DNA of 64,000 bases, taken from Halohasta litorea. GTDB taxonomy: Archaea > Halobacteriota > Halobacteria > Halobacteriales > Haloferacaceae. Position 1 is the stretch's first letter. Every line of letters starts with the position of its first letter. The stretch covers positions 744,001 through 808,000 of the forward strand of contig NZ_JANHDJ010000001.1 in assembly GCF_024494645.1 (NCBI RefSeq), read 5' to 3'. The translations under genes and the position numbers were made by a program. Of this stretch, positions 1 through 64,000 are shown one piece after another. A model generated the notes under the pieces. The model saw only the letters and a program-made list of their open reading frames with translations. It searched no databases and was not told where the DNA came from.

Positions 1-476
1 CACGCGAGCAGTCCGAGCAACAGCACGCCGATCGGGATCGGCGTCCCGCCGAAACCCCCGGTCCAGACAAACACCGTTGCGACCGCAAACAGCAGGGCGG
101 CGACGCCGAGCAATCCACCCATCAGCCGCACCGGATGGACCGACGCGGCTTCCAGCAGCGACCGGTCGGCGTAGTAGACGACCGACAGCCCGAGCGCCGC
201 GAGCATGACCGCCCCGCCGCCGCCCCACACCACGGTCGCCGTTTCGAGGCCCTGTCCCGACTGGAGGGCGATCGCCCCGAGGACCGTCCGGAGCGCGCCA
301 CCGTCGACACCTGGACCGAAGCCGCTCGTGTACTGGAACTCGAACAGTGGAAATCGAACGAACACCACCCAGGGGCCGCCGTTGGTGCTGTAGGTGACGT
401 TCCACGGCAACAGGGCCCCGAGCCACGCCGAGAGCACGGCCAGCCCGGCGGCGTGCTCCCGCTGAATCCATACCAT
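1..476 (-). CDS. Hydrophobic membrane protein, TIGR04206-like (3' end off window)
   Basis: Reading in from an ATG at 476, 158 residues are visible before the window edge. The protein begins MVWIQREHAAGLAVLSAW and contains a LLPWN motif near residue 22. At least three membrane segments follow (about 8-25, 88-105 and 122-145), rich in Gly, Leu and Val. This resembles the haloarchaeal TIGR04206 family of unknown function. A TATA-like box on the minus strand (501-508) lies about 27 nt from the ATG, so a leaderless transcript is likely. The C-terminus is missing. The family call is from memory of the N-terminal pattern and is moderate; the membrane location is clear. Confidence 0.65.
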   Translation of the reverse strand, partial: MVWIQREHAAGLAVLSAWLGALLPWNVTYSTNGGPWVVFVRFPLFEFQYTSGFGPGVDGGALRTVLGAIALQSGQGLETATVVWGGGGAVMLAALGLSVVYYADRSLLEAASVHPVRLMGGLLGVAALLFAVATVFVWTGGFGGTPIPIGVLLLGLLA

Positions 477-500
477 ACCGAAGGGAGGGTCGGTGGCCCT

Positions 501-508
501 GATAAAAC
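501..508 (-). promoter_or_regulatory. TATA box for the membrane protein at 1-476
   Basis: On the minus strand this reads GGTTTTATC, centred about 28 nt before the ATG at 476. That is the haloarchaeal spacing for a leaderless transcript. Confidence 0.5.
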
Positions 509-565
509 CTGTCGAGAAGCAGGCGTTACGTTGATACGCACGGACGCGCAATCTTTCGGTATCTA

Positions 566-1036
566 ATGCGGCGAGAACAGTTTGACCTCGACGTTCGTAA
601 CCACGAGTGGGTTGACACCGACAGTGATCCCCGCCAGCCGCTGGCTCGGATCTCGGTCTCCGGCACGACAGAACAGCTTTACGACCGCCTGACTGGTGCC
701 GACGGCGACCGCCTCACGGCGGATATGGTCGATGTCGCCTTCCGGCTGACCGAGTCCATCGAGGACGATCCGACCGCCACCGGCGTCGTCAGCGTCGCCA
801 ACCGACTGACTGGCGACTTCATCTTCGAAACCAACGAGGACGCCGACGACGTCTTCCAGTTCATCCACGCCGCCAGCGAGTACGGCCGGGAGACGGACTC
901 CAGTGGCCGCTATCGCATCGAGATCGTCGCCGACGGCGAGACGATCACCTACGACAAGGACACCTTCCTCGTCTACGACGACGACGGCGAACTCCTCCGC
1001 GGCCAGAGTCTCATCCCTTCGGGCGTCGAGCTCTAA
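566..1036 (+). CDS. Conserved haloarchaeal protein, DUF5793-like
   Basis: A 156-residue acidic, soluble protein that starts MRREQFDLDVRNHEW. It has no signal peptide or membrane segment. The N-terminal pattern and length match a conserved haloarchaeal family that I believe is DUF5793; its function is unknown. The body alternates short beta-rich and helical stretches and ends with a YDDDGELLRGQSL strand. It stands alone between the membrane protein and the glycosylase-family gene. The opposite strand is open over the same region, but codon use (strong third-position GC and an acidic product) favours this strand. Confidence 0.7.
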   Translation: MRREQFDLDVRNHEWVDTDSDPRQPLARISVSGTTEQLYDRLTGADGDRLTADMVDVAFRLTESIEDDPTATGVVSVANRLTGDFIFETNEDADDVFQFIHAASEYGRETDSSGRYRIEIVADGETITYDKDTFLVYDDDGELLRGQSLIPSGVEL

Positions 1037-1072
1037 GTCGCCGTCCGACCCGCCGCGTCTCGAATCGGTCGA

Positions 1073-1080
1073 CATATACT
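1073..1080 (+). promoter_or_regulatory. TATA box for the uracil-DNA glycosylase family gene
   Basis: CATATACT is centred about 27 nt before the GTG at 1103, which supports a leaderless mRNA and the GTG start. Confidence 0.45.
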
Positions 1081-1102
1081 CCCTCCTGAGATACCTCGTA
1101 TC

Positions 1103-1738
1103 GTGAAAAACGTTACCGACCGAACGAGCAACCCCTTCGGGATGGAGCCCGCCTGTGGGCGGTTCGTCCCGGGGTACGGTGACGCCAACGCCGCCTTCCA
1201 CGTCATCGGCGACCATCCGGGCGTCCACGGCGGTGTCGAAAGTGGCGTCCCGTTCACCGACTGCGAGGCGGGGATGCGGCTCCAGGAGGCCCTCCGAACC
1301 GCTGGCCTGCTCCGAACGACCGGCGCGGAACCCGTAGTCGGCGAAACCTTCTTTTCGTATCTCCACATGTGCGTCCCCAACCCCGGTGGAACGCCGACGG
1401 AGGCGGCGTACACCGACATGGAGCGGTTTTTCGACGCCGAACTCCGAGCGATCGCCGCCCACGTCCTGTTCCCGGTCGGCGAACGGGCGACCCGCCACGT
1501 CCTCGAAGAGTACACCGCCCAGGCCTGGAAGACGACTGTCGACATGGACCGGCTCCACGCCACCGAGATCCGCGGCAGCGGCTGGCTCGTCATGCCGATC
1601 AAGGAGCCCGCCTCCTGGACCGACGACGACCGGAAACGGCTCGTCGACGCCATCACCAAACTCCGGTCGACGGACTTCCGCCGGGAGACCGATCTCGGCC
1701 GCTTCATCGCTGGTAGCGACCCCTACTATGTCCGCTAA
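1103..1738 (+). CDS. Uracil-DNA glycosylase family protein
   Basis: A 211-residue protein starting at GTG 1103 (MKNVTDRTSNPFGMEP). It has the haloarchaeal UDG-superfamily layout: a GYGDANAAFHVIGDHPG segment near residues 28-45, the substrate-loop-like region ETFFSYLHMCVPNPGG near 77-92, and a C-terminal MPIKEPASW segment. Members of this superfamily remove uracil or related lesions from DNA in base excision repair. The active-site motifs diverge from E. coli Ung, so exact activity is not established. No cysteine cluster for an iron-sulphur site is obvious. The gene is monocistronic, with a TATA box at 1073. Confidence 0.72.
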   Translation: MKNVTDRTSNPFGMEPACGRFVPGYGDANAAFHVIGDHPGVHGGVESGVPFTDCEAGMRLQEALRTAGLLRTTGAEPVVGETFFSYLHMCVPNPGGTPTEAAYTDMERFFDAELRAIAAHVLFPVGERATRHVLEEYTAQAWKTTVDMDRLHATEIRGSGWLVMPIKEPASWTDDDRKRLVDAITKLRSTDFRRETDLGRFIAGSDPYYVR

Positions 1739-1804
1739 TCGATAGATCGACAGACGAACGTTCGATTCTATCGCGTGGAACCGTCGAACCGTCGAAAGAA
1801 ACCC

Positions 1805-1812
1805 CATATATA
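1805..1812 (+). promoter_or_regulatory. TATA box in the gap before gdh
   Basis: CATATATA is a strong archaeal TATA element whose only downstream ATG at leaderless spacing is at 1841. It shows that something is probably transcribed from the middle of this gap. Confidence 0.45.
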
Positions 1813-1840
1813 GCGGAGTCGAATAGAATCTGCCGGTACA

Positions 1841-1891
1841 ATGGCCGAATTTAGTCTAACACAAGTCTTTTTCAAGACATACGTTCGATAA
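1841..1891 (+). CDS. Candidate 16-codon leaderless micro-ORF
   Basis: ATG at 1841 opens a frame for MAEFSLTQVFFKTYVR followed by TAA. It lies 29-36 nt after the TATA box at 1805-1812, so a leaderless mRNA would begin at or very near its first codon. The ORF is AT-richer than its surroundings and contains a small hairpin (GTCTT and AAGAC around TTTC). It could be a leader peptide or small protein upstream of glucose dehydrogenase, or chance. No homologue is recognised. Confidence 0.22.
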   Translation: MAEFSLTQVFFKTYVR

Positions 1892-1977
1892 CTAGCTGGC
1901 GCGCTGGCGCGGCTTCGTCAGGAGCGCCGACACGCTGTGGACTAGTGCTCCCACAGTGGCTTGGTCAGTCACGCGGC

Positions 1978-2048
1978 CCGCAGTCGCCGACCGGTTTTGT
2001 GGTCCCGACGGGTCCGCCCGTCCGCCCCCACAGGGTCGCCGACTGCGG
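1978..2048. other. Long interrupted hairpin upstream of gdh
   Basis: The 383-base gap between 1738 and 2122 holds a 71-nt near-symmetric inverted repeat. Positions 1978-1986 pair with 2040-2048. After a C-C mismatch, 1988-1992 pair with 2034-2038, 1998-2002 with 2028-2032, and 2007-2012 with 2017-2022 around a TCCG loop. About 25 base pairs form with two internal loops. It may be a structured RNA, the remnant of a small inverted-repeat element, or DNA secondary structure in the gdh control region. The rest of the gap holds the micro-ORF above and the gdh promoter. Confidence 0.6.
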
Positions 2049-2051
2049 CTG

Positions 2052-2066
2052 TTGACTGCGAGTCAA
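2052..2066. promoter_or_regulatory. Perfect palindrome TTGACT-N3-AGTCAA, candidate GfcR operator
   Basis: TTGACT, GCG, AGTCAA forms a perfect 6-bp inverted repeat. It lies 56 nt before the gdh ATG and about 25 nt before the best TATA-like stretch (about 2088-2097). An activator binding upstream of BRE/TATA would sit here. GfcR is encoded next to gdh and is known in Haloferax volcanii as an activator of sugar catabolism. Binding here is an inference. Confidence 0.45.
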
Positions 2067-2121
2067 ATAATTTACTCGGAGACGAATAACTATTTCAGCG
2101 TCCGCGGCGTACCACGTGCCA

Positions 2122-3192
2122 ATGAAAGCGATTGGCGTCAGAGACGGGGCCGAACAGGCCGAACTCATGGAGATCCCGAAACCCGACCCCGAGGCGGGCG
2201 AGGCGCTCGTTCGGACGCTCCGGGTGGGCGTCGACGGCACCGATCACGAAGTGATCGCGGGCAGCCACGGCGGCTCGCCGGAGGGTGAGGACTTCCTCGT
2301 CCTCGGCCACGAGGCCGTCGGCGTCGTCGAAGATCCCAACGACACTGACCTCGAAGCAGGCGACGTAGTCGTCCCGACAGTCCGCAGGCCGCCCAACGGC
2401 CCGAACCGGTATTTCGAGAACGACGAGCCCGACATGGCTCCCGAGGGCCAGTACTACGAGCGCGGGATCGTCGGCGCACACGGCTTCATGGCCGAATACT
2501 TCACCAGCCCCGCCTCGAAGCTGGTCGCGGTGCCGCCGGAACTCGCGGCGTACGGCTTTCTGGTCGAACCGATTTCGATCACAGAAAAGGCGGTCGAACA
2601 CGCTGAGGCCAGCCGATCGGCCTTCGAGTGGGCCCCCGAATCGGCGCTCGTGTTGGGCAACGGCAGTCTGGGCCTGCTGACGTTGGCCATGTTCGAGCAG
2701 CGCTTCGAGCGAACGTACTGTCTCGGTCGACGCGAGCGCCCCGATCCCACGATCGACATCATCGAATCGCTCGGCAGCACCTATATAAATAGTAACGACA
2801 CCCCAGTCCCGGAGATCCCGGACGTCTACGAGGCTCCGGACCTCATTTACGAGGCCACGGGCTACGCCAAACACCCCTTCGAGGCGATCGAGGCGCTCGC
2901 CCCCAACGGCGTGCTCGCTGCGCTCGGCGTCCCCGGAGACTGGACGTTCGAAATCAACGGCGGCAGGCTCCACCGGGAGCTCGTCCTTCACAACAAGGCC
3001 GTCATCGGCAGCGTCAACTCCAACGTCGGTCAGTTCGAGGCCGCCGTCGAGTCGCTGGGGTCGCTTTCGGAGGGGTTCCTGGAGTCCCTCGTCACCGGAA
3101 TCTACGGCCTCGACGAGTTCGCGGCGGCCTTCGACGACGACGACACCACTATAAAAAACGCCGTCCAATTCAGCACATATGAAAAACGTTGA
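2122..3192 (+). CDS. gdh: Glucose 1-dehydrogenase (NAD(P)+, zinc-dependent)
   Basis: A 356-residue medium-chain dehydrogenase closely resembling Haloferax mediterranei glucose dehydrogenase. It oxidises glucose to gluconolactone, the first step of the haloarchaeal semi-phosphorylative Entner-Doudoroff pathway. From ATG 2122 the catalytic metal ligands fall where expected: Asp38 in RVGVDGTDHE, His63 in LVLGHEAVG and a Glu at about 149 in FLVEPIS. The Rossmann segment ALVLGNGSLGLLTL follows near residues 175-188. A GTG six bases upstream (2116) would add two residues; the ATG matches relatives. The 3' end overlaps gfcR by 14 bases and contains gfcR's TATA box. A hairpin and a palindrome lie upstream. 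Confidence 0.93.
   Translation: MKAIGVRDGAEQAELMEIPKPDPEAGEALVRTLRVGVDGTDHEVIAGSHGGSPEGEDFLVLGHEAVGVVEDPNDTDLEAGDVVVPTVRRPPNGPNRYFENDEPDMAPEGQYYERGIVGAHGFMAEYFTSPASKLVAVPPELAAYGFLVEPISITEKAVEHAEASRSAFEWAPESALVLGNGSLGLLTLAMFEQRFERTYCLGRRERPDPTIDIIESLGSTYINSNDTPVPEIPDVYEAPDLIYEATGYAKHPFEAIEALAPNGVLAALGVPGDWTFEINGGRLHRELVLHNKAVIGSVNSNVGQFEAAVESLGSLSEGFLESLVTGIYGLDEFAAAFDDDDTTIKNAVQFSTYEKR
3150..3158 (+). promoter_or_regulatory. Internal TATA box for gfcR inside the end of gdh
   Basis: TATAAAAAA lies within the last codons of gdh, about 27 nt before the gfcR ATG at 3179. The regulator can therefore be transcribed independently of gdh. Confidence 0.6.
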
Positions 3193-3829
3193 CACCCTCA
3201 TCGAGAGTGCGGCCGAGCTGGCCGAGCGCGGACTCTCGAAGGGAGAGATCGCCGACGAACTGAACGTCTCCCGAGAAACCGCAAGCTGGCTCGTCGAGCG
3301 CAGCGGCACCGAGAGCAGCACTGATACCGAGCCCGAGCCGACGGTCCGCGAGACCACCAGTCCGCAGGACATCCACGTCGACTGGAACGCCATCGGACGG
3401 GACAGCGCGCGACTCACACACGTGAGCCAAGCGATGGCCGACATCATCTCCAAGGAGGGCCAGGACGTCCGGCTGACGGTCGGCATCGAGAAGGCGGGCG
3501 TCCCGCTGGCGACGATCGTCGCCCGCGAACTCGACACCGATCTGAGCGCCTACGCCCCGGCCAAACACCAGTGGGAGGAGGGCGATATCGACGAACTCGG
3601 CGGCGGCTTCTCGCGGAACTTCTCGCCCATCGAGGGCCAGGAGTGTTACATCGTCGACGATACGATCACCTCGGGGACCACGCTTCGGGAGACAATCGAG
3701 GCGATACGGGCCCGCGGTGGCGAGCCCGTCGGCTGTGTGGTACTGGTCGACAAACAAGGGTTAGAGGAGATCGACGGCGTCCCGGTGTACTCGCTGATCA
3801 ACGTCGTCAGCGTCGGCCGCGACGAGTAG
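3179..3829 (+). CDS. gfcR: GfcR-type sugar catabolism regulator (HTH plus PRPP-binding domain)
   Basis: A 216-residue protein with an N-terminal HTH (about 8-40, with ERGLSKGEIADELNVSRETA). A phosphoribosyltransferase-like domain follows, with the PRPP loop CYIVDDTITSGTT near 159-171. It was long annotated as an orotate phosphoribosyltransferase-like protein. In Haloferax volcanii, GfcR activates genes of glucose and fructose breakdown and responds to the pathway intermediate KDPG. It overlaps gdh by 14 bases and has its own TATA box, so it can be made with or without gdh. It is the probable regulator of gdh here. Confidence 0.9.
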   Translation: MKNVDTLIESAAELAERGLSKGEIADELNVSRETASWLVERSGTESSTDTEPEPTVRETTSPQDIHVDWNAIGRDSARLTHVSQAMADIISKEGQDVRLTVGIEKAGVPLATIVARELDTDLSAYAPAKHQWEEGDIDELGGGFSRNFSPIEGQECYIVDDTITSGTTLRETIEAIRARGGEPVGCVVLVDKQGLEEIDGVPVYSLINVVSVGRDE

Positions 3830-3892
3830 CGGGTCGACCCACGGGCCACCACGGGGCGCAATACATTTCCCCGCCCCCGTGCAAGTAACGGT

Positions 3893-4234
3893 ATGTCATT
3901 TCAACCCGACAGCGACCTCGATGCCGAGGAAGTCGCCGAGCAGGTCGACGAGGCCATCGAATCGAACGACGTCGTCCTCTTTATGAAGGGCAACCAGCTG
4001 ATGCCGCAGTGTGGCTACTCCGCGAAGGCCCTGGAACTCATCGGTAGCCACAGAGAGGAGTTCGAAACCGTCGACGTGCTCCCGGCGCTCGACGAGTTCC
4101 GCGAGGCACTCGAAGCTCATAGCGGCTGGGAGACGATCCCCCAGACGTTCGTCGACGGCGAGTTCATCGGCGGCAGCGACATTCTCGAAGAACTCGAAGA
4201 ACGCGGCGAGCTCGAAGCTGAGCTGTCGGCCTGA
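3893..4234 (+). CDS. Monothiol glutaredoxin (CGYS type)
   Basis: A 113-residue protein of the Grx4/GrxD family. The core reads VVLFMKGNQLMPQCGYS at residues 27-43, followed by WETIPQTFVDGEFIGGSDI, with the TIPQ cis-proline and GGSD glutathione-contact elements. The usual monothiol motif is CGFS; here it is CGYS. Bacterial and eukaryotic relatives bind glutathione-coordinated Fe-S clusters and hand them on. Haloarchaea use gamma-glutamylcysteine instead, so the thiol partner is likely different. The ATG at 3893 follows a TATA-like ATACATT at 3860-3867, consistent with a leaderless transcript. Confidence 0.88.
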   Translation: MSFQPDSDLDAEEVAEQVDEAIESNDVVLFMKGNQLMPQCGYSAKALELIGSHREEFETVDVLPALDEFREALEAHSGWETIPQTFVDGEFIGGSDILEELEERGELEAELSA

Positions 4235-4320
4235 GTCGGCCGGAATTCTCACAGTCTCTTGAGAGTCTTTCGTACGGGAACTAGTACAGTATTCTCACCA
4301 GATATAAATAATCACCGTCC

Positions 4321-4335
4321 CCTACTAGCAGTAGG
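4321..4335. promoter_or_regulatory. Palindrome CCTACT-AGC-AGTAGG at the predicted transcript start
   Basis: A perfect 6-bp inverted repeat with a 3-nt centre lies 45 nt before the ATG at 4380. It is about 15-25 nt after the TATA element at about 4301-4311 (ATATAAATAA). A regulator bound there would sit on or just ahead of the start point, or the mRNA would begin with a small hairpin. It includes one of the rare CTAG sites. Confidence 0.35.
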
Positions 4336-4379
4336 TATCGGCCCAGCCGCGGGGAACTACTCGTGAATCCAATTCCATC

Positions 4380-4949
4380 ATGACAGGTCGCGTATTCCGT
4401 CTCCACTCGACGCTTGAACTGCCACTCGAAGATGTCCACTCGTATTTCGACGAGAATCCCGATCTCCCCGAGGAGATCGCGGACGTCGACATCACTCGAC
4501 GCAACAACACGCTGATCATCAAGGCGCAGGCGACCGACGAAAGCCTCAGCAAGTACACGCCGACCGCCCAGCTTAAAGCCAGCGTCAGCGAGACGCGGGT
4601 CTACGAGGAGGAGCCGCCGCGAGCCGGTGGCCCGCGCTGGGGCGACGAAGAGGAAGAGGAGATCCCCTCGGAACTCGTCGAGTTCGCCTGCTTCAAGGGC
4701 GACCGCGAGACCGTCCTCCAGAACACCGCTGTCCAGTACCCGATGTTTCTCGTGCTCAAAGAGATCGCCCTCCTGTCGGAGAAGGGGACGCTGACGGCGA
4801 TCACCGAACACGACGGTGATCTCGAAGCCACGCGGATCGTCGAGGGCGAAAAACGCTCGGCGACCGTCGAGGTCGTCGAGAACCCCCGGAAGAACAACTC
4901 CGGGAAATCCGGCGTCGACTGGCGGGACAACGAGTTCATCTCGGACTGA
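4380..4949 (+). CDS. Conserved haloarchaeal protein, DUF7110-like
   Basis: A 189-residue soluble acidic protein beginning MTGRVFRLHSTLELPLEDVH. A run of Glu (EEEEEIPSELVEFACFKGD, about residues 78-96) links two halves, and the end reads VDWRDNEFISD. The strongly conserved N- and C-termini match a haloarchaea-wide family that I believe is DUF7110; its function is unknown. It has no signal, membrane segment or metal motif. A TATA element at about 4301-4311 suggests a leader of about 45 nt, unlike the leaderless neighbours. Confidence 0.72.
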   Translation: MTGRVFRLHSTLELPLEDVHSYFDENPDLPEEIADVDITRRNNTLIIKAQATDESLSKYTPTAQLKASVSETRVYEEEPPRAGGPRWGDEEEEEIPSELVEFACFKGDRETVLQNTAVQYPMFLVLKEIALLSEKGTLTAITEHDGDLEATRIVEGEKRSATVEVVENPRKNNSGKSGVDWRDNEFISD

Positions 4950-5197
4950 ACGCAGGCTGGCCTTTTCTCCGTCGTTACTCGCAGTCTTTCGGCTGCGGTA
5001 CTCGATCCCGACTGCTGAGCCGCCGTGTTCGCTCTCCGTTTCTCGACTTTCGATTCCCCTTCTCCTGGTAGCTCCGCGTCCGGTCGCCGGTCGTCTGCGG
5101 ACGCCGCTACCCGTGTCCCATTTCCTATTATTTATCATCATTGACTCGTCTCCGAACAAGGTGAGACTTTTACCAGTGGGTGCAGCTACCATATGGT

Positions 5198-7891
5198 ATG
5201 AAATTACACAATCGGGGCGTTCGCCAGGACGTCCGGGAACTGGGTGCGTTGCTCGGGGACGTACTCAAAGAACAGACATCGACCGAATCGTTCGAAACCG
5301 TCGAGGAACTTCGACAGTCTGCAATCGCCTACCGCGAGGGCGATATCGACTCCCGGGAGGAGCTCCGGGAGACCTTCGAACAGCTCTCGCCCAGCGAGGA
5401 GGGTGACGTCGCGCGGGCCTTTACCACCTACTTCGAGCTGATCAACCTCGCCGAAGAGCGCGAGCGCGTCCGCGCCGTGCGCCAAGGCTCCCAAGAGGGC
5501 ACCCTCGACGACAGTCTCAACGAGACCATCCAGGAGCTCTCGGAGGCCGGAGCCGACACCGAGACGGTCCGGTCGGTGCTCAACGACGTGCTTATCGAGC
5601 CAACGTTTACGGCCCACCCGACCGAAGCTCGACGGGGCACCGTCAAGGCCAAACTCCGGTCGATCGCCGACCACCTCGAAACGCTCGACGCCCAGTCGCT
5701 GACCGACCGCGAGGCCGAGCGCGTCTGGCGGGATATCGACGCCGAGGTGACGAGCCTCTGGCAGACCCGTCAGGTCAGACAGCGACCCCCCGAACCGCAG
5801 GACGAGGCCCGCAACATCCAGTGGTACCTCGAAAACACGCTGTTCGATGTCACCGGCGAGGTGTACTCGGAGTTCGAGGACATCGTCACCGACGAGTACC
5901 CCGACATCGACCTGCCGAAACTGTTCGAGTTCCGCTCGTGGGCCGGCAGCGACCGCGACGGCAACCCCTACGTGACGGTCGACGTCACCCAGGACACCCT
6001 CGAACGCCAGCGGGAGATCGTCCTCGAACGCTACCGGACGCAGCTCAAACGCCTCTCGGCGGTCCTGAGCCAGGACGGCGACCGGTATCCGACCACCGGG
6101 GCCTTCCAGGCCTCGCTTGAGGCCGACCTCGACGAGTTCCCGATGATCACCGAGGAGGCCGAAGAACGCTACCCCGACGAGCCGTACCGTCAGAAACTCC
6201 GCCTCATGCGGGAGCGACTCAACCGTATCGGCGACGTTCGGCCCGGCGGCTACGAGGACGACGACCAGCTCCTCGAAGACTTAGAGACCATCGACGCCAG
6301 CTTGCGGGCCTACGGCGGCAGCGACATCGCCGAAGCGTTCGTCGAACCGCTGCTCCGGCAAGTGAGTACGTTCGGCTTCTCGCTGGCGAGTCTCGACCTG
6401 CGTGACCACCGCATCCAGCACACGAAGGCCATCGACGAGGCGCTCGCCGAGGAGGGCATCGACTACCGCGAGCTCGACGAGGACGCACGCGTCGAGCTGT
6501 TGACCGACGCGATCCTCCAGGACGAGCCGATCATCGATCCCGAGAACCCCGGCGACGTCTCGGAGGTCGCCGAGAAAGTGCTCACCCGGTTCGCCGCCCT
6601 CGGCGACTGGCAAGAGGAGTTCGGCGTCGAGGCGATCGACACCTACTGTATCTCGATGACCGAGGAGCCGAGCCACGTTCTCGAAGTCCTGTTCCTCGCC
6701 GACCAGGTCGGCGCTGTCTCGCTGCCCGATCACGCCGGACTCGATGTGGTGCCGCTCCTGGAGACCGAGTCGGCACTCAACGGCGCCGACCGGATCATGG
6801 GGACGCTGTTCGAAAACGAGGCCTACAAACAGGTCCTGGAGGCCCGCGACAACACCCAGGAGATCATGCTGGGCTACTCCGACTCCAACAAGGAAAACGG
6901 CTTCCTCGCCGCGAACTGGGACCTCTACAAGAACCAGAAACGCCTCGCGGAGATCACCAACGACTACGACGTGACGATGCGGCTGTTCCACGGTCGCGGT
7001 GGCTCGATCTCCCGTGGCGGCGGCCCGATGAACAAGGCGCTGTTGGCCCTGCCGAACGAGACGGTCACCGGCCAGGTCAAGTTCACCGAGCAGGGCGAGG
7101 CCATCGCCGAAAAGTACGGCAACGAACGGATCGCCGAGCGCAACCTCGAACAGATGCTCGACGCGCAGATCCGGGCCCGCTACAACGCCCTTGAAGAGCC
7201 GGTCGAACAGGTTCCCGAGGAGTGGGCCGACGCCATGGACACGATGGCGACCGCGGCCCGGTCGGCCTACCGCGATCTGCTTGAGACCGACGGCTTCGTC
7301 TCCTACTTCGAGCAGGCGACGCCGATCACCGTGATCGAGGAGCTGAACCTCGGCTCCCGTCCGGCCTCCCGATCCGAGGAACGATCGGTCGAGGACCTCC
7401 GGGCGATCCCGTGGGTGTTCTCGTGGACCCAGTCGCGGTGTATCCTCCCCGGCTGGTTCTCGCTTGCCTCCGGCGTCGAGGCCTACCTCGAAGACGGCGG
7501 CGAGATGGAGACGCTCCAGGAGATGTACAACGAGTGGGCCTTCTTCCGGACCACCTTCGACCGCGCGGCGCTGTCGCTGACGCGAACCGATCTCGAAATC
7601 GCCGACGAGTACGCCTCGCTGGCCGACAGCGAGCTCCGCGAGGAGTTCCAACCACGGATCGAAGGCGAGTACGAACAGGCCGTCGACTACACCGCCGAGA
7701 TCACCGGCCGCGATGATCTGCTGCGCCGCGACTGGCTCGACGAGAGCTTAGAGCGGCGAAACCCCTACGTCGATCCATTGAACCTGCTGCAGACCCACCT
7801 GCTGAGCCAGACCCACCTCACCGAGGCCGAGGAGCGCACCCTCCGGCTGACGGTCAACGGCATCGCGGCAGGCATGAAGAATACGGGATAA
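5198..7891 (+). CDS. ppc: Phosphoenolpyruvate carboxylase
   Basis: An 897-residue bacterial-type PEP carboxylase, which makes oxaloacetate from PEP and bicarbonate to refill the TCA cycle. Catalytic His140 sits in TAHPTEA. The mobile loop LFHGRGGSISRGGGP lies near residues 596-610, EQGEAIAEKYGN follows, and the C-terminus GIAAGMKNTG is diagnostic. ATG 5198 (MKLHNRGVRQDV) is preferred over an upstream in-frame GTG at 5180 because relatives begin at this point and a T-rich TATA-like element lies about 27 nt before it. The gene is monocistronic and convergent with the propeller gene. The 248 bases before it show no other gene. Confidence 0.96.
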   Translation: MKLHNRGVRQDVRELGALLGDVLKEQTSTESFETVEELRQSAIAYREGDIDSREELRETFEQLSPSEEGDVARAFTTYFELINLAEERERVRAVRQGSQEGTLDDSLNETIQELSEAGADTETVRSVLNDVLIEPTFTAHPTEARRGTVKAKLRSIADHLETLDAQSLTDREAERVWRDIDAEVTSLWQTRQVRQRPPEPQDEARNIQWYLENTLFDVTGEVYSEFEDIVTDEYPDIDLPKLFEFRSWAGSDRDGNPYVTVDVTQDTLERQREIVLERYRTQLKRLSAVLSQDGDRYPTTGAFQASLEADLDEFPMITEEAEERYPDEPYRQKLRLMRERLNRIGDVRPGGYEDDDQLLEDLETIDASLRAYGGSDIAEAFVEPLLRQVSTFGFSLASLDLRDHRIQHTKAIDEALAEEGIDYRELDEDARVELLTDAILQDEPIIDPENPGDVSEVAEKVLTRFAALGDWQEEFGVEAIDTYCISMTEEPSHVLEVLFLADQVGAVSLPDHAGLDVVPLLETESALNGADRIMGTLFENEAYKQVLEARDNTQEIMLGYSDSNKENGFLAANWDLYKNQKRLAEITNDYDVTMRLFHGRGGSISRGGGPMNKALLALPNETVTGQVKFTEQGEAIAEKYGNERIAERNLEQMLDAQIRARYNALEEPVEQVPEEWADAMDTMATAARSAYRDLLETDGFVSYFEQATPITVIEELNLGSRPASRSEERSVEDLRAIPWVFSWTQSRCILPGWFSLASGVEAYLEDGGEMETLQEMYNEWAFFRTTFDRAALSLTRTDLEIADEYASLADSELREEFQPRIEGEYEQAVDYTAEITGRDDLLRRDWLDESLERRNPYVDPLNLLQTHLLSQTHLTEAEERTLRLTVNGIAAGMKNTG

Positions 7892-7909
7892 CGCCCCTCG
7901 CGGCGTCGG

Positions 7910-8830
7910 TCAGTCCCGCGAGAGATACGTGATCCCGTTGGGACGGGTTCGCACGTCGATCCGGTCGACTTCCTCGCGGGCTTCCGTGTCGATCACCGAG
8001 ACGTCGTTGGTTTTGTTGTTCGTCACGTAGGCCAGCGAGCCGTCGCTGTTAAAAACGACTTCGCCGGGCCAGATGCCGACCGGAATCCGTTCGACCTCCC
8101 AGGGTCGCCCCTCGCCGCAGCGGTGAAAGCGGGTCTCGATGACCGAGACGTCGTTCGACAGCCGGTTCGGAACCAATGCGAGGGAGCCGTCGGGTGCGAA
8201 CACGATCCCGGTCGGCGAGCTCCCCAACTCCGTCTCGTAGAGAGCATCGTGGTGTTTGGGGTCATGGACGGTGAGTCGGCTCTCGTGTTGAATCGTCACA
8301 TAGACGTTGTCGGTCTCGGGGTTGACCGCGACCCCCTCCGGACCGTCACCGACGGGGACGTCGACGGCGATGCGTCGCTGGTCACAGTCGATGACTGTGA
8401 GGGTGTTGCCGTTGCTGTTGGTGACGTAGGCAGTCGACTCGTCGGCGTTCAGTGACAGCGTATTCGACAGCGACTGGTGGGTCGGGATCACGTCCAGGAC
8501 CGCGTCGCTCTCGATATCGAAGACGAACACCCGGCTGTTGTTCCGGGAAACCAACCAGAGCTCGTTGGCGCGCGTCCGGACGGCGAGTCCGCTGGGGTGA
8601 TCCAACAGGTCGTGGTCGATCCGGCCGGTGACAGAGAAGGTTTCGTTGTCGATGACGTTCAGCGCGTTGCCCTGCGCACAGGTCACGTAGCTTTTGCCCC
8701 CGTCCGGCGAGGTTTCGATCGTTACCGGATCGAAATCCGTGTCGATCTCCTCGATGGTTTCGCCGGTTTCGGGATCGACGACCGAGACACAGTCGTCGTC
8801 CCGGTTGAGCACGAGCAGACGATCATCCAT
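7910..8830 (-). CDS. YVTN-family beta-propeller protein
   Basis: A 306-residue protein made of about seven 40-residue blades, with repeated cores such as SYVTCAQGN, AYVTNSNGNTLTVID, VYVTIQHES and AYVTNNKTNDVSVID. These are YVTN/YncE-type propeller repeats, found in archaeal surface and redox-associated proteins. Start ATG 8830 is chosen; a 25-residue upstream extension has no signal-peptide character. No Tat or Sec signal is seen with this start, so a cytoplasmic location or an unusual export route is possible. Ligand and function are unknown. It converges on ppc with an 18-base gap. Confidence 0.78.
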   Translation of the reverse strand: MDDRLLVLNRDDDCVSVVDPETGETIEEIDTDFDPVTIETSPDGGKSYVTCAQGNALNVIDNETFSVTGRIDHDLLDHPSGLAVRTRANELWLVSRNNSRVFVFDIESDAVLDVIPTHQSLSNTLSLNADESTAYVTNSNGNTLTVIDCDQRRIAVDVPVGDGPEGVAVNPETDNVYVTIQHESRLTVHDPKHHDALYETELGSSPTGIVFAPDGSLALVPNRLSNDVSVIETRFHRCGEGRPWEVERIPVGIWPGEVVFNSDGSLAYVTNNKTNDVSVIDTEAREEVDRIDVRTRPNGITYLSRD

Positions 8831-8920
8831 GACAACAACAGCGGTCCGCACGGCAAAACCCCTTAGCACCGTCCCGACTGGCCGACTCTCCGGCCAGTCG
8901 GCCAATCGCTTCGGGTCGTG

Positions 8921-10042
8921 TTAGCGCACCGCTGCGGCGGCCTCGCCCATGATCTCGATGGCCTCACGCAGCGTTGCCTCGTCGGTCGCATACGAGATCC
9001 GTGCCATCCCCTCGCCGCCCGCGCCGAAGGCGTCGCCCGGGACGACGACCACCCCGCGGTCGATACACTCCTCGACGAACCCCTCGGGCACCTCGGGCAT
9101 CGCATAAAACGCCCCGCGGGGGGTTGCACAGTCGATGTCGTGGTCGGCCAGACCGTCAAGCAGGATGTCCCGCCGCCGCTCGAAGGAATCGGTCATCTCC
9201 GCGACGATTCCCTGCGGGCCGGTAAGGGCGGCCTCGGCGGCGTACTGTGCGGGCGCACTCGCACAGGCCTGGACGTACTGGTGGACCCGAAGCATTCGAT
9301 CGACGCGCTCGCTTGCGCCGGTGACCCAGCCCAGCCGCCAGCCCGTCATCGAGTACAGTTTCGAACTGGAGTTGACGACGACCACGTTGTCGCCCTCGGC
9401 GTACTCGATGGGCGAGTGGTGGCTGCCGTCGAAGACGGTGTACTCGTAGACCTCATCGGAGACACAGAGCACGTCGTGTTCGTCGGCGATGCGAGCGAAC
9501 TCCTGGATGTCCGCCTTGCTGGCGACCGCGCCGGTCGGATTCGCCGGGGAGTTGATAATAAACGCCGCGGTGTCGTCGGTGATGGCCGCCTCGACGGCCG
9601 CGGGATCGAGGGTGAGATCATCCCGGAGCGCCACTGGGACTGGCTTGCCATCGGCGAGTTTGGTCAGTGCGTCGTAGGAGACGAATCCTGGATCGGGAAT
9701 GATGACTTCCTCGCCGGGGTCGACATGGGCCTCAAGGGCGAGGTGGAGCGCCTCGCTGGCCCCGGAGGTGGCGATCACGTCGTCGGGGTCGATCTCGACG
9801 CCCTGATCGCGTTCGTGTTTGGCGGCGATGGCTTCGCGGAGTGGTTCGATCCCCTTGTTGCCGGTGTAGCCGTCGGCCTCCCCCGACTCGATGGCGTCGA
9901 CGGCGGCCTGGCGGGCGTGGTCCGGGGTCGGAAAGTCCGGCTGGCCCAACCCGAGATTGATCGCGTCGTCACCGGCTGCCTCGAATACTTCGCGGATGCC
10001 ACTGATCGAGATGCGCTCGACGCGCGAGGAAAACCCTGTCAT
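8921..10042 (-). CDS. Class I/II PLP-dependent aminotransferase
   Basis: A 373-residue fold-type I aminotransferase of the aspartate/aromatic group. It shows INLGLGQPDFPTP near residues 28-40, the Asn of INSPANPTGA, SDEVYEYTVFDG and the PLP lysine in SSSKLYSMTGWRLGW (about 229-243). A C-terminal Arg lies in GMARISYA. Substrate specificity cannot be read from the sequence; aspartate, aromatic or alanine-type donors are all possible. The upstream region carries a strong 15-bp hairpin at 10083-10118. Confidence 0.9.
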   Translation of the reverse strand: MTGFSSRVERISISGIREVFEAAGDDAINLGLGQPDFPTPDHARQAAVDAIESGEADGYTGNKGIEPLREAIAAKHERDQGVEIDPDDVIATSGASEALHLALEAHVDPGEEVIIPDPGFVSYDALTKLADGKPVPVALRDDLTLDPAAVEAAITDDTAAFIINSPANPTGAVASKADIQEFARIADEHDVLCVSDEVYEYTVFDGSHHSPIEYAEGDNVVVVNSSSKLYSMTGWRLGWVTGASERVDRMLRVHQYVQACASAPAQYAAEAALTGPQGIVAEMTDSFERRRDILLDGLADHDIDCATPRGAFYAMPEVPEGFVEECIDRGVVVVPGDAFGAGGEGMARISYATDEATLREAIEIMGEAAAAVR

Positions 10043-10082
10043 ACTCTACCTGCTCTCGGCCGACCCGATAGCTTTTGTTACA

Positions 10083-10118
10083 TTCGATGGGCGAGCCACT
10101 GTCGGCTCGCCCGTCGAA
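10083..10118. repeat. Strong hairpin between divergent genes
   Basis: TTCGA, T and GGGCGAGCC pair with GGCTCGCCC, G and TCGAA around a 6-nt loop (ACTGTC), giving 15 consecutive pairs including one T-G wobble. A similar half-motif, GGCTCGCTCGTCGAACCG, recurs at 10141-10158. The hairpin lies 41 nt before the aminotransferase ATG and 104 nt before the gene at 10222. It may be a regulator site or a 5' leader structure. Confidence 0.55.
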
Positions 10119-10221
10119 CCGTTTGCCGTGCGTCACTGATGGCTCGCTCGTCGAACCGCCTGGTGTCCTGGAGGCCACCCGGCTTCGTAACGCTCAGTAG
10201 CGTCGACTTCCTACTGCGCTT

Positions 10222-10707
10222 ATGTCACGGACTGGAGTCCGGTATGCGGCGGGCTTGCTTGCGGTTGCGGTGGCTGCGATCCACCTCTACTGGGCGTTTC
10301 CACGGCTCTTCACACAGTTTCAGGCAGGGATGGTCCCCGACCCCCGCCCGGCGCTGTTTATCATTTCGGGCGTCGCCATCCTCTTCGGGATCGCCCAGAT
10401 CCTCGATGGCCGCGATCCGGAGCCGATCTATCTCGCCGGAATCGGCCTCATGCTCGTCTATCTCGTCGGCTACGTGGTCTGGCACGCCTACTCGGGCCAC
10501 GGCGGCTTCTTTTGGCCGTGGGCCCCCGCGCCGATCACCCACGACCAGTCGACCGTCAGCCTGGTCGTCGAACACCTGCTGGCGACGCCGCTGGATCTCG
10601 CCTCGAAGATCCTCGAAACGCTCCTGTTGGGGCTGTTGGTCGTCCTCTACCGGGGCGAGCCGCAGTCGACCGACGAGGAGATCGAAGCCGTCGTCGGGAG
10701 TGACTAG
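10222..10707 (+). CDS. Four-helix membrane protein, unknown
   Basis: A 161-residue protein with four predicted membrane helices (about 6-24, 43-62, 68-88 and 120-145). It starts MSRTGVRYAAGLLAVAVAAIH. The loop between helices 3 and 4 is rich in Trp, His and Gly (WHAYSGHGGFFWPWAPAP). The C-terminal tail is acidic and faces the cytoplasm by charge bias. I do not recognise a characterised family; similar proteins are common and unnamed in haloarchaea. Confidence 0.7.
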   Translation: MSRTGVRYAAGLLAVAVAAIHLYWAFPRLFTQFQAGMVPDPRPALFIISGVAILFGIAQILDGRDPEPIYLAGIGLMLVYLVGYVVWHAYSGHGGFFWPWAPAPITHDQSTVSLVVEHLLATPLDLASKILETLLLGLLVVLYRGEPQSTDEEIEAVVGSD

Positions 10708-10710
10708 CCC

Positions 10711-10720
10711 TTTATAAATC
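10711..10720 (+). promoter_or_regulatory. TATA box before the micro-ORF at 10742
   Basis: TTTATAAATC is a consensus archaeal TATA box centred 27 nt before the ATG at 10742, not before the GTG at 10789. The transcript therefore probably begins at the micro-ORF. Confidence 0.6.
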
Positions 10721-10741
10721 GTTCAGGACAACAGTGTGGTA

Positions 10742-10792
10742 ATGAGACACCAACTACGGCCGATCGGTCGAGGCGCTGGGGTGGGTCAGTGA
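10742..10792 (+). CDS. Candidate 16-codon leader ORF coupled to the next gene
   Basis: ATG 10742 encodes MRHQLRPIGRGAGVGQ and ends in a TGA that overlaps the GTG start of the next gene as GTGA. The ATG is at ideal leaderless distance from a consensus TATA box. This would explain how a GTG start without an obvious ribosome-binding site is reached, by termination-reinitiation. The peptide is basic, unlike most haloarchaeal proteins. A chance ORF remains possible. Confidence 0.3.
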   Translation: MRHQLRPIGRGAGVGQ

Positions 10793-10998
10793 GTCGACCG
10801 AAATCGGTTCTCGATCGGATGCGGAAATACGAGACAAACATCATCGAAGACGTCGTCATGTCGGGGTTGATCTTCCTGACAATCTCGCTGGCGTGGTCCT
10901 ATGCGCCCGCATCGTGGCCACAGGCCATCTACTATTTCGTGCTCGCAGTCGGTCTGTTCGGCTATTTCAAATACGTCAGCCCGCCGCCGGAGCAGTAG
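10789..10998 (+). CDS. Small two-helix membrane protein, unknown
   Basis: A 69-residue protein starting at GTG 10789 (MSRPKSVLDRMRKYETNIIE). Two hydrophobic stretches span about 22-39 and 46-62, and the tail is KYVSPPPEQ. An internal ATG (10819) could also serve as start. The GTG overlaps the stop of the micro-ORF. No function is recognised. Confidence 0.6.
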   Translation: MSRPKSVLDRMRKYETNIIEDVVMSGLIFLTISLAWSYAPASWPQAIYYFVLAVGLFGYFKYVSPPPEQ

Positions 10999-11055
10999 CT
11001 CCGCCCGGCCACAGCAACCGAACACACTATTGTTTGTGAATAAGACTGTTCGGCT

Positions 11056-12618
11056 ATGTCGACGCTCCGTCGTGCGATAGCTGTCACGCTTTCGAGTCCC
11101 CGATTGCTGGCGATTATGGCTGCGGGCGCGCTCGCCGAGATCATCGTCCGAATCGGGCTCGGGATGGCTGCGGTCCCGATTGTCGGCGTGTTGTTCCCGC
11201 CCGTCTTCGGTGTGCTCGCCTACACCGCCGCCACGCCCGAACTCCGACGACACGTCGACGGCGACCCTACCGAGACCGTCGACCGTCCCGTCGACACGCA
11301 GTTGGCCGCTCGGTTGGTCGGACTGACAGTCGTCGCACACTCTGGGGCCGTTTTCGGGGCAGCGGCCCTCTTTCTGCTGGTCGACACCCCGCTTCGAGCG
11401 GCGCTCTATTTCTTCGGAGAGGGCGACCACCTCGGCGTGTTCGTCCAGTTTACGACACCACTGCTTGGAATCGCCGTCGGCACGGTGCTGCTCTGGACGC
11501 TCGTCGCCGGCGGAATCAGTCGGGTCGCGACGGGCGTCCCGATCCAGGAGGCGATGAAAACGGCCCTCGTCGAGCCGATACACCGACCGCGGGCCGCGGC
11601 CACGGCGATGGCTGTCCACCTCGTCCTTCTGGGGGCGGTGATCGGCGGACTCCTCGTTGGGGTCCCCTACACCCGCGGCACCGGCTCGCTGCTGGAGTTC
11701 GGTGTCGTCGCCGGGACCGTCGTGTTCGTCGTGCTCGCGTTCGGCTTCGCGTTTCTCGCGGCGTTTCACTCGATCCGGACGGCCGACCAGCCGGCGGGTC
11801 GGCTGCTCCGGTCGACCCCGTCGGTGTCGGCGCGACGGCTGGTGGTGGTCGGACTCCTCGTCACGAGCCTGCTGGTTGGGGCGAGTGCGGTCCGCCTCGC
11901 CGAACTCCGGCCGCTGGATCAGTCGCCGGAGCCGCTCGGCGACGAGCCGACTGCGGCCTACGCGACCGCGGTCGACAACACCGAGCAGGCGGACCACCGC
12001 TATCGGGTATCGATTAACGCCGACGAGTCGTCGCCGTTCATTCTCGAGTATCAACACGACCGTTCGGATCGACAGTATCGGGGGTTACCGCGAGGCAAAG
12101 CGAGCGGACCCGACATCTACGCCGACACCGGAGCCGGCTACCCGTCACGGATGGAGCCGGCGGGCCTGTTCTCGCTGGGGTCGGAGACCACCGCCGACGA
12201 CCGGACGCTCCGGGCGATGCCGAGCTATCTGCGATACAGCGACTATTACGACTGGAACCGAACCCTGACGCCGCTCGACAGGACCGTCGACGGCTGGGAG
12301 ACCGTCTCCGAGACCGAAAGTCGGCTCGTCCTCGAACTCCGAGATCCGGTCGACGTCGCCGAATTCGGCATTGGGTACCGTCCGGAGGAGGCGAGTAACG
12401 TCAGCGAATCGCGGGTCCGTGCGGTCGTCGACCGGGAGAGCCGGACGCTCGTCTCCGTCGAGAACCGACTGAACGCCACGATCGAACAGGACGGTGATGC
12501 GTATGCGGTGGATCGGTACAACGACCACGAGTTCGAGGTGGGCTACGACGTCCAACGCCCTCACGAACTGGGTCCACCGTCGCTCGGCCAGTGGCTCTGG
12601 CGACTCGCCGTCTACTGA
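11056..12618 (+). CDS. Polytopic membrane protein with large extracellular domain
   Basis: A 520-residue protein in two parts. Residues 1-285 hold about six membrane helices, among them LLAIMAAGALAEIIV, VGLTVVAHSGAVFGAA and LVVVGLLVTSLLVGAS. Residues 290-505 form an acidic, beta-rich, probably extracellular domain. Phrases such as SPFILEYQHDRSDRQYRG and VSVENRLNATIEQDG suggest a lipoprotein-sorting or LolA-like fold, as in several haloarchaeal lipoprotein families, but this is an impression only. The function is unknown. It is followed by yhbY after a TATA box. Confidence 0.7.
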   Translation: MSTLRRAIAVTLSSPRLLAIMAAGALAEIIVRIGLGMAAVPIVGVLFPPVFGVLAYTAATPELRRHVDGDPTETVDRPVDTQLAARLVGLTVVAHSGAVFGAAALFLLVDTPLRAALYFFGEGDHLGVFVQFTTPLLGIAVGTVLLWTLVAGGISRVATGVPIQEAMKTALVEPIHRPRAAATAMAVHLVLLGAVIGGLLVGVPYTRGTGSLLEFGVVAGTVVFVVLAFGFAFLAAFHSIRTADQPAGRLLRSTPSVSARRLVVVGLLVTSLLVGASAVRLAELRPLDQSPEPLGDEPTAAYATAVDNTEQADHRYRVSINADESSPFILEYQHDRSDRQYRGLPRGKASGPDIYADTGAGYPSRMEPAGLFSLGSETTADDRTLRAMPSYLRYSDYYDWNRTLTPLDRTVDGWETVSETESRLVLELRDPVDVAEFGIGYRPEEASNVSESRVRAVVDRESRTLVSVENRLNATIEQDGDAYAVDRYNDHEFEVGYDVQRPHELGPPSLGQWLWRLAVY

Positions 12619-12647
12619 TCTGCCATTCGGCGGCGTTTCCACTGGAT

Positions 12648-12657
12648 TATATAAAGG
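12648..12657 (+). promoter_or_regulatory. TATA box for yhbY
   Basis: TTATATAAAG is centred about 35 nt before the ATG at 12687, which implies a leader of roughly 9 nt. Confidence 0.55.
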
Positions 12658-12686
12658 TTGAAACGGACCGCCCCGTTTTGGACGGT

Positions 12687-12932
12687 ATGGTAGATCACGA
12701 ACTCCGGAAGGAGGCCCACGACCTCGACGTGACCGTCTGGGTCGGCAAAAGCGGGATCGACGCGGTGACCGAGGAGCTTCGCGGCCAACTCAAGGACCGC
12801 AAACTGGTCAAAGTCAAGTTCCTGCGGGCGGCCCGCGGCACGGACGACACCGAGGAGTTGGCCGAAGAACTGGCTGAGAAAGTCGACGCTGATCTGGTCG
12901 AGACGCGAGGCAACACGGCCGTCCTTACATAA
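12687..12932 (+). CDS. YhbY/CRS1-YhbY (CRM) domain RNA-binding protein
   Basis: An 81-residue protein that is a single CRM domain. It includes VTVWVGKSGIDAVTEEL with the family's GKSG-type loop, KLVKVKF, and the C-terminal strand VETRGNTAVLT. In E. coli, YhbY binds pre-50S ribosomal particles, and archaeal homologues are thought to act in ribosome maturation. Start ATG 12687 is chosen because the upstream in-frame extension is non-homologous and a strong TATA box lies just before it. Confidence 0.88.
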   Translation: MVDHELRKEAHDLDVTVWVGKSGIDAVTEELRGQLKDRKLVKVKFLRAARGTDDTEELAEELAEKVDADLVETRGNTAVLT

Positions 12933-13057
12933 CGGCCACCGGCCAACAGAACCCCCACGCCAGCCGAGATCGAACCGATGGAGTAGGAGTCGATCGCCGT
13001 CAGTTCAGCTGTTTGCTTTCCTTTATCATCAGCGACGACGTGGTCGAGGCGCGGTTT

Positions 13058-13414
13058 TCAATCGCCCGCGGCGGGCGGTGCATAGCCATCGACGCGCGCG
13101 GCTTGGTCGATGAACTGGCTGTGCCCAGTTATTTCGTCGAGTTCGATCGCTCGCTCGTCGTGAGCGAACGTGATGAGGCCAACGTCGGCGAGTTTCGGGA
13201 GATGGATGTGATGGAGGGCGATCTCGATATCTTTGGGCGTCTTCTCCCCAGCCGTCGCGGACGGACCCTCCAGTTCGTTAGCGAGCATTGCTGAGAGCGT
13301 AGTGATGTCGACTGCCTCGGCCTGCGTCCGCAGATAGTACAACACGTACCGCCGGTAAGGGTGTGTCAACACATCGAACGTCTCGTCCAATCCCGACCTA
13401 GTCTGTGATGCCAT
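13058..13414 (-). CDS. DUF7344 HTH domain protein, putative transcription regulator
   Basis: A 118-residue protein starting at ATG 13414. It contains GLDETFDVLTHPYRRYVLYYL near residues 8-28, the hallmark of the haloarchaeal DUF7344 winged-helix family. A helix-rich segment follows and then ALHHIHLPKLADVGLITF, the recognition-wing region. Many paralogues exist per genome and most are uncharacterised. An upstream extension to 13513 is rejected because a TATA-like element (about 13436-13446) lies at leaderless distance from 13414. Confidence 0.82.
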   Translation of the reverse strand: MASQTRSGLDETFDVLTHPYRRYVLYYLRTQAEAVDITTLSAMLANELEGPSATAGEKTPKDIEIALHHIHLPKLADVGLITFAHDERAIELDEITGHSQFIDQAARVDGYAPPAAGD

Positions 13415-13590
13415 TGTCTTCCGTCCGGGCCGAACTGACTTAACATCTTTTTGATGATAATTCTGACTATTTGATAAAACGAGCAAAACCGGGTGTTTGC
13501 TTGAGTTCTCCAAGGAGACGGAGTGAGTGGACTACGAAAGCGCGGGCGGGAGTGCAGAATTCCAACTGATACCGTCAGTTCGGCGGGCGG

Positions 13591-14106
13591 CTACTCTTTG
13601 TTCGACCCGATTTCCTCGGGCGCGTTGGCGTCCTCGTCGGCGAACTCCTGGTGGAAGTGATTCCACGGCTGGATGTGTTCTTCTGCCAGGATGTTGCTGC
13701 TTACGATTCGCAGGCCGAGGTCGTCTAGCTGGTCGGTGCTTTCCTCGATCTCGGAGGTCGACTCGGCGACGACCTCGACGTGGAGGTTTTCCTCGCCGGA
13801 CAACATCTCCCGAACGTTGACGACACCCCGCACTTCGAGGGCCTTCTCGGCCATCTCCGACCGGCGGGAGAGGGCCGTCGAGCAGATGAACAACACCTGC
13901 ATCGGATACCCCGCCTGCTCGTAGTTGAGTTCCGGATTGTAGCCGGTGATGATGCCCTTCTCCTCCAGTTGCTGGATTCGATTGTGGATGGTCGTGCCAG
14001 TGACATCCGTTTCATCCGCGATGTTCGTATCGGAGGCTCCGCGGGCGTCTATCTGCAACAGGTGCAGAATGCGGCGGTCGAGATTGTCGAGCGGCTCACC
14101 GTTCAT
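13591..14106 (-). CDS. Lrp/AsnC family transcription regulator
   Basis: A 171-residue regulator. The N-terminal HTH is LDNLDRRILHLLQIDARGASDTNIADETDVTGTTIHNRI (positions about 6-44, an AsnC-type helix-turn-helix). A RAM-like domain (about 66-140) follows, with VVNVREMLSGEENLHVEVVA. The tail is acidic and extends about 30 residues past the domain. Such proteins bind DNA as dimers or octamers and often sense amino acids. The target is unknown. The HTH contains one of the few CTAG sites in the window. Confidence 0.85.
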   Translation of the reverse strand: MNGEPLDNLDRRILHLLQIDARGASDTNIADETDVTGTTIHNRIQQLEEKGIITGYNPELNYEQAGYPMQVLFICSTALSRRSEMAEKALEVRGVVNVREMLSGEENLHVEVVAESTSEIEESTDQLDDLGLRIVSSNILAEEHIQPWNHFHQEFADEDANAPEEIGSNKE

Positions 14107-14246
14107 GACGACCGATTCGCTGCCGAATTATTTGAGTTATGTGCCCAGACCGGTCGTGTGTCCCCCCCTCTGTACTGACCTACTGACGAGCAAATTCACC
14201 AACTCAACCGCCCGAGCGTCTTTTAAAACATCTCACCAGTAGCCGT

Positions 14247-15335
14247 TTACAGTTCGTTGGGGTCAACCCGTCCCGCCAGCCATCGAGCCACGCCAGCCGC
14301 GGCCGCGGCCACCACCAGATAGCCTACAACTGCCGCGTACGTCGATCGGGTCGCACTATCGATCGCCAGCAACGCGGCGGTGTTCGCAGGGCTGCCGGGA
14401 AGGAACGAGGCCGCCGCAAACAGCAGCAGCACCCCGACCGAAAACAGCAGTTGGGCCGACCGCCGATCCGCGGCGACCAGCGAGATGCCGACCGCAACGG
14501 CGACCACGACCACCGAGGCGGCGGTCGCCAGCGCGAAGAGCCACGCGCCGTTCGCAATCCCCACGCCGTTCAACGAGAGCAACGCCAGCCACGTCATCGC
14601 CTGTAGCGGGGCGAGAGCGATCATGGCGAGGGCTTTGCCGTCGACGATCTGGGTCAACGAGACCGGGGCCACGCGCAGCAGTTCGAGGGTGCCGCGGTCG
14701 ACTTCCTCCGTGATGGAGTCGACGGCGATCGAGCCGCTGATGAACACCGGCAGGAACACCAACAGCGGCAGCAAGACGGTGTAGGTGAAGTCGAAGTAGG
14801 GGTTGCCGCCGCGGTCCGGCGGGAGATCCAGCGGGACGACCTCCAGGGAGGCCGCGCGCTCGGTTCGCTGTTGGCGTTCGAGCGCCCGCAGTACCTCCTG
14901 GCTCTCGGCAACCACCAGTGTCGTCTCGATCGATCCCTCCGGTGCGGTCAGTATCACTTCGATCGTCCCGTCGCGTCTCGACGTATCGAACACCGCCTGT
15001 GTGCGCCCCTCGTCGAAGGCCACGAACGCCGCTGCCGTGGAGTTGTACTCGGTGCCGCTGAGCGTGTCGCTGTCGGCCATCGCCGCCAGCATCTCGTCGG
15101 AGGCCTCGCCGGTCACCGCAGCCTCGATGCCGTACCCCTCGACGCTGCCGGGATCGTAGAGCGACACCAGCCCGACGACGAGGAAGCCCGAAAAGCCCGC
15201 GACGAACAGCTGGATCACCAACGCGAGGACGATCGTCTTCTCGCGGCTCAACACCTGGAGTTCTCGTTTGGCGATCGTGAGCCGCTGGCTTCGGAGCCGG
15301 GCCCGGAGCCGTTCGACGGCACTCTGCTCAGACAT
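14247..15335 (-). CDS. ABC-2 type transporter permease
   Basis: A 362-residue permease. The first helix near residues 35-58 (VLALVIQLFVAGFSGFLVV) is followed by an extracellular domain of about 130 residues. Five further helices lie from about 183 to the C-terminus, and the cytoplasmic coupling segment TEEVDRGTLELLRVAPVS sits near 207-224. This is the NatB/ABC-2 exporter layout. It overlaps the upstream permease-protease gene by 8 bases and forms the last gene of a three-gene operon. The exported substrate is unknown. ATG 15335 is preferred to a GTG two codons upstream. Confidence 0.85.
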   Translation of the reverse strand: MSEQSAVERLRARLRSQRLTIAKRELQVLSREKTIVLALVIQLFVAGFSGFLVVGLVSLYDPGSVEGYGIEAAVTGEASDEMLAAMADSDTLSGTEYNSTAAAFVAFDEGRTQAVFDTSRRDGTIEVILTAPEGSIETTLVVAESQEVLRALERQQRTERAASLEVVPLDLPPDRGGNPYFDFTYTVLLPLLVFLPVFISGSIAVDSITEEVDRGTLELLRVAPVSLTQIVDGKALAMIALAPLQAMTWLALLSLNGVGIANGAWLFALATAASVVVVAVAVGISLVAADRRSAQLLFSVGVLLLFAAASFLPGSPANTAALLAIDSATRSTYAAVVGYLVVAAAAAGVARWLAGRVDPNEL

Positions 15336-17292
15336 AGGCACTCACCACCGCGAAATTGTAGGCGGCGTGCACCAGCGTCGCCGCCAGCATCGCCACCAGA
15401 TACCACCGGAACTCCTTCCGGGCACCCAGCGCGGAGACCGCCGCCGTCACCGTGTGCAACACGAGCGGCCCGAGGAACAACGCCAGCGTCGTCGCCGGTG
15501 TCACCCCCGCGGGGGTCAGCGTCGCCTGTCCCAACACGAGTTCGGGGAGGCCGACGATCTGGGCGATGGCGGTGAACTTCTCGCCGACGAAGAAACCGAG
15601 CCCCGAGAGGCCGCCCAACAGCAGCGCGGTCTTGATCGATCGGTCGAACCGGTCGCTCTCGATACCCGCATAGATGTGGATGCTCTTGGCGACCTCCTCG
15701 ATGGCCGCGATGACGACCAAGATCAGCGGGACGGTGATCTCGATCGGCAGGACGTACAGCGCGGCGATCGCCAGCAGTTCGCCGATGAAGACGAACGGGA
15801 TCGTCAGCGCCGAGGCGATAGCGACCGATTTCGGGCCGCGGAGCCGCGCGTCGATCGCATCCAGGAACTTCAGCGGCACCGCCTTCTGGGTGAACATATC
15901 CTCCTCGCGGTAAACCCCAACCCCGAGCAGGAAGAGGATCGCCGAGCCGAGGAAGAAGGGCGCGGTCGCAAAGACGTAGCCGCCGAGGCCGACCGCCTCG
16001 CCCTGGAGCTCCATCACGACGAGTGTCAGCGGTGAGATGAGCGCGATCGGCGTCACATTTGTAAAGATCGCCGGGACGAACACGTAAGTCGTCAGGAACA
16101 CCGAGACGGTGACGGTGACGAACGTGAGTTCCTTGAACGAGCGGGCGAACATCGCGCCGACGAACGTCGATGCGAGGAACGCCAGCGCAATTGGGAGCAC
16201 GGCCGCCACCGACAGCAGCCCGCCGCCGACGCCGAGGCTGATCCCCGTGATGGCGACAACCGCGGCAAGCAGATAGGGGAGGGTTTTGCCCGCGACGATG
16301 TCGAGCCGCCGGATCGGTGCGACCAACAGCAGCTCACCCCGGCGGTTGATCCGCTCGTTGAGGATCGTCCCGCCGTAGGCCTGGATGATGAAGTTCATCG
16401 GCACGAGGAAGACGAACGCCAACACGAGCGAACTGAACGGGAAGGGTGGACTGATCTCGGCGGGCGATCCCTGCGAGTTCCCGCCGCTGAGCAGCCCATC
16501 GAGGAACGAACCGCCCTCGTCGTCGACATCGGGGTCGTCCCGCTCGTCGTCCACATCGAGATTCGCATCGTCAGTCGACTCGTCGCTCGTGCCGTCATCG
16601 GTCGACTGGTCGCCGTCGCTCCCCTCGTTCGATCCACCGTTCTCATCGTCGTTTGCGCCGTCACCACTCTCGGTCTCAGTGTCGTCATCCCTCCCGGCGT
16701 CGGTGTCGCTACTGTTGCCGCCACGGGTTCCCGTGGGCGAGGACTGTGGCCGGTACTGAAGTCGGACCGAGACCGGGTAGGCGGCGGTCTCGTTCGGTTC
16801 GAGCGCCATCAGCCGGTCGTTGTAGCCCTGGACGGCCGCCCGGAACGTGGTCAGTGCCGCCGTCCCCTTTTCGGTCGGTGCGTGGGCAACAGAGACCGTC
16901 GACTGGCCGAGCCTGCCAGCCTCGACTACCCCCTCACCGTCGTTGCCGTCGAGCGTGAGCGACACCGTTCCGCTGTTGCCCGCCGGAGCGACGAGCAGGT
17001 CCAACTCGCCGGTTTCGAGTTTCTCGCGGTCGGGCTCCCGTGGGGAGAGCGCCGCGTCGTCCGCAACCACGTCGTAGTAGGGGCTGTCGTCGTCGATGCC
17101 GACGCGGTAGATGTCCTGAGTCGGCGAGAGGCCCTCGACGCCGAGGGCCAGTCCCGCGCCCACGATCCCACCGGCCACCAGCAGCAGCGCCACCCCGGCC
17201 AGCAGCGTCCGGCGGTCGAGACTCGTCGAGCCGAGACTCACTTCCCAGCGGGCGATCCGCCAGATGTGGCGGAGGCGACTCCTGAAGCTCAC
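15328..17292 (-). CDS. ABC-2 permease fused to a PrsW-like intramembrane protease domain
   Basis: A 654-residue protein. An N-terminal helix and an extracellular domain (about 60-200) lead to a very acidic Asp/Ser/Thr linker (about 195-265). The ABC-2 membrane core spans about 285-455, with the coupling segment INRRGELLLVAPIRRLDIV. The C-terminal region (about 490-654) carries PrsW/CPBP-type motifs: AAIEEVAKSIHIYAG (EExxK), GFFVGEKF, a His in LVLHTVTAAVSALG and HAAYNFAV. The protease superfamily cleaves within membranes using Glu and His metal ligands. Fusion to an exporter suggests processing of the cargo or of a membrane partner. It starts at a GTG overlapping the ATPase stop as GTGA. Confidence 0.85.
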   Translation of the reverse strand: MSFRSRLRHIWRIARWEVSLGSTSLDRRTLLAGVALLLVAGGIVGAGLALGVEGLSPTQDIYRVGIDDDSPYYDVVADDAALSPREPDREKLETGELDLLVAPAGNSGTVSLTLDGNDGEGVVEAGRLGQSTVSVAHAPTEKGTAALTTFRAAVQGYNDRLMALEPNETAAYPVSVRLQYRPQSSPTGTRGGNSSDTDAGRDDDTETESGDGANDDENGGSNEGSDGDQSTDDGTSDESTDDANLDVDDERDDPDVDDEGGSFLDGLLSGGNSQGSPAEISPPFPFSSLVLAFVFLVPMNFIIQAYGGTILNERINRRGELLLVAPIRRLDIVAGKTLPYLLAAVVAITGISLGVGGGLLSVAAVLPIALAFLASTFVGAMFARSFKELTFVTVTVSVFLTTYVFVPAIFTNVTPIALISPLTLVVMELQGEAVGLGGYVFATAPFFLGSAILFLLGVGVYREEDMFTQKAVPLKFLDAIDARLRGPKSVAIASALTIPFVFIGELLAIAALYVLPIEITVPLILVVIAAIEEVAKSIHIYAGIESDRFDRSIKTALLLGGLSGLGFFVGEKFTAIAQIVGLPELVLGQATLTPAGVTPATTLALFLGPLVLHTVTAAVSALGARKEFRWYLVAMLAATLVHAAYNFAVVSAYV

Positions 17293-18254
17293 CGTGGCTC
17301 CTCCGGCTCGACCGCGGTGTCGGCCGCCGTGTCGGCATCCCGACCACCGGCCGGTGCGGTCGCCGCAGCGGTTCGCGGCCCGGCCATCTGTCGGCCCGTG
17401 AGATCCAGGAACAACTCTTCGAGGCTCGGCTCGTGGGTCCGGATGTCGACTACACTCCCACCGGCGGCTGCCGCGGCGTCCTGGAGCCCCTCGACTGCAT
17501 CCATCGAGTCGACGACCGCCCGGTGTCGGCCGTCGCTCGTGGGGTCGGTTTCGGGCAGGTCGATGTCGCTAAAGACGTGGTAGGTCGTCTCGCCGTACTC
17601 CTCGCGGATCGCTTCGACGGTCCCGCGGGCGATGATCCGGCCCTCGTTCATGATGATGATCCGGTCGCAGACCGATTCGACGTGGTAGAGGTTGTGGGCG
17701 CTGAAGATCACCGTTTTGTCGTCGTCCCGAAGTTCGCGAGTGAACTCCAGGACGGAGTTCGTCGTCAGGGGGTCGAGCCCGCTGGCGGGCTCGTCGTATA
17801 TGAGGACGTCAGGATCGTTGATCAGCGAGCGGGCGATAGCCACCTTGCGTTTCATCCCTTTCGACATATCGCCGATGCGGCGGTCGCGGTACTCCAGATC
17901 GAGCCGGTCGAGCGTCTCGGCGATCCGCTCGTTCGCAACCGACCGCGGCACGTCGTAGAGATCAGCGAAGAAGGTGAGATAGGAGGTGGGCGTCATATCC
18001 TGATATAAGGGCGACTCCTCGGGCAGGAAGCCGAGCCGGTGGCGCATTTCGGCGTTCTGGGCGTCGAACCCCGCGACTTCGGCGCTGCCTGCGGTCGGCT
18101 CGATCAGCCCGGCGAGCATCTTCAGCGTCGTGGTCTTTCCGGCCCCGTTCGGCCCGACGACGCCGAAGATCTCACCGGTTTCGACCTCGAAGGAGCTGTC
18201 GACGACGGCCGCAAAATCACCGTACGTCTTCCGCAAACCCGAGACCCGTATCAT
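17289..18254 (-). CDS. ABC transporter ATP-binding protein
   Basis: A 321-residue ATPase with Walker A GPNGAGKTTT (about 34-43), Q-loop region FLPEESPLYQDM, signature MSKGMKRKVAIARSL (close to LSGGQ), Walker B DVLIYDEPASGLDP and the H-loop in FSAHNLYHVESV. It resembles NatA/CcmA-type exporters. The C-terminal 80 residues form a regulatory extension with an acidic tail. It is the first gene of the operon with the two permeases. A T-rich promoter element lies about 27 nt upstream of ATG 18254. Confidence 0.93.
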   Translation of the reverse strand: MIRVSGLRKTYGDFAAVVDSSFEVETGEIFGVVGPNGAGKTTTLKMLAGLIEPTAGSAEVAGFDAQNAEMRHRLGFLPEESPLYQDMTPTSYLTFFADLYDVPRSVANERIAETLDRLDLEYRDRRIGDMSKGMKRKVAIARSLINDPDVLIYDEPASGLDPLTTNSVLEFTRELRDDDKTVIFSAHNLYHVESVCDRIIIMNEGRIIARGTVEAIREEYGETTYHVFSDIDLPETDPTSDGRHRAVVDSMDAVEGLQDAAAAAGGSVVDIRTHEPSLEELFLDLTGRQMAGPRTAAATAPAGGRDADTAADTAVEPEEPR

Positions 18255-18336
18255 ACCGGACCTGTCGCCTGTGAGTACAAAAACGCACGGCCGAAAATAC
18301 AGCAGGTGATAGCCAGACAGCCGCCAGTTAGGCAGC

Positions 18337-18355
18337 GACTACTTAAATAGTAGTC
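18337..18355. terminator. Hairpin GACTACT-TAAAT-AGTAGTC at the end of the flavin reductase gene
   Basis: A perfect 7-bp inverted repeat with an AT loop overlaps the flavin reductase stop codon and lies just upstream of the ABC operon. It may mark the 3' end of the VOC-flavin reductase transcript. Archaeal termination usually needs only U-tracts, so the role is uncertain. Confidence 0.35.
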
Positions 18356-18944
18356 AGGATGGGCGGTCGATGCTGAACCGTTCTGCGGTCGAGGCGTACT
18401 GACTCCCCGACAGCCGACCTACCGTATCGATGTTCTCGATGTCGATCTTTCCATCGGTCAGTACGTCCTCGTCGACGTGGGCGTGGACGACCTCGCCGAG
18501 GATCAGGACGCTGCCGCCGACCTCGATCCAGTCGTAGCGTTCGCACTCGAAGGCGGCTTTCGCGGCCGCAACGCGTGGTGGATCGACAGCGACCGACGCC
18601 GCGCGTTCGATGCCGACGTGGTCGAACTCGCTTTCACCGGGTTCGAGCGTCGCGCTCGTGGCGTTCATTCGGTCGACAAGGTCGCCCGTCACGACGTTGA
18701 CGACGAACTCCTCGGTCTCATGGACGTTCCGGGGTGTATCCTTCAACTCGCTGCTGCCGACCGGCGCGAACATGACCACCGGCGGATCGATCGCGACGAC
18801 ATTAAAAAAGCTGTACGGCGCGAGGTTGTCGACGCCCGCCTTGCTCCGGCTGCTGATCCAGCCGATCGGCCGCGGGGTGACCGCCGTAGACAGCAGCCGA
18901 TACGCGGAGCCGAACGCATCCGGCGGGCTGTCGCGGCTCGGCAT
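18354..18944 (-). CDS. Flavin reductase-like, FMN-binding protein
   Basis: A 196-residue protein of the split-barrel flavin reductase family. It shows TAVTPRPIGWISSRS near residues 19-33, NLAPYSFFNVVAIDPPVVMFAP (positions about 40-61), and DTPRNVHETEEFVVNVV. Homologues reduce FMN with NAD(P)H or use it as cofactor. It directly follows the VOC gene, with stop TAA abutting the ATG, so the two are translationally linked. The substrate is not predictable. It is related in domain, not closely in sequence, to the protein at 62492. Confidence 0.86.
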   Translation of the reverse strand: MPSRDSPPDAFGSAYRLLSTAVTPRPIGWISSRSKAGVDNLAPYSFFNVVAIDPPVVMFAPVGSSELKDTPRNVHETEEFVVNVVTGDLVDRMNATSATLEPGESEFDHVGIERAASVAVDPPRVAAAKAAFECERYDWIEVGGSVLILGEVVHAHVDEDVLTDGKIDIENIDTVGRLSGSQYASTAERFSIDRPS

Positions 18945-19556
18945 TTAAACCCCACCGACGCCGGAGTCGGCTTCGTCGAGGTCGACCGGCTCGCTCTCGA
19001 TCCCGAGTTCGTCGAGGGCCGCCGCAAGGTGGTCGTCCTCGACGTAGGCGGCCCCCGCCGCGACTCGAATCCGCTGGGCGGTCGCCAGTGCCTCGCCGCG
19101 GCGATCGTCGGGGATGTCGTACTTGTCAGTGGCCAACTCGATGACGAGGCCGTTGTGGTCGGTGGTATACAGCGAGTGAAACGCGCCGCGATCGAACTCG
19201 TTGTAGCCGATTCCCTCCTCGTCGAGGGCGGCTTTGGTCTCCTCGAACCGCTCGGGGTCGACCGAGAAGGCGAGGTGGTGGACGGCTCCAATACCGGGCC
19301 GTTGGCCGCCGCGGTTCGACGGCTGGTCGGAGACGAAGAACGTCACCATCCGACCGTCGCCGGTGTCGAAAAACAGGTGCGTCATCGAGGGGTCGTCGAG
19401 GTTCGGCTGGCGCAACACCAGCGGCATCCCGAGGATATCGCGGTAGAAGTCGACTGTATCTTCCTCGTTGCTGCCGATGATCGAAATGTGGTCGGTGCCG
19501 GTCACGCTGATCGCACTGTCGGGCCGGTCGGCCGTGACGGGGATCTCATCGCTCAT
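18945..19556 (-). CDS. VOC/glyoxalase-fold protein (ring-cleaving dioxygenase-like)
   Basis: A 203-residue protein with a vicinal-oxygen-chelate fold. It contains GTDHISIIGSNEEDTVDFY with a metal-ligand His near residue 23, GIGAVHHLAFSVD near 88-100 with the second His, and GLVIELATD near 133-141 with the Glu ligand. Together these give the His-His-Glu metal site of ring-cleaving dioxygenases and glyoxalases. It shares an operon with a flavin reductase, suggesting a small oxidative or detoxifying pathway. TATA box at 19579-19587. Confidence 0.82.
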   Translation of the reverse strand: MSDEIPVTADRPDSAISVTGTDHISIIGSNEEDTVDFYRDILGMPLVLRQPNLDDPSMTHLFFDTGDGRMVTFFVSDQPSNRGGQRPGIGAVHHLAFSVDPERFEETKAALDEEGIGYNEFDRGAFHSLYTTDHNGLVIELATDKYDIPDDRRGEALATAQRIRVAAGAAYVEDDHLAAALDELGIESEPVDLDEADSGVGGV

Positions 19557-19578
19557 TGTCCCATATCGGGTCCGAACC

Positions 19579-19587
19579 GATATATCA
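19579..19587 (-). promoter_or_regulatory. TATA box for the VOC-flavin reductase operon
   Basis: TGATATATC on the minus strand is centred about 27 nt before the ATG at 19556. Confidence 0.55.
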
Positions 19588-19663
19588 GTTCGCGGACTTC
19601 ACTGTAACCACGTAACACCGATGCTACTGGCTTCGATTGCGGACGGCTCCTGGAGCGAGCGCG

Positions 19664-20473
19664 ATGACTGACCACCCACGGCTGGCTGACGACTCACGGC
19701 TGACTGCCGAGCCGACCGGCCGCGTCGTCGGCGTCGACGGCTGTGCTGGCGGCTGGTTTGCGGTGTGGATCGCCGGTGACGGCCTCCAGCACGGCCTTTA
19801 TAAAACGGTCCGCGATCTGTTTGCTGCTCACAGCGATGCCGACCGGCTGTTGGTCGACATTCCGATCGGGCTCGAATCCACCGGATCGAGAGCCTGCGAC
19901 CGGCTCGCCCGGCAGTGGCTCGGTGCACGCGGGTCGTCGGTGTTTCCGGCCCCTTGTCGAGCGGTCGTCGAATACCGCCAGCAGGCGGGCGAGGCCGCCA
20001 GCTACGAGCGGGCGAACCGACTGCAACGCGAGCAGCTCGACGCCGGGATCTCACAGCAGGCCTGGAACATCACCGAGAAGATCGCCGCGATAGATCGGTC
20101 TCTGCGTGACGCACCTCCAGGAGCCGATGTCTACGAGAGCCACCCCGAGCTCTGTTTCGCACGGTTGAATCGGGGGTATCCGATCGCACACCCGAAATCG
20201 GGCGCGATCGGTCGCGCCGCTCGGTTCGGTGTCCTGGGCGAGTGGAGCGACGACTGGGAGCCGATTTATAAAGACGCGTGTGAGGAATACCGCTTCAATC
20301 AGGTCGCCCGCGACGACATCGTCGACGCGTTGGTGTTGTGTGTGGCCGGTCAACAGCCGCTGGCGTCGGTGCCCGCCGCGCCGCCGGTCGACGACCAGGA
20401 GCTACCGATGCGGATCGTCGCCCCCGATATCGACCCGGCATGGACCCAATATATTGACCTCGCCGAGCGCTAA
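19664..20473 (+). CDS. DUF429 family protein
   Basis: A 269-residue protein. It has the RNase H-like N-terminus GRVVGVDGCAGGWFAVWI near residues 18-35, LLVDIPIGLES near 63-73, FPAPCRAVVEY, and the C-terminal VARDDIVDALVLCV. The conserved Asp residues in GVDG, DIPIG and DDIVDAL match the acidic site of DUF429 proteins. The family is predicted to be nuclease-like, but its function is unproven. ATG 19664 is chosen because it starts just before the conserved block. Confidence 0.84.
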   Translation: MTDHPRLADDSRLTAEPTGRVVGVDGCAGGWFAVWIAGDGLQHGLYKTVRDLFAAHSDADRLLVDIPIGLESTGSRACDRLARQWLGARGSSVFPAPCRAVVEYRQQAGEAASYERANRLQREQLDAGISQQAWNITEKIAAIDRSLRDAPPGADVYESHPELCFARLNRGYPIAHPKSGAIGRAARFGVLGEWSDDWEPIYKDACEEYRFNQVARDDIVDALVLCVAGQQPLASVPAAPPVDDQELPMRIVAPDIDPAWTQYIDLAER

Positions 20474-20480
20474 TCGGTAT

Positions 20481-20930
20481 TTAAAAGTCGCTCTCGTCGT
20501 CCAGTTCGTCTTCCTCGAAGGTGGGTTCCATCTGCGGCGAGTCGTCGGCCTCGGCGTCGTCGGGTTCGCGGCGCGTCGACTCGTCCTCGTAGAGATCGGC
20601 CGTCCGTTCGGTGTCGGTGACCGCGGGGCCGTCGGCGACCGCTCGGGCGGCGGCCTGCTGGGCCTCTGCCGCGCTGGCGTACTCCTCGTCGGGGAGCCGG
20701 TCGAAGACGCTGCCGAGGGATTCGGTCTCATTCGGTAGGTCGATCGCCTCGATGGCGTACTCGTCGGCCAGCTCCTCGCTGGTCGTCGGATAGGTGCGGT
20801 CCTCCAGCAGTCCCGCCGCCTCGTCGCCGATCATCTCAGTTACGTGGTCGGCGCGCTCGGACTGACGGTCTCTGGCCGCGTCGGTGACGGTCTCGTCCGC
20901 AACGATGGTGTCGTCACTCTCGTCGGGCAT
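20481..20930 (-). CDS. Acidic conserved protein, DUF5789-like
   Basis: A 149-residue, extremely acidic soluble protein starting MPDESDDTIVADETV at ATG 20930. A central block, YPTTSEELADEYAIEAIDLP followed by NETESLGSVFDRLPDEEY (about 48-86), resembles the haloarchaeal DUF5789 family. The tail is a low-complexity Asp/Glu stretch. It converges on the DUF429 gene with 7 bases between. The function is unknown; the family name is moderate confidence. Confidence 0.65.
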   Translation of the reverse strand: MPDESDDTIVADETVTDAARDRQSERADHVTEMIGDEAAGLLEDRTYPTTSEELADEYAIEAIDLPNETESLGSVFDRLPDEEYASAAEAQQAAARAVADGPAVTDTERTADLYEDESTRREPDDAEADDSPQMEPTFEEDELDDESDF

Positions 20931-20997
20931 GGTCGAGGGGTCGGTAGCGCGTCGAAAAAGCGTAGTGTCCAGGAAGCGTGGGATACCCACCAGCAGC

Positions 20998-21894
20998 TTA
21001 CGCCACGCTGAGTTCGGTCTCTTCGACAGCCTCGCCCAGCAGGGTTTTTATCTCGTCGACGGTCGCATCGCCCTCCGAGGCGTTTTCCATCAGCACGGTC
21101 TCGCTGGGGAAGAGGTGCTCGCCGAGGACGAGGCCGTAGTCGCGGGCCGTCGAGCCGGTCATCGTGAGATAGACGCCGAGGCCGCTGTCGGCGATCGCGG
21201 CCTCCTCCTCACGTTCTTCGTCGGGATAGACGAACTCGACGCCCTCGATGGTGTCGGTGCCGAGGACGGCCTCGACGAGCCGTTCATACCGCGGCGAGAT
21301 ACAGAGCGGCCCCTCGTGGGCGTCGACGAACGAGCGGTCGAGGTCCTCGCCGTTGAGGAGCTCCGGGGTCGCCATCAGCGTATGGTAGACCGTATCACCG
21401 AGCCCGGTGACGACCCGAACGTCGGTGTCTTTCGGGTTGATCCGGCGGTTGATCTCGGCCAGCGATCCCAGCCCTGCTGCTTGGAGTTCGACGACCTCTT
21501 CGAGCACCAGATCGGCGCTGTCGAAACCGAGGGCGAACTCGTGGGTCCGCAACGCCCGAAACGGCTCCTCGCGGCCGATGAGCTGGAGCTTGGTGTCGCC
21601 GAGGTCGACGGTCGCGCTGTCGAAGACGACACGCCGGGGGAACCCGTCGCGGCTGTCCCGCAGGAGGGTGTACTCGGGAGCAAACGGATCAGTGGGATCG
21701 CTGTAGTCAGCGAGCCGTTCGTAGGGGCCATGGTCCGGGTCGGTGGTGCCTTTGGTGATCGCTTTCTCGTAGCGAAGCGTCGAACTCACCGAGTCGGCGA
21801 GCGCCTCACAATCCGCAACGGAGGCGAGTCGTTCGAACACCGCTTCGAGCGGTCGACCCTTTCTGGGAACCGCCACCGGAACCGTTCGGCTCAT
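20998..21894 (-). CDS. HisG-like protein of unknown role
   Basis: A 298-residue protein. Its N-terminus, VPVAVPRKGRPLEAVFERLA, resembles the start of ATP phosphoribosyltransferase (HisG). HEFALGFDSADLVLEEV near 133-149 fits the HisG middle region. The segment VYLTMTGSTARDYGLVLGE near 248-266 fits HisG's phosphoribosyl-diphosphate loop, usually of the form DIVETGRTLKENGL. No ACT-like regulatory domain is evident. It is too divergent to call a histidine enzyme, and no his genes are adjacent. It may be a paralogue with a binding or regulatory role. Confidence 0.55.
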   Translation of the reverse strand: MSRTVPVAVPRKGRPLEAVFERLASVADCEALADSVSSTLRYEKAITKGTTDPDHGPYERLADYSDPTDPFAPEYTLLRDSRDGFPRRVVFDSATVDLGDTKLQLIGREEPFRALRTHEFALGFDSADLVLEEVVELQAAGLGSLAEINRRINPKDTDVRVVTGLGDTVYHTLMATPELLNGEDLDRSFVDAHEGPLCISPRYERLVEAVLGTDTIEGVEFVYPDEEREEEAAIADSGLGVYLTMTGSTARDYGLVLGEHLFPSETVLMENASEGDATVDEIKTLLGEAVEETELSVA

Positions 21895-21967
21895 TGTCGG
21901 AGTGTCGGAACCGGCTCCTAAACAGATTCCGCTTCGCCCGCCGTGCGTCAGTCACTGCCATCCACAG

Positions 21968-22013
21968 CCGTTCGGTTGCCGCTACCGTTCGGTTGCCGCT
22001 ACCGTTCGGTTGC
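21968..22013. repeat. 17-bp tandem repeat, 2.7 copies
   Basis: CCGTTCGGTTGCCGCTA occurs twice in tandem, followed by a partial third copy CCGTTCGGTTGC. It lies in the gap between the end of the coiled-coil gene and the start of the HisG-like gene. The period is 17 bp, so it is not a coding repeat. It may be slippage DNA or a regulator array upstream of the HisG-like gene. Confidence 0.75.
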
Positions 22014-22035
22014 TGCTGTCGTCGGTTGCCGCCGA

Positions 22036-24228
22036 TCAGTTGTCGACGTTGCCGTCAGCACCGTCGCCACCCCCGCCGTTGCCGCCAGCCCCGCCACCAA
22101 CGCCGCCGAAGGCACTGGAGAGCTGGTTGCGGAACTGTTCGAGGGCGTCGATCTCGGCCTCCAGTTCGTCGACCCGGTCGCGGACCGATGCGACCTCCCC
22201 GGCGTCGGCTTTCGAGTCGAGATCGTCGAGCGCGTTGAGATCGTCCCGCAGATCACTGATATCGGACTGCAGCCGCCGCTTGCTCGACCGGATGGTATCG
22301 TCGAGGCTGTCGAGGTCGTCGTTGATATCGACCAGCTCCTCGTTCACCTCGCCGAGATCCCCGTCGAGCTCCGAGAGGTCGTCGTCCAGCGCGTCGACCG
22401 TCTCGCCGATCTCGCCGATCTCATCGAAGGCGTGGTCGAGATCCGTATCGAGATCCTCGACCGCGTCGGTCGCCTCTTCGGCAGCCGACTCGGCGATTGC
22501 GGCGGTCTCGACCGCGCCCTCGGCGTCGGCGGCGGCGCTCTCGGCGGTGTCGGTCGCGCTCTCGACGTCCCGGGAGAGTTTGGAGACCGAGGTGTCGAGT
22601 TTGTCGACCTGCGTTTCGGCCGCGTCGGCAGTGGCTTCGGCCCCCTCGACGCGCTCGCCGAGGTCGTCGACCGACTCTTCGGCTCCTTCGACGCGGTCGT
22701 CGAGCGCCTCGACCTCGCGTTCGACGCTGTTGACGCCGGTCCGCAGGCTCGTCAGGTCCGCACTGAGATCGGCCCGCTCGGAGCCCGCCGAGTCGAGTTT
22801 GACCGAGATCTCGTCGATCTCCTTCGAGAGCTCCTCGACGTCCGACCGGAGGTCGCCGAAGATCTCGGTCGCCGTCCCGTTTTCGTTGATGAACTCCTCG
22901 AGGGCGTCGGTGTAGGCCGCGAGGTCTTCGACCTGCGACTGGACGCGATTGAGTCGGACATCGACGCTCCGGGGGACGCCCGAGCCGAGTTCCTTTTCGA
23001 GCAGGGCGCGGTCCTCCTCGGAGACGTTGTCATTTCTGAGCTCCGCCGCGAGCACGGCGGCGATGCCGCCCTGGACGGCGACGACCGACGAGGAGTCGTC
23101 GGCCTCGCCGTCGACCGCGGGGGTTGCTGTGATGGCTGGCTGGAGGTCGTCGTCGACGGCTTGAGGGTCGGCTGTCACGTGTGAATCGTCGCGTTCCGTG
23201 TCGGCTTGTGGCTCGCTGTCATCCGTGTCGATGGCTGTGGGGTCGCTGTCGGTATCCGGGTCCGCGTCGTCGACGGTCGCCGACTCGCTGTCGTCCGGAT
23301 CGATCTCTACTCCGTCGTCAGTCGAGTCCGCGTCCAGTGCGTCTGCGTCGGCCGATTCGTCATCGATCGGCTGGGCGCTCTCGCTGGCGCTCACGTCGCC
23401 GTCGTCTTCGTCGGCTGCCTCGCCGGAATCGCCGACTGCTGGGGTATCACCGGCCTGATCGACCGATGTATCGTCGGGTTGGTCGACCGATGCGGTATCG
23501 TCGTCATCAGCGAATGGGGCACTCTCGTCGACCGTCGGTTCGTCGGTTTCGGCCTCCGCGATCGGTTCGTCGGGCTGCTGATCGGCAGACGGCTCCGAGT
23601 CGTCGGCCGCTGCATCGAGGCCGGTCGGCTCCGCCGGTTCCTCGTCGGCGGCTTCGACGTCACCGAGTTCACCGTCGGAAACCGAGCCGGGGGTCGCATC
23701 CGCGAGTGGATCGCCCCCATCGTCGCTGAGCGGGTCCTGTGGGGCCTCCTCGCCGTCGACGCCGGGCAGCGAGCTGCGGTTCCCCGACAGCACGTCTCGG
23801 ACGAGCTGGCTGTTGTCGGGGCCCAACACGCCCTCGATGTCGGCGGCCTCCTCCTGTTCTTTCGCCGAGAGCTCCTTGAGCGTCGGCTCGATGAGGAACG
23901 ACGAGAGGTCGCCCGTGTCGTCGGTTCGAATCCCGTAGACGGTTTTGACCTCCTCGCCGGGATCGAGATCGCGCTCGAACTCGACACGGTGGTCCTTGTA
24001 CGCCGTCCACTGGTCGCTCTCGAACTCCGGGTGGAACCCCACCCGCTCCATCGGGAACGACTCGGGAATCTGGTCGGTCAACCGCACGTGGGTTGGCTCT
24101 GACTTGTTCGAGGCAAGCAGAAAAACGACCGCTGGGACGGGGAACTCCTCGGCAGTGACCGTTTTCTCGACGGTGATCCCGTCTTTCGAAACAGTCACAG
24201 GCTCGTTACTGTCTGACCCCTGGCTCAT
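22036..24228 (-). CDS. Large acidic coiled-coil protein
   Basis: A 730-residue protein in four parts. A folded N-terminal domain (about 1-140) starts SQGSDSNEPVTVSKDGIT and resembles surface-decorating Ig-like folds. A very acidic Asp/Glu/Ser/Thr linker spans about 150-380. A long heptad-rich coiled coil spans about 410-690, with recurring ELSKEIDEI, VEALDDRVEGAEESVDDL and SELDGDLGEVNEEL units. A Gly-rich tail ends AGGNGGGGDGADGNVDN. There is no signal peptide. A structural or scaffold role is plausible. ATG 24228 is preferred to a GTG five codons upstream. Confidence 0.78.
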   Translation of the reverse strand: MSQGSDSNEPVTVSKDGITVEKTVTAEEFPVPAVVFLLASNKSEPTHVRLTDQIPESFPMERVGFHPEFESDQWTAYKDHRVEFERDLDPGEEVKTVYGIRTDDTGDLSSFLIEPTLKELSAKEQEEAADIEGVLGPDNSQLVRDVLSGNRSSLPGVDGEEAPQDPLSDDGGDPLADATPGSVSDGELGDVEAADEEPAEPTGLDAAADDSEPSADQQPDEPIAEAETDEPTVDESAPFADDDDTASVDQPDDTSVDQAGDTPAVGDSGEAADEDDGDVSASESAQPIDDESADADALDADSTDDGVEIDPDDSESATVDDADPDTDSDPTAIDTDDSEPQADTERDDSHVTADPQAVDDDLQPAITATPAVDGEADDSSSVVAVQGGIAAVLAAELRNDNVSEEDRALLEKELGSGVPRSVDVRLNRVQSQVEDLAAYTDALEEFINENGTATEIFGDLRSDVEELSKEIDEISVKLDSAGSERADLSADLTSLRTGVNSVEREVEALDDRVEGAEESVDDLGERVEGAEATADAAETQVDKLDTSVSKLSRDVESATDTAESAAADAEGAVETAAIAESAAEEATDAVEDLDTDLDHAFDEIGEIGETVDALDDDLSELDGDLGEVNEELVDINDDLDSLDDTIRSSKRRLQSDISDLRDDLNALDDLDSKADAGEVASVRDRVDELEAEIDALEQFRNQLSSAFGGVGGGAGGNGGGGDGADGNVDN

Positions 24229-24340
24229 AAAAGGGTGTTTCACACCAGCGTCTTAAAATGTACGGGCTGGTTTTCGTGTTTGATAGCCAACCGCTCGTCG
24301 ACTGACAGGAGTGAGTGCTGTCGCTACGGTGTCGATGGAC

Positions 24341-24347
24341 AAAAAAA
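24341..24347 (-). terminator. U-tract terminator after the 69-residue gene
   Basis: Seven consecutive A on the plus strand (seven T in the minus-strand transcript) lie about 20 bases after the stop codon of the small gene. U-tracts are the main archaeal termination signal. Confidence 0.5.
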
Positions 24348-24365
24348 GAGCCTCGGACCGCCGAC

Positions 24366-24575
24366 TCAGCAGTAATCCGTGACGTCGACGGTCCCCGACC
24401 GGGCCTCCTGGCGGCGTGTTTCGCGCTTGATCTGCTTGCGGACCGCCCGCGCCCACGGCGTATCCTGCCGCATCGCTTGGCGTCGACAGCGGTCCTGTGT
24501 CATCCAGATGTGCCGGTCTTCATCTGTCGTCTCCGGGTCCCAAAACCACGTAGGGAATTGGTAGTCTGTTGTCAT
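24366..24575 (-). CDS. Small basic Trp-rich protein, unknown
   Basis: A 69-residue protein starting MTTDYQFPTWFWDPETTDED, with three Trp in the first 25 residues and a basic Arg/Lys/Gln-rich helix in the second half (RAVRKQIKRETRRQEA). The net charge is near neutral to basic, which is rare in haloarchaea and suggests nucleic-acid or membrane contact. A U-tract terminator follows. A leader of about 120 nt may precede it, starting after an AT-rich TATA region near 24718-24728. No family is recognised. Confidence 0.55.
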   Translation of the reverse strand: MTTDYQFPTWFWDPETTDEDRHIWMTQDRCRRQAMRQDTPWARAVRKQIKRETRRQEARSGTVDVTDYC

Positions 24576-24619
24576 GGTTAAATCGCTCTACAGTGCCATT
24601 GAGTGGCTATGCGACGGTA

Positions 24620-24638
24620 CGCACTGATCTACAGTGCG
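24620..24638. promoter_or_regulatory. Inverted repeat CGCACTG-ATCTA-CAGTGCG
   Basis: A perfect 7-bp inverted repeat lies 45 nt upstream of the 69-residue gene. The half-site CTACAGTGC recurs at 24590-24598. It could be an operator or a leader hairpin. The 252-base gap (24576-24827) also contains an AT-rich stretch at 24711-24750 that probably holds the promoter. Confidence 0.4.
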
Positions 24639-24827
24639 CTATTAGCCATCTCGACCCTTAAAACGACCGTTCGTTTTCTTGATCCAACCTCTCGTTACAA
24701 ACTGTTTCTCTAGAGTAGATATAATAAATTATTCGTTTAAATAATCCGCATTAGTGTGACCAAAAACTGTGGTTTATTTGTGGTCTACCGCCGGTTGGTC
24801 GACCGATGGCGCAGTCCTGAGCCGAGG

Positions 24828-25664
24828 CTACAGGTCGACGCGGTCGCCGATCTCGGCGATTTCGAGTCGCTGTGGGTACTCGTAGGACTGCGCGTGGTGA
24901 TGGAGCGCAGTCGGATCGGCGGTCATCCCCTTCCACATATCCCAGTGGGACGGCAGCAGGCGGTCGAGCTGCAGGTCCGAGGCGGATTTGACCGTCTCGT
25001 TTTCGGTGGCGTACCACTTCGTCCGGACCGGCTCGCGGGTCTCTTTGTCGGGGATGTTGCCGATCGCGCCGAAGGCGAGGATGCCGAGATCGATGTCGTA
25101 GCTCTCGCCGAGATCAGTGAAGTTGCTCGACGGCTTGCTGTCGCCAGCGTGGAAGACCGTCCCCGACTCGTGTTGGATCATGTAGCCGACCGGGTGTGTC
25201 GAGTCCGAATCCTCGGTTTCCACGACGTCAATCGTGAACTCGCCGATTGTCAGCTGATCGCCCTCGGTGACCTCGTTGAACTGGGACTCGTTCACGTCGT
25301 ATGTATCCAGCCATTCCTCGTCGTCGAAAGCGACCGCGAGGCTGTCGTCGGGCGCATAAAAGTCCGCTCCGCGTTCGAGCAGCGGTCCCTGACTCGGGCC
25401 GTGGGTGTGGTCGGTGTGTTCGTGGGTCGCGAGGACGGCGTCGACGGCCTCCTCGGTTACGTCTTCGGGATCGAACGGCACCGGAACCATGCGGATCGTC
25501 CGCGGCGGATCACCGAGACCGACGTAGGGGTCGATCCAGAGTGTCGTCCCCTCGCTACCTTTGATCACGAACCCGTTACAGCCCAGATACCAGATCGAGA
25601 CGGTTTCGGGGTCGGCCTCCTCGACGGCCTTCGGGAGCCAGTCGCCCCAGTCGCTTACTGTCAT
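24828..25664 (-). CDS. MBL-fold metal-dependent hydrolase (UlaG-like)
   Basis: A 278-residue metallo-beta-lactamase-fold protein. The metal motif ATHEHTDHTHG lies near residues 79-89, with a further ligand Asp in FHAGDSKPS (about 171-179) and a His in LLPSHWDMWKG near 235. This pattern is closest to UlaG, the L-ascorbate-6-phosphate lactonase group, but no ascorbate genes are nearby. It lies downstream of two 2-hydroxyacid dehydrogenase genes on the same strand with gaps of about 100 bases. A lactonase acting on a sugar-acid product would fit that neighbourhood, by inference. Confidence 0.85.
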   Translation of the reverse strand: MTVSDWGDWLPKAVEEADPETVSIWYLGCNGFVIKGSEGTTLWIDPYVGLGDPPRTIRMVPVPFDPEDVTEEAVDAVLATHEHTDHTHGPSQGPLLERGADFYAPDDSLAVAFDDEEWLDTYDVNESQFNEVTEGDQLTIGEFTIDVVETEDSDSTHPVGYMIQHESGTVFHAGDSKPSSNFTDLGESYDIDLGILAFGAIGNIPDKETREPVRTKWYATENETVKSASDLQLDRLLPSHWDMWKGMTADPTALHHHAQSYEYPQRLEIAEIGDRVDL

Positions 25665-25766
25665 GGCCAAAGATGCGGACCGATTCGTGGTAAGCGTTGT
25701 TGAAACGGCCAGCGGTGGCGGTGTCGAGCAGTCACCAACAGCAGCCCACTCAGGTCGCTCTCAGCG

Positions 25767-26720
25767 TTACGCAGGGGTGATCAGTCCCTCGGGCTCTTCG
25801 CCGTCGAACACAGCCTGTATATCCCGGGCGAGATGTTCGTTGAGATCGGTCACCGACTCCTCGGAGTAGAACGCTGCGTGTGGCGTCATAATCACGTCGT
25901 CGCGCTCTGCGAGCGGGGACTCCTCGGGAGATTCGGACTCCAGGACGTCGACACACGCGGCTCCGATTTCGTCGTTCTCCAGGGCCCACCGCAGGGCCGC
26001 CTCGTCGACGATCGGCCCGCGGCCGACGTTGACCAAGACCCCCATATCGCTCATCTTTGCGAACGCGTCGCGGTCGAACAGATGCCGGGTGTCCTCGGTC
26101 AGTGGGGCGTGAACCGAGACGTGGTCCGCGTGGTTCAGGAGTTCATCCATGGCCACTTTCTCGACACCGTAGTCGGCCATCTCCTCGCTATCGACGTAGG
26201 GATCGGCAGCGACCAGCTCACAGTCGAACCCCGCGAGCTTTTCGGCGGTGCGTTTCGCGAGTTTGCCGAAGGAGAGAAAGCCGACTGTCTGCTCGCTGAG
26301 TCGATGAATCGGTCGCCCGTCCTGCCAGTTCCACTGGCCGCGCTCGACGGCCCGGTCGTAGACGCCGAGCCGACGAACACCGGCCAACAGCAGGGAGACG
26401 GCGTGTGTCGAGACCTCCTCGGTGCAGTACTCCGGAACGTTCACCACCGTTATGTCGTGGTCGGCGGCCGCCTCCACGTCGATGTTGTCGACGCCGACAC
26501 CGGCGCTGGCGACGATCTGCAGCTGCTCACAGTGGTCAAACACTGTTGCCGTGACTTGGTCGTCGACACCGACGATGAGGGCTGTGGCGTCGGTTGCGGC
26601 GTCGATGATGTCGTCTTCGGCACTGATTGTTGCCCGCTCGATCGTGACCTCGTCGCCGAGGACTGACTGTATCGTTTCAGGATGAATTACGGCGGCATCG
26701 CTCGTGACTACTGTTGCCAT
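25767..26720 (-). CDS. D-isomer 2-hydroxyacid dehydrogenase, CtBP-like (copy 2)
   Basis: A 317-residue NAD-dependent 2-hydroxyacid dehydrogenase. It shows IVASAGVGVDNIDVEAA, the coenzyme segment TVGFLSFGKLAKRTAEKLAG (in place of a canonical GxGxxG), the substrate Arg in NVGRGPIVDE, the Glu of DVLESESPEESP and the His of MTPHAAFYSEES. It is a tandem paralogue of the gene at 26832, clearly alike over nearly its full length. ATG 26720 (MATVVTSDAAV) aligns with the start of the other copy. Substrate unknown. Confidence 0.88.
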   Translation of the reverse strand: MATVVTSDAAVIHPETIQSVLGDEVTIERATISAEDDIIDAATDATALIVGVDDQVTATVFDHCEQLQIVASAGVGVDNIDVEAAADHDITVVNVPEYCTEEVSTHAVSLLLAGVRRLGVYDRAVERGQWNWQDGRPIHRLSEQTVGFLSFGKLAKRTAEKLAGFDCELVAADPYVDSEEMADYGVEKVAMDELLNHADHVSVHAPLTEDTRHLFDRDAFAKMSDMGVLVNVGRGPIVDEAALRWALENDEIGAACVDVLESESPEESPLAERDDVIMTPHAAFYSEESVTDLNEHLARDIQAVFDGEEPEGLITPA

Positions 26721-26831
26721 AGGTAGTCGTCGGTCCCTGACGCAATGAATCGCGTTCAGACTCACACCGAACGGATGCGGTGACCGTTCGGGGAGGCGTT
26801 CACTCCCTCATGAGAACAGTGTCGACCCTGC

Positions 26832-27797
26832 TCAGAGCCAGTCGGCTTCGGGGTCGACGTAGTTTTCGGGCTGCTCGCCCGCGAAGACCGCCAGAATGCC
26901 ACGGGCGATCTGTTCGTTGAGCTCGGTCAGCGACTCCTCCGAGTAGAAGGCAGCATGTGGCGTGAGGATCACGTCGTCGCGCTCGGCCAGCGGCGAGTTC
27001 TCGGGTGGTTCGTCCTCCAGGACGTCGAGTCCGGCCGCGGCGATCTCGTCGTTTTCGAGGGCCCACAGCAAGGCATCTTCGTCGACGATCGGCCCGCGGC
27101 CGACGTTGACGAGGACGGCGGTGTCGCTCATCCGTTCGAAGGCCTCGCGGTCGAAGAGGTGGTGGGTCTCGTCGGTGAGCGGGGCGTGGATCGAGATGTG
27201 ATCGGCTTCTTCGAACAGCTCGTCGAAGGCTACCTTCTCGACGCCGTAGTCGGCCATCGCCTCGGCCTCGACGTAGGGGTCGGCCGCCACGAGTCGGCAG
27301 TCGAACCCCGCGAGCTTTTCGGCGGTGCGTTTGGCGAGCTGGCCAAACGACAGAAACCCGACCGTCGACTCGGTCAGCCGGTGGATCGGCTGGCCGTCGG
27401 TCCAGTCCCAGCCGCCGGTTTCGATCGCCCGGTCGTAGGTGTTGAGTCGCCGCACACCGGCCAACAGCAGCGATACCGCGTGTGTCGAGACCTCCTCGGT
27501 ACAGTAGTCCGGGACGTTGGTCACGGTCACGTCGTGTTCGACCGCCGCCTCGAAATCGATCCGGTCGACGCCGACGCCGGCGCGGGCGACGATCTGGAGC
27601 CGGTCGCACTCCTCGAAGACGACCCTCGGAACCGGCGTGTTGACGTCGACGACCAGCCCGCTGGCCTCGCTGGCGGCCGCGACGGTGTCCTCGACGTCGT
27701 CCATCGCAGCCGAGACGACCGCCGCCTCGTCGCCGAGGACCGCCTGCAGCGTCTCGGTGCGAATCATCGCATCATCACTGACCACTACTGTTGCCAT
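26832..27797 (-). CDS. D-isomer 2-hydroxyacid dehydrogenase, CtBP-like (copy 1)
   Basis: A 321-residue paralogue of the preceding entry. It shares ATVVVSD at the start, YCTEEVSTHAVSLLLAGVRR, FLSFGQLAKRTAEKLAGFDC, VNVGRGPIVDE and TPHAAFYSEES. The catalytic Arg, Glu (DVLEDEPPENSP) and His are all present. The two copies differ most in the first 60 residues and at the C-terminus, which here ends EADWL. A TATA-like TTCATAAC on the minus strand lies about 27 nt upstream. Copy 2 follows after a 111-base gap. Confidence 0.88.
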   Translation of the reverse strand: MATVVVSDDAMIRTETLQAVLGDEAAVVSAAMDDVEDTVAAASEASGLVVDVNTPVPRVVFEECDRLQIVARAGVGVDRIDFEAAVEHDVTVTNVPDYCTEEVSTHAVSLLLAGVRRLNTYDRAIETGGWDWTDGQPIHRLTESTVGFLSFGQLAKRTAEKLAGFDCRLVAADPYVEAEAMADYGVEKVAFDELFEEADHISIHAPLTDETHHLFDREAFERMSDTAVLVNVGRGPIVDEDALLWALENDEIAAAGLDVLEDEPPENSPLAERDDVILTPHAAFYSEESLTELNEQIARGILAVFAGEQPENYVDPEADWL

Positions 27798-27952
27798 ATC
27801 TGATCAATTGTGCTTCCGGGTTATGAATGGGCCCCGAATTCTCATTCGATGAAACATCCGCTCGGGATCACTACTCGCCGGGGGCGTCTGCGAGCGGTGC
27901 GGCGATCGCCACAACCGCCAACGGTTTCCGCTCCTCGGGTCGACCTCCACCC

Positions 27953-28411
27953 ATGCGAATCAGCGTGATCGGCAGCGGCTCGGCACTCGATGCGGAGACC
28001 GAGGCCGACGCCGAGGCGGTGGGACGGCTGCTGGCCGAGCGGGGCCACACGGTCGTCTGCGGCGGGATGGCTGGCGTAATGGAGGCCGTCTGTCGCGGCG
28101 CACGCGAGGCGGGCGGCGAGACGATCGGCATCCTGCCGGTCGACGACCGCTCGGCGGCCAACGAGTGGGTTTCGACGCCGATTGCGACCGGGATGGGCCA
28201 CGCCCGGAACGTCCTGGTGCCGCTCAACGGCGAGGCCGTGATCGCCATCACCGGCAGCGGCGGAACGCTCTCGGAGATCGGTTTCGCCAACGTCTATGAT
28301 CGGCCAGTGGCCGGGCTTCGGACCCACGACCTGCCGTGGATCGAGGCCGTCGACACACCCGAGGGGGCGGTCGACTACGTCGAGAAGGCCGTCGCGTTCG
28401 CCACCGAGTAG
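27953..28411 (+). CDS. TIGR00725/LOG-family protein (nucleotide phosphoribohydrolase-like)
   Basis: A 152-residue Rossmann-fold protein. It starts MRISVIGSGSALDAETE and contains LAERGHTVVCGGMAGVMEAVCRGA near residues 27-50. The phosphate-binding ITGSGGTLSEIGFA near 100-113 corresponds to the PGGxGTxxE motif of LOG (lysine decarboxylase-like) proteins. Plant relatives release cytokinins from nucleotide precursors; the archaeal role is unknown. ATG 27953 is chosen since upstream in-frame sequence is not conserved in character. Confidence 0.82.
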   Translation: MRISVIGSGSALDAETEADAEAVGRLLAERGHTVVCGGMAGVMEAVCRGAREAGGETIGILPVDDRSAANEWVSTPIATGMGHARNVLVPLNGEAVIAITGSGGTLSEIGFANVYDRPVAGLRTHDLPWIEAVDTPEGAVDYVEKAVAFATE

Positions 28412-28476
28412 GATGTCGCTTTCAGGACTGAGAATCGGGGCAACAGGTTTAGACGAACCGGCTCTGAGTGTCCGAT

Positions 28477-29265
28477 ATGAAGAGACGAACGTATCTCGGG
28501 CTTGCGGCGACGGGTGTCGTTGGATCAGTTGCTGGCTGTACCTCGGCCGCCGATGGCAACGAGTACCCGCCGTATCCGGACAGCGAGACGGTCGAGTTAT
28601 CCGGTGACGGCGTCGGTACCAGCGATCGCTTCGAGATCTCCCTGGCGGGCCCGACGCTCGTCGATGTCGAACACATGGGTTCGGACAACTTCACCGTCGT
28701 CCTCGCCGATCCGGACGCGATGGACGATTCCGAGACAGGGACTGCCAACGAATCGACGGACGAAACGAACAGCTCCGAAGCGCCCTCCGGCAACGAGTCG
28801 GGCGTCTCGGCGGCCAACGAAACCGACGGGGCCGACGTCGGCGAGTCGGTGGTCTCGTCGGTCGTCACTGCTGTCGGGCCGTACGACGGCCGCTCGCTGC
28901 TGCCGGTTGCGGCGGGCTCCTACGTGCTTCGAGTGGTCGAGGCGGATGCCGAATGGACCGCCACGGTCTACGACCTCCCGGTCTACGAGGACGGCGTCGG
29001 CACCTCGCTGCCGATCGAACGGGAGGGCGAGCAGTACGACGTGATCGGGCCGATCGATTTCGGCGAGCAGGCCGACACTGAATTCAGCTTTTCAGTGACC
29101 GGTGAGGGACTCCACAGGGTATTCGTCACCGACCGCGAGGGAGGAGAATCGCTGACCGTGTTCAGTGTGAACGGCGAGGCCGACGAACGCCTCTCACAGG
29201 AGGTCGGCGGTGTCGGCTACATCGAAGTCCTCTCGTTCGGCTCCTGGACCTTCGAACTGTCCTAA
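28477..29265 (+). CDS. Tat-exported lipoprotein, unknown
   Basis: A 262-residue protein with a twin-arginine signal (MKRRTYLGLAATGVVGS) and lipobox VAGCTS, giving a lipid-modified Cys near residue 22. The mature part has a beta-rich domain. An Asn/Ser/Glu-rich insert (NESTDETNSSEAPSGNESG) with potential N-glycosylation sites follows, then a second beta-rich domain. It resembles generic haloarchaeal surface lipoproteins of unknown ligand. ATG 28477 is used because an upstream GTG at 28468 would push the RR motif inward. Confidence 0.78.
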   Translation: MKRRTYLGLAATGVVGSVAGCTSAADGNEYPPYPDSETVELSGDGVGTSDRFEISLAGPTLVDVEHMGSDNFTVVLADPDAMDDSETGTANESTDETNSSEAPSGNESGVSAANETDGADVGESVVSSVVTAVGPYDGRSLLPVAAGSYVLRVVEADAEWTATVYDLPVYEDGVGTSLPIEREGEQYDVIGPIDFGEQADTEFSFSVTGEGLHRVFVTDREGGESLTVFSVNGEADERLSQEVGGVGYIEVLSFGSWTFELS

Positions 29266-29272
29266 CGCTTCG

Positions 29273-31399
29273 CTACCGAATCCGCACCAACAGCTCGTCG
29301 ATCGCCGCAACTGCCGCCTCGGTCGACTGCTCCGTATTCTCGCGGGCGGCCGCCCGCAAGTCATCGAACCGCGCGGCCAACGCGTCGACCGTCTCGCTGT
29401 CGAGTCCACGGGGGTCGAGCACCGGCACGCCCTCCAGTTCGTTGGGTTCGATCTTGTCCATCCCCGAGGCGTAGGTCCGACCCGACCGCCGGACGACCTC
29501 GCTGGCGAACTCGCTATTTAAATATGCCAACAGGGCGCGTTGCTCGCTGTCGGTGAGGTCGACATCGAAATACAGCCCGTGGAGGTTGCTCAGGGTTCGG
29601 GCGTCGGTCTCGTTTCTGATGAAGCGGCTCCCGCCGCGGCTCATGTAGGTGACGACCACTGGCGGCGGATCGCGGCGGTCGACGACGTACCACGGCGTCC
29701 GGTGGCTGGCGAGATAGCCGTCGTTTGCGGCAATTTCGTCCGACAGACCGTGGCGGAGGTAGCCGACGATGCCGTCGAGTTCCGCCTCGCCAGCGGGTGA
29801 TTCGTCGTCGAAGGGTCGGGTTTCGTCCGCCTCGGTCGTCTGGAGCCTGTTGGCGATCTCCGAATCGAGCTCGGTCAGGTGGTACAGCACCCAGACCTCG
29901 CGGCCAGCCTCGCGGTCGGCCTCCCAGTCGGCGGCGGTGTACTCGTAGCCGGGGACGCTCCGGGCGTTGCGGATGATCTTCGAGCAATACCGCTCGTCGA
30001 TGCCCCATTCGTCGACCGCTTGCTGGGTGAGACAGAAGTAGTCGTTTTGCCCGGTGGCGATCCCCCGTGTAACGGTCGCGAGCGCCGAGAGGGCAACCAG
30101 GTCGTCCGTCTCGATCTCCAGGGGATCGAACAGTCCGGTCCACTTCTCGCCGGGCTCCAGGTCGGCCTGCGGCACGGCATTTATAAACCCCCAGTCGGTC
30201 TCGCCCTCGCGGTCGCCGTCGATTGCGGCCAGTAGCTCGGCCTCGCTTGGGTCGGCGTCGACGCGAATGATCCGGGTCAGGTCGGACGGGTCGTCTCCAT
30301 CCGGCTTTTCGAGAAAGCTCACCAGACTCGTCGTCAGCGCCTCGTCGAATTTGGCCTCGTCGCGGTCGAACAACACCAGCGCGCGGATGTCGAACTCGCT
30401 GCTCAAAAACTGCTTCAGCGACTCCCCATACCCGGTTTCGAGGAACTCGCTCGGCGTGATAAACGAGAGCCGACCGCCGGGCGCGAGGCACTCGGCAGCG
30501 TGGTAGTAGAAGTAGGCGTACATCGGCGACAGCGCGCTGACCGAGCCGCCGACTTCGGTTTCGGCCTGCGCGTTGACGCGTTCTTTATAAGTCGGATCGA
30601 GTTCGTGGTGCCGCGAGTACGGTGGGTTCGAGATCACGGCGTTGACCGGCTCCAGGTCGTCGGGATCGGCGTTGAGAAAGTCCCCGACGCGGAGGTTGTG
30701 CGGCTCGCCGTTATTTAAAAGGGCCAATGAAGTCGCGGCCATGACGACGGCGAGCTCGTTGAGGTCGACGCCGTGGATGTCGGCCAGCGGCGGCCGGTCG
30801 ACGAGCGCCTGTTTCCGTTTATAAGCGGCCGCCGCCAGCGCACCCGCACCCATCCCCGGATCGAGTACCGTCTCGGTGCCGTCACGGATCAGCCACTCGG
30901 CCATCAACGACGCGATCGCAGGCGGGGTGCGGAACTGACCGAGTTTGCGGCGGGCCGACTGTGGGGTGAGCGACTCGAAGAGCCGCCCGATCGCCTCGCT
31001 CGGCTCGTCGGCCGCCACCAGCTCGTGGCGGGCGTCCAGGAGATCGGTGAGCACGGTGGCGTCGGCTACGCTGGCAACGTCGTCGAGGACGTACTCGGTG
31101 AACGCCGGGTCGTCGGTCTCCGCGCGGGCCCTCTCGAAGGCGTCTCGCGGGTCGGCGGGGAGTTCGGGAAGTCGGCCCTGCCGGTGGTACTGTTCGTACA
31201 ACGTCGACTTGAGGAGGGTATTAAACGCCGCTTGGCGGGCGACGATCTCGCGGGGGTCGTCGAGCCGGTCGAGGCCCTGCTGTTCGCACCACGCCTCGAC
31301 CGCTGCGTCGAGGTCCGACCCGATCCCGCCCGTGAGATGCTTATAAATGTGGCTCGCGGCCGCCGTGATCGCAGTCTCGGGCGTGGTCGGCTGATGCAT
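29273..31399 (-). CDS. N6-adenine DNA methyltransferase (HsdM/Eco57I-like)
   Basis: A 708-residue class I methyltransferase. An N-terminal helical region (1-165) is followed by the SAM motif TVLDPGMGAGALAAAA near 175-190 and the catalytic NPPY in VISNPPYSRHHELD near 258-271. A C-terminal target-recognition-like domain (about 420-680) contains SRGGSRFIRNE and GMDKIEPNELEG. NPPY methyltransferases with this length and domain order modify adenine. No restriction endonuclease gene is adjacent, so it appears solitary. A TATA element lies at 31428-31436. It converges with the Tat lipoprotein gene. Confidence 0.86.
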   Translation of the reverse strand: MHQPTTPETAITAAASHIYKHLTGGIGSDLDAAVEAWCEQQGLDRLDDPREIVARQAAFNTLLKSTLYEQYHRQGRLPELPADPRDAFERARAETDDPAFTEYVLDDVASVADATVLTDLLDARHELVAADEPSEAIGRLFESLTPQSARRKLGQFRTPPAIASLMAEWLIRDGTETVLDPGMGAGALAAAAYKRKQALVDRPPLADIHGVDLNELAVVMAATSLALLNNGEPHNLRVGDFLNADPDDLEPVNAVISNPPYSRHHELDPTYKERVNAQAETEVGGSVSALSPMYAYFYYHAAECLAPGGRLSFITPSEFLETGYGESLKQFLSSEFDIRALVLFDRDEAKFDEALTTSLVSFLEKPDGDDPSDLTRIIRVDADPSEAELLAAIDGDREGETDWGFINAVPQADLEPGEKWTGLFDPLEIETDDLVALSALATVTRGIATGQNDYFCLTQQAVDEWGIDERYCSKIIRNARSVPGYEYTAADWEADREAGREVWVLYHLTELDSEIANRLQTTEADETRPFDDESPAGEAELDGIVGYLRHGLSDEIAANDGYLASHRTPWYVVDRRDPPPVVVTYMSRGGSRFIRNETDARTLSNLHGLYFDVDLTDSEQRALLAYLNSEFASEVVRRSGRTYASGMDKIEPNELEGVPVLDPRGLDSETVDALAARFDDLRAAARENTEQSTEAAVAAIDELLVRIR

Positions 31400-31427
31400 T
31401 TGTCAGTTCGGAATATTCAGCCGCTGG

Positions 31428-31436
31428 GATAAAAGC
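31428..31436 (-). promoter_or_regulatory. TATA box for the adenine methyltransferase
   Basis: GCTTTTATC on the minus strand, about 30 nt before the ATG at 31399. Confidence 0.5.
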
Positions 31437-31485
31437 GCGTTCGCATCGCCCGGACGTGTCGGCCGGGGGAACAGTAAGGTATCTT

Positions 31486-31496
31486 GAATAAAAACC
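31486..31496 (+). promoter_or_regulatory. TATA box for the 57-residue gene
   Basis: GAATAAAAACC lies about 24-27 nt before the ATG pair at 31512/31515, consistent with a leaderless transcript. Confidence 0.5.
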
Positions 31497-31514
31497 GGAC
31501 AGTGGTGACTGATG

Positions 31515-31688
31515 ATGAGTGATACGGATTTCGTGACGCGGATCGAGGTCGCGGCCGTCCAGACGCAGATGGGAGAGTACAACGACGTCGCCGTCGAGAT
31601 CTACAACAGTTGGGTCAAAATCGAGGACGATCCGGGCGTCCACTGGATTCCCCGCGACAAGGTTACCGAGGTCTTCGACGGCGAGTAG
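31515..31688 (+). CDS. Small protein between the two methyltransferases, unknown
   Basis: A 57-residue protein starting MSDTDFVTRIEVAAVQTQMG; an ATG one codon earlier (31512) is also possible. The rest includes VAVEIYNSWVKIEDDPG and WIPRDKVTEVFDGE. It looks like a compact beta-rich domain with two Trp and strong haloarchaeal codon bias. A TATA box at leaderless spacing supports expression. It is easily missed because it is under 60 codons. It diverges from the adenine methyltransferase and converges on the SPPY methyltransferase with a 7-base gap. Confidence 0.68.
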   Translation: MSDTDFVTRIEVAAVQTQMGEYNDVAVEIYNSWVKIEDDPGVHWIPRDKVTEVFDGE

Positions 31689-31695
31689 TCCGGGA

Positions 31696-33075
31696 CTACT
31701 CCTCGGGTGCGGTCATCACGACGATGTTTTCGTTCGCCATCAGATCGCCCGTGACACCGGGGGTGTTTTCCGGGGCGTTCGCCCACGGGAGGGTCTTGCT
31801 GGGAATCTCTCGGGCGATCAGCTGCTGGTGATCGAACCCGATCTGCTCGCAGAGTTCCTTCGTGATGAGGTGGGTCGGAATGTTGACCCGCGACATCGTC
31901 CGGTTGGCGACGACCCACGCGACGGGGTTCCCCGGTTTGAGAACGCGGGCGACCTGTTCCATCACGGCGTAGTAGTCGGTGAAAAATTCGAGCGCGTCGT
32001 CGGCTCGCCCCTCCTTCTCGCGGAGCGTCTCCAGCGTGGCCGCCAGCGCCGGTGACCACTGTTCGAGCGTTTCGAGCGGTTCGAGCGTCCGCGTCGACCC
32101 GCCGAGGCCGATCTTGTCGACGCGTTGCATCTCCTCATATGAGCGTCGCCAGGCGACGATCGCGGGATCTTTCGAGAACTGCCCGTAGGCGACCGTCGTG
32201 GTGTGGTCACCGTACGGCGGCGAGGTGATGACGATATCGACGCTGTTCGTCTCGATGTCTGCGGCGGTCCTGGAGTCGGCCAGAAAAACCTCCGAGGAGC
32301 AGTCGTGATCGACTGCCGGGGCGTACTCGCCCATCTTCTCGACGTTCGCTGTGAGTTCGCTCTCGAAACTCTCGTAGACGTCCGGATCGTGGCGCTCGCG
32401 GTCGGCCTCGGCCAGCCGGTAGCGTTTGAACTCGCCGTTCCGCTGGTAGCTCGTCTTGCGGGTCGTCTTCGAGAGCGCGACCCGGGCGAACCGAGCGAGA
32501 TCCGCGGCGTGGTCGGTCTCCCAGTCGGTTTCGAGGTCGTCGATCCGGTCGCGGATGACACACAACTCCCAGAGCTGTGGCTGGGGGTACCAGCCGTCTC
32601 GCACCTCGGGATCGTCGATCTCGGGGAACGACTCCCCGGCGTCGTACCGCTCGCGAACCTCGCGGAGTTCGACGGCGAGGCCGTCCATCAGGTCATCCTG
32701 GAAGGCAGTCAGTTGGTCGAGCGGCAGCGGTCGCGCCTTGGCGAGTGTGAGCAGTTTCGCAAGCGGGTTGATGTCGTTGGCTTTCGTGTTGTAGCCCGCG
32801 AGCCGCGCCTCGACACTGGTCGTCCCGGAGCCCGAAAACGGATCGTAGACGAGGTCGCCGGGCGCGATAACGCCCTGGTTCTCGTAGTAGCCGAGCAGTG
32901 CCCGGACGATTTGGGGCGCCATCCGCGCCGGATACGGGTGGAGGCCGTGGGTGTACTCGTGGGTGTCCCAGCCTTCGAACGCCCAGTCGACGGCGTCGAG
33001 ATCGGTCACCTCGTGCAGATCGGCCCGCACTCTGGATGTCGAGCCGAGGGTGACCTGATAATGGTCGTCTGTCAT
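31696..33075 (-). CDS. DNA methyltransferase (SPPY type), candidate CTAG enzyme
   Basis: A 459-residue amino-group DNA methyltransferase. The SAM motif DLVYDPFSGSGTTSVEA lies near residues 74-90 and the catalytic SPPYGDHTT near 278-286, so the order is FxGxG first, then SPPY. SPPY is typical of N4-cytosine enzymes, though some methylate adenine. Haloarchaea share a conserved solitary CTAG N4-cytosine methyltransferase (Zim), and this protein fits in length and motif type. CTAG is very rare in the window. ATG 33075 (MTDDHYQVTLGS) is used; upstream in-frame sequence is non-coding in character. Confidence 0.8.
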   Translation of the reverse strand: MTDDHYQVTLGSTSRVRADLHEVTDLDAVDWAFEGWDTHEYTHGLHPYPARMAPQIVRALLGYYENQGVIAPGDLVYDPFSGSGTTSVEARLAGYNTKANDINPLAKLLTLAKARPLPLDQLTAFQDDLMDGLAVELREVRERYDAGESFPEIDDPEVRDGWYPQPQLWELCVIRDRIDDLETDWETDHAADLARFARVALSKTTRKTSYQRNGEFKRYRLAEADRERHDPDVYESFESELTANVEKMGEYAPAVDHDCSSEVFLADSRTAADIETNSVDIVITSPPYGDHTTTVAYGQFSKDPAIVAWRRSYEEMQRVDKIGLGGSTRTLEPLETLEQWSPALAATLETLREKEGRADDALEFFTDYYAVMEQVARVLKPGNPVAWVVANRTMSRVNIPTHLITKELCEQIGFDHQQLIAREIPSKTLPWANAPENTPGVTGDLMANENIVVMTAPEE

Positions 33076-33233
33076 AGGTTGTGTCTTCTCGTTCGTCCGG
33101 CCGCGTGGGTGGCGTCTCGGTCCTGGAGGCCTTCGATTGCGTGGCTCTCCTGGAGCCGAGCGCGTGGTACGTGTAGCTACAGACAAAGACCCGTATTAAA
33201 ATACGCCATTCGTTCGAGTTGGTTGGCGGGATT

Positions 33234-33290
33234 CCTGCTGCTCACGATGATTGTTCGCAGCAGGATCGTCTCGGGCGGATTCGCTCCGCT
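33234..33290. repeat. Degenerate copy of the tRNA-Gln 3' end and flank (att-like scar)
   Basis: Positions 33236-33289 match 33373-33426 at a constant offset of 137 bases, 43 of 54 identical by hand alignment and with no gaps. The second member covers the 3' acceptor and T-arm of tRNA-Gln plus its flank. Each copy also forms a hairpin (CCTGCTG with CAGCAGG; TTGCGGC with GCCGCAA). The sequence between the copies contains hairpin AGGTCGC-AA-GCGACCT (33314-33329) and inverted repeat GCGGATTCG/CGAATCCGC (33275, 33353). Together with the leader of the methyltransferase gene this fills the 327-base gap 33076-33402. Confidence 0.65.
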
Positions 33291-33402
33291 CACGGCTTCG
33301 CCGTTCGCTTTGGAGGTCGCAAGCGACCTCGCACCGCTCGTCCTCTGTGTGTCGAATCCGCAGAGTGATAGTTGCGGCTCACGACCGTTGTTCGCCGCAA
33401 AA

Positions 33403-33475
33403 TAGTCCCGGGCGGATTCGAACCGCCGTCATAGGCTCCAAAGGCCCATATGATTGGCCACTACACCACGGGACT
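33403..33475 (-). tRNA. tRNA-Gln (UUG)
   Basis: On the minus strand a full 73-nt cloverleaf folds. The acceptor AGTCCCG pairs with CGGGACT, with discriminator A at 33403. The anticodon stem TGGGC/GCCTA carries loop CTTTGGA, giving anticodon UUG. The T arm is GGCGG-TTCGAAT-CCGCC. No intron is present. CCA is not encoded. A TATA-like element lies about 25-30 nt upstream (about 33498-33507). The 3' end is duplicated downstream in degenerate form. Confidence 0.95.
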
Positions 33476-33573
33476 CCACCTACAACTCGGGCCACCGATT
33501 TACATAGTCCTTTCTTTTCACTCTGGTCGACGCCCGCCCACAGAATTACACGCATACCCACCAACCAACCCAT

Positions 33574-33780
33574 ATGGACCCCCGATGTCCCGACTGCGGC
33601 GTGAGCCTCGAACGAGCCACGCCGACGACTGCCCTCGACCGCGAGAAAATCAAACTCCGCACCGACGAACCCCGCGAGGGCATCCTCGGCTCCCTCGGCG
33701 CGAAAGAGACAGTCGACGTCTTCGGCTACATCTGCCCCGAGTGCGGGCTCGTCCGGTGGTACGCCGATCTCGACGACTGA
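33574..33780 (+). CDS. Small zinc-ribbon protein
   Basis: A 68-residue protein with two CxxC knuckles: CPDCGVSLE at residues 5-13 and CPECGLVRWY near 54-63. These form a four-Cys zinc ribbon with a long 45-residue spacer containing KIKLRTDEP and LGAKETVDVFGYI. Such proteins in haloarchaea are usually annotated as nucleic-acid-binding, but the target is unknown. It is monocistronic, divergent from tRNA-Gln. Confidence 0.8.
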   Translation: MDPRCPDCGVSLERATPTTALDREKIKLRTDEPREGILGSLGAKETVDVFGYICPECGLVRWYADLDD

Positions 33781-33837
33781 GGGGCGTACCATCGACCGAA
33801 CCGAAGAATAGGTAGTAGTGGCTACACATTCGAGGCT

Positions 33838-34122
33838 ATGAAACTCAAGCGCGCTGGCATTCTGCTGTTCGGGGTTGGATTGGGCGTGGCGCTGGTTTCG
33901 GCCGTCGTCGTCGGACTCGTGATGCAGCGTACGGTCGTCGCCTGTCCAGGACACGAGCCCGCCTACCACTTCGAAGGGATCTCGTATGGGTTCTGGATCA
34001 TCTCCGATGGCTGCAACAGCCTCACGATCAACCCGCTCGTCACTGGCGGCTTCTACGTCGCGGTTGCTGGCCTCGTCGTCGGTCTCATTGGCAGTCTCCG
34101 CGAGCGGTCGACAGAGGGCTGA
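33838..34122 (+). CDS. Small membrane protein, twin copy A
   Basis: A 94-residue protein with two membrane helices (about 5-28 and 68-87) around a short extracellular loop. The loop has conserved residues C-x2-H-x-P-x-Y, then DGCN and NPLVTGG. The next gene encodes a paralogue of identical length with the same pattern. The two Cys could form a disulphide outside the membrane. The family is not recognised. MKLKRAGILLFGVGLG begins the protein; a basic N-terminus suggests it is inside. Confidence 0.72.
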   Translation: MKLKRAGILLFGVGLGVALVSAVVVGLVMQRTVVACPGHEPAYHFEGISYGFWIISDGCNSLTINPLVTGGFYVAVAGLVVGLIGSLRERSTEG

Positions 34123-34160
34123 ATCCCCGGAAATATAGTATCGACGCTGCTATGTGGGCT

Positions 34161-34445
34161 ATGGAACTCAAACGTGTCGGCGTCCTCCTGCTGGGCAGTG
34201 GACTCGCTGTGGCACTGTTGTCGGCAGTCGCCTTCGGTTTCCTCTGGGGATCGACCGAAGTCTTCTGTGAGGACCACGACCCGAGCTACAGCCTCACCGG
34301 CGTCGACGGTCTGTCGATTCAGTACACCGACGGCTGCAACACCCACTCCGTGAACCCGCTTGTCACCGGCGGCAGCCTCACTGCAGCGGCTGGCCTCGCC
34401 GTCGGTCTTGGTGGCCTCCTCCGCGAGTGGTTGGCCACCAGTTGA
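34161..34445 (+). CDS. Small membrane protein, twin copy B
   Basis: A 94-residue paralogue of the preceding gene, starting MELKRVGVLLLGSGLAVALL at ATG 34161 (an ATG three codons upstream is also possible). It keeps two helices and the loop residues C-x2-H-x-P-x-Y, DGCN and NPLVTGG. A TATA-like AAATATAG at 34131-34138 lies 27 nt upstream, so each twin may be transcribed on its own. It converges with the stress-protein gene. Confidence 0.72.
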   Translation: MELKRVGVLLLGSGLAVALLSAVAFGFLWGSTEVFCEDHDPSYSLTGVDGLSIQYTDGCNTHSVNPLVTGGSLTAAAGLAVGLGGLLREWLATS

Positions 34446-34456
34446 TTTCTCGCTAC

Positions 34457-34906
34457 TTATTTCACGAGCGTCACGCGCACGGGCGACCGGAAGACGACCG
34501 CCTCGGCGACGCCGCCGACCAGCGTCTGGGACTCCCGGTCGCGGCCGTGGCTCCCGAGGATGACGTGGTCGATGTCGTTGTCTTCGATGTAGCGGACGAT
34601 CTCACGGTCGGGACGGCCCACCCGTGTTTCGGTCGTGAGATCGACGTCGTGGTCGGCGGCACGTTCGCGGGCGGTCTCGAACAGTTCGGCGGCGTACTCG
34701 TCGGCGCGGTCGTACCACGCTTGGCTGCCGTGTTGTGGGCTGCCGTAGGCGTCGACACCCAGCGACGCGTAGCTGTACCCCGGTTCGCTCGGATCGACGA
34801 CGTGCAGAACGTGGAGCTCGGCGTCGGGGTAGTCTTCGAGGGCGACGCTGAGGGCGTTGTTCCCGAGCGGCGAGCCATCGAGTGGGACCAGTATCTGCGG
34901 TGCCAT
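34457..34906 (-). CDS. Universal stress protein (UspA family)
   Basis: A 149-residue single-domain Usp. It starts PQILVPLDGSPLGNNAL, contains LHVLHVVDP near residues 31-39, and carries the ATP-loop motif GSHGRDRESQTLVGGVAEAVV (about 117-137; G-x2-G-x9-G type with the Gly pair). The Gly-rich loop suggests an ATP-binding subtype. The tail is SPVRVTLVK. Role in stress survival is inferred from the family. It is divergent from sucC. Confidence 0.9.
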   Translation of the reverse strand: MAPQILVPLDGSPLGNNALSVALEDYPDAELHVLHVVDPSEPGYSYASLGVDAYGSPQHGSQAWYDRADEYAAELFETARERAADHDVDLTTETRVGRPDREIVRYIEDNDIDHVILGSHGRDRESQTLVGGVAEAVVFRSPVRVTLVK

Positions 34907-35006
34907 AGGGTCCCTTCGGGCCGACGCGCAAAAGGCACAGTTCAGGCGCGACTGAGAGTCACGCAGGGCCGACTATCTCACCCGTCGACTTGCGGCAAAT
35001 GAACGG

Positions 35007-35015
35007 GATTTAAGC
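35007..35015 (+). promoter_or_regulatory. TATA box for sucCD
   Basis: GATTTAAGC is centred about 29 nt before the sucC ATG at 35041. Confidence 0.45.
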
Positions 35016-35040
35016 ATCTGTCACGCCGCCATATGGACGT

Positions 35041-36186
35041 ATGAAACTTCACGAGTATCAGGCAAAGGAAATCTTTGCGGAAGCAGGGATTCCGGTTCCT
35101 GAATCTCAACTTGCTGACAGTGTCGAGGGCGTGCTCGATGCCGTCGCAGAGATCGGCTATCCGGCAGCGATCAAGGCACAGGTCCACGTCGGCGGCCGCG
35201 GGAAGGCCGGCGGGATCAAGATCGCAACCAACGAAGACGAAGCCCGCGAGGCAGCGGATGCCATTCTGGGCATGGATCTCAAGGGGTACACCGTCGATCG
35301 CGTGCTCGTCGAACAGGGCGTCGACTTCGTCGACGAGTACTACGTCGGCGTGACGATGGACCGCGGCGAGGGCAAGCCCGTCGCGATGGTCTCGACCAAA
35401 GGCGGCGTCGACATCGAGCAGGTCGCCGAAGAAGACCCCGAGGCTATCGCTCAGGAACACATCGACCCCGCCTTCGGCCTGCATCCGTACCAGGCCCGAA
35501 AGGTCGTGTATGATGCCGGTGTTCCCGCGGAGTACGCCCGCGATGTCACCTCGATCCTCTCGAAGCTCTACGATCTCTATGAGGACAACGACGCCAGCGA
35601 CATCGAGGTCAACCCGGTGATGATCACGGCCGACGACGACGTGATCGCCGCCGACGCCGTCATGAACATCGACGAGGACGCGCTGTTCCGCCATCCCGAT
35701 CTCGCCGAGATGGAGGAGGACGCCTACCAGAACGATCTCGAACGCAAGGCCGGGGAGTACGGCTTCGACTACGTCCGACTCTCGGGCAACACGGGCATCA
35801 TCGGCAACGGCGCGGGTCTCGTAATGACCACCCTCGACCTTGTGGATTACTACGGTGGGACGCCAGCGAACTTCCTGGATATCGGCGGCGGCGCGAAGGC
35901 CGAACGCGTGGCCAACGCGCTGGATATGGTCTTTTCCGACGAGAACGTCGACAGCGTCGTCTTCAACATCTTCGGCGGGATCACCCGCGGCGACGAAGTA
36001 GCGAAAGGGATCAACGAAGCCTTAGAGCAGTTCGACGAGATCCCCAAACCGGTCGTTGTCCGGCTCGCCGGAACTAACGCCAAAGAGGGGATGGAGATTC
36101 TGAACACCGACCTCGTCCAGGTCGAAGCGACGCTTGCTGAGGCAGTTCAGCGTGCAGTCAAAAACGCCGAAGAGGTGGCACAATGA
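35041..36186 (+). CDS. sucC: Succinate-CoA ligase (ADP-forming), beta subunit
   Basis: A 381-residue ATP-grasp subunit. It starts [20 protein letters not shown], has the nucleotide-binding [15 protein letters not shown] near residues 46-60, the metal site [15 protein letters not shown] near 197-211, and the CoA-end motif [13 protein letters not shown] near 310-322. With SucD it converts succinyl-CoA to succinate with ATP formation in the TCA cycle. The gene overlaps sucD by 4 bases (ATGA). Confidence 0.97.
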
Positions 36187-37052
36187 GTATCTTTGTCGAT
36201 GACGACACCAGAGTGGTAGTGCAGGGAATCACCGGCGGCGAGGGGAAGTTCCACACCCAGCAGATGCTGGACTATGGCACGAATGTCGTCGCGGGCGCGG
36301 TGCCCGGTAAGGGCGGTCAGGAGGTCGAGGGCGTCCCCGTCTACGACACCGTCGACCAAGCGGTCGAAGCCGAGGACGCAACCGCCTCCGTGGTCTTCGT
36401 CCCGCCAGCGTTCGCGGGCGATGCGATCTTCGAGGCCCTCGATACGGACCTCGATCTCGTCGTTGCAATCACCGAGGGCGTGCCGACCCAGGACATGGCC
36501 AAAGTGAACAAGCGACTCGGCGAGGTTGATACCAAACTGCTCGGCCCGAACTGTCCAGGAATCATTACGCCGGGCGAGGCCAAACTCGGCATTCTGCCGG
36601 GCAACATCTTCGAGTCCGGGAACGTCGGGCTGGTTTCGCGGTCGGGAACCCTGACCTATCAGGTCGTCTCGAACCTCACCGAGCGCGGCATCGGCCAGAC
36701 GACGGCGATCGGCATCGGCGGCGACCCGATTATCGGGACGTCGTTCGTCGACGCCCTGGAGGCCTTTGAGGCCGACCCAGAGACCGATGCGGTCGTGATG
36801 TGTGGCGAGATCGGCGGCGAGGACGAAGAGCAAGCCGCCAAATATATCGCCGAGAACATGGACACGCCCGTGGCGGGCTTCATCGCCGGGCGGACCGCGC
36901 CGCCGGGCAAGCGGATGGGCCACGCCGGAGCCATCGTCTCGGGGTCGGGCACCGGGACCGCAGAGTCAAAGATCAGCGCGCTCAATGACGCTGGCGTGCC
37001 GGTCGGCGATACCCCCGAAGAGGTCGCCGACTCGATCGAAGACTTCCTGTAA
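36183..37052 (+). CDS. sucD: Succinate-CoA ligase (ADP-forming), alpha subunit
   Basis: A 289-residue alpha subunit. It shows [19 protein letters not shown] near residues 11-29, [20 protein letters not shown], and the phospho-His motif [12 protein letters not shown] near 239-250, where the His carries the phosphoryl intermediate. It is translationally coupled to sucC by an ATGA overlap. No TCA gene follows; a histidine kinase gene begins after a 165-base gap with its own AT-rich promoter. Confidence 0.97.
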
Positions 37053-37170
37053 ACGGCTCGCCGCGCTCCGGTTCCGGTTTTCGAACGGCGGTCGGCTCTT
37101 TGTGTTTGCTGCCGGTGAGCGACCGTCATGGTTGCCTGCTGGCTGTGGCCGTTATAATCATTAAAATATG

Positions 37171-37180
37171 ATATAAATAA
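37171..37180 (+). promoter_or_regulatory. TATA box region for the histidine kinase
   Basis: ATATAAATAA, within an AT-rich stretch (37153-37187), lies about 40 nt before ATG 37218, giving a leader of roughly 15 nt. Confidence 0.5.
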
Positions 37181-37217
37181 AGACTTATCTGCCAATCAGT
37201 TGTTTTGTTCCCATCTC

Positions 37218-39677
37218 ATGTTCGGCTATCCCACACCGTCGACTGCCGGACTGATAATGATGGCCGGTGGGATTCCACCGCTGCTGGCGGTGTATTGGCT
37301 GCGAAACTATCGGCATCAGCCAGCCGTCCTATGGTTTCAGCGAGCGATGGTGTGTGGGATGGTGTGGTCTGTGTCGGTCGGACTGATCGCGCTCGTCGAG
37401 ACACCCCAACTCCGGTTTGTAGCGGCCAACGTGGTCGTGTTGACCATCCCGACAGCGAGCATTTGCTATTTCATCTTCTCCTATGAGTTCACGTTCAAAA
37501 CGTCGCCGCCGCGGGCGGTGTTCGGGCTGTTCGTGCCACCAACCTTGTTGTTCGTGGCTGGGTGGTTCAATCCCGGGACCCTCGTGTATACGACGGCCGA
37601 CCCACACCTGATCAACGAGATTCTTATTCCCGCCAACGAGGGGTCGATTCAGCCACTCGTCACCGTCGGCATGGGGTATACGCTGGTCGTGATGGCCGCC
37701 GGGATGGTGTTCGGCGAGCTGCTACGGTCGACACAGCCTGCCCGCAAACGACAGGCTGCGGTCATTCTGGTTTCGATGGTGATCGTCTCGGCCCTCGGGG
37801 CGGTCAAAGTACTCGGCGTTGTCCCGCCGTACTTCGATCCCACACCGATCGGGTGGACGCTCTCGGGGCTGTTGTTTGCGGCCACGATCACCCGCCACCA
37901 GTTCCTCCAGCAGTCACCGGCCCCATGGCGGCAGACCGTAGCCACCATCCCCGAGGCCGTCTTCGTGTTGGATGCCGATTCCGTCGTCGCGGAGGTCAAC
38001 GAGCGGGCGACCGAAATCCTCGATATCTCGGTGGGGATGACCGGCGAGGAGCTCCAGGACCGGAACCCGGCGCTGTCGACCGTCCTCGACGACACCGAAA
38101 GCGCCACCATCGAACTCCGGGCCGCCGGGCAAACACGGGTCTTCGATCCCCACACCTCGATGCTCGAATACGGCCGCGGAGCGACGGCGACGGTGATCAG
38201 CCTCCAGGAGGTCACCGACCGAGCGGCCGCCGAAGAGACCCTCCAAACGACCAAAGAGCGCTACCGGCGCATCTTCCAGCAGTCGTCGGACTACGTGACG
38301 ATCGTCGACGAATCCGAGACCATCATCGACGTTACACAGGGAGTCGAACGGATATTGGGGTACGACCCCGAGGAGATGATCGGTCGGAAGGCCTTCAGCT
38401 ACGTCCACCCCGAGGACAAACAGCAAGCCGTCGAGGCGTTTGCGGAGGTGGTTGCGAATCCGGACCGACAACTGGACATCGAGTTCCGTGTCCAGGGCGC
38501 AGACGGCGAGTACCGCTGGCTCGAAGGCCGCGGAACCAACCACCTCGAAGACCCACTGATCGGCGGTATGTTGGCCAACGTGCGGGACATCTCCGAGCGC
38601 AAGGAGGCCGAACGCGCCCTCGAAGAAACGAAGGAACGCTACTCGCGGATGTTCGAACTCTCGACCGACTACGTGACCATCGTCGACGAGTCGGGGACGA
38701 TCATCGACATCACACCCGGCATCGAGGACGTACTCACATACGAGCCCGAGGAGATGATCGGGACCGACGCCTTGGACTATATACATCCCGACGACAGGGC
38801 GCACGTCCACGAGGTCTTCGCCGACGCGCTCGGAAACTCGGCGATAGGGATCGACATCGAGTACCGTGCCGAGACGAGCGATGGCAACTACCGCTGGATG
38901 GAGGCCCGCGGACACAACCACCTCGACGATCCGCTCTTAGAGGGCGTGGTCGTCAACGTGCGGGACATCTCCGAGCGCAAACAGCGCGAACAGGAACTCA
39001 CCCGACTGACCCGGCAGCTGAGACAGAAAAACCAACAGCTCGAACGACTCGCCGGGGTCGTCTCCCACGATCTCCAAACGCCGCTGTCGACGGCCGAAAA
39101 GCTCACCGGACTCCTCCGGGCGGATCTCGGCGAGGCCGACCCGGCGGTCGAACAGTCGCTGGCGGATCTCGAAGCGACCCACCAGCGCCTCCAGGAGTTC
39201 GCCGACCAACTCCCCCGCCTGGCCCGCGAAAGCACGGATGTCGAGGAGCCGACGACCTGTGACCTGCAGTCGGTTGCCGAATCAGCGTGGAGTTTCGTCG
39301 AGACGGGCTCGCTCGACCTGCAGATCGCATCGACCAGCACGGTTCGTGCCGACCCCAGCCGACTCCAGCGCGTCTTCGAGAACCTCTTTCAGAACACGGT
39401 CACCCATGGCGTAGAGGCTGTGGGTGGTGAACAAGCCCATACAGCAACCACGGTCCGTGTCGGATCGACCGACGACGGATTTTATATCGAGGACGATGGC
39501 CCCGGGATTCGTCCGGAACAGCGGTCCGAACTGTTCGAGTACGGGATGAGTACCGGCTCGGGCTCCGGCTTCGGCTTGGCGATCGTTCGGACGATCATCG
39601 AAGCCCACGGCTGGACAGTCGACGTGGTCGACAGCGATACCGGCGGGGCCCGCTTCGAGGTCGAGACGACCGAGTAA
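37218..39677 (+). CDS. Membrane PAS sensor histidine kinase
   Basis: An 819-residue kinase. An N-terminal seven-helix sensor region (about 10-225) resembles the histidine-kinase 7TM domain. A diverged PAS-like region (about 235-330) and two closely similar PAS domains follow, beginning YRRIFQQSSDYVTIVDESETI (about 350) and YSRMFELSTDYVTIVDESGTI (about 475). The H-box is VVSHDLQTPLSTAEKL (about 615) and the ATPase boxes are VFENLFQNTVTHG, EDDGPGIRPEQ and GSGFGLAIVRTI. It has no receiver domain. The convergent response regulator at 39965 is a possible partner. The signal is unknown. A TTG 18 bases upstream is unlikely as the start. Confidence 0.9.
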   Translation: MFGYPTPSTAGLIMMAGGIPPLLAVYWLRNYRHQPAVLWFQRAMVCGMVWSVSVGLIALVETPQLRFVAANVVVLTIPTASICYFIFSYEFTFKTSPPRAVFGLFVPPTLLFVAGWFNPGTLVYTTADPHLINEILIPANEGSIQPLVTVGMGYTLVVMAAGMVFGELLRSTQPARKRQAAVILVSMVIVSALGAVKVLGVVPPYFDPTPIGWTLSGLLFAATITRHQFLQQSPAPWRQTVATIPEAVFVLDADSVVAEVNERATEILDISVGMTGEELQDRNPALSTVLDDTESATIELRAAGQTRVFDPHTSMLEYGRGATATVISLQEVTDRAAAEETLQTTKERYRRIFQQSSDYVTIVDESETIIDVTQGVERILGYDPEEMIGRKAFSYVHPEDKQQAVEAFAEVVANPDRQLDIEFRVQGADGEYRWLEGRGTNHLEDPLIGGMLANVRDISERKEAERALEETKERYSRMFELSTDYVTIVDESGTIIDITPGIEDVLTYEPEEMIGTDALDYIHPDDRAHVHEVFADALGNSAIGIDIEYRAETSDGNYRWMEARGHNHLDDPLLEGVVVNVRDISERKQREQELTRLTRQLRQKNQQLERLAGVVSHDLQTPLSTAEKLTGLLRADLGEADPAVEQSLADLEATHQRLQEFADQLPRLARESTDVEEPTTCDLQSVAESAWSFVETGSLDLQIASTSTVRADPSRLQRVFENLFQNTVTHGVEAVGGEQAHTATTVRVGSTDDGFYIEDDGPGIRPEQRSELFEYGMSTGSGSGFGLAIVRTIIEAHGWTVDVVDSDTGGARFEVETTE

Positions 39678-39807
39678 TGTGGTTCGGCAGTGCGATGGCT
39701 GATCGGTTCGGGCCGAAAGAAACCGCCGAGGGGGCAGTGTGCGGGGGTCAGTGGAGGGCCGTTGTGGGGGCCGTCTGCAGAACGCTGCGTGGTTCCCCGG
39801 AGGTAGC

Positions 39808-39829
39808 GTACCAGTCTCCCAGCTGGTAC
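39808..39829. terminator. Hairpin between convergent kinase and regulator genes
   Basis: GTACCAG and CTGGTAC form a perfect 7-bp stem around an 8-nt loop. It lies 131 bases after the kinase stop and 136 bases from the regulator stop. The remaining 287-base gap (39678-39964) shows no convincing gene; a 60-codon frame from 39889 runs antisense into the regulator and is discounted. Confidence 0.35.
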
Positions 39830-39964
39830 TCAACCCACACTCCCACCCATATCCTGTTGCGACACCAGCATAAATAGCATACCTCCATATGAAACCGGCA
39901 CCGTCGAACCGTCCTCGCTACCTTGTGTGGTTGTTTCGGCTGTCGATGAACCTGTTGGTGTCGA

Positions 39965-41599
39965 TTACTGGTCGAACAGCTGGCCGAACAGTTTCCGTTG
40001 GGCGGTTCGCATATGTTGTGTCATCGTCGTCCGCGAGCGGTCGAACTTCGTTGCGAGTTCGGTCGCACTGACGCCGCGGGGTTGCTCGAAGTAGCCGTCG
40101 AAGTAGGCGTGGCGGAGCACGCTCCGCTGCCGTTCGGTCAGTGATTCCACCAGCTCGTCGCTGCCTGTTTCTGGTTGTCGATCCTGCTGGCTCCAGACCC
40201 GACTGACCGTCACGTCGTCGTAGGTCGTTCTGAGCGCCTCGGTAACGTCGCCAACGGAATCATGGTCGGACAGCGACACCGAAATCGTGGTTGTGCCGTC
40301 GACCCCGACCGTCCCTTCGACCGTGGCACCGTTGGCCGCCAACACGTCTTCGGGTGTTCTGACCATGCTGTACAGATCACATCGAACCCCGTCCTCGTCG
40401 TCCGAGATGTCGCCGATATCGACCGACTCGCAGGCTTCGGTGGCCTCTTCGACCGCCTCGGGGTTCGTCCCCGAAAGCTGCGTCAGATACAGTGCTGTCC
40501 CGTCGTGCTGTTCGATCGTCGACGGAACCTCCACCGAGACCCCGGTAGCCAACTGGTCGGTGAGTTCGGCAATCGGGGCCGTCGTGTCCGTGATCTCGAT
40601 ATCGAGGTGGACCGCCTCGTCGGCCAACAGCGACCGCTTCAACTCCGCGGTTCGGTGTGCGTAGCCGAGGATACGGGCGTACTCTTCGAGGAGCGTCCAC
40701 TGTCGCTCATCGAACGATTGCTGTTGTGCCGACCGATAGACTCCGAGCACACCGATCCGGACTCCCTCTCGGCGGATCGGAACCCCTGCTGCGGTCACGA
40801 AGCCATGGTCGACGGCGAGCTGCTGCCAGTCACCGTCGAGTGCAGCCTGCTGTTCGGAATCCGGTTTGCTGGCCCTGCCGTCGACGTCGGTCGGCGAAAG
40901 GGCGACCGACTCCTCGCGGTTCGCAGCCATGACCACCGGGTCGTCGGTCGCCACGACGCCGGAGTTGGTGATCCCGTCGAGATATGCTCCACAGCCCTCG
41001 ACGGCCTGCGGGACGATCTCGCCGTCCTCGACGGCACCGATCCACGCCCCAGCGTAGCCGTGATCCTCAACGAGCATGCGACAGAACTCCGCCGACAGCT
41101 CGCCGATATCTGTCGTCGACGTGAGCAGTTCGAGGGCCGCAGCCTTCCCGCGGCGTTCGCGATCGAGCTGGCGGCGGGCACGGGCCGAGACGACGGCGTT
41201 CGTGACGCGGTTCGTCAGCAGCGTCGCGTCGGTGTCGTCGTGGTTCTTGGGGATGTAGTCGGTCACACCGCGGCCGATAGCCTCGCTGGCGACCGCCTCG
41301 TCGCCCTTGCCGGTCACTAGCACGAACGGCCGGTCGGCATCGCTCTCGCGGACTGTTTCCAGGAGGTCAAGCCCGGTGCCATCGCCGAGTTGGTAGTCAC
41401 AGATCACACAGTCGGGGTCGGTTGCCTCGAACCGGCTTCGGCCCGCCGAGAGGCTGTCTGCGAGATCGACTTCGAAGGCTTCGTGGGCCGATTCGAGCAG
41501 GCGGCCCGTGACACGAGCCCACTGCTCGTCGTCGTCGACCAACAACAGCCTCACGTCGGTGAGCTGTGCGGCATCGACTGCTGTCGGTCCGTTACCCAT
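39965..41599 (-). CDS. Response regulator with GAF and bacterio-opsin-activator-type HTH
   Basis: A 544-residue protein. A receiver domain (about 15-130) has DVRLLLVDDDEQW, the phospho-acceptor Asp in CVICDYQLGDG, and the Lys in TDYIPKNHDD. A GAF domain (about 150-320) includes AGAWIGAVEDGEIVPQA and AGVPIRREGVRIGVLGVY. A bacterio-opsin activator middle region (about 325-470) follows. The C-terminal HTH (about 480-540) contains LTERQRSVLRHAYFDGYFE and GVSATELATKFDRSRTT. This is a classical haloarchaeal output regulator. It probably pairs with the convergent kinase or another sensor. Confidence 0.9.
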   Translation of the reverse strand: MGNGPTAVDAAQLTDVRLLLVDDDEQWARVTGRLLESAHEAFEVDLADSLSAGRSRFEATDPDCVICDYQLGDGTGLDLLETVRESDADRPFVLVTGKGDEAVASEAIGRGVTDYIPKNHDDTDATLLTNRVTNAVVSARARRQLDRERRGKAAALELLTSTTDIGELSAEFCRMLVEDHGYAGAWIGAVEDGEIVPQAVEGCGAYLDGITNSGVVATDDPVVMAANREESVALSPTDVDGRASKPDSEQQAALDGDWQQLAVDHGFVTAAGVPIRREGVRIGVLGVYRSAQQQSFDERQWTLLEEYARILGYAHRTAELKRSLLADEAVHLDIEITDTTAPIAELTDQLATGVSVEVPSTIEQHDGTALYLTQLSGTNPEAVEEATEACESVDIGDISDDEDGVRCDLYSMVRTPEDVLAANGATVEGTVGVDGTTTISVSLSDHDSVGDVTEALRTTYDDVTVSRVWSQQDRQPETGSDELVESLTERQRSVLRHAYFDGYFEQPRGVSATELATKFDRSRTTMTQHMRTAQRKLFGQLFDQ

Positions 41600-41831
41600 C
41601 GGTCCGGTCGCTGGTCTCGGATCGATGCTGCCCAGTGAACGCCGACGGAGACCACCGACGGCTCGGGGACACTATCTTCACGAGTGTCGTCATCTACGCA
41701 TACATTCAGCGTCTGAACTATTAATTCTATACCAACATATGCGTCCTGGACGTGCGGGGAGCCTCCGAGAACCAATCCGTCTCACCGACGCCCATCACCA
41801 ACTATACCCCGCCAGCGACTGTGCGGTATGT

Positions 41832-42185
41832 ATGCTAATCCCGTTTGTTGGTTCGATCTTTGCCTTTGGTATTGCTCTCCTCATCGGTGGCCTTGCCATC
41901 TACCTGAGTGCGCGTGTGCTCATCGACGTCGACGACTACGGCCACGCCGTCGTGACAGCGGTTCTCGGCGCGGTCGGCTGGGGACTCACCTCCTGGATTC
42001 CGCTCGTCGGCCCCGTGATCGCGCTGGTCGTCTGGATCGGCGTCATCAACTGGCGGTATCCCGGCGGCTGGCGGAACGCCGCGATCATCGGCGCGGGGGC
42101 ATGGCTCTCTGCACTGGTCATCCTGTTTGTCGTCAACGCCGTCCTCGGCCTCGGAATCGGTGCGTTCGGCGTCCCCGGTATATAA
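41832..42185 (+). CDS. Membrane protein of three to four helices, unknown
   Basis: A 117-residue protein almost entirely hydrophobic. It starts MLIPFVGSIFAFGIALLIGG and has helices about 5-28, 40-57, 60-77 and 92-115. GWGLTSWIPLVGPVIALVVW (about 51-70) has a repeated proline turn. ATG 41832 is chosen: TATA-like CTATACC at 41802 lies at leaderless distance. Homologues of this type are common and unnamed in haloarchaea. Confidence 0.72.
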   Translation: MLIPFVGSIFAFGIALLIGGLAIYLSARVLIDVDDYGHAVVTAVLGAVGWGLTSWIPLVGPVIALVVWIGVINWRYPGGWRNAAIIGAGAWLSALVILFVVNAVLGLGIGAFGVPGI

Positions 42186-42291
42186 GGCCGACGCCAGCCG
42201 CTGCCAGCGACCGCTCGTATCGCGGTTTCGATCCCGTATTTTGTGCTATTGTCACGTTTATCCGGCTCTCCTATCGGATCGTAAAGCGATC

Positions 42292-42299
42292 AATAAAAG
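42292..42299 (+). promoter_or_regulatory. TATA box upstream of the permease
   Basis: AATAAAAG is about 90 nt before the permease GTG but only about 35 nt before the candidate leader ORF at 42330. An adjacent GATCG-TAAAG-CGATC inverted repeat (42277-42291) abuts it and could hold a regulator. Confidence 0.4.
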
Positions 42300-42329
42300 T
42301 AGGCTACTCCGAGAACGGATAGCAAGAGG

Positions 42330-42392
42330 GTGTGTCAGTGGTGCGTCGGGCGTTCGTCACACTACTGGGACCCTACGGGTAACCTACCGTGA
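42330..42392 (+). CDS. Candidate 20-codon leader ORF coupled to the permease
   Basis: GTG 42330 encodes a peptide beginning MCQWCVGRSSHYW and ending DPTGNLP. Its TGA overlaps the permease GTG as GTGA. The peptide has a CxxC pair and two Trp, which is unusual for random high-GC frames. The layout repeats that of the micro-ORF at 10742: TATA, short ORF, GTGA, membrane protein. It may be a regulatory leader peptide or chance. Confidence 0.22.
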   Translation: MCQWCVGRSSHYWDPTGNLP

Positions 42393-43936
42393 ACAATCAA
42401 CCGGACCACCAGTCGACGGACGGGCAGATGGTCGAGTACGGCATCGAGGAGAAACCACCAACGGGCCAGTCGATAGCGCTGGGGCTCCAGCATTATCTGA
42501 CGATGATCGGCTCGAATATCGCGGTGCCGCTCGTGTTGGCGGGCACGATGGGGATGCCCGCCGACGCGACCGCGCGGCTCGTCGGCACCTTCTTCGTCGT
42601 CTCCGGGATCGCGACGCTCGCACAGACGACGATCGGCAACCGCTATCCGCTGGTCCAGGGGGCCAGTTTTGCGATCCTCGCGCCCGCGCTGGCGATCGTC
42701 GGCGTCATCGCCGCCTCCGGCGGCGGCTGGGAGACGATGATCGTCGAGCTTCAGGGCGCGATGATCGTCGCGGGGGCCCTGCAGATCCTCATCGGCTATC
42801 TGGGGCTGTTCGGCTACCTCAAACGGTTTTTGAGCCCCGTCGTCATTGCACCGATCATCGCACTCGTCGGGCTCGCCCTGTTCGATGTGCCGCAGATCAC
42901 CGACCCCAGCACACAGAGCATCTGGCTCTTCGGGCTCACGCTCCTATTGATCATCGGCTTCTCGCAGTATCTCAGCGACGCCAGTCGGCTGTTCAAACTG
43001 TATCCGGTCCTGCTCGGCCTCGCCAGCGCGTGGCTCATCGCCACGGTGCTTTCGGTCACCGGGGTAATTCCCTCGGATTCGAGCGCGTTCGTCGACCTCA
43101 GTCGGGCCACCGAGACGAGCCTGCTCCAGCCGATCGTCCCGCTGCAGTGGGGGATGCCGCAGTTCACCCCGGCGTTCATCGTCGGCATCTTCGCGGGCGT
43201 CGTCGCCTCGATGATCGAGAGCTTCGGCGACTACTACGCCGTCGCCCGGATCTCCGGCGAGAAAGCGCCGAGCGCCCAGCGGATCAACCACGGCCTCGGG
43301 ATGGAGGGGATCGGCAACGTCTTCGCCGGGCTCATGGGCACCGGCAACGGCTCGACCTCCTACTCCGAGAACATCGGTGCGATCGGGATTACCGGTGTGG
43401 CCTCCCGCTACGTCGTCCAGGTCGGCGCGGTCGTCATGCTGATCGCGGGCTATCTCGGCTTCGTCGGCGGGCTCGTGACGACGATTCCGAGCCCCATCGT
43501 CGGCGGGCTGTTTTTGGTGATGTTCGCCCAGATCATCGGCGTCGGGCTCTCGCAGCTCCAGTACGTCGACCTCAACGAGAACCGCAACGTGTTCATCATC
43601 GGCATTACCCTGCTCAGCGGCCTGTCGATCCCCTCGTACGTCTCGAATCTGGCCGGTGATTCTGGGGCGGCGGCCATCCAAGCCATCCTCACGGACGTGC
43701 CCGTGGCGGGTGTCGTCCTCGGGACTGAACTCGTCGCCCAGACCGTGTTCGTCGTCGGCACGACCGGTATCGCGGTCGGCGGCGTCATCGGCTTCCTGCT
43801 GGACCTCACGATCCCCGGCACTCCCGAAGGGCGTGGGTTGACCGCCTGGGAGGACCTGACCGAAGACGATGCGGATTTCGAGGCCGTCCAGGAGCGGTAT
43901 CTCTCCGGAGAAACACCAAAAACGGGCGACGACTGA
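42389..43936 (+). CDS. Uracil/xanthine permease (NCS2 family)
   Basis: A 515-residue transporter with about 14 membrane helices. It has SIALGLQHYLTMIGSNIAVP near residues 29-48 and the NCS2 signature SMIESFGDYYAVARISGE near 275-292. GTGNGSTSYSENIGAIGITG near 317-336 is followed by a long acidic C-terminus (WEDLTEDDADFE). NCS2 proteins import uracil, xanthine or related bases with protons or sodium; the exact substrate is not clear. The purine genes purNH and purB lie next on the chromosome, so nucleobase uptake fits. It starts at GTG. Confidence 0.9.
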   Translation: MNNQPDHQSTDGQMVEYGIEEKPPTGQSIALGLQHYLTMIGSNIAVPLVLAGTMGMPADATARLVGTFFVVSGIATLAQTTIGNRYPLVQGASFAILAPALAIVGVIAASGGGWETMIVELQGAMIVAGALQILIGYLGLFGYLKRFLSPVVIAPIIALVGLALFDVPQITDPSTQSIWLFGLTLLLIIGFSQYLSDASRLFKLYPVLLGLASAWLIATVLSVTGVIPSDSSAFVDLSRATETSLLQPIVPLQWGMPQFTPAFIVGIFAGVVASMIESFGDYYAVARISGEKAPSAQRINHGLGMEGIGNVFAGLMGTGNGSTSYSENIGAIGITGVASRYVVQVGAVVMLIAGYLGFVGGLVTTIPSPIVGGLFLVMFAQIIGVGLSQLQYVDLNENRNVFIIGITLLSGLSIPSYVSNLAGDSGAAAIQAILTDVPVAGVVLGTELVAQTVFVVGTTGIAVGGVIGFLLDLTIPGTPEGRGLTAWEDLTEDDADFEAVQERYLSGETPKTGDD

Positions 43937-43953
43937 ACGGACTGTTTCCTGTT

Positions 43954-44034
43954 GGCTGTTTATAAGTAGGCGTCAACTACTGGACTCACCGACGGCTGGC
44001 TGTTTCGGCTATTTATAACTATGAGTCGACTACT
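43954..44034 (+). repeat. Two promoter-like direct repeats
   Basis: The unit starting GGCTGTTTATAAGTAGGCG at 43954 and its relative GGCTATTTATAACTATGAG at 44007 are 53 bases apart and both end with an ACTACT half-site. Each contains a good TATA box, as does TATTTAAAAG at 44054-44063. No gene starts here on the plus strand. The 304-base gap 43937-44240 is otherwise filled by the hairpin array at 44084-44256. Confidence 0.5.
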
Positions 44035-44083
44035 AATCGGTGCTTCTGTTTAGTATTTAAAAGTATGTGGGTCGATTTACTGG

Positions 44084-44256
44084 CTTTAGCCATTCCCTCG
44101 CTTCGTTCAGTCGTGGCGGAAATCGCGCGTGTTCGCTTCGCTCACACGCTGACTTCCGGCATTCCTTCACTCCGTTCAGTCATGCCGGAAATCGCGCGAA
44201 CTCACTGCGTTCGCTGACTTTAGACACTCCTTCACACAGTTCAGTCGTGTCTAAAG
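44084..44256. repeat. Array of three hairpin repeats overlapping the end of purNH
   Basis: Units begin at 44084, 44153 and 44218 (spacing 69 and 65). Each starts CTTY, then a stem arm, a conserved loop of about 20 nt ending GTTCAGTCR, and a complementary arm. Unit 3 has CTTTAGACAC with GTGTCTAAAG (10 bp, perfect), unit 2 TTCCGGCA with TGCCGGAA (8 bp), unit 1 a weaker GCCA with TGGC. Units 1 and 2 share ATCGCGCG and a second hairpin. Unit 3 contains the last codons of purNH (Cys-Phe-Arg-His). Confidence 0.8.
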
Positions 44257-45824
44257 CACCGCATCCCGGTGAACACCATCGCCATCCCGTGTTCGTCGGC
44301 CGCCTCAATCACGTCCTCGTCATTCACCGAGCCGCCAGGCTGAATTACGGCCTCGATTCCAGCCTCAGCCGCAGCCTCGATCCCGTCCGGGAACGGGAAG
44401 AAGGCATCAGACCCCATCACGGCCCCCTCGGCACTCTTGCCGTCGGCGTCGCGCTCGGCCTTCTTGGCCGCGAGTTCGACGGCGTCGACGCGCGAGACCT
44501 GCCCCACACCGAGGCCGACCGTTTCAGTCCCGGAGGCGAAGATGATCCCGTTGGATTTGACGTGTTTGAGGGTCTGCCACGCGAATTTCATCGTCTTCAA
44601 CTCTTCGTCGGTCGGTTCGCGTTCGGTGACGACCTCGAAGTCGTTGATCGACGGCGAGGCGAGGTCGCGCTCCTGGACGAGCCGTCCACCGACCAGCGGT
44701 TTTTCCGTGAGGCGCTCGCTAACCTCGCCGAGTTCGCCCACATCGAGTACACGGAGGTTCTTTTTGTCGGTCAGCACGTCGAGCGCTGCGTCGGTGTACC
44801 CCGGCGCGACGACGACCTCCTTGAAGGAGTCGACGACCTGCTCGGCGGTCTCGGCGTCACACTCGCGGTTGAGCGCGACGATCCCGCCGAAGGCGCTCTT
44901 GGCGTCGGTCCGCAGAGCCTTGTCGTAGGCCTCGGCGATCGAGTCGGCGGTCGCACAGCCCGCGGGGTTGGTGTGTTTGATCACCGCGGCGGCGGGCTCG
45001 TCGAACTCCTTGATCAGGTTGAGTGCGCCATCGGCGTCGTTGTAGTTGTTGTACGACAGCGCCTTCGCGCCCTCGTTGAGCTGCGGCGCGGCCACGACGC
45101 TCGCCTCCTCACAAGTCGCATCGGCGTACACCCCGGCTTCCTGATGCGGATTCTCGCCGTAGCGGAGCGTGCTGTCGAGATCGTCCGAGACAAGTCGACG
45201 CTGCGGGAAGTCCCCGCCGGTGTCGCCCTCGATTGCGACCGTTTCGGCCTCGTGCTCGACGGTCACCCGATCCTCGGCGAACCACCGGACTGCTCGCGGA
45301 TAGGCGGTGAACTCTGCCTCGTAGAGGACACGCTCTTTGAGGTCGTCGGCCGCGTCGTCCTCGTAGACCGGGACAGCCTCCTGGGTGACGATCGGTCCGG
45401 CGTCGACCTCCTCGGTGACGACGTGGACCGTACAGCCGGTCATCCGAACGCCCGATTCGAGGACCTGCTCGTGGGCGTCCATCCCGGGGAACGCGGGTAG
45501 GAGCGACGGGTGGACGTTGAGCGTCGTGGGGGCGTTGTCGATGAATGCCTCGGTCAAGACGCGCATATAGCCGTCGAGACAGACGATGTCGAAATCGTAC
45601 CCCTCTAGCGTATCCAGGATACGCTCCTCGTGGGACTCCCGTGATTCGCCCTCCTCACGGGTGACGACTTCAGTGGGGATCCCACGCTCGGAGGCCCCTT
45701 CGAGGACGGGGGCACCGTCTTCGTTCGTCAGGACGATCGACAGCTCCGCACCGCCCGGCATCCGGTCGGCGATATGCAGCAGATTGCGGCCGCGATTGCT
45801 CGCTAAGCCTGCGATTTTGACCAT
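44241..45824 (-). CDS. purNH: PurN-PurH fusion: GAR formyltransferase plus AICAR formyltransferase
   Basis: A 527-residue fusion. Residues 1 to about 190 are glycinamide ribonucleotide formyltransferase ([18 protein letters not shown] at the start, [20 protein letters not shown] near 102-121). Residues about 205-527 are the AICAR formyltransferase half of PurH ([24 protein letters not shown] with the catalytic Lys-His, and the end [11 protein letters not shown]). The IMP cyclohydrolase half of bacterial PurH is absent. ATG 45824 is used. It is divergent from purB across a palindromic regulatory region. Confidence 0.93.
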
Positions 45825-45879
45825 ATGTGGGGCACCCGGGGCGACCGAAAAACAGTTGCGGTCGACTGTGGTCAGTGTG

Positions 45880-45911
45880 CACGTTCGCGGATAGATCTTC
45901 CGTCGAACGTG
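45880..45911. promoter_or_regulatory. 32-nt near-palindrome between purNH and purB
   Basis: CACGTTCG and CGGA are mirrored by TCCG, one extra T, then CGAACGTG, around a 7-nt centre containing AGATCT. This gives twelve paired positions with a single bulge. It lies 55 nt upstream of purNH and 79 nt upstream of purB, ideal for coordinate control. A second smaller repeat, CGACCG-N11-CGGTCG (45842-45864), overlaps the purNH promoter. Confidence 0.6.
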
Positions 45912-45990
45912 GCTGCGTGCCGGAATCCTATACACGGGAGTGGTGGTTTGTATCGACATTCTTTTGCGAGTACCGCCACCAGACTCCGGT

Positions 45991-47409
45991 ATGACTGAAC
46001 TCCCGCGATCCGACCCGCTGGCGGCGGTCTCGCCGCTCGACGGCCGATACGCCCGACGGACGGCCCCGCTGTCACCCTACGCCAGCGAGTCCGGACTCAT
46101 GCAGGCCCGTGTACAGGTCGAGGCCGACTATCTGCTGGCACTGGCCGATCTTGATGCGGTGCCGATCGAGCTCTCCGAGGCCGAGTCGACCGCTCTCCAA
46201 GCGACCTACGACGAGTTCGATGCCGACGATGCCCGGCTGATCAAGGCACTCGAAGTAGACGGCTCACATGGGTATTCGGCGACGAACCACGACGTGAAGG
46301 CGGTCGAGTACTTCCTTCGCATCAAGCTCGACGAGGCCGACGCCGTCGACGACGCCGAACGACTCTACCCGTGGATTCATTTCGGCCTCACCAGCGAGGA
46401 CGTCAACAATCTCGCCCACCGACTGCTGGTCAAACCGGCCGTCGAAACCGTGCTCATCCCCGCTCTTCAGGCGCTCCGTGACGAACTGGTCGCCCTCGCC
46501 CACGAACACGGTGACCTGTCGATGCTCGCCCGGACCCACGGCCAGCCCGCGACGCCGACGACCTTCGGCAAGGAGATGGCCGTCTACGCCTCGCGGCTCG
46601 GCAAGGCCATCGGCCGCCTGCAGGCCACAGCCGACGACCTCTCGGGCAAACTCGCAGGCGCGTCGGGAACCTACGCGGCCCACCACGCCGCCTATCCCGA
46701 TGTCGACTGGCAAGCCTTCTCCCGATCGTTCGTCACCGATCTCGGCCTCGATCACACCGAAATCGCCACGCAGGTCAACCCCTGCGACGATCTCGCAGCT
46801 GTCTTCGATGCCCTCCGCGGCGTCAACAATGTCCTGATCGACATGGACCGGGATATGTGGCTCTACATCTCGGATCGCTACCTCGGCCAGCAGACCGTCG
46901 AGGGCGAAACCGGCTCCTCGACGATGCCTCATAAGGTCAACCCGATCGATTTCGAAAACAGCGAGGGCAATCTCTCGAAGGCCAACTCGGATCTCACCTT
47001 CCTCGGCGACTACATCACGACCTCGCGGCTCCAGCGGGATCTGTCGGATTCGACAGTCAAGCGCAATATCGGCGCGGCCTTCGGTCACTGTCTCATTGGC
47101 TACAAAAAGGCCGCTGCCGGACTGGATAAGATCGTCCCCAACGAACAGGTCATGACCGAGGAGCTCGAAGCGACCCCGGAGATCATCGGTGAGGCCGTCC
47201 AGACGATCCTCCGCCGAGAAGGAGACACCGACGCCTACGAGCGCGTCAAGGACCTCACCCGCGGCAAGCAGGTGACGATCCAAGACTTCTACGACCTCTT
47301 CGAGTCCCTTGATGTCGACGAGCCGGTCCGCGAGGAGCTGCTCGCACTGACGCCGACCGGCTACACCGGCGTTGCCGACCGACTGGCCGACGGCGTCGGC
47401 GACGACTAA
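45991..47409 (+). CDS. purB: Adenylosuccinate lyase
   Basis: A 472-residue fumarase/aspartase-superfamily lyase acting at two steps of purine synthesis (SAICAR and adenylosuccinate cleavage). It has LAAVSPLDGRYARRTAPLSP near the start, the His region ARTHGQPATPTTFGKEMAVY near 179-198, and the mobile-loop signature GSSTMPHKVNPIDFENSEGN near 308-327. ATG 45991 matches relatives. It is divergent from purNH. Confidence 0.96.
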   Translation: MTELPRSDPLAAVSPLDGRYARRTAPLSPYASESGLMQARVQVEADYLLALADLDAVPIELSEAESTALQATYDEFDADDARLIKALEVDGSHGYSATNHDVKAVEYFLRIKLDEADAVDDAERLYPWIHFGLTSEDVNNLAHRLLVKPAVETVLIPALQALRDELVALAHEHGDLSMLARTHGQPATPTTFGKEMAVYASRLGKAIGRLQATADDLSGKLAGASGTYAAHHAAYPDVDWQAFSRSFVTDLGLDHTEIATQVNPCDDLAAVFDALRGVNNVLIDMDRDMWLYISDRYLGQQTVEGETGSSTMPHKVNPIDFENSEGNLSKANSDLTFLGDYITTSRLQRDLSDSTVKRNIGAAFGHCLIGYKKAAAGLDKIVPNEQVMTEELEATPEIIGEAVQTILRREGDTDAYERVKDLTRGKQVTIQDFYDLFESLDVDEPVREELLALTPTGYTGVADRLADGVGDD

Positions 47410-47500
47410 CGCGGGAATCCTGCGGCGTATCGACGCCACTGCCGGGCGAAATACCCAGTGGCTGGTGGCTACTGTCTGACAACGCGTTCCGAGAAGCGCA

Positions 47501-48301
47501 TTATTCCGTGTCTTTTGCGTGAGCGACGATCACGGGCGAGTCGGCCTCGCGTTGGACCTGTTTCGATGTCGACCCGAAAACGAAGCGTTCGAGCGGGCCG
47601 TCGGTCGGCGCGCCCATGACGGTGAGATCGTAGTAGTTCGACTGTTCGGTGATCGCTTCGGGCGCGTTCGGGGCTTCGTAGAGCCAGGTGTCGACGCGGT
47701 CGGCCTCGCCGTCGGAGATGGTCGCCAGAACCGAATCGAGGAGCGTTTGGCCCCGATCGCGTGCTTCCTCACTGTCGTCTTCGATCACGTGAAACAGGTC
47801 GACGGCCGCATCGTTCGCGCGGGCGATTGCGAGACCGGTCTCGACGGCCAACTGGCTGTGGTGGCCGCCAGCGATCGGGACGAGAACCGAGGCGATCCGG
47901 TCGGTATCTCCCCGACCGTCGACGGTCAGTACGTCGGTCGTCGTCGAGAGCCGTTCGGCACGGTCCGAGAACAGTCCGCCCAACAGACGCCCGCTGGCGT
48001 TCCGTTTGACGACGAGCGCCGAGGGGTTGTGCCGACTGACGACCGGATCGAGCGTGTTCCCAGTTTCGATGCCGGTTGTCGACGAACAGTGGCTCTCGCG
48101 GTGGCTCTCGGGGAGCTGTTCGCTGTGGTCCGAGGATAGCTCGGTGCTGACCATCAGGTCGAGTTCGCGGCTCGTGGCGAGGGCATGGGCGACCGAGGCG
48201 GCGCGTCGGCGGGCCGTTCCGTCACCAATGGGGCCGAGCACGCAGGGACCAGCCGTAGCATATTTCTCGTTCGTCGGCTGGGTGTCGGAGACCCCGATCA
48301 T
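47501..48301 (-). CDS. Two-domain universal stress protein with degenerate first half
   Basis: A 266-residue protein. Residues about 130-266 form a Usp domain (RIASVLVPIAGGHHSQLAVETG, VDLFHVIEDD, DLTVMGAPTDGPLERFVFGS, SPVIVAHAKD). In it the ATP-loop Gly pattern is replaced by GAPTDGPLERFVFGS. Residues 1-125 look like a worn Usp-like domain with PSALVVKRNASGRLLGGLFSD near its end. TATA-like GGTATAAAG at 48327-48335 lies upstream. Ligand unknown. Confidence 0.82.
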   Translation of the reverse strand: MIGVSDTQPTNEKYATAGPCVLGPIGDGTARRRAASVAHALATSRELDLMVSTELSSDHSEQLPESHRESHCSSTTGIETGNTLDPVVSRHNPSALVVKRNASGRLLGGLFSDRAERLSTTTDVLTVDGRGDTDRIASVLVPIAGGHHSQLAVETGLAIARANDAAVDLFHVIEDDSEEARDRGQTLLDSVLATISDGEADRVDTWLYEAPNAPEAITEQSNYYDLTVMGAPTDGPLERFVFGSTSKQVQREADSPVIVAHAKDTE

Positions 48302-48369
48302 TATACACCACTCTGTGTGCCCATGCGGTATAAAGAACAGTGATATCCTACTGAGTGGTACGTACCTGA

Positions 48370-49533
48370 TTACTTTTCGATGATGCTTTCCTCGACGGCC
48401 TCGCCGAAGTGTCGGGCCACGTCCTCGTAGTACAGCAGCATCTCGTCGCCAGCTTCGAGATCAGTGACGGCCTTTCGGCCCTCGCTGGTCGAGACTTTGA
48501 TCGTCTCGGCGTTCTGCAGCAGCGTCTCGATCCGATCGCCGTCAACGTCCAGCTCGACTCTGAACATCGGCCGTTTCTCGATCTTCACGCGGCCGACGAT
48601 CGCCTCGCGGGTGTTGCCCGCGGTGTCGACGACCTGAACCTCGTCACCGCTTTTGAGTTCGGCGAGGTATTTCGTGCCGCCGTCGGGCGTCCGGATGTAG
48701 GCGTGGACCGCACCGGCGTTGACCCGGAACGGCCGAGAGGCGACGTACGGCGACTTGGCGGTTTCGGCGTGGACGAAGAAGAGTCCGCGGGACATCGAGC
48801 CGATCAACATCCCCTCGTCGTGATCCATCAGGCTCCCGGTGTCGATACAGACCCGGTCGGCCATCCCGGTGCGTTCGACCTCCAGGACCTCGCCGTACTG
48901 GAGATCCAGCGTCTCGCGCTCGGCGGCATCCCGGACCTCGACGGTCTCTCTGATCTCGTCGGGGTTGTCGGTGTCCAGTAGGACGCCGTCCGCGCCGAGT
49001 TCGAGCGTCTCGAAGGCGGTCTGGGCCTCGTCGGCGGTCGTCACGCCCGCCAGCAGGTCGGTCTCCTCGCCGATTCTGGCGATCAGGTTCTCTAGGGGAA
49101 TGATCGTCCAGTCCTCGCCGATGACGATGGTGTAGTCGGCGTCGTGGGCTGCGGCCTCGGCGAAGGCTTCGTACTCCTGATCGAAGATCCGGACGTAAGC
49201 ACCCTGTGCCCGGTTGTCACTGTGTCGGAGCGTCGTCAGATCCGCAGAGCCGGAGAAATCCGAGGGCAGATCGACCGTTCCGTCGCCCTCGCCGTCTTTC
49301 CCGACGAAGTAGGCGTCGGCGACTGCCGTCTCGCTTTCGGCCTCGTCGACCATGTCGGCGTCCGATCGAAAGGCGGCGACGTTGATGTCGCCGAGTTCTC
49401 GGACCCGGCCGACATCGCTTTCGTCGACCAGTACCCAGTCGACGCCCGCCTCGATCGCGGCTGTGATTCGCTTTTTACGTGTCTCCCACTCGCCGACCGT
49501 GTCGTCGGCCTTCAACCAAACCGTTCGCGTCAT
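48370..49533 (-). CDS. 3-dehydroquinate synthase II (archaeal AroB')
   Basis: A 387-residue archaeal DHQ synthase. It starts TRTVWLKADDTVGEWETRKK, has the Lys-containing barrel-like first half with DYTIVIGEDWTIIPLENLIA near 132-151, and CIDTGSLMDHDEGMLIGSMSRGLFFVHAET in the second half (positions about 232-261). With ADH synthase it replaces the classical DAHP route: it deaminates and cyclises 2-amino-3,7-dideoxyheptulosonate to 3-dehydroquinate. Placed directly after the ADH synthase gene, it completes the start of aromatic amino-acid synthesis beside trpCBA. Confidence 0.93.
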   Translation of the reverse strand: MTRTVWLKADDTVGEWETRKKRITAAIEAGVDWVLVDESDVGRVRELGDINVAAFRSDADMVDEAESETAVADAYFVGKDGEGDGTVDLPSDFSGSADLTTLRHSDNRAQGAYVRIFDQEYEAFAEAAAHDADYTIVIGEDWTIIPLENLIARIGEETDLLAGVTTADEAQTAFETLELGADGVLLDTDNPDEIRETVEVRDAAERETLDLQYGEVLEVERTGMADRVCIDTGSLMDHDEGMLIGSMSRGLFFVHAETAKSPYVASRPFRVNAGAVHAYIRTPDGGTKYLAELKSGDEVQVVDTAGNTREAIVGRVKIEKRPMFRVELDVDGDRIETLLQNAETIKVSTSEGRKAVTDLEAGDEMLLYYEDVARHFGEAVEESIIEK

Positions 49534-49601
49534 TGGTTGTTGGTCAAAGCGCGGCGGCTTGAACGTGACGGAACCACAGCAGTGGCATACGACCTCGCTG
49601 C

Positions 49602-50396
49602 TCAGGCTTCGACAGTCAGCCCGGCGGCCGCGAGTGCGTCCTCGGCGTCCATATCGTCGTGAATGACCGCCGATACCGCACGCGTGATCGCCTCGGGGTC
49701 CTCGTGTTGGAAGATCGACCGTCCCATCGAGATGCCTGCCGCGCCCGCATCCATCGCACCCCGTACCATCTCGACGGTTTCGGCGTCAGTCCCCGGGCTC
49801 CCCCCGGCGATCACGATCGGGAGAGTCGTCGACTCACAGACGTGCTGGAAGCTCTCGGTATCGCCGCTGTAGGCGGTCTTGACGACGTCCGCGCCGAGCT
49901 CCTCGGCCAGTCGGACGGCGTGGCCGAGATACTCCGGCTCGTCGCCCTGAATGCCCGGCCCACGGGCGTAGGCCATGGCCAACACGGGGATGCCGTAGCG
50001 GTCGGCCTCACCGGTGAGTTCCGCGAGGGCTTCGATCTGGCTCGGCTCGTAGTTCGAGCCGACGTTGATGTGGAACGAGACCGCATCAGCGCCCGCGCGG
50101 ATCGCTTCTTCGATGCTGCAGGTCACCCGCTTGTCGTCTTCGTCGGGGCCGATAGACGTCGAACCGTTCATGTGGACGATGTAGCCGCTGCCGTTTTTGT
50201 GCGGATGGACGCGGTTGGCGACACCCTTCTGGGTGAGGACGGCGTCGGCACCGCCGCTGGTGATGGATTCGACCGTTCCTTCGAGATCTTTGAGGCCGTT
50301 GACGGCTCCAATCGTGAGCCCGTGATCCATTGGGACGATCAGGTAGCGACCGTCTGTGGAGATGCGTTCGAGTCGTGCGCTGAGTCCTGCGGACAT
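49602..50396 (-). CDS. 2-amino-3,7-dideoxy-D-threo-hept-6-ulosonate synthase (ADH synthase)
   Basis: A 264-residue class I aldolase-like enzyme. It shows RYLIVPMDHGLTIGAVNGLK near residues 17-36, the Schiff-base Lys in GADVVKTAYSGD near 168-179, and GGSPGTDAETVEMVRGAMDA for phosphate binding. Members were formerly annotated as fructose-bisphosphate aldolases. It feeds the adjacent DHQ synthase II. A 92-base gap from trpA, with possible TATA-like TACATAG (about 50433-50439), suggests it may have its own promoter. Confidence 0.92.
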   Translation of the reverse strand: MSAGLSARLERISTDGRYLIVPMDHGLTIGAVNGLKDLEGTVESITSGGADAVLTQKGVANRVHPHKNGSGYIVHMNGSTSIGPDEDDKRVTCSIEEAIRAGADAVSFHINVGSNYEPSQIEALAELTGEADRYGIPVLAMAYARGPGIQGDEPEYLGHAVRLAEELGADVVKTAYSGDTESFQHVCESTTLPIVIAGGSPGTDAETVEMVRGAMDAGAAGISMGRSIFQHEDPEAITRAVSAVIHDDMDAEDALAAAGLTVEA

Positions 50397-50462
50397 AGTT
50401 GTTGTGTCACTCTCTGTCAGTAGTGGGCTATGTAGCTTGCGACTCCGGTACCGATACCGACT

Positions 50463-50501
50463 GATCAGGCGGAGTCGATGTGGGTCGATCAGGCGGAATC
50501 G
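50463..50501. repeat. 15-bp direct repeat at the trpA stop
   Basis: GATCAGGCGGARTCG occurs at 50463-50477 and 50487-50501. The second copy carries the trpA stop codon. It looks like a short duplication of the trpA 3' end. Confidence 0.5.
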
Positions 50502-51355
50502 GCATCGGCGATGTCGGCGTTTCGACGCGCCGCGCCTTCCCGGGTGCCAGCGGCGAGCTCACGGGCTTTCGCAGCCAGTTTCTCGGCCGTCTCGTCGACT
50601 GGCCGCTCCGAGTTGACTCCCGCGGCGACGATATCGACCAGGGCGCTGCCGACGATAATGCCGTCAGCTCCGTTGGCGACGATTCTGGCTGCCTGATCGC
50701 CCGAGGAGATTCCGAATCCCACCGCTTTCGGTACGTCCCACTCCGCGAGCCGCTGGAGGCTCCGGGTCGTCTGATCCGACACGTCGGTTTTCGCGCCCGT
50801 GGTGCCGAGCCGCGCCTGGACGTAGACGTACCCCGAGACACGCTCCATCATCTCTTCGAGTCGGTCACCCTCGGTCGTCGGTGCGACGATGAAGACGAGA
50901 TCGAGCCCGTGTTCGTCGCAGGCCGCCCGGAGCGGGTCTGCCTCCTCGGCCGGGAGATCGGGAACCACGAACCCCGAAATACCGACCTCGGCGGCGCGCT
51001 CGACGAAGGCTTCGGGTCCGGGCTCGCCCCCTCGGGAGCGTCCGTACTGGTAAATAAGATTGTAGTAGGTCATACAGACGAGCGGCACGTCGACATCCAG
51101 CTCCTCGACGAACTCGAAAAAGCGGTCGGGGGTCATCCCACCCTCTAGGGCACGGACGATCGCGTTTTGGATCGTCGACCCCTCGGCGATCGGCTCCGAA
51201 AAGGGCAGGCCGAGTTCGATGATGTCCGCACCGCCGCGGGCCAGCGCCTCGACGTAGGCCTTCGAGGCCTCATAGTCGGGGTCGCCGACCGCGAGATACG
51301 GGATGAACGCGGGGCCGTCGGCGAACGCCGCGGCGATGGCTTCGTTTTCGGCCAT
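50489..51355 (-). CDS. trpA: Tryptophan synthase alpha subunit
   Basis: A 288-residue TIM barrel cleaving indole-3-glycerol phosphate. The catalytic Glu is in [16 protein letters not shown] near residues 40-55. In bacterial TrpA the second acid is Asp60 in an LADG context; here the position is Glu (IAEG). The phosphate loops [14 protein letters not shown] and IIVGSALVD are intact. Its ATG abuts the trpB stop (TAG-ATG), so translation is coupled. It is longer than bacterial TrpA by an acidic or Ala-rich tail. Confidence 0.94.
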
Positions 51356-52594
51356 CTAGATCCCCTCCGAGAACATCGACATATCCGGCGCGTTCGGGAT
51401 CTCGCGGGCCTCGGTCTCCTCGATCGCCGACTGGAGGTCCTTGTCGCCGCGGCCGGAGACGTTGACGATCACGCTCCCCGACAACTCCGCGTGGTGTTCT
51501 TCGAGATAGCCGAAGGCGTGGGCCGTCTCCAAGGCGGGGATGATCCCCTCCGTCTGGGAGAGCCGATGGAACCCTTCGAGGGCGGCATCGTCGTCGACCG
51601 CCACTGGCGTCACGCGGTCCTCATCGACCAAGTAGGCCAACTCCGGCCCGACACCGGCGTAATCGAGCCCCGAGGAGATGCTGTGGGACTCCATGATCTG
51701 GCCGACGGAATCCTGGAGCAGCTTCGTTCGCGCGCCATGCAGAACCCCTTCGTCGCCAGTCGACAGTGAGGCGGAGTTGGGCGCGACACCGGCCTCCTCA
51801 TCGACCGCCAGCGAGGAACCGCCCGCCTCGACCGCGTAGAGGTCCACGGAGTCATCATCAACGAAGTTCGCAAACGCGCCCATCGTGTTCGAGCCGCCGC
51901 CCGCACACGCGATGACCGAATCCGGCAGGCCGCCGAGCTTCTCGTGGGCCTGCTCGCGGGCCTCCTCGGAGATGACGGCCTGGAAATCCCGGACCATCGC
52001 CGGGAACGGATGGGGACCGACGACGCTGCCGATGACGTAGTGGGTCGACTCGACAGTTGCGGCCCAGTCACGCATCGTCTCCGAAATCGCCTCTTTAAGC
52101 GTGCCGCGACCGGCTGTCACCGGCTTGACGTCCGAGCCGTTGAGCTTCATTCGGAAGACGTTGGGTCGCTGGCGGTTGATATCCCGCTCGCCCATATAAA
52201 TGGTGCAGGGCATATCGAGGTGGGCCGCGGCCATCGCGGTCGCGGTGCCGTGTTGGCCCGCACCGGTCTCGGCGATGATGCGGTCTTTGCCCATATATTT
52301 CGCCAGGAGGACCTGTCCGAGGGCGTTGTTCAGTTTGTGTGCGCCGCCGTGCAGCAGGTCCTCGCGCTTGAGGTAGACGTCGAGGTCGTAGCGCTCCGAG
52401 AGTCGGTCCGCGCGCTGGAGCGGGGTGGGCCGTCCCCCGAAGTCCGCCAGTCGCTGGCGGAACTCGTCCATGAACCCGTCCTCGTTATCCAACACGTACC
52501 GCTGGTAGGCGTCGTCTAACTCCTCGATCGCGGGCATCAGTGCCTCGGGTACGTACTGTCCGCCGTAGTCGCCGAACTTGCCGTCAGTGCTCAT
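51356..52594 (-). CDS. trpB: Tryptophan synthase beta subunit
   Basis: A 412-residue PLP enzyme (TrpB1 type) joining indole and serine. It starts [18 protein letters not shown], has the PLP Lys in [31 protein letters not shown], and the phosphate-binding [16 protein letters not shown] 52594 overlaps the end of trpC by 11 bases. The start with GxFGxYGGxxVPE is the standard TrpB1 beginning, so a further upstream extension is rejected. Confidence 0.96.
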
Positions 52595-53354
52595 TGTGTG
52601 CTCCTGTAAACCGCTCTGTGTTCGTCGTTGGATCGCCGTCCATGATGGCAGTTCCGATGAGCAGGCCATCGGCCCCCGCCTCGCGCATTCGCTGTACGTC
52701 TTCGACCGTCGACACGCCACTCTCCGCGATCAGTGTCACGTCCTCAGGTGCTTTGGGGGCCAGTTCCTCGAACGTCCCGAGGTCGACCTCCAACTGCCCC
52801 AGATCACGGTTGTTGATGCCGATAATCGACGCGCCTGCTTCGACCGCCGCCGTCAGTTCGGCTTCGGTGTGGACCTCGACCAGCGGCTGGAAGCCACGGT
52901 TCTCGGCGGCCCGAACCATCGGTTCGAGGTCGTCGCCCAGGAAGCGGGCGATCAGCAGCACCACGTCGCTTTCGACCGTGTCGAGCTGGGCCTCACGCAG
53001 GAGGAAATCCTTCCGCAGCACGGGGACGTCGACCGCTGCCCGAATCCGTTCGAGGTTTGCCACGGAGCCGCCGAAGTGGTCGGGTTCAGTGAGCACGGAG
53101 AGGGCGGCGGCCCCGCCCTCGACCATCGCTTCGGCGAGCTCGACCGGATCCCCCGTATTCGTGCCCTCCGTGGTCGGACTCGTGGGTTTGACTTCCGCGA
53201 TGATCGGCACGCGTCCCCGCGATTCGGTGGCCGCAAACGCCGCTGGCAGCGAGCGGGCTTCGACCGACACTCGGCTTTCGCCGCCCGACCGCTCGGCGGC
53301 CGACGCCAGGATCTCCTGGACTGCTGGAGCCAACTCATCCGCAGTGTAGTTCAT
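52584..53354 (-). CDS. trpC: Indole-3-glycerol phosphate synthase
   Basis: A 256-residue barrel. It shows [15 protein letters not shown] near residues 50-64 (the SPS-type Lys region), [18 protein letters not shown] near 104-121, [17 protein letters not shown] near 173-189 and [16 protein letters not shown]. It is the first gene of trpCBA. Three phased TGTAC sites sit directly upstream over the predicted promoter, and ATG 53354 probably starts a leaderless mRNA. Confidence 0.95.
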
Positions 53355-53355
53355 C

Positions 53356-53385
53356 TATGTACACTGATGTACGTATGTGTACATA
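53356..53385. promoter_or_regulatory. Phased TGTAC operator at the trpCBA promoter
   Basis: TGTAC occurs at 53358, 53368 and 53378, exactly 10 bp apart. The outer copies form a perfect inverted repeat TATGTACAC-N12-GTGTACATA. The cluster begins 2 bases upstream of the trpC ATG and covers the likely TATA/start region (minus-strand TTATGTACA). A repressor bound here would block transcription. The divergent MGMT-like gene (ATG 53443) could share it. Confidence 0.6.
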
Positions 53386-53442
53386 ACACTTCCGCCACGA
53401 GACGGAACCCTTGAAGGCACCCAAGGCGTGAGCGGGTGTATA

Positions 53443-53904
53443 ATGACTCCCGCAGGAATCTTCGCACGACAGTTCGATTCGCTCGACTGCGTGGTGCAAC
53501 TGGGCATTGCGAGCGGCCGGGCGATCGACGTCTCGTTTCCGGAGGACGTGCCGCCCGACGCCGAGGCCGACCACGAGCTGCTGGATGCCATCGAGCGGTA
53601 TCTCGGCGGGGACCTGTCTGCGGTCGACGACGCCGAACTCGGCCTGACGGTGCCGACCGACCAGCGCGCGGTGCTCGAAGCCCTCGACTCCGTGCCGCCG
53701 GGCTCGACGGTCACGGTCTCGCGGCTCGCCCGGATCGCCGGGCTCGACCCCGCGGACGACGACGATATCGCAACGGTTCGGGATGCGCTCCGAGAAAATC
53801 CGCTGCCGATATTCCTGCCGGATCACCGCGTTCGTGACGGACAAGGGGCGACGCCGCCACAGATCGCGGCGGCGCTCCGACGGCTCGAAAACGAGACGAA
53901 CTAA
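53443..53904 (+). CDS. MGMT/Ogt-like protein lacking the acceptor cysteine
   Basis: A 153-residue protein whose C-terminal half resembles the DNA-binding domain of O6-alkylguanine methyltransferase. It has SVPPGSTVTVSRLARIAGL near residues 83-101 and VRDALRENPLPIFLPDHRVRDG near 112-133. The catalytic PCHRV motif is replaced by PDHRV, so direct alkyl transfer is not possible by the known mechanism. Alkyltransferase-like (ATL) proteins also lack this Cys and flag lesions for excision repair; a similar role is an inference. ATG 53443 is chosen. It converges with and overlaps the next gene by 4 bases. Confidence 0.78.
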   Translation: MTPAGIFARQFDSLDCVVQLGIASGRAIDVSFPEDVPPDAEADHELLDAIERYLGGDLSAVDDAELGLTVPTDQRAVLEALDSVPPGSTVTVSRLARIAGLDPADDDDIATVRDALRENPLPIFLPDHRVRDGQGATPPQIAAALRRLENETN

Positions 53905-54242
53905 TCGTCGATATATCTCGACAGGCCGATCGCGCCGAACAGAAAGAAGGCCGCTCCGATCGGGCCGTCGAACTCGAAGGCGAGTCGGAACTCGATGCTC
54001 ACCAGCGCACTGCCGAGGATCATGCTCAGCGAGGCGGCCCCGACGGTGAGGTTTCGCTCGGGAATCCGAAACAGCGTCAGTGCGACGAAGGCGACGGTGC
54101 CACCGACGACCAACACCGGAACCAGCGGATGACCGTTTCCGATCTCGGTGATAACCAGAATACAGCCGACAGCGATCATTCCGGTCGCTACCAACAGCGG
54201 AATGTCATCGGGGTCGACCGCGAAGAGCCCCTCGGTATCCAT
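53901..54242 (-). CDS. Small four-helix membrane protein, unknown
   Basis: A 113-residue protein starting MDTEGLFAVDPDDIPLLVA at ATG 54242, with four hydrophobic segments (about 14-32, 37-55, 64-82 and 90-107). No conserved polar motif is visible. It follows the CPBP protease gene on the same strand after a 49-base gap, so it may be the last gene of the lonB-CPBP transcript. Confidence 0.65.
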   Translation of the reverse strand: MDTEGLFAVDPDDIPLLVATGMIAVGCILVITEIGNGHPLVPVLVVGGTVAFVALTLFRIPERNLTVGAASLSMILGSALVSIEFRLAFEFDGPIGAAFFLFGAIGLSRYIDD

Positions 54243-54291
54243 GCGGCCGACAAGGAAACCGTCCCTCTTGAAAGTATCTCTCAAATTACTA

Positions 54292-55119
54292 TCACTGAGA
54301 GAGCCACGTCGGCCCGATCCCTTCGTGAACGACGAACTCCAGGACGTTGATGACGTAGTGGGCGACGATCACGACCACCAAACTCCCGGTGTGAACGAAG
54401 ACGGCCGCCAACCCAACCCCAAGGAGTCCGGTGACAACGATCCCCAGCCGCCCCTGTGCGCCGTGGCCGAGCGCAAAGGCCACCGAGGAGCCGACCACCA
54501 GCAGCCATACCGGAACCGCAAACCCGGCCTGAAGAACGCCGATCAGTGCGCCCCGAAACAGCAGCTCCTCGAAGCCAGCGATGATCGGCAACACGACCAC
54601 CAGGAGGACGGCCCACCCGGCGGCCGTCTCGGGTGCCAGCGCCTCGCGGAGGCCGCTTGGCGTCGACACTCCCCACTGCCGCCCGACTGCGGCCGCCGCC
54701 TCATTGCAAATATAAAAGACACTGCCGACGGCGATCCCGGTGGCCACCCCGCCAAGGGTGAACGACTCCGGAGCGAGACCGAAGGCCCACGCCGGAATCT
54801 CGGTGTACCACGCCAACGTGACCAACAGCACCGCGAACAGTCCCTGCGAGACGGCGACGTTCGCCAACAGCGCGGGCGTCGACAGTTCCGGTCCTGTAGC
54901 TGACGTCGAGGTATCTGCTTTTTCGTCTTCGACGGCCGATTCGCCGACCGTGTGAATCGACCCGTCGGCCGACAGCGCAACGTCGTCGTTCGCGACGTCG
55001 GCCGAGTCGATCGACGAACCCGGGGCATCCTCGAAAACAGAGTTAGAGGCGTGTGTTAACGCGAGCAGCAAAACGAGAATGACACCGAGGAATCCGGCAA
55101 ACGTCGTCCACTGCGCCAT
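54292..55119 (-). CDS. CPBP-family intramembrane metalloprotease
   Basis: A 275-residue membrane protein. A first helix (about 4-22) precedes an acidic extracellular stretch (about 30-80). A hydrophobic core has the CPBP motifs FEELLFRGALIGVL near 182-195 (EExxxR), ALGHGAQGRLG near 216-226, and the His of IVAHYVINVLEF near 249-260. These supply the metal-binding Glu and His residues. It starts 14 bases downstream of the lonB stop. In Haloferax volcanii an Abi/CAAX-like gene is likewise next to lonB. ATG 55119 is used. Confidence 0.87.
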   Translation of the reverse strand: MAQWTTFAGFLGVILVLLLALTHASNSVFEDAPGSSIDSADVANDDVALSADGSIHTVGESAVEDEKADTSTSATGPELSTPALLANVAVSQGLFAVLLVTLAWYTEIPAWAFGLAPESFTLGGVATGIAVGSVFYICNEAAAAVGRQWGVSTPSGLREALAPETAAGWAVLLVVVLPIIAGFEELLFRGALIGVLQAGFAVPVWLLVVGSSVAFALGHGAQGRLGIVVTGLLGVGLAAVFVHTGSLVVVIVAHYVINVLEFVVHEGIGPTWLSQ

Positions 55120-55132
55120 GTGGACACTGACG

Positions 55133-57373
55133 TTACTGTGGGCTCGGACTCGATGGACCGGCGACGCTTCCGTCCTGGAGCGCCGAGCCGGTGATGGATT
55201 TGAGCCGGGCAATGAGCGAATCCTTGTCGCCTTCACCTTCGAGGGCGACCTCCAGGACTTCGCTGATGTGGCTGACGGGGATGATCTCGATCATCTCCTC
55301 GTACTCGTCTTCGATCATCACGTCCTGTTCGTTCGCTTTCGGAATGATGACCGTCTTACAGCCCGCCTTGGCGGCGGCCTCGATCTTGTGGGTCACCCCA
55401 CCGACCGGCAGCACGTCGCCGCGAACCGACAGCGAGCCGGTCATCGCGAGATTCTGGCTGACACCGACGTCTTCGAGCGCCGAAATCACGGCCGTCGCAA
55501 CCGTGATCGACGCCGAGTCGCCGTCGACGCCCGACTGACCGGTCTGGACGAACTGGATGTGAACGTCCTTCTCCGAGAGGTTCTGATCCGAGAACTTCTT
55601 GATGATCGCCGAGACGTTCTGCACCGACTCCTCGGCCATCTCCTTGAGCTGGCCGGTGGCGATGACCTGCCCGCCGGACTGGGTGGGCGTCACCTCGGCC
55701 ATCACCGGCAGCATGATCCCCGAATCCTCGCCCATGACGGCGAGGCCGTTGACCCGGCCGACCTGGTAGCCATCCGAAACCTGGAGCTCATAATCCTTCC
55801 GGCGTTCGATGAACTCGTCGGCCAGCTGCTGTTCGATCGACCGCGAGCGCTCTTTGGCCTGCAGGACGTGGTCACGGGTCGTGTACTCGGCCTCTTCGGC
55901 GCGGGCGATATCGCCTGCGACACGCACCAAGCCACCGAGATCACGGAACTTGAGCGTGAGGTGGCCCTTCCGACCCGCCCGCCGACGGGCCTCCAGGATG
56001 ATCTCCTCGATGGCCGCTGCCTCGAACGGCGGCAGTCGGCCGTCGTTGGCGACCTCCTGGGCGACGAACCGGACGTACTTCCGGCGCATCTCGGGGTCGT
56101 CTTCGATGGTATCCTCCATGTACACCTCGTACCCGTACCCTTTGATCCGCGAGCGGAGCGCGGGGTGCATGTTCTCCATCGCATCGAGGTTCCCCGCGGC
56201 GATCATGATGAAGTCCGTCGGGACGGGCTCGGTCTGGACCATCGCACCCGAGGAGCGCTCGGACTGGCCCGTAATGGAGAACTCGCCCTCCTGGATCGCC
56301 GTCATCAGGTGCTGCTGGGAGCGGATGTCGAGGGTGTTGATCTCGTCGATGAACAACACGCCCTTGTTCGCCTTGTGGATCGCGCCGGGCTCGACGCGGT
56401 CGTGGCTCGGCGTCTCCATTCCACCGGACTGGAAGGGGTCGTGCCGAACGTCGCCGAGCAGCGCACCGGCGTGGCCACCGGTCGCGTCACGGAACGGCGC
56501 GGTGGTGGTGTCGGCGTTGTTGACCAGCAGGTTGGGGACCATCGCGTCGCTGCCACGCGATGCGTAGCGGAACGCGAGGTAGATGATCCCTGCTGCCAGA
56601 ATCCCTAAGAGGATCTGGCCCGCGATGATGAGCGCGTAGCCCAGCACCACGGCGATGATGATCCACATCAGGAAGGTCCGCATCTGGTTGCGCTTGCGGG
56701 CCTCCTCCTTGTGGGCGTCGACGATCTGTTCGCCCTTGCCTGCCGGGACGGTGCGAACTTTCGGCTTGTTGCCGTCGTCAGGGTTGTGGTAAACGAGAAC
56801 GTCCTGGAGCTCCTCTTTGGGGAGGAGTTCGGTCATCGCCTTGGCCAGCATCGATTTGCCAGTCCCGGGCGAGCCGATCATCATGACGTGCCGTCGCTGT
56901 TTGGCCGCTTTGATAATCACGTCGCGGGCGTGTTCCTGCCCGATGACCTGATCGACGAGTCGCTCGGGGATCGAGACGTCCTCGGTGGAGTCGATCAGCA
57001 GGCCACCCAGCAGATCGTCCTCGTCGACGTTGTCGGCGATCGGCGCGTCGACCTCGACGTCGCTGCCGAGTTCGTCGATCGTCGGCGGCTCGTCGCCGTC
57101 GGTCTCCGAGGGCGTGTTTCCGCGGGACCGCGGGTCGCCAGTCTCGGTCGACTCGAAGAGGTCCTCGTCGGTCACCACCGGCTCCGATGGCACCGGCTCG
57201 TCGTCGGCCGAGCCATTGCGGCTCGGCTGCCCGTCGTCGGAGCCATCGTCGGTGCGCTGCCCGTTTTCGACGACGTGCTCGTTGTCGACGGACTGCTCGT
57301 CGGTGTCGGACGGTGTCTCGTCGTTCACCCCCGAATCGGGGGGGCCGTCGTCAGTGTCCGTAGGGTTGCTCAT
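55133..57373 (-). CDS. lonB: Archaeal membrane-anchored Lon protease (LonB)
   Basis: A 746-residue ATP-dependent protease. An acidic N-terminal tail (1 to about 120) is followed by Walker A MIGSPGTGKSMLAKAM near residues 164-179. Two membrane helices (about 232-272, MWIIIAVVLGYALIIAGQ and beyond) sit within the AAA+ domain as in all archaeal LonB. Walker B is GVLFIDEINTL. The protease domain has the catalytic Ser in GDSASITVATAV (about 622) and Lys in GGVTHKIEAA (about 666). It degrades regulatory and misfolded proteins at the membrane and is essential in Haloferax volcanii. Confidence 0.95.
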   Translation of the reverse strand: MSNPTDTDDGPPDSGVNDETPSDTDEQSVDNEHVVENGQRTDDGSDDGQPSRNGSADDEPVPSEPVVTDEDLFESTETGDPRSRGNTPSETDGDEPPTIDELGSDVEVDAPIADNVDEDDLLGGLLIDSTEDVSIPERLVDQVIGQEHARDVIIKAAKQRRHVMMIGSPGTGKSMLAKAMTELLPKEELQDVLVYHNPDDGNKPKVRTVPAGKGEQIVDAHKEEARKRNQMRTFLMWIIIAVVLGYALIIAGQILLGILAAGIIYLAFRYASRGSDAMVPNLLVNNADTTTAPFRDATGGHAGALLGDVRHDPFQSGGMETPSHDRVEPGAIHKANKGVLFIDEINTLDIRSQQHLMTAIQEGEFSITGQSERSSGAMVQTEPVPTDFIMIAAGNLDAMENMHPALRSRIKGYGYEVYMEDTIEDDPEMRRKYVRFVAQEVANDGRLPPFEAAAIEEIILEARRRAGRKGHLTLKFRDLGGLVRVAGDIARAEEAEYTTRDHVLQAKERSRSIEQQLADEFIERRKDYELQVSDGYQVGRVNGLAVMGEDSGIMLPVMAEVTPTQSGGQVIATGQLKEMAEESVQNVSAIIKKFSDQNLSEKDVHIQFVQTGQSGVDGDSASITVATAVISALEDVGVSQNLAMTGSLSVRGDVLPVGGVTHKIEAAAKAGCKTVIIPKANEQDVMIEDEYEEMIEIIPVSHISEVLEVALEGEGDKDSLIARLKSITGSALQDGSVAGPSSPSPQ

Positions 57374-57510
57374 AGAACTCTTTCGCTGTCAGAAAAGACG
57401 AACTGGCGCTTGATATACTTTCTCCCATTCACCAACACTGCCACTACAGGATAATCACCGCACAGCGGGCTGCTACACGCCGATTCGCTGATCCATCATG
57501 ACTCGCCGAC

Positions 57511-57520
57511 TTTATAAATA
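57511..57520 (+). promoter_or_regulatory. TATA box for nadM
   Basis: TTTATAAATA is centred 26 nt before the nadM ATG at 57541, giving a leaderless transcript. Confidence 0.65.
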
Positions 57521-57540
57521 GCGGCGTGGTAGCCCACGGT

Positions 57541-58056
57541 ATGCGAGGGTTCTATATCGGTCGGTTCCAGCCCTACCACGACGGCCACCACCACATGGTC
57601 GAAGCGATCGCCGACCAGGTCGACGAGCTCGTGCTCGGCATCGGGAGTGCGGGAGACTCCCACTCCCGGCGGAATCCCTTTACCGCGGGCGAACGCGTGA
57701 TGATGATCACCAAATCGGTCGCGGAGTTCGATCTGCCCACCTACGTGGTCCCCATCGAGGATCTCGAACGGAACTCCGTGTGGGTCAGTCATGTCCAGAG
57801 TATGTCGCCCTCCTTCGAGGTCGCCTTCTCCAACAATCCGCTGGTCATCCGGCTCTTCGAGGAGGCCGGAATCGAGGTCCGCCAGTCGCCGATGTTCCAC
57901 CGCGAGGTCCTGGAGGGAACCGAACTCAGAGAGCGGATGATCGACGGCGGTGACTGGACGTCGCTGGTGCCCGACCCGGCAGTGGACGTGATCCGAGAGT
58001 GTGACGGCGTCCAGCGCATCCAGCAGGTCACCGACTCCGACGGCGCGAACAGCTGA
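57541..58056 (+). CDS. nadM: Nicotinamide-nucleotide adenylyltransferase (archaeal NadM)
   Basis: A 171-residue nucleotidyltransferase that makes NAD+ from NMN and ATP. It starts MRGFYIGRFQPYHDGHHHMV, with the GRFxPxHxGH motif for ATP phosphates, LVLGIGSAGDSHSRRNPFTAGER near 30-52 in segments, and the C-terminal region LEGTELRERMIDGGDW carrying the ISSTxxR-equivalent Arg residues. A consensus TATA box gives a leaderless start. One base separates its stop from the SAM hydrolase ATG, so the two form an operon. Confidence 0.95.
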   Translation: MRGFYIGRFQPYHDGHHHMVEAIADQVDELVLGIGSAGDSHSRRNPFTAGERVMMITKSVAEFDLPTYVVPIEDLERNSVWVSHVQSMSPSFEVAFSNNPLVIRLFEEAGIEVRQSPMFHREVLEGTELRERMIDGGDWTSLVPDPAVDVIRECDGVQRIQQVTDSDGANS

Positions 58057-58057
58057 G

Positions 58058-58843
58058 ATGCTCACGCTCGCCTCCGACTTCGGGACCCCCTATCCCGCTG
58101 CAATGAAGGGGGTGATCCTCTCGCGGACCGACGCCCAACTGGTTGACATCGCCCACGACCTCCCCCGACAGGACCCGCGAGCCGCGGCCTTCTGGCTCCG
58201 GGAGACGATCCCCCTCTTCCCGCCAGCGGTCCATCTCACGGTCGTCGATCCCGGCGTCGGCACCGACCGCCGCGCCATCGCGGTCCGCGTCGGCGACCAC
58301 GCGCTGGTCGCACCGGACAACGGACTGCTCCGGCCGGTCGTCCGCCGACTCGCCGACGATACCGACGGCGACCCGCCCATCGCGGCCTACGAGATCGCCG
58401 TTAACGATCCGGCCTCAACGACGTTCCACGGCCGGGACGTGTTCGCACCTGCGGCCGCCGAGATCCACGAGCGGGGTGTCGACCGAATCGCCGAGAGCGG
58501 GCTGCTGTCGCCCATCGATCTGGATGCCTGTGTCGACCTGCGGTTCCCGACGCCGACCCGCGACGGCGAGACGATCTGCGGCGAAGTGCTCGTTGTCGAC
58601 GATTTCGGCAACGTCATCACGAACGTTCCAGGAGCGGAGCTCTCGGGTGTCCGACGGGCGACCGTCAACGGCGTGGCGGCCCCGGTCGTCGACACCTTCG
58701 ACCGCGTCGATCCCGGCGACCGACTGCTCACCGTCGGCAGTCACGGCTTCGTCGAGTGTGATGTGAATCAGGGTCGCGGTGACGAGGCGTTCGGGCTCGC
58801 TGCGGGTGACACCGCCGATATCGGCGTCGGTGGAGCCGACTAA
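58058..58843 (+). CDS. SAM hydroxide adenosyltransferase (SAM hydrolase, DUF62)
   Basis: A 261-residue protein of the DUF62/fluorinase superfamily. It starts MLTLASDFGTPYPAAMKGVI, with TVVDPGVGTDRRAIAV near residues 63-78, ALVAPDNGLLRPV near 85-97, FHGRDVFAPAAAE near 123-135 and VVDDFGNVITNVPG near 182-195. The Asp, Arg and His of the hydrolase subtype are present, in contrast to halogenases. It converts SAM to adenosine and methionine. It is coupled to nadM, suggesting a role in adenosine or cofactor balance. Confidence 0.9.
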   Translation: MLTLASDFGTPYPAAMKGVILSRTDAQLVDIAHDLPRQDPRAAAFWLRETIPLFPPAVHLTVVDPGVGTDRRAIAVRVGDHALVAPDNGLLRPVVRRLADDTDGDPPIAAYEIAVNDPASTTFHGRDVFAPAAAEIHERGVDRIAESGLLSPIDLDACVDLRFPTPTRDGETICGEVLVVDDFGNVITNVPGAELSGVRRATVNGVAAPVVDTFDRVDPGDRLLTVGSHGFVECDVNQGRGDEAFGLAAGDTADIGVGGAD

Positions 58844-58891
58844 GCGACACTCCGGCGGCATATTCATTCGGCTGGCGACCCAACTGTCGGT

Positions 58892-60052
58892 ATGCACGTC
58901 GTTGTTCTCGGAGCCGGGTACGCAGGTGTGACACTTACGCGCAAGCTCGAAGCCTCGCTGCCTGCGGCCGCCACTCTCACACTGGTCGACGAGAATGAGA
59001 CGCATCTGGTCCAACACGAGGTCCACCGCGTTATCAGACGGCCTTCGATCACAGACGCCATCGAGGTTCCCCTCGAATCGCTGTTCGACCGCGCCGAAAT
59101 CGTGACTGCTCGCGTCGAAGACGTCGACACCGACACCAACCGTGTCGTCCTCGACTCCGGGGAGACGCTCGACTACGACTATTGCGGGCTCTGTCTCGGG
59201 GCCGAAACCGCCTTCTACGACCTGCCGGGGATCGAAGACCACGGGGTGCCGCTTAAATCGATCAGCGACGCCGAGGTGGTGCGACAGCAGGCCCTGGCGG
59301 CGATCGATTCGGGCGACGACGCGAGGTTCGTCGTCAGTGGCGCTGGCCTTTCGGGGGTCCAGGTCGCCGGGGAGTTGGCGACCCTCGCCGAGGAGGAGGG
59401 GGCCGCCGACCGCATCGAGATCGTCGTCCTCGAACAGCTCGGGTCGGTTGCGCCCGCGTTTCCCGCGGGGTTCCAGGAGGCCGTCGAGGCCGAACTATCG
59501 AGCCGCGGGATCGAGATCCGCACCGAAACGGCGGTCGTCGAGGCCACCGAGTCTACCATCGAGACGCGCCACGAGGAGAGCGGCGAGCGTCGGTCGATCG
59601 ACTACGATCTGTTCGTCTGGACCGGCGGCATCGGCGGGTCGGCGGCGATGGCTGGCGATCGCCCCATCGTGCGCTCGGACCTCCGGCTTACCGACTCGAC
59701 GTTCGCGCTGGGCGATGCGGCGCGGATCGTCGACGCCGACGGCGAGGCAGTCCCGGCCAGCGCGTCGGCGGCGATCCGGTCGGCCCGCGTGGCTGCCGAG
59801 AACATCACGACGCTTGTCGGCTGGGAACTCTCCGATGGCGATGGATTCGAGCCGCGGTTGGCGCAGTTCAGATTCGACGTGCCGGGGTGGATCGTCTCGG
59901 TCGGCGACGGTGCGGTCGCCCAGGTCGGCCCGAAAGTCGTGACTGGGAAAGCAGCAAACGCACTCAAGGCCAGCGTCGGCGCGGGGTATTTAAGTTCGGT
60001 GCGGGCGATCCGGCAGGCCACTGAGTTGGTAGGCGAGGAACTGAACGCTTAA
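58892..60052 (+). CDS. NAD(P)/FAD-dependent oxidoreductase (NDH-2-like)
   Basis: A 386-residue flavoprotein of the type II NADH dehydrogenase group. It has the FAD motif VVVLGAGYAGVTLTRKLE near residues 3-20, the middle segment YCGLCLGAETAFYDLPGIED, the NAD motif FVVSGAGLSGVQVAGELA near 147-164 and the second FAD contact STFALGDAARIVD near 269-281. It lacks the long amphipathic C-terminal membrane anchor of some NDH-2 enzymes, though KASVGAGYLSSVRAIRQA could attach to the membrane. It probably passes electrons from NAD(P)H to quinone or another acceptor. Confidence 0.88.
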   Translation: MHVVVLGAGYAGVTLTRKLEASLPAAATLTLVDENETHLVQHEVHRVIRRPSITDAIEVPLESLFDRAEIVTARVEDVDTDTNRVVLDSGETLDYDYCGLCLGAETAFYDLPGIEDHGVPLKSISDAEVVRQQALAAIDSGDDARFVVSGAGLSGVQVAGELATLAEEEGAADRIEIVVLEQLGSVAPAFPAGFQEAVEAELSSRGIEIRTETAVVEATESTIETRHEESGERRSIDYDLFVWTGGIGGSAAMAGDRPIVRSDLRLTDSTFALGDAARIVDADGEAVPASASAAIRSARVAAENITTLVGWELSDGDGFEPRLAQFRFDVPGWIVSVGDGAVAQVGPKVVTGKAANALKASVGAGYLSSVRAIRQATELVGEELNA

Positions 60053-60091
60053 AAAGTCGCAGTTGGCGACAACGTCCGATCGACCCCGTAA

Positions 60092-60676
60092 TTAGACGAT
60101 GGTGAACTGGTTTTTGACTGTCGTGGCGATGTCGGCGTCGTCGCCCTCGATGTGGACCTCGTACTCGTAGTCGCCGGGATCGGTGTCCTCGTCGGTGACG
60201 ATCTTCGAGCCCCAGGTCGCGCGGTCGTAGGCCTCGTGTGCGCCCTCCCAGTTGAGTTCGAGCGGGCCGTAGTCCGCCTCGGGGAACTCGACGACCACCG
60301 AGTCGATCGCCTCCGCACCCAGCGGATCGCCGGTCTCGGGGTCGAAGACACCGACGTGGAGGCCGACCTCCATCCCCGCGGAGAACCGGCCGATGCTGGC
60401 ACAGTCGTCGCCACCGCTCGACTCGCCGCCGCTCGATTCGTTGTCGGTCGACTCGTTGCTGGTGTTGCCGGTCGTCGTCGTCTCGTTGGTGACTGTCGGC
60501 TCGTCCTCGGATTCGACGCCGGGGTCGGTGATGTACGTACAGCCAGCGAGACTGACCGAGGCCCACGTGGCCGCACTTGCGGCGACTAGACGGCGGCGTG
60601 TCACCGGCGAATCGGTCGCCTCCGACGACTCGTCGGGGGTCCTGTCGGTCCGTTTTGGGGACTGGTCTCGGTTCAT
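60092..60676 (-). CDS. Tat lipoprotein with one copy of an unrecognised domain
   Basis: A 194-residue protein. The Tat signal TRRRLVAASAATWASVSLAG leads to lipobox LAGCTY, then a Thr/Ser/Asn/Glu linker with repeated NESS units. A single domain (about 95-194) follows, with GMEVGLHVGVFDPETGDPLG, DSVVVEFP, LELNW and DPGDYEYEVHIEGDDADIAT. The same domain occurs twice in the divergent neighbour at 60779, and the two signal peptides are nearly identical. ATG 60676 is at leaderless distance from a TATA box (60700-60709). Ligand unknown. Confidence 0.8.
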   Translation of the reverse strand: MNRDQSPKRTDRTPDESSEATDSPVTRRRLVAASAATWASVSLAGCTYITDPGVESEDEPTVTNETTTTGNTSNESTDNESSGGESSGGDDCASIGRFSAGMEVGLHVGVFDPETGDPLGAEAIDSVVVEFPEADYGPLELNWEGAHEAYDRATWGSKIVTDEDTDPGDYEYEVHIEGDDADIATTVKNQFTIV

Positions 60677-60699
60677 ACTAGCGTGTATTTGCCGGATAG

Positions 60700-60757
60700 T
60701 ATATAAAAGCAAACACTGGTTATTAGATTCCAATAAAGCAGGACGCCTTATATACAT
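60700..60757. promoter_or_regulatory. Back-to-back promoters of the lipoprotein pair
   Basis: On the minus strand CTTTTATATA (60700-60709) serves ATG 60676. On the plus strand TTATATACA (60749-60757) serves ATG 60779. Both are about 27 nt from their start codons, so the pair can be controlled together. Confidence 0.6.
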
Positions 60758-60778
60758 ATCCGATAAGTCGATCAAACC

Positions 60779-61753
60779 ATGGGATCTGATGGACAACAAC
60801 TCAACAGGACGGACTCACAAGGGACGAGTAGGGACGACTCGGGAACGGCGACTACCACGCGCCGACGGCTGTTAGCCACCGGTGCAGCGACGTGGGCGAC
60901 CGTCGGCCTCGCCGGCTGTACCGGCAGCGGCGACGACTCCGACGGCGGTTCCTCCGGCGCACGGAACTACGTCGTTACCGCCGAGACCGGCGCAGGTTCG
61001 GAAGGCGTCCCCGAAAGTGCGGGATTCATTTCGGCGTGTTCGGCGAGTCGACGCTTCGTCCCCGGCATGCAGGTCGTGTTCTACGTTGGGATTTTCGATC
61101 CCGAGACGGGCGAGCAGCTCACCGACGAGGACCTCGACAGCGTCGTGGTCAACGTCGATGGCAGCGAGTCGGTCGAGCTCAGTTGGGCCGGTGACGACGA
61201 GGAGAACCCCGCCGACGAGTGGGGTGGGTCCTACGTCCTTTCGGAGGATATCGAACCCGGTACCTACTCGTATACCGTCGAGGTCAGCAACGGCGACGCC
61301 AACTACCAGACGGTGGGGATCCTCGAAGACTCCTTCGAGGTCATCGAGCAGGCCAACCCGACCAACTACGTCGTGACGACCGAGACCTGGTGGGACAACC
61401 AGGCTCCCGAGGAGTCTGTGGGCTTCGTCGAATCCTGCGGCCCGGAACGCCAGTTCACCCAGGAGATGGATGTCACGTTCGTCATCGGTGTCTACGACGG
61501 ATCGAGCGGCGAGATCGTCGGCAACGACACCCTCGATTCGGTGACCATCGAGTCGACCGACGACTCGTTCGATCCGGTCGAGTTGTCCTGGAACGAGGGC
61601 GGCGAGGACTCCGAACCGCAGTGGTCCGGGACGCTGGATACCGCGGATCTGAGTCCGGGCTCCTACAGCTACGACGTCGTCGTCACCAACGGCGACGCCA
61701 ACTACCACGACGTCGGCATCGCCTCGAACCAGTTCACGATCATCGAACTGTAA
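60779..61753 (+). CDS. Tat lipoprotein with two copies of the same unrecognised domain
   Basis: A 324-residue protein. The Tat signal TTRRRLLATGAATWATVGLAG leads to lipobox LAGCTG and a Gly/Ser linker. Domain 1 (about 62-190) and domain 2 (about 195-324) are internal repeats. Each starts NYVVT, then has GF-x5-C, a VFYVGIFDPETG or TFVIGVYDGSSG hairpin, LDSV, VELSW, PG-x-YSY and V-x-NGDANY-x3-GI. The domains look like beta-sandwich (Ig-like) modules. A Cys in each, plus exposed acidic loops, could bind a metal or partner. No characterised relative is recalled. Confidence 0.8.
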   Translation: MGSDGQQLNRTDSQGTSRDDSGTATTTRRRLLATGAATWATVGLAGCTGSGDDSDGGSSGARNYVVTAETGAGSEGVPESAGFISACSASRRFVPGMQVVFYVGIFDPETGEQLTDEDLDSVVVNVDGSESVELSWAGDDEENPADEWGGSYVLSEDIEPGTYSYTVEVSNGDANYQTVGILEDSFEVIEQANPTNYVVTTETWWDNQAPEESVGFVESCGPERQFTQEMDVTFVIGVYDGSSGEIVGNDTLDSVTIESTDDSFDPVELSWNEGGEDSEPQWSGTLDTADLSPGSYSYDVVVTNGDANYHDVGIASNQFTIIEL

Positions 61754-61780
61754 GGCCACGACCGACGCAGTCCGGCACCG

Positions 61781-61790
61781 ATTTTTATAC
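61781..61790 (+). promoter_or_regulatory. TATA box for the CoxG-like gene
   Basis: ATTTTTATAC, immediately followed by AGTACACACAGCC, lies 20 nt upstream of ATG 61805 (centre). The TTATACAG core is shared with the next gene's promoter. Confidence 0.5.
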
Positions 61791-61804
61791 AGTACACACA
61801 GCCA

Positions 61805-62410
61805 ATGAATCACGACAATACACAGTCATCCGGCGGGAACCCCACTGAATCGGCCGATAGAGACGCCGCAGACGCGGACTCGGCCGACGCGGATTCGACC
61901 AACGGGGACGAACACAGCAAGAACGGCGCGGAGGCAGACACCGAGGCCGCCGACGGGACGCTGACGTTTTCGGATTCGGTCGCCATCGAGACGACACCGG
62001 AGGCGCTCTGGTCGACGATCTCCGACCCGGCAACACTGACCGAGTGTGTGCCGGGCGCGGAGTCGATCGAGCGGGTCTCCGAGCGCAAATACACCGTCAA
62101 GATCACGCGGGGTGTGAGCCATCTGACCGTCTCGCTGTCGGGTGAGGCCGAGTTCGTCGAGATGAACCCGCCCGACTACGTCGTCACGAGCGCGACGGCC
62201 TTCGACTCGAAGACCGGCAGCGATTTCGATATCCTTGCGGCCATGGAGATTTCGCCGGTCGAGGACGGCACCGCCGAGTTGGCCTACTCCGCGGAGGTCT
62301 CGATCAGCGGCGGGGTCGGTACGATGAGCTCGCGGCTCCTCCGGCCGATCGTCAACCGCGATATCACGACCTACTTCAGCAATATCAAAACCGAAGTCGA
62401 GGAGGAGTAG
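61805..62410 (+). CDS. CoxG-like SRPBCC family protein
   Basis: A 201-residue protein. An acidic, Ala/Asp-rich tail (1-48) precedes a START-like domain of about 150 residues. The domain holds FSDSVAIETTPEALWSTISD near 54-73, the CoxG hallmark TECVPGAESIERVSERKYTV near 78-97, and the C-terminal amphipathic helix ending TTYFSNIKTEVEEE. CoxG relatives assist molybdenum hydroxylase maturation and membrane attachment, but no such dehydrogenase is in the window. The acidic tail is haloadaptive. Confidence 0.84.
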   Translation: MNHDNTQSSGGNPTESADRDAADADSADADSTNGDEHSKNGAEADTEAADGTLTFSDSVAIETTPEALWSTISDPATLTECVPGAESIERVSERKYTVKITRGVSHLTVSLSGEAEFVEMNPPDYVVTSATAFDSKTGSDFDILAAMEISPVEDGTAELAYSAEVSISGGVGTMSSRLLRPIVNRDITTYFSNIKTEVEEE

Positions 62411-62460
62411 CCGCCTCACGGGTCGACTACCTCCCGGCAGTCGACTGCGCTTTCGCGGAC

Positions 62461-62470
62461 GTATTTATAC
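62461..62470 (+). promoter_or_regulatory. TATA box for the flavin reductase gene
   Basis: GTATTTATAC is centred 26 nt before ATG 62492. It shares TTATACAG with the CoxG-like promoter. Confidence 0.55.
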
Positions 62471-62491
62471 AGACAGCCGATACACTCACCA

Positions 62492-63151
62492 ATGACAACC
62501 GATCCAACCGACGTGTTCGACGAGATTTCGGAGTACGATTCGAAGGCCCTTTTCAAACCGAAAGTAGTCTCGCTTGTCGTCTCCAACAGCGACGAGCGCG
62601 GGCCGAACCTCATGACCGCCTCCTGGTGGATGCTGGCGGGCTACAACCCGTTCCGGTATCTGCTGGCGGTCAGTCACAAAACGCTCACCTACGAACTCAT
62701 CGAGGAAAGCGGGGAGTTCGTCCTCGCTGCGCCGTCGATGGAGATGGTCGATGCGCTGACGCTCTCTGGGATGGTCAGCGGCCGCGACATCGACAAGATC
62801 GAGCATCTCGATCTGGAGACGGTTCCAGGACAGTCGATCGACGTGCCGCTGTTGGCCGACGCTACCGGTAACATCGAGTGTTCAGTGATGGACTCCTTCG
62901 AGTTCATGAACTGCACCTACTACTTCGGCGAGGTCGAGAACGCTTACGTCACCAAAGGCGGGATGGACGGCCGACTGCTCTCGCCAGACGCCGACGTACT
63001 GGCCTACATGGGCAGCGACTGGGGCGAGGAGGAGACCAAGACAAAATACCGCTACTACGCCGACATTACCCCCGAGTCGATCAAGCGCTTTTCCGGCGAC
63101 GAGGTCGTCGACTCGCTGCCGCCGGAACTCCGTGAGGAGTACAGCGAGTAA
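62492..63151 (+). CDS. Flavin reductase-like FMN-binding protein
   Basis: A 219-residue split-barrel flavin reductase. It has KPKVVSLVVSNSDERGPNLM near residues 23-42, TASWWMLAGYNPFRYLLAVS near 43-62 and KTLTYELIEESGEFVLAAPS near 64-83. A long C-terminal part ends SLPPELREEYSE. Haloarchaea carry several such proteins; the partner oxygenase is unknown. Its own TATA box gives a leaderless transcript. Its stop abuts the stop of the convergent permease gene. Confidence 0.85.
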   Translation: MTTDPTDVFDEISEYDSKALFKPKVVSLVVSNSDERGPNLMTASWWMLAGYNPFRYLLAVSHKTLTYELIEESGEFVLAAPSMEMVDALTLSGMVSGRDIDKIEHLDLETVPGQSIDVPLLADATGNIECSVMDSFEFMNCTYYFGEVENAYVTKGGMDGRLLSPDADVLAYMGSDWGEEETKTKYRYYADITPESIKRFSGDEVVDSLPPELREEYSE

Positions 63152-63931
63152 CTATTCGGCTTCCCAGAAAGTCAGGCGATTGCCAAGTATGTCCACGCCG
63201 TAAATAAAGACGATACCCAGCAGGGTGATCATCACCAACGCGGCATACATCTGCTGGATCGTAAACAGCCGCCACGACCGCCAGATGAGATAGCCCAGTC
63301 CCGATTTTGCCGCCAGCATCTCGATGACGACGATGAGGTTGAATCCGACGCCCAACCCGAGACTCAACCCGGCGAAAATCTCCGAGAGCGAGCCGGGTAT
63401 CAGGACGTCGCGGTACAGCGCCAGTGTCCCGGCACCGTTGTCGAGTGCGGCATCGATGTACGCGTCGTCTATCTGCCGGACCCCACCCATCGTATTGACC
63501 GCAACCAACAGAAAGACCGCGATGCTCATCGCCAGTACCCGAACCGTCTCGGTCACGCCCAGCAGCGTGAACATGATAGGCACCAGCGCGATTTTCGGGA
63601 TGGGATAGAACAGACTCACGTATGGGTTTACGATGAGTCGAACCGGCCGCGACCACCCCATCCACAGGCCGACCGCGATACCGCTCGTGGCACCTATTAG
63701 GAAGGCAATCAGAATGCGCCGCAGGCTGACCCAGGTGTGATAGAGTAGCGGCCCCTCGACGAGCAACTGGCCGGTCACGCCCACCACGACCGACGGCGGT
63801 GGGAAGAAAGTCGGATTGAGAATCGCCAGCCGGGCAAGTACCTCCCAGCACAGCACCACCGCGAGGATCGGGGCGAGATGGAGCCCGAGTCGACGCGTCG
63901 ACGTGTGCCGACGGCGGCGAGCGTGGCTCAT
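63152..63931 (-). CDS. NitT/TauT-type ABC transporter permease
   Basis: A 259-residue permease with six helices. It has SLRRILIAFLIGATSGIAVG near residues 69-88, FYPIPKIALVPIMFTLLG near 107-124, and the EAA-loop YIDAALDNGAGTLALYRDVLIPGSL near 157-181. This matches SsuC/TauC/ThiX-like permeases importing sulphonates, nitrate-like anions, pyrimidine precursors or metals. It overlaps the upstream ATPase gene by 4 bases (ATGA). The solute-binding protein would be outside the window. Confidence 0.9.
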   Translation of the reverse strand: MSHARRRRHTSTRRLGLHLAPILAVVLCWEVLARLAILNPTFFPPPSVVVGVTGQLLVEGPLLYHTWVSLRRILIAFLIGATSGIAVGLWMGWSRPVRLIVNPYVSLFYPIPKIALVPIMFTLLGVTETVRVLAMSIAVFLLVAVNTMGGVRQIDDAYIDAALDNGAGTLALYRDVLIPGSLSEIFAGLSLGLGVGFNLIVVIEMLAAKSGLGYLIWRSWRLFTIQQMYAALVMITLLGIVFIYGVDILGNRLTFWEAE

Positions 63932-64000
63932 CGCGTAACCGACTGCTGGACTTCGTCGCTTAGCAGTTCCCAGACGCGCTCGCGCAGTGTCGTGAACTCG
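63928..64000 (-). CDS. C-terminus of an ABC ATP-binding protein (partial)
   Basis: The last 23 residues are visible (EFTTLRERVWELLSDEVQQS and then VTR). The RxRVWELL helix is the usual end of NitT/TauT-type ATPases. The TGA overlaps the permease ATG as ATGA, showing an operon. The motifs of the ATPase itself lie beyond the window. Confidence 0.65.
   Translation of the reverse strand, partial: EFTTLRERVWELLSDEVQQSVTR

Follow-up and report, generated by a model that had tools for sequence, protein, structure and literature searches.

The trpC locus and its promoter

The window, that is the whole stretch of 64,000 nucleotides that was analysed, carries on its minus strand a block of tryptophan and aromatic amino acid genes headed by trpC (Table 1). 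Its fourth gene, aroA' of the OE1472F type, encodes the first step of the haloarchaeal aromatic pathway. In H. salinarum, trpCBA-OE1472F forms one operon, and the window has the same gene order (PMC4162585).

Table 1. Features of the trpCBA-aroA' block, its promoter and its divergent neighbour
Feature	Coordinates	Strand	Evidence
3-dehydroquinate synthase II, OE1475F-type	48370..49533	-	Downstream, same direction; Pfam DHQS 2.3e-137
DeoC/LacD-family aldolase, OE1472F-type aroA'	49602..50396	-	Pfam DeoC 5e-49; gene order
trpA	50489..51355	-	ORF; tblastn matches in trp operons
trpB	51356..52594	-	ORF, predicted start; tblastn to trpB genes that follow trpC in relatives
trpC, indole-3-glycerol phosphate synthase, first gene of the operon	52584..53354	-	ORF; Pfam IGPS 1.7e-69
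trpC start codon	53352..53354	-	ORF; Pfam IGPS; position conserved in relatives
TRP box 3, start-codon proximal, TGTACA	53358..53363	-	Sequence; 3 bp upstream of trpC ATG
TRP box 2, middle, CGTACA on trpC strand	53368..53373	-	Sequence; weaker box in relatives
TRP box 1, distal, TGTACA	53378..53383	-	Sequence; overlaps TATA-like element
Probable BRE/TATA of trpC, CGGAAGTGTTATG (relatives CGCAAGCCTTATG)	53382..53394	-	Conserved columns, from which the probable assignment is made
MGMT-like DNA-binding-domain protein, divergent	53443..53904	+	Pfam DNA_binding_1; PDHR replaces catalytic PCHR

Three copies of TGTAC, beginning at 53358, 53368 and 53378 on the plus strand, precede trpC, and direct reading confirmed the exact 10-bp spacing given by the initial annotation. 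On the strand of trpC, the order is TGTACA-N4-CGTACA-N4-TGTACA, and the hexamer nearest the ATG (53354-53352, minus strand) stops 3 bp short of it. The middle box matches TGTACA at 5/6 positions and is among the best copies when compared with those of relatives. The outer sites had also been described as a longer inverted pair, and TATGTACAC (53356-53364) and GTGTACATA (53377-53385) are indeed present, separated by 12 bases and together spanning 53356-53385. This extended repeat was rejected as the functional unit: the pairs flanking the hexamers cannot form in 29 and 32 of the 45 relatives, and the longer repeat is thus incidental. The unit is the hexamer TGTACA, itself a palindrome, which recurs in tandem every 10 bp.

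The array is not a product of chance. When up to 3 mismatches were allowed, the triple pattern was found 5 times in the window, each time at the trpC array, where 0.22 were expected, and this count was reached in 0/100 shuffles of the window. The exact triple (0 mismatches) occurs once in the whole 3.81-Mb genome, and the single genomic occurrence of exact TGTACA-N14-TGTACA is again the trpC array.

With respect to the promoter, box 1 shares bases with a TATA-like GTTATG (53387-53382) that is preceded by a BRE-like CGGAA, which makes it plausible that the array covers the TATA element and the start point. In the trpC promoter alignment, CGCAAnnCTTATG corresponds to the conserved columns at -40 to -28 relative to the ATG. 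The promoter is probably leaderless.

Conservation among haloarchaea

The trpC promoters of named species and of 59 haloarchaeal genomes were compared, giving 65 distinct intact promoters. The initial annotation made conservation of the motif upstream of trpC in relatives a test of its reading, and conservation holds throughout the sample: the array stands at the same place in 65/65 promoters, with two strong TGTACA boxes on either side of a weaker one and a 10-bp period. The haloarchaeal alignment has the consensus CGCAAnnCTTATGTACAnATnAGTnCRTYRRTGTACAnTAATG. Box 1 agrees with TGTACA at 5/6 or 6/6 positions in all 65, and box 3 at 6/6 in 41, 5/6 in 21 and 4/6 in 3; box 2, with the consensus nGTnCR, is the weaker one across relatives. 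In boxes 1 to 3 the columns carry on average 1.78, 1.18 and 1.65 bits of information, compared with 0.12 over the 100 columns lying farther upstream. As in the window, the relatives' arrays overlap a TATA-like element and end 3 bp ahead of the ATG. Four near relatives lack a match to the sequence model described below; since a degenerate array stands at the same place in each of them, they are not exceptions.

A second array, at trpD, bears on the other test, whether the motif recurs at other aromatic promoters. In the Halohasta litorea genome, TGTACAgactTGTACA is found upstream of trpD (G000:C11:594198-594213), the gene that heads trpDFEG, and five phased box positions are present at trpD in 59/59 haloarchaeal genomes, this one included. 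There, a TATA-like CTTAAG stands apart from the boxes, which follow downstream of it exactly 10 bp apart (59/59 genomes), in the order TGTACn, TGTACA, AAcaCG, cGTACA, TGnnCA and then the ATG. The trpC and trpD arrays thus differ in the number and placement of their boxes but have the hexamer and the 10-bp register in common. This combination argues for a DNA-bound assembly that depends on the helix face, and against a core-promoter element or an RNA hairpin.

The paired hexamers are also largely specific to trp promoters. Across the 59 haloarchaea, TGTACA-N14-TGTACA gave 28 matches in 26 genomes (0 for a reversed-pattern control), and 23/28 of them are situated immediately ahead of trpC or trpD. 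From the trpC promoters a 29-column sequence model was made; scanned over 25 genomes, it ranked trpC first and trpD next, with little else. Because both the matches and the model scan are nearly confined to trpC and trpD, the haloarchaeal regulon looks like two operons.

The non-trp matches are scattered (L120, L127, L139, L199 and L200). One of them, L199 (G047:C1:2197732-2197757), is an exact TGTACA-N14-TGTACA at the leuA-like start of a 2-isopropylmalate/citramalate synthase-like gene, and possibly arose by chance. Further candidate targets in the Halohasta litorea genome (among them C33:5477, C12:11145, and purF at C23:351899) were sub-threshold and without support from relatives, and were treated as chance.

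A candidate regulator

According to the initial annotation, no regulator is encoded beside the array, which is right as far as known regulators are concerned. Clustering of the ORFs in the trpC and trpD neighbourhoods revealed no recurrent transcription-factor neighbour besides the MGMT-like gene. A TrpY-family gene nevertheless sits elsewhere in the genome. It came from a search of the Halohasta litorea genome for ACT proteins, which returned a 166-residue protein (G000:C11:46447-46944) scoring 233.9 bits against NCBIfam TrpY_fam NF053754 (cut-off 180) and 1.4e-7 against Pfam ACT. The make-up of the TrpY family is an N-terminal helix-turn-helix-like region combined with an ACT amino-acid-binding domain. 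TrpY_fam occurs as a single copy in 145/147 Halobacteriota genomes and, among 14 control genomes, in H. volcanii and M. acetivorans only. Residue 149 is a glycine in the Halohasta litorea protein and in most relatives; in M. thermautotrophicus, the replacement G149R is reported to break the inhibitory assembly. TGTACA is the TRP-box consensus of Methanothermobacter TrpY.

For the M. thermautotrophicus protein, binding to TRP boxes in the trpY-trpE interval and repression of trp in the presence of tryptophan have been described (PMC6737238). The same work, from 2019, mentions the existing haloarchaeal TrpY homologues as an unexamined branch and states that the homologue of T. kodakarensis does not bind trp or take part in its regulation (PMC6737238).

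Arrays in other Halobacteriota

Outside haloarchaea, TGTACA pairs likewise stand at aromatic promoters, where they precede trpC, trpD, trpE, trpB2 and aroA'. In Methanoperedens and other methanogens, TGTACA boxes spaced at 10 or 20 bp lie just upstream of trpC. The pattern TGTACA-N4-TGTACA gave 36 matches in 147 Halobacteriota genomes, against 10 for the control, and 20/29 of the loci read adjoin one of the five genes just named. At the trpE locus with a TGTACA pair, trpE is divergent from pheA.

Several individual loci may be mentioned. In a methanogen (L288, G080:C1:598875-598890), TRP boxes are found directly ahead of a trpB2 gene; trpB2 is a target of TrpY in Methanothermobacter. At L295, L297 and L304, TGTACA pairs stand before a DeoC-type aroA' (methanogen family f15) or between divergent pheA and trpE (f24, another methanogen family).

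To assess the co-occurrence of arrays and TrpY, sets of four phased boxes close to the gene that heads each trp operon were scored and compared with shuffles. Among the multi-gene trp operons of TrpY-bearing non-haloarchaea, 17/24 have an array near the first gene, 15 of these within the promoter window and 2 more where the trpE start had been placed too far in. The 7 TrpY-bearing operons without an array near the first gene fall in five families (f16, f17, f18, f20 and f30). By the same four-box scoring, no array was found near the trp operon of either TrpY-less genome (one family, two genomes).

In family f20, trpY and trpC are divergent neighbours (G079: trpY 1433-1912 on the minus strand, trpC from 2090 on the plus strand), yet at this locus (L324, G079:C83) there is no TGTACA array between the two genes. 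The recognition-helix region of TrpY in f17 and f20 reads DRKVV instead of DRRVV, which, together with the missing array at L324, suggests a changed site preference of TrpY in these two families.

Proposed mechanism

The reading of the array as the repressor site of a tryptophan-responsive regulator, made in the initial annotation, is supported by these comparisons. We propose that the array is a TRP-box operator which an unlinked TrpY-type tryptophan repressor fills so as to block access to the promoter, a reading to which we assign a probability of roughly 0.77. The array and its register, its conservation, its restriction to trp and aro promoters and the presence of the regulator gene are direct observations; as to the working parts, we infer TrpY as the binding protein, tryptophan as its effector and promoter occlusion as the means of repression. 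In such a scheme, TrpY encoded at G000:C11:46447-46944 would bind with one unit per TGTACA and, when tryptophan is plentiful, would fill the helically phased array at the trpCBA-aroA' promoter. Bound in this way, it would lie over the TATA element's 3' half and over the site where transcription from this near-leaderless promoter presumably starts, an occupancy expected to exclude TBP, TFB and RNA polymerase. A drop in tryptophan would lead TrpY to release the trpCBA-aroA' operon. The same protein would act on trpDFEG through the longer array, in the same 10-bp register.

Regarding expression, the scheme is favoured by H. salinarum, in which both trpCBA-OE1472F and trpD1FE1G1 are induced without aromatic amino acids (PMC4162585). 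Against it stands the trpCBA promoter of H. volcanii, which has been described as not tightly regulated (PMC13147458). The T. kodakarensis homologue, inactive at trp, and the 7 TrpY-bearing operons without an array, f20 among them, also speak against it.

Alternative explanations

The array could be a real trp operator and yet have another binder, namely an Lrp/AsnC-family regulator such as LrpA2 (trh1) that would occupy the phased sites as multimers. Phased-site binding is common among Lrp proteins. LrpA2 is an amino-acid-responsive Lrp/AsnC regulator of H. salinarum tied to aromatic starvation; when aromatic amino acids are withheld its gene is induced 14.9-fold, and the authors of that study suggest that it regulates the pathway (PMC4162585). 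However, LrpA2 has no known sites and no demonstrated link to TGTACA boxes, whereas TrpY presence and box arrays coincide, some families excepted. The hexamer is, in addition, the TRP-box consensus of TrpY, and it precedes trp operons and trpB2 in methanogens just as in the TrpY type system. An Lrp-type binder is, on this evidence, unlikely.

The second alternative concerns the divergent MGMT-like protein, in which the alkyl-acceptor cysteine is replaced by aspartate, as a local regulator of trpC. Divergent genes often encode local regulators, and this one adjoins trpC, usually in divergent orientation, in most haloarchaeal loci, with an almost invariant PDHR. The array is nevertheless unchanged at loci without a nearby MGMT-like gene (e.g. 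L029, L033, L037, L117 and L208), methanogen trp operons without such a gene still carry it, and the MGMT fold is not known to bind DNA in a sequence-specific way. The neighbour is thus probably not the regulator, and a role for it as the local one seems very improbable. Very little credence is likewise given to a variant in which the PDHR protein would be a sequence-specific co-repressor or a partner of TrpY on the phased TGTACA array, although, if true, it would mean that a DNA-repair fold has been recruited as a regulator of the tryptophan operon.

As a separate observation, the MGMT-like gene is divergent from trpC in most haloarchaea, and PDHR stands for PCHR in nearly every copy, with one PAHR. 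These PDHR proteins form a conserved and apparently catalytically dead family.

A third possibility is that the boxes belong to the core promoter, as a variant TATA element or initiator, and are no regulator site at all. Box 1 does overlap the TATA-like sequence, and box 3 lies right beside the ATG. At trpD, however, the TATA-like CTTAAG is separate from boxes that keep the same 10-bp register downstream of it, and in haloarchaea the paired hexamers occur at few places other than trp promoters; we consider this explanation very doubtful. Least probable of all is an action of the motif in RNA, as a hairpin or attenuator formed from the outer inverted repeat, for although the pair in the window can be extended to 9-bp arms, the outer pairs are unpaired in most of the 45 sequences as given above, covariation remains within control, the array is located no farther downstream than the expected start point, and the trpD boxes form a tandem series that stands at another distance from its TATA element.

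Relation to known systems

The kind of system proposed here, a TrpY-type repressor on TRP boxes, is already known from a methanogen. The TrpY/TRP-box system of Methanothermobacter thermautotrophicus was reportedly worked out by Xie and Reeve in 2005 and by Karr et al. in 2008. The array resembles that system in having repeated TGTACA, the consensus of its TRP boxes, over a trp promoter and a TrpY-family protein in the genome, and also in that trpB2 is a further box-bearing gene, in the methanogen relative L288. It differs from the type system in three respects. First, trpY is unlinked and lies behind hisB, about 750 kb from trp on the contig and not divergent from the trp operon, whereas family f20 has the type-like arrangement. 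Second, there are two operons, trpCBA-aroA' with 3 box positions and trpDFEG with 5. Third, the promoter is probably leaderless.

The aromatic amino-acid regulator of Thermococcales, Tar (TK0271), also has trp and other aromatic operons under its control (PMC6737238). Unlike the proposed repressor, Tar is an activator, and it recognises TGGACA-N8-TGTCCA, a palindrome that was not found at the trpC array, where TGTACA recurs every 10 bp. In the literature searched, mostly outside subscription journals, neither a conserved haloarchaeal operator of two operons with an unlinked regulator nor a binding test of a haloarchaeal TrpY was found.

The comparison ties an operator that all haloarchaea examined share to a specific and nearly universal candidate regulator and carries the link across much of the phylum, and this reach suggests that the TRP-box system is old in these archaea. 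It also makes haloarchaeal trp regulation directly testable, Haloferax volcanii having a TrpY_fam member, and may be relevant to genetic work in H. volcanii, which employs tryptophan as an inducer (p.tna) and together with the trpA marker.

A last observation concerns the place of trpY itself in the Halohasta litorea genome. The gene follows hisB by 6 bp, and a tryptophan regulator may therefore be co-transcribed with histidine biosynthesis; since only these 6 bp separate the two genes, autoregulation of trpY from a promoter of its own is unlikely.
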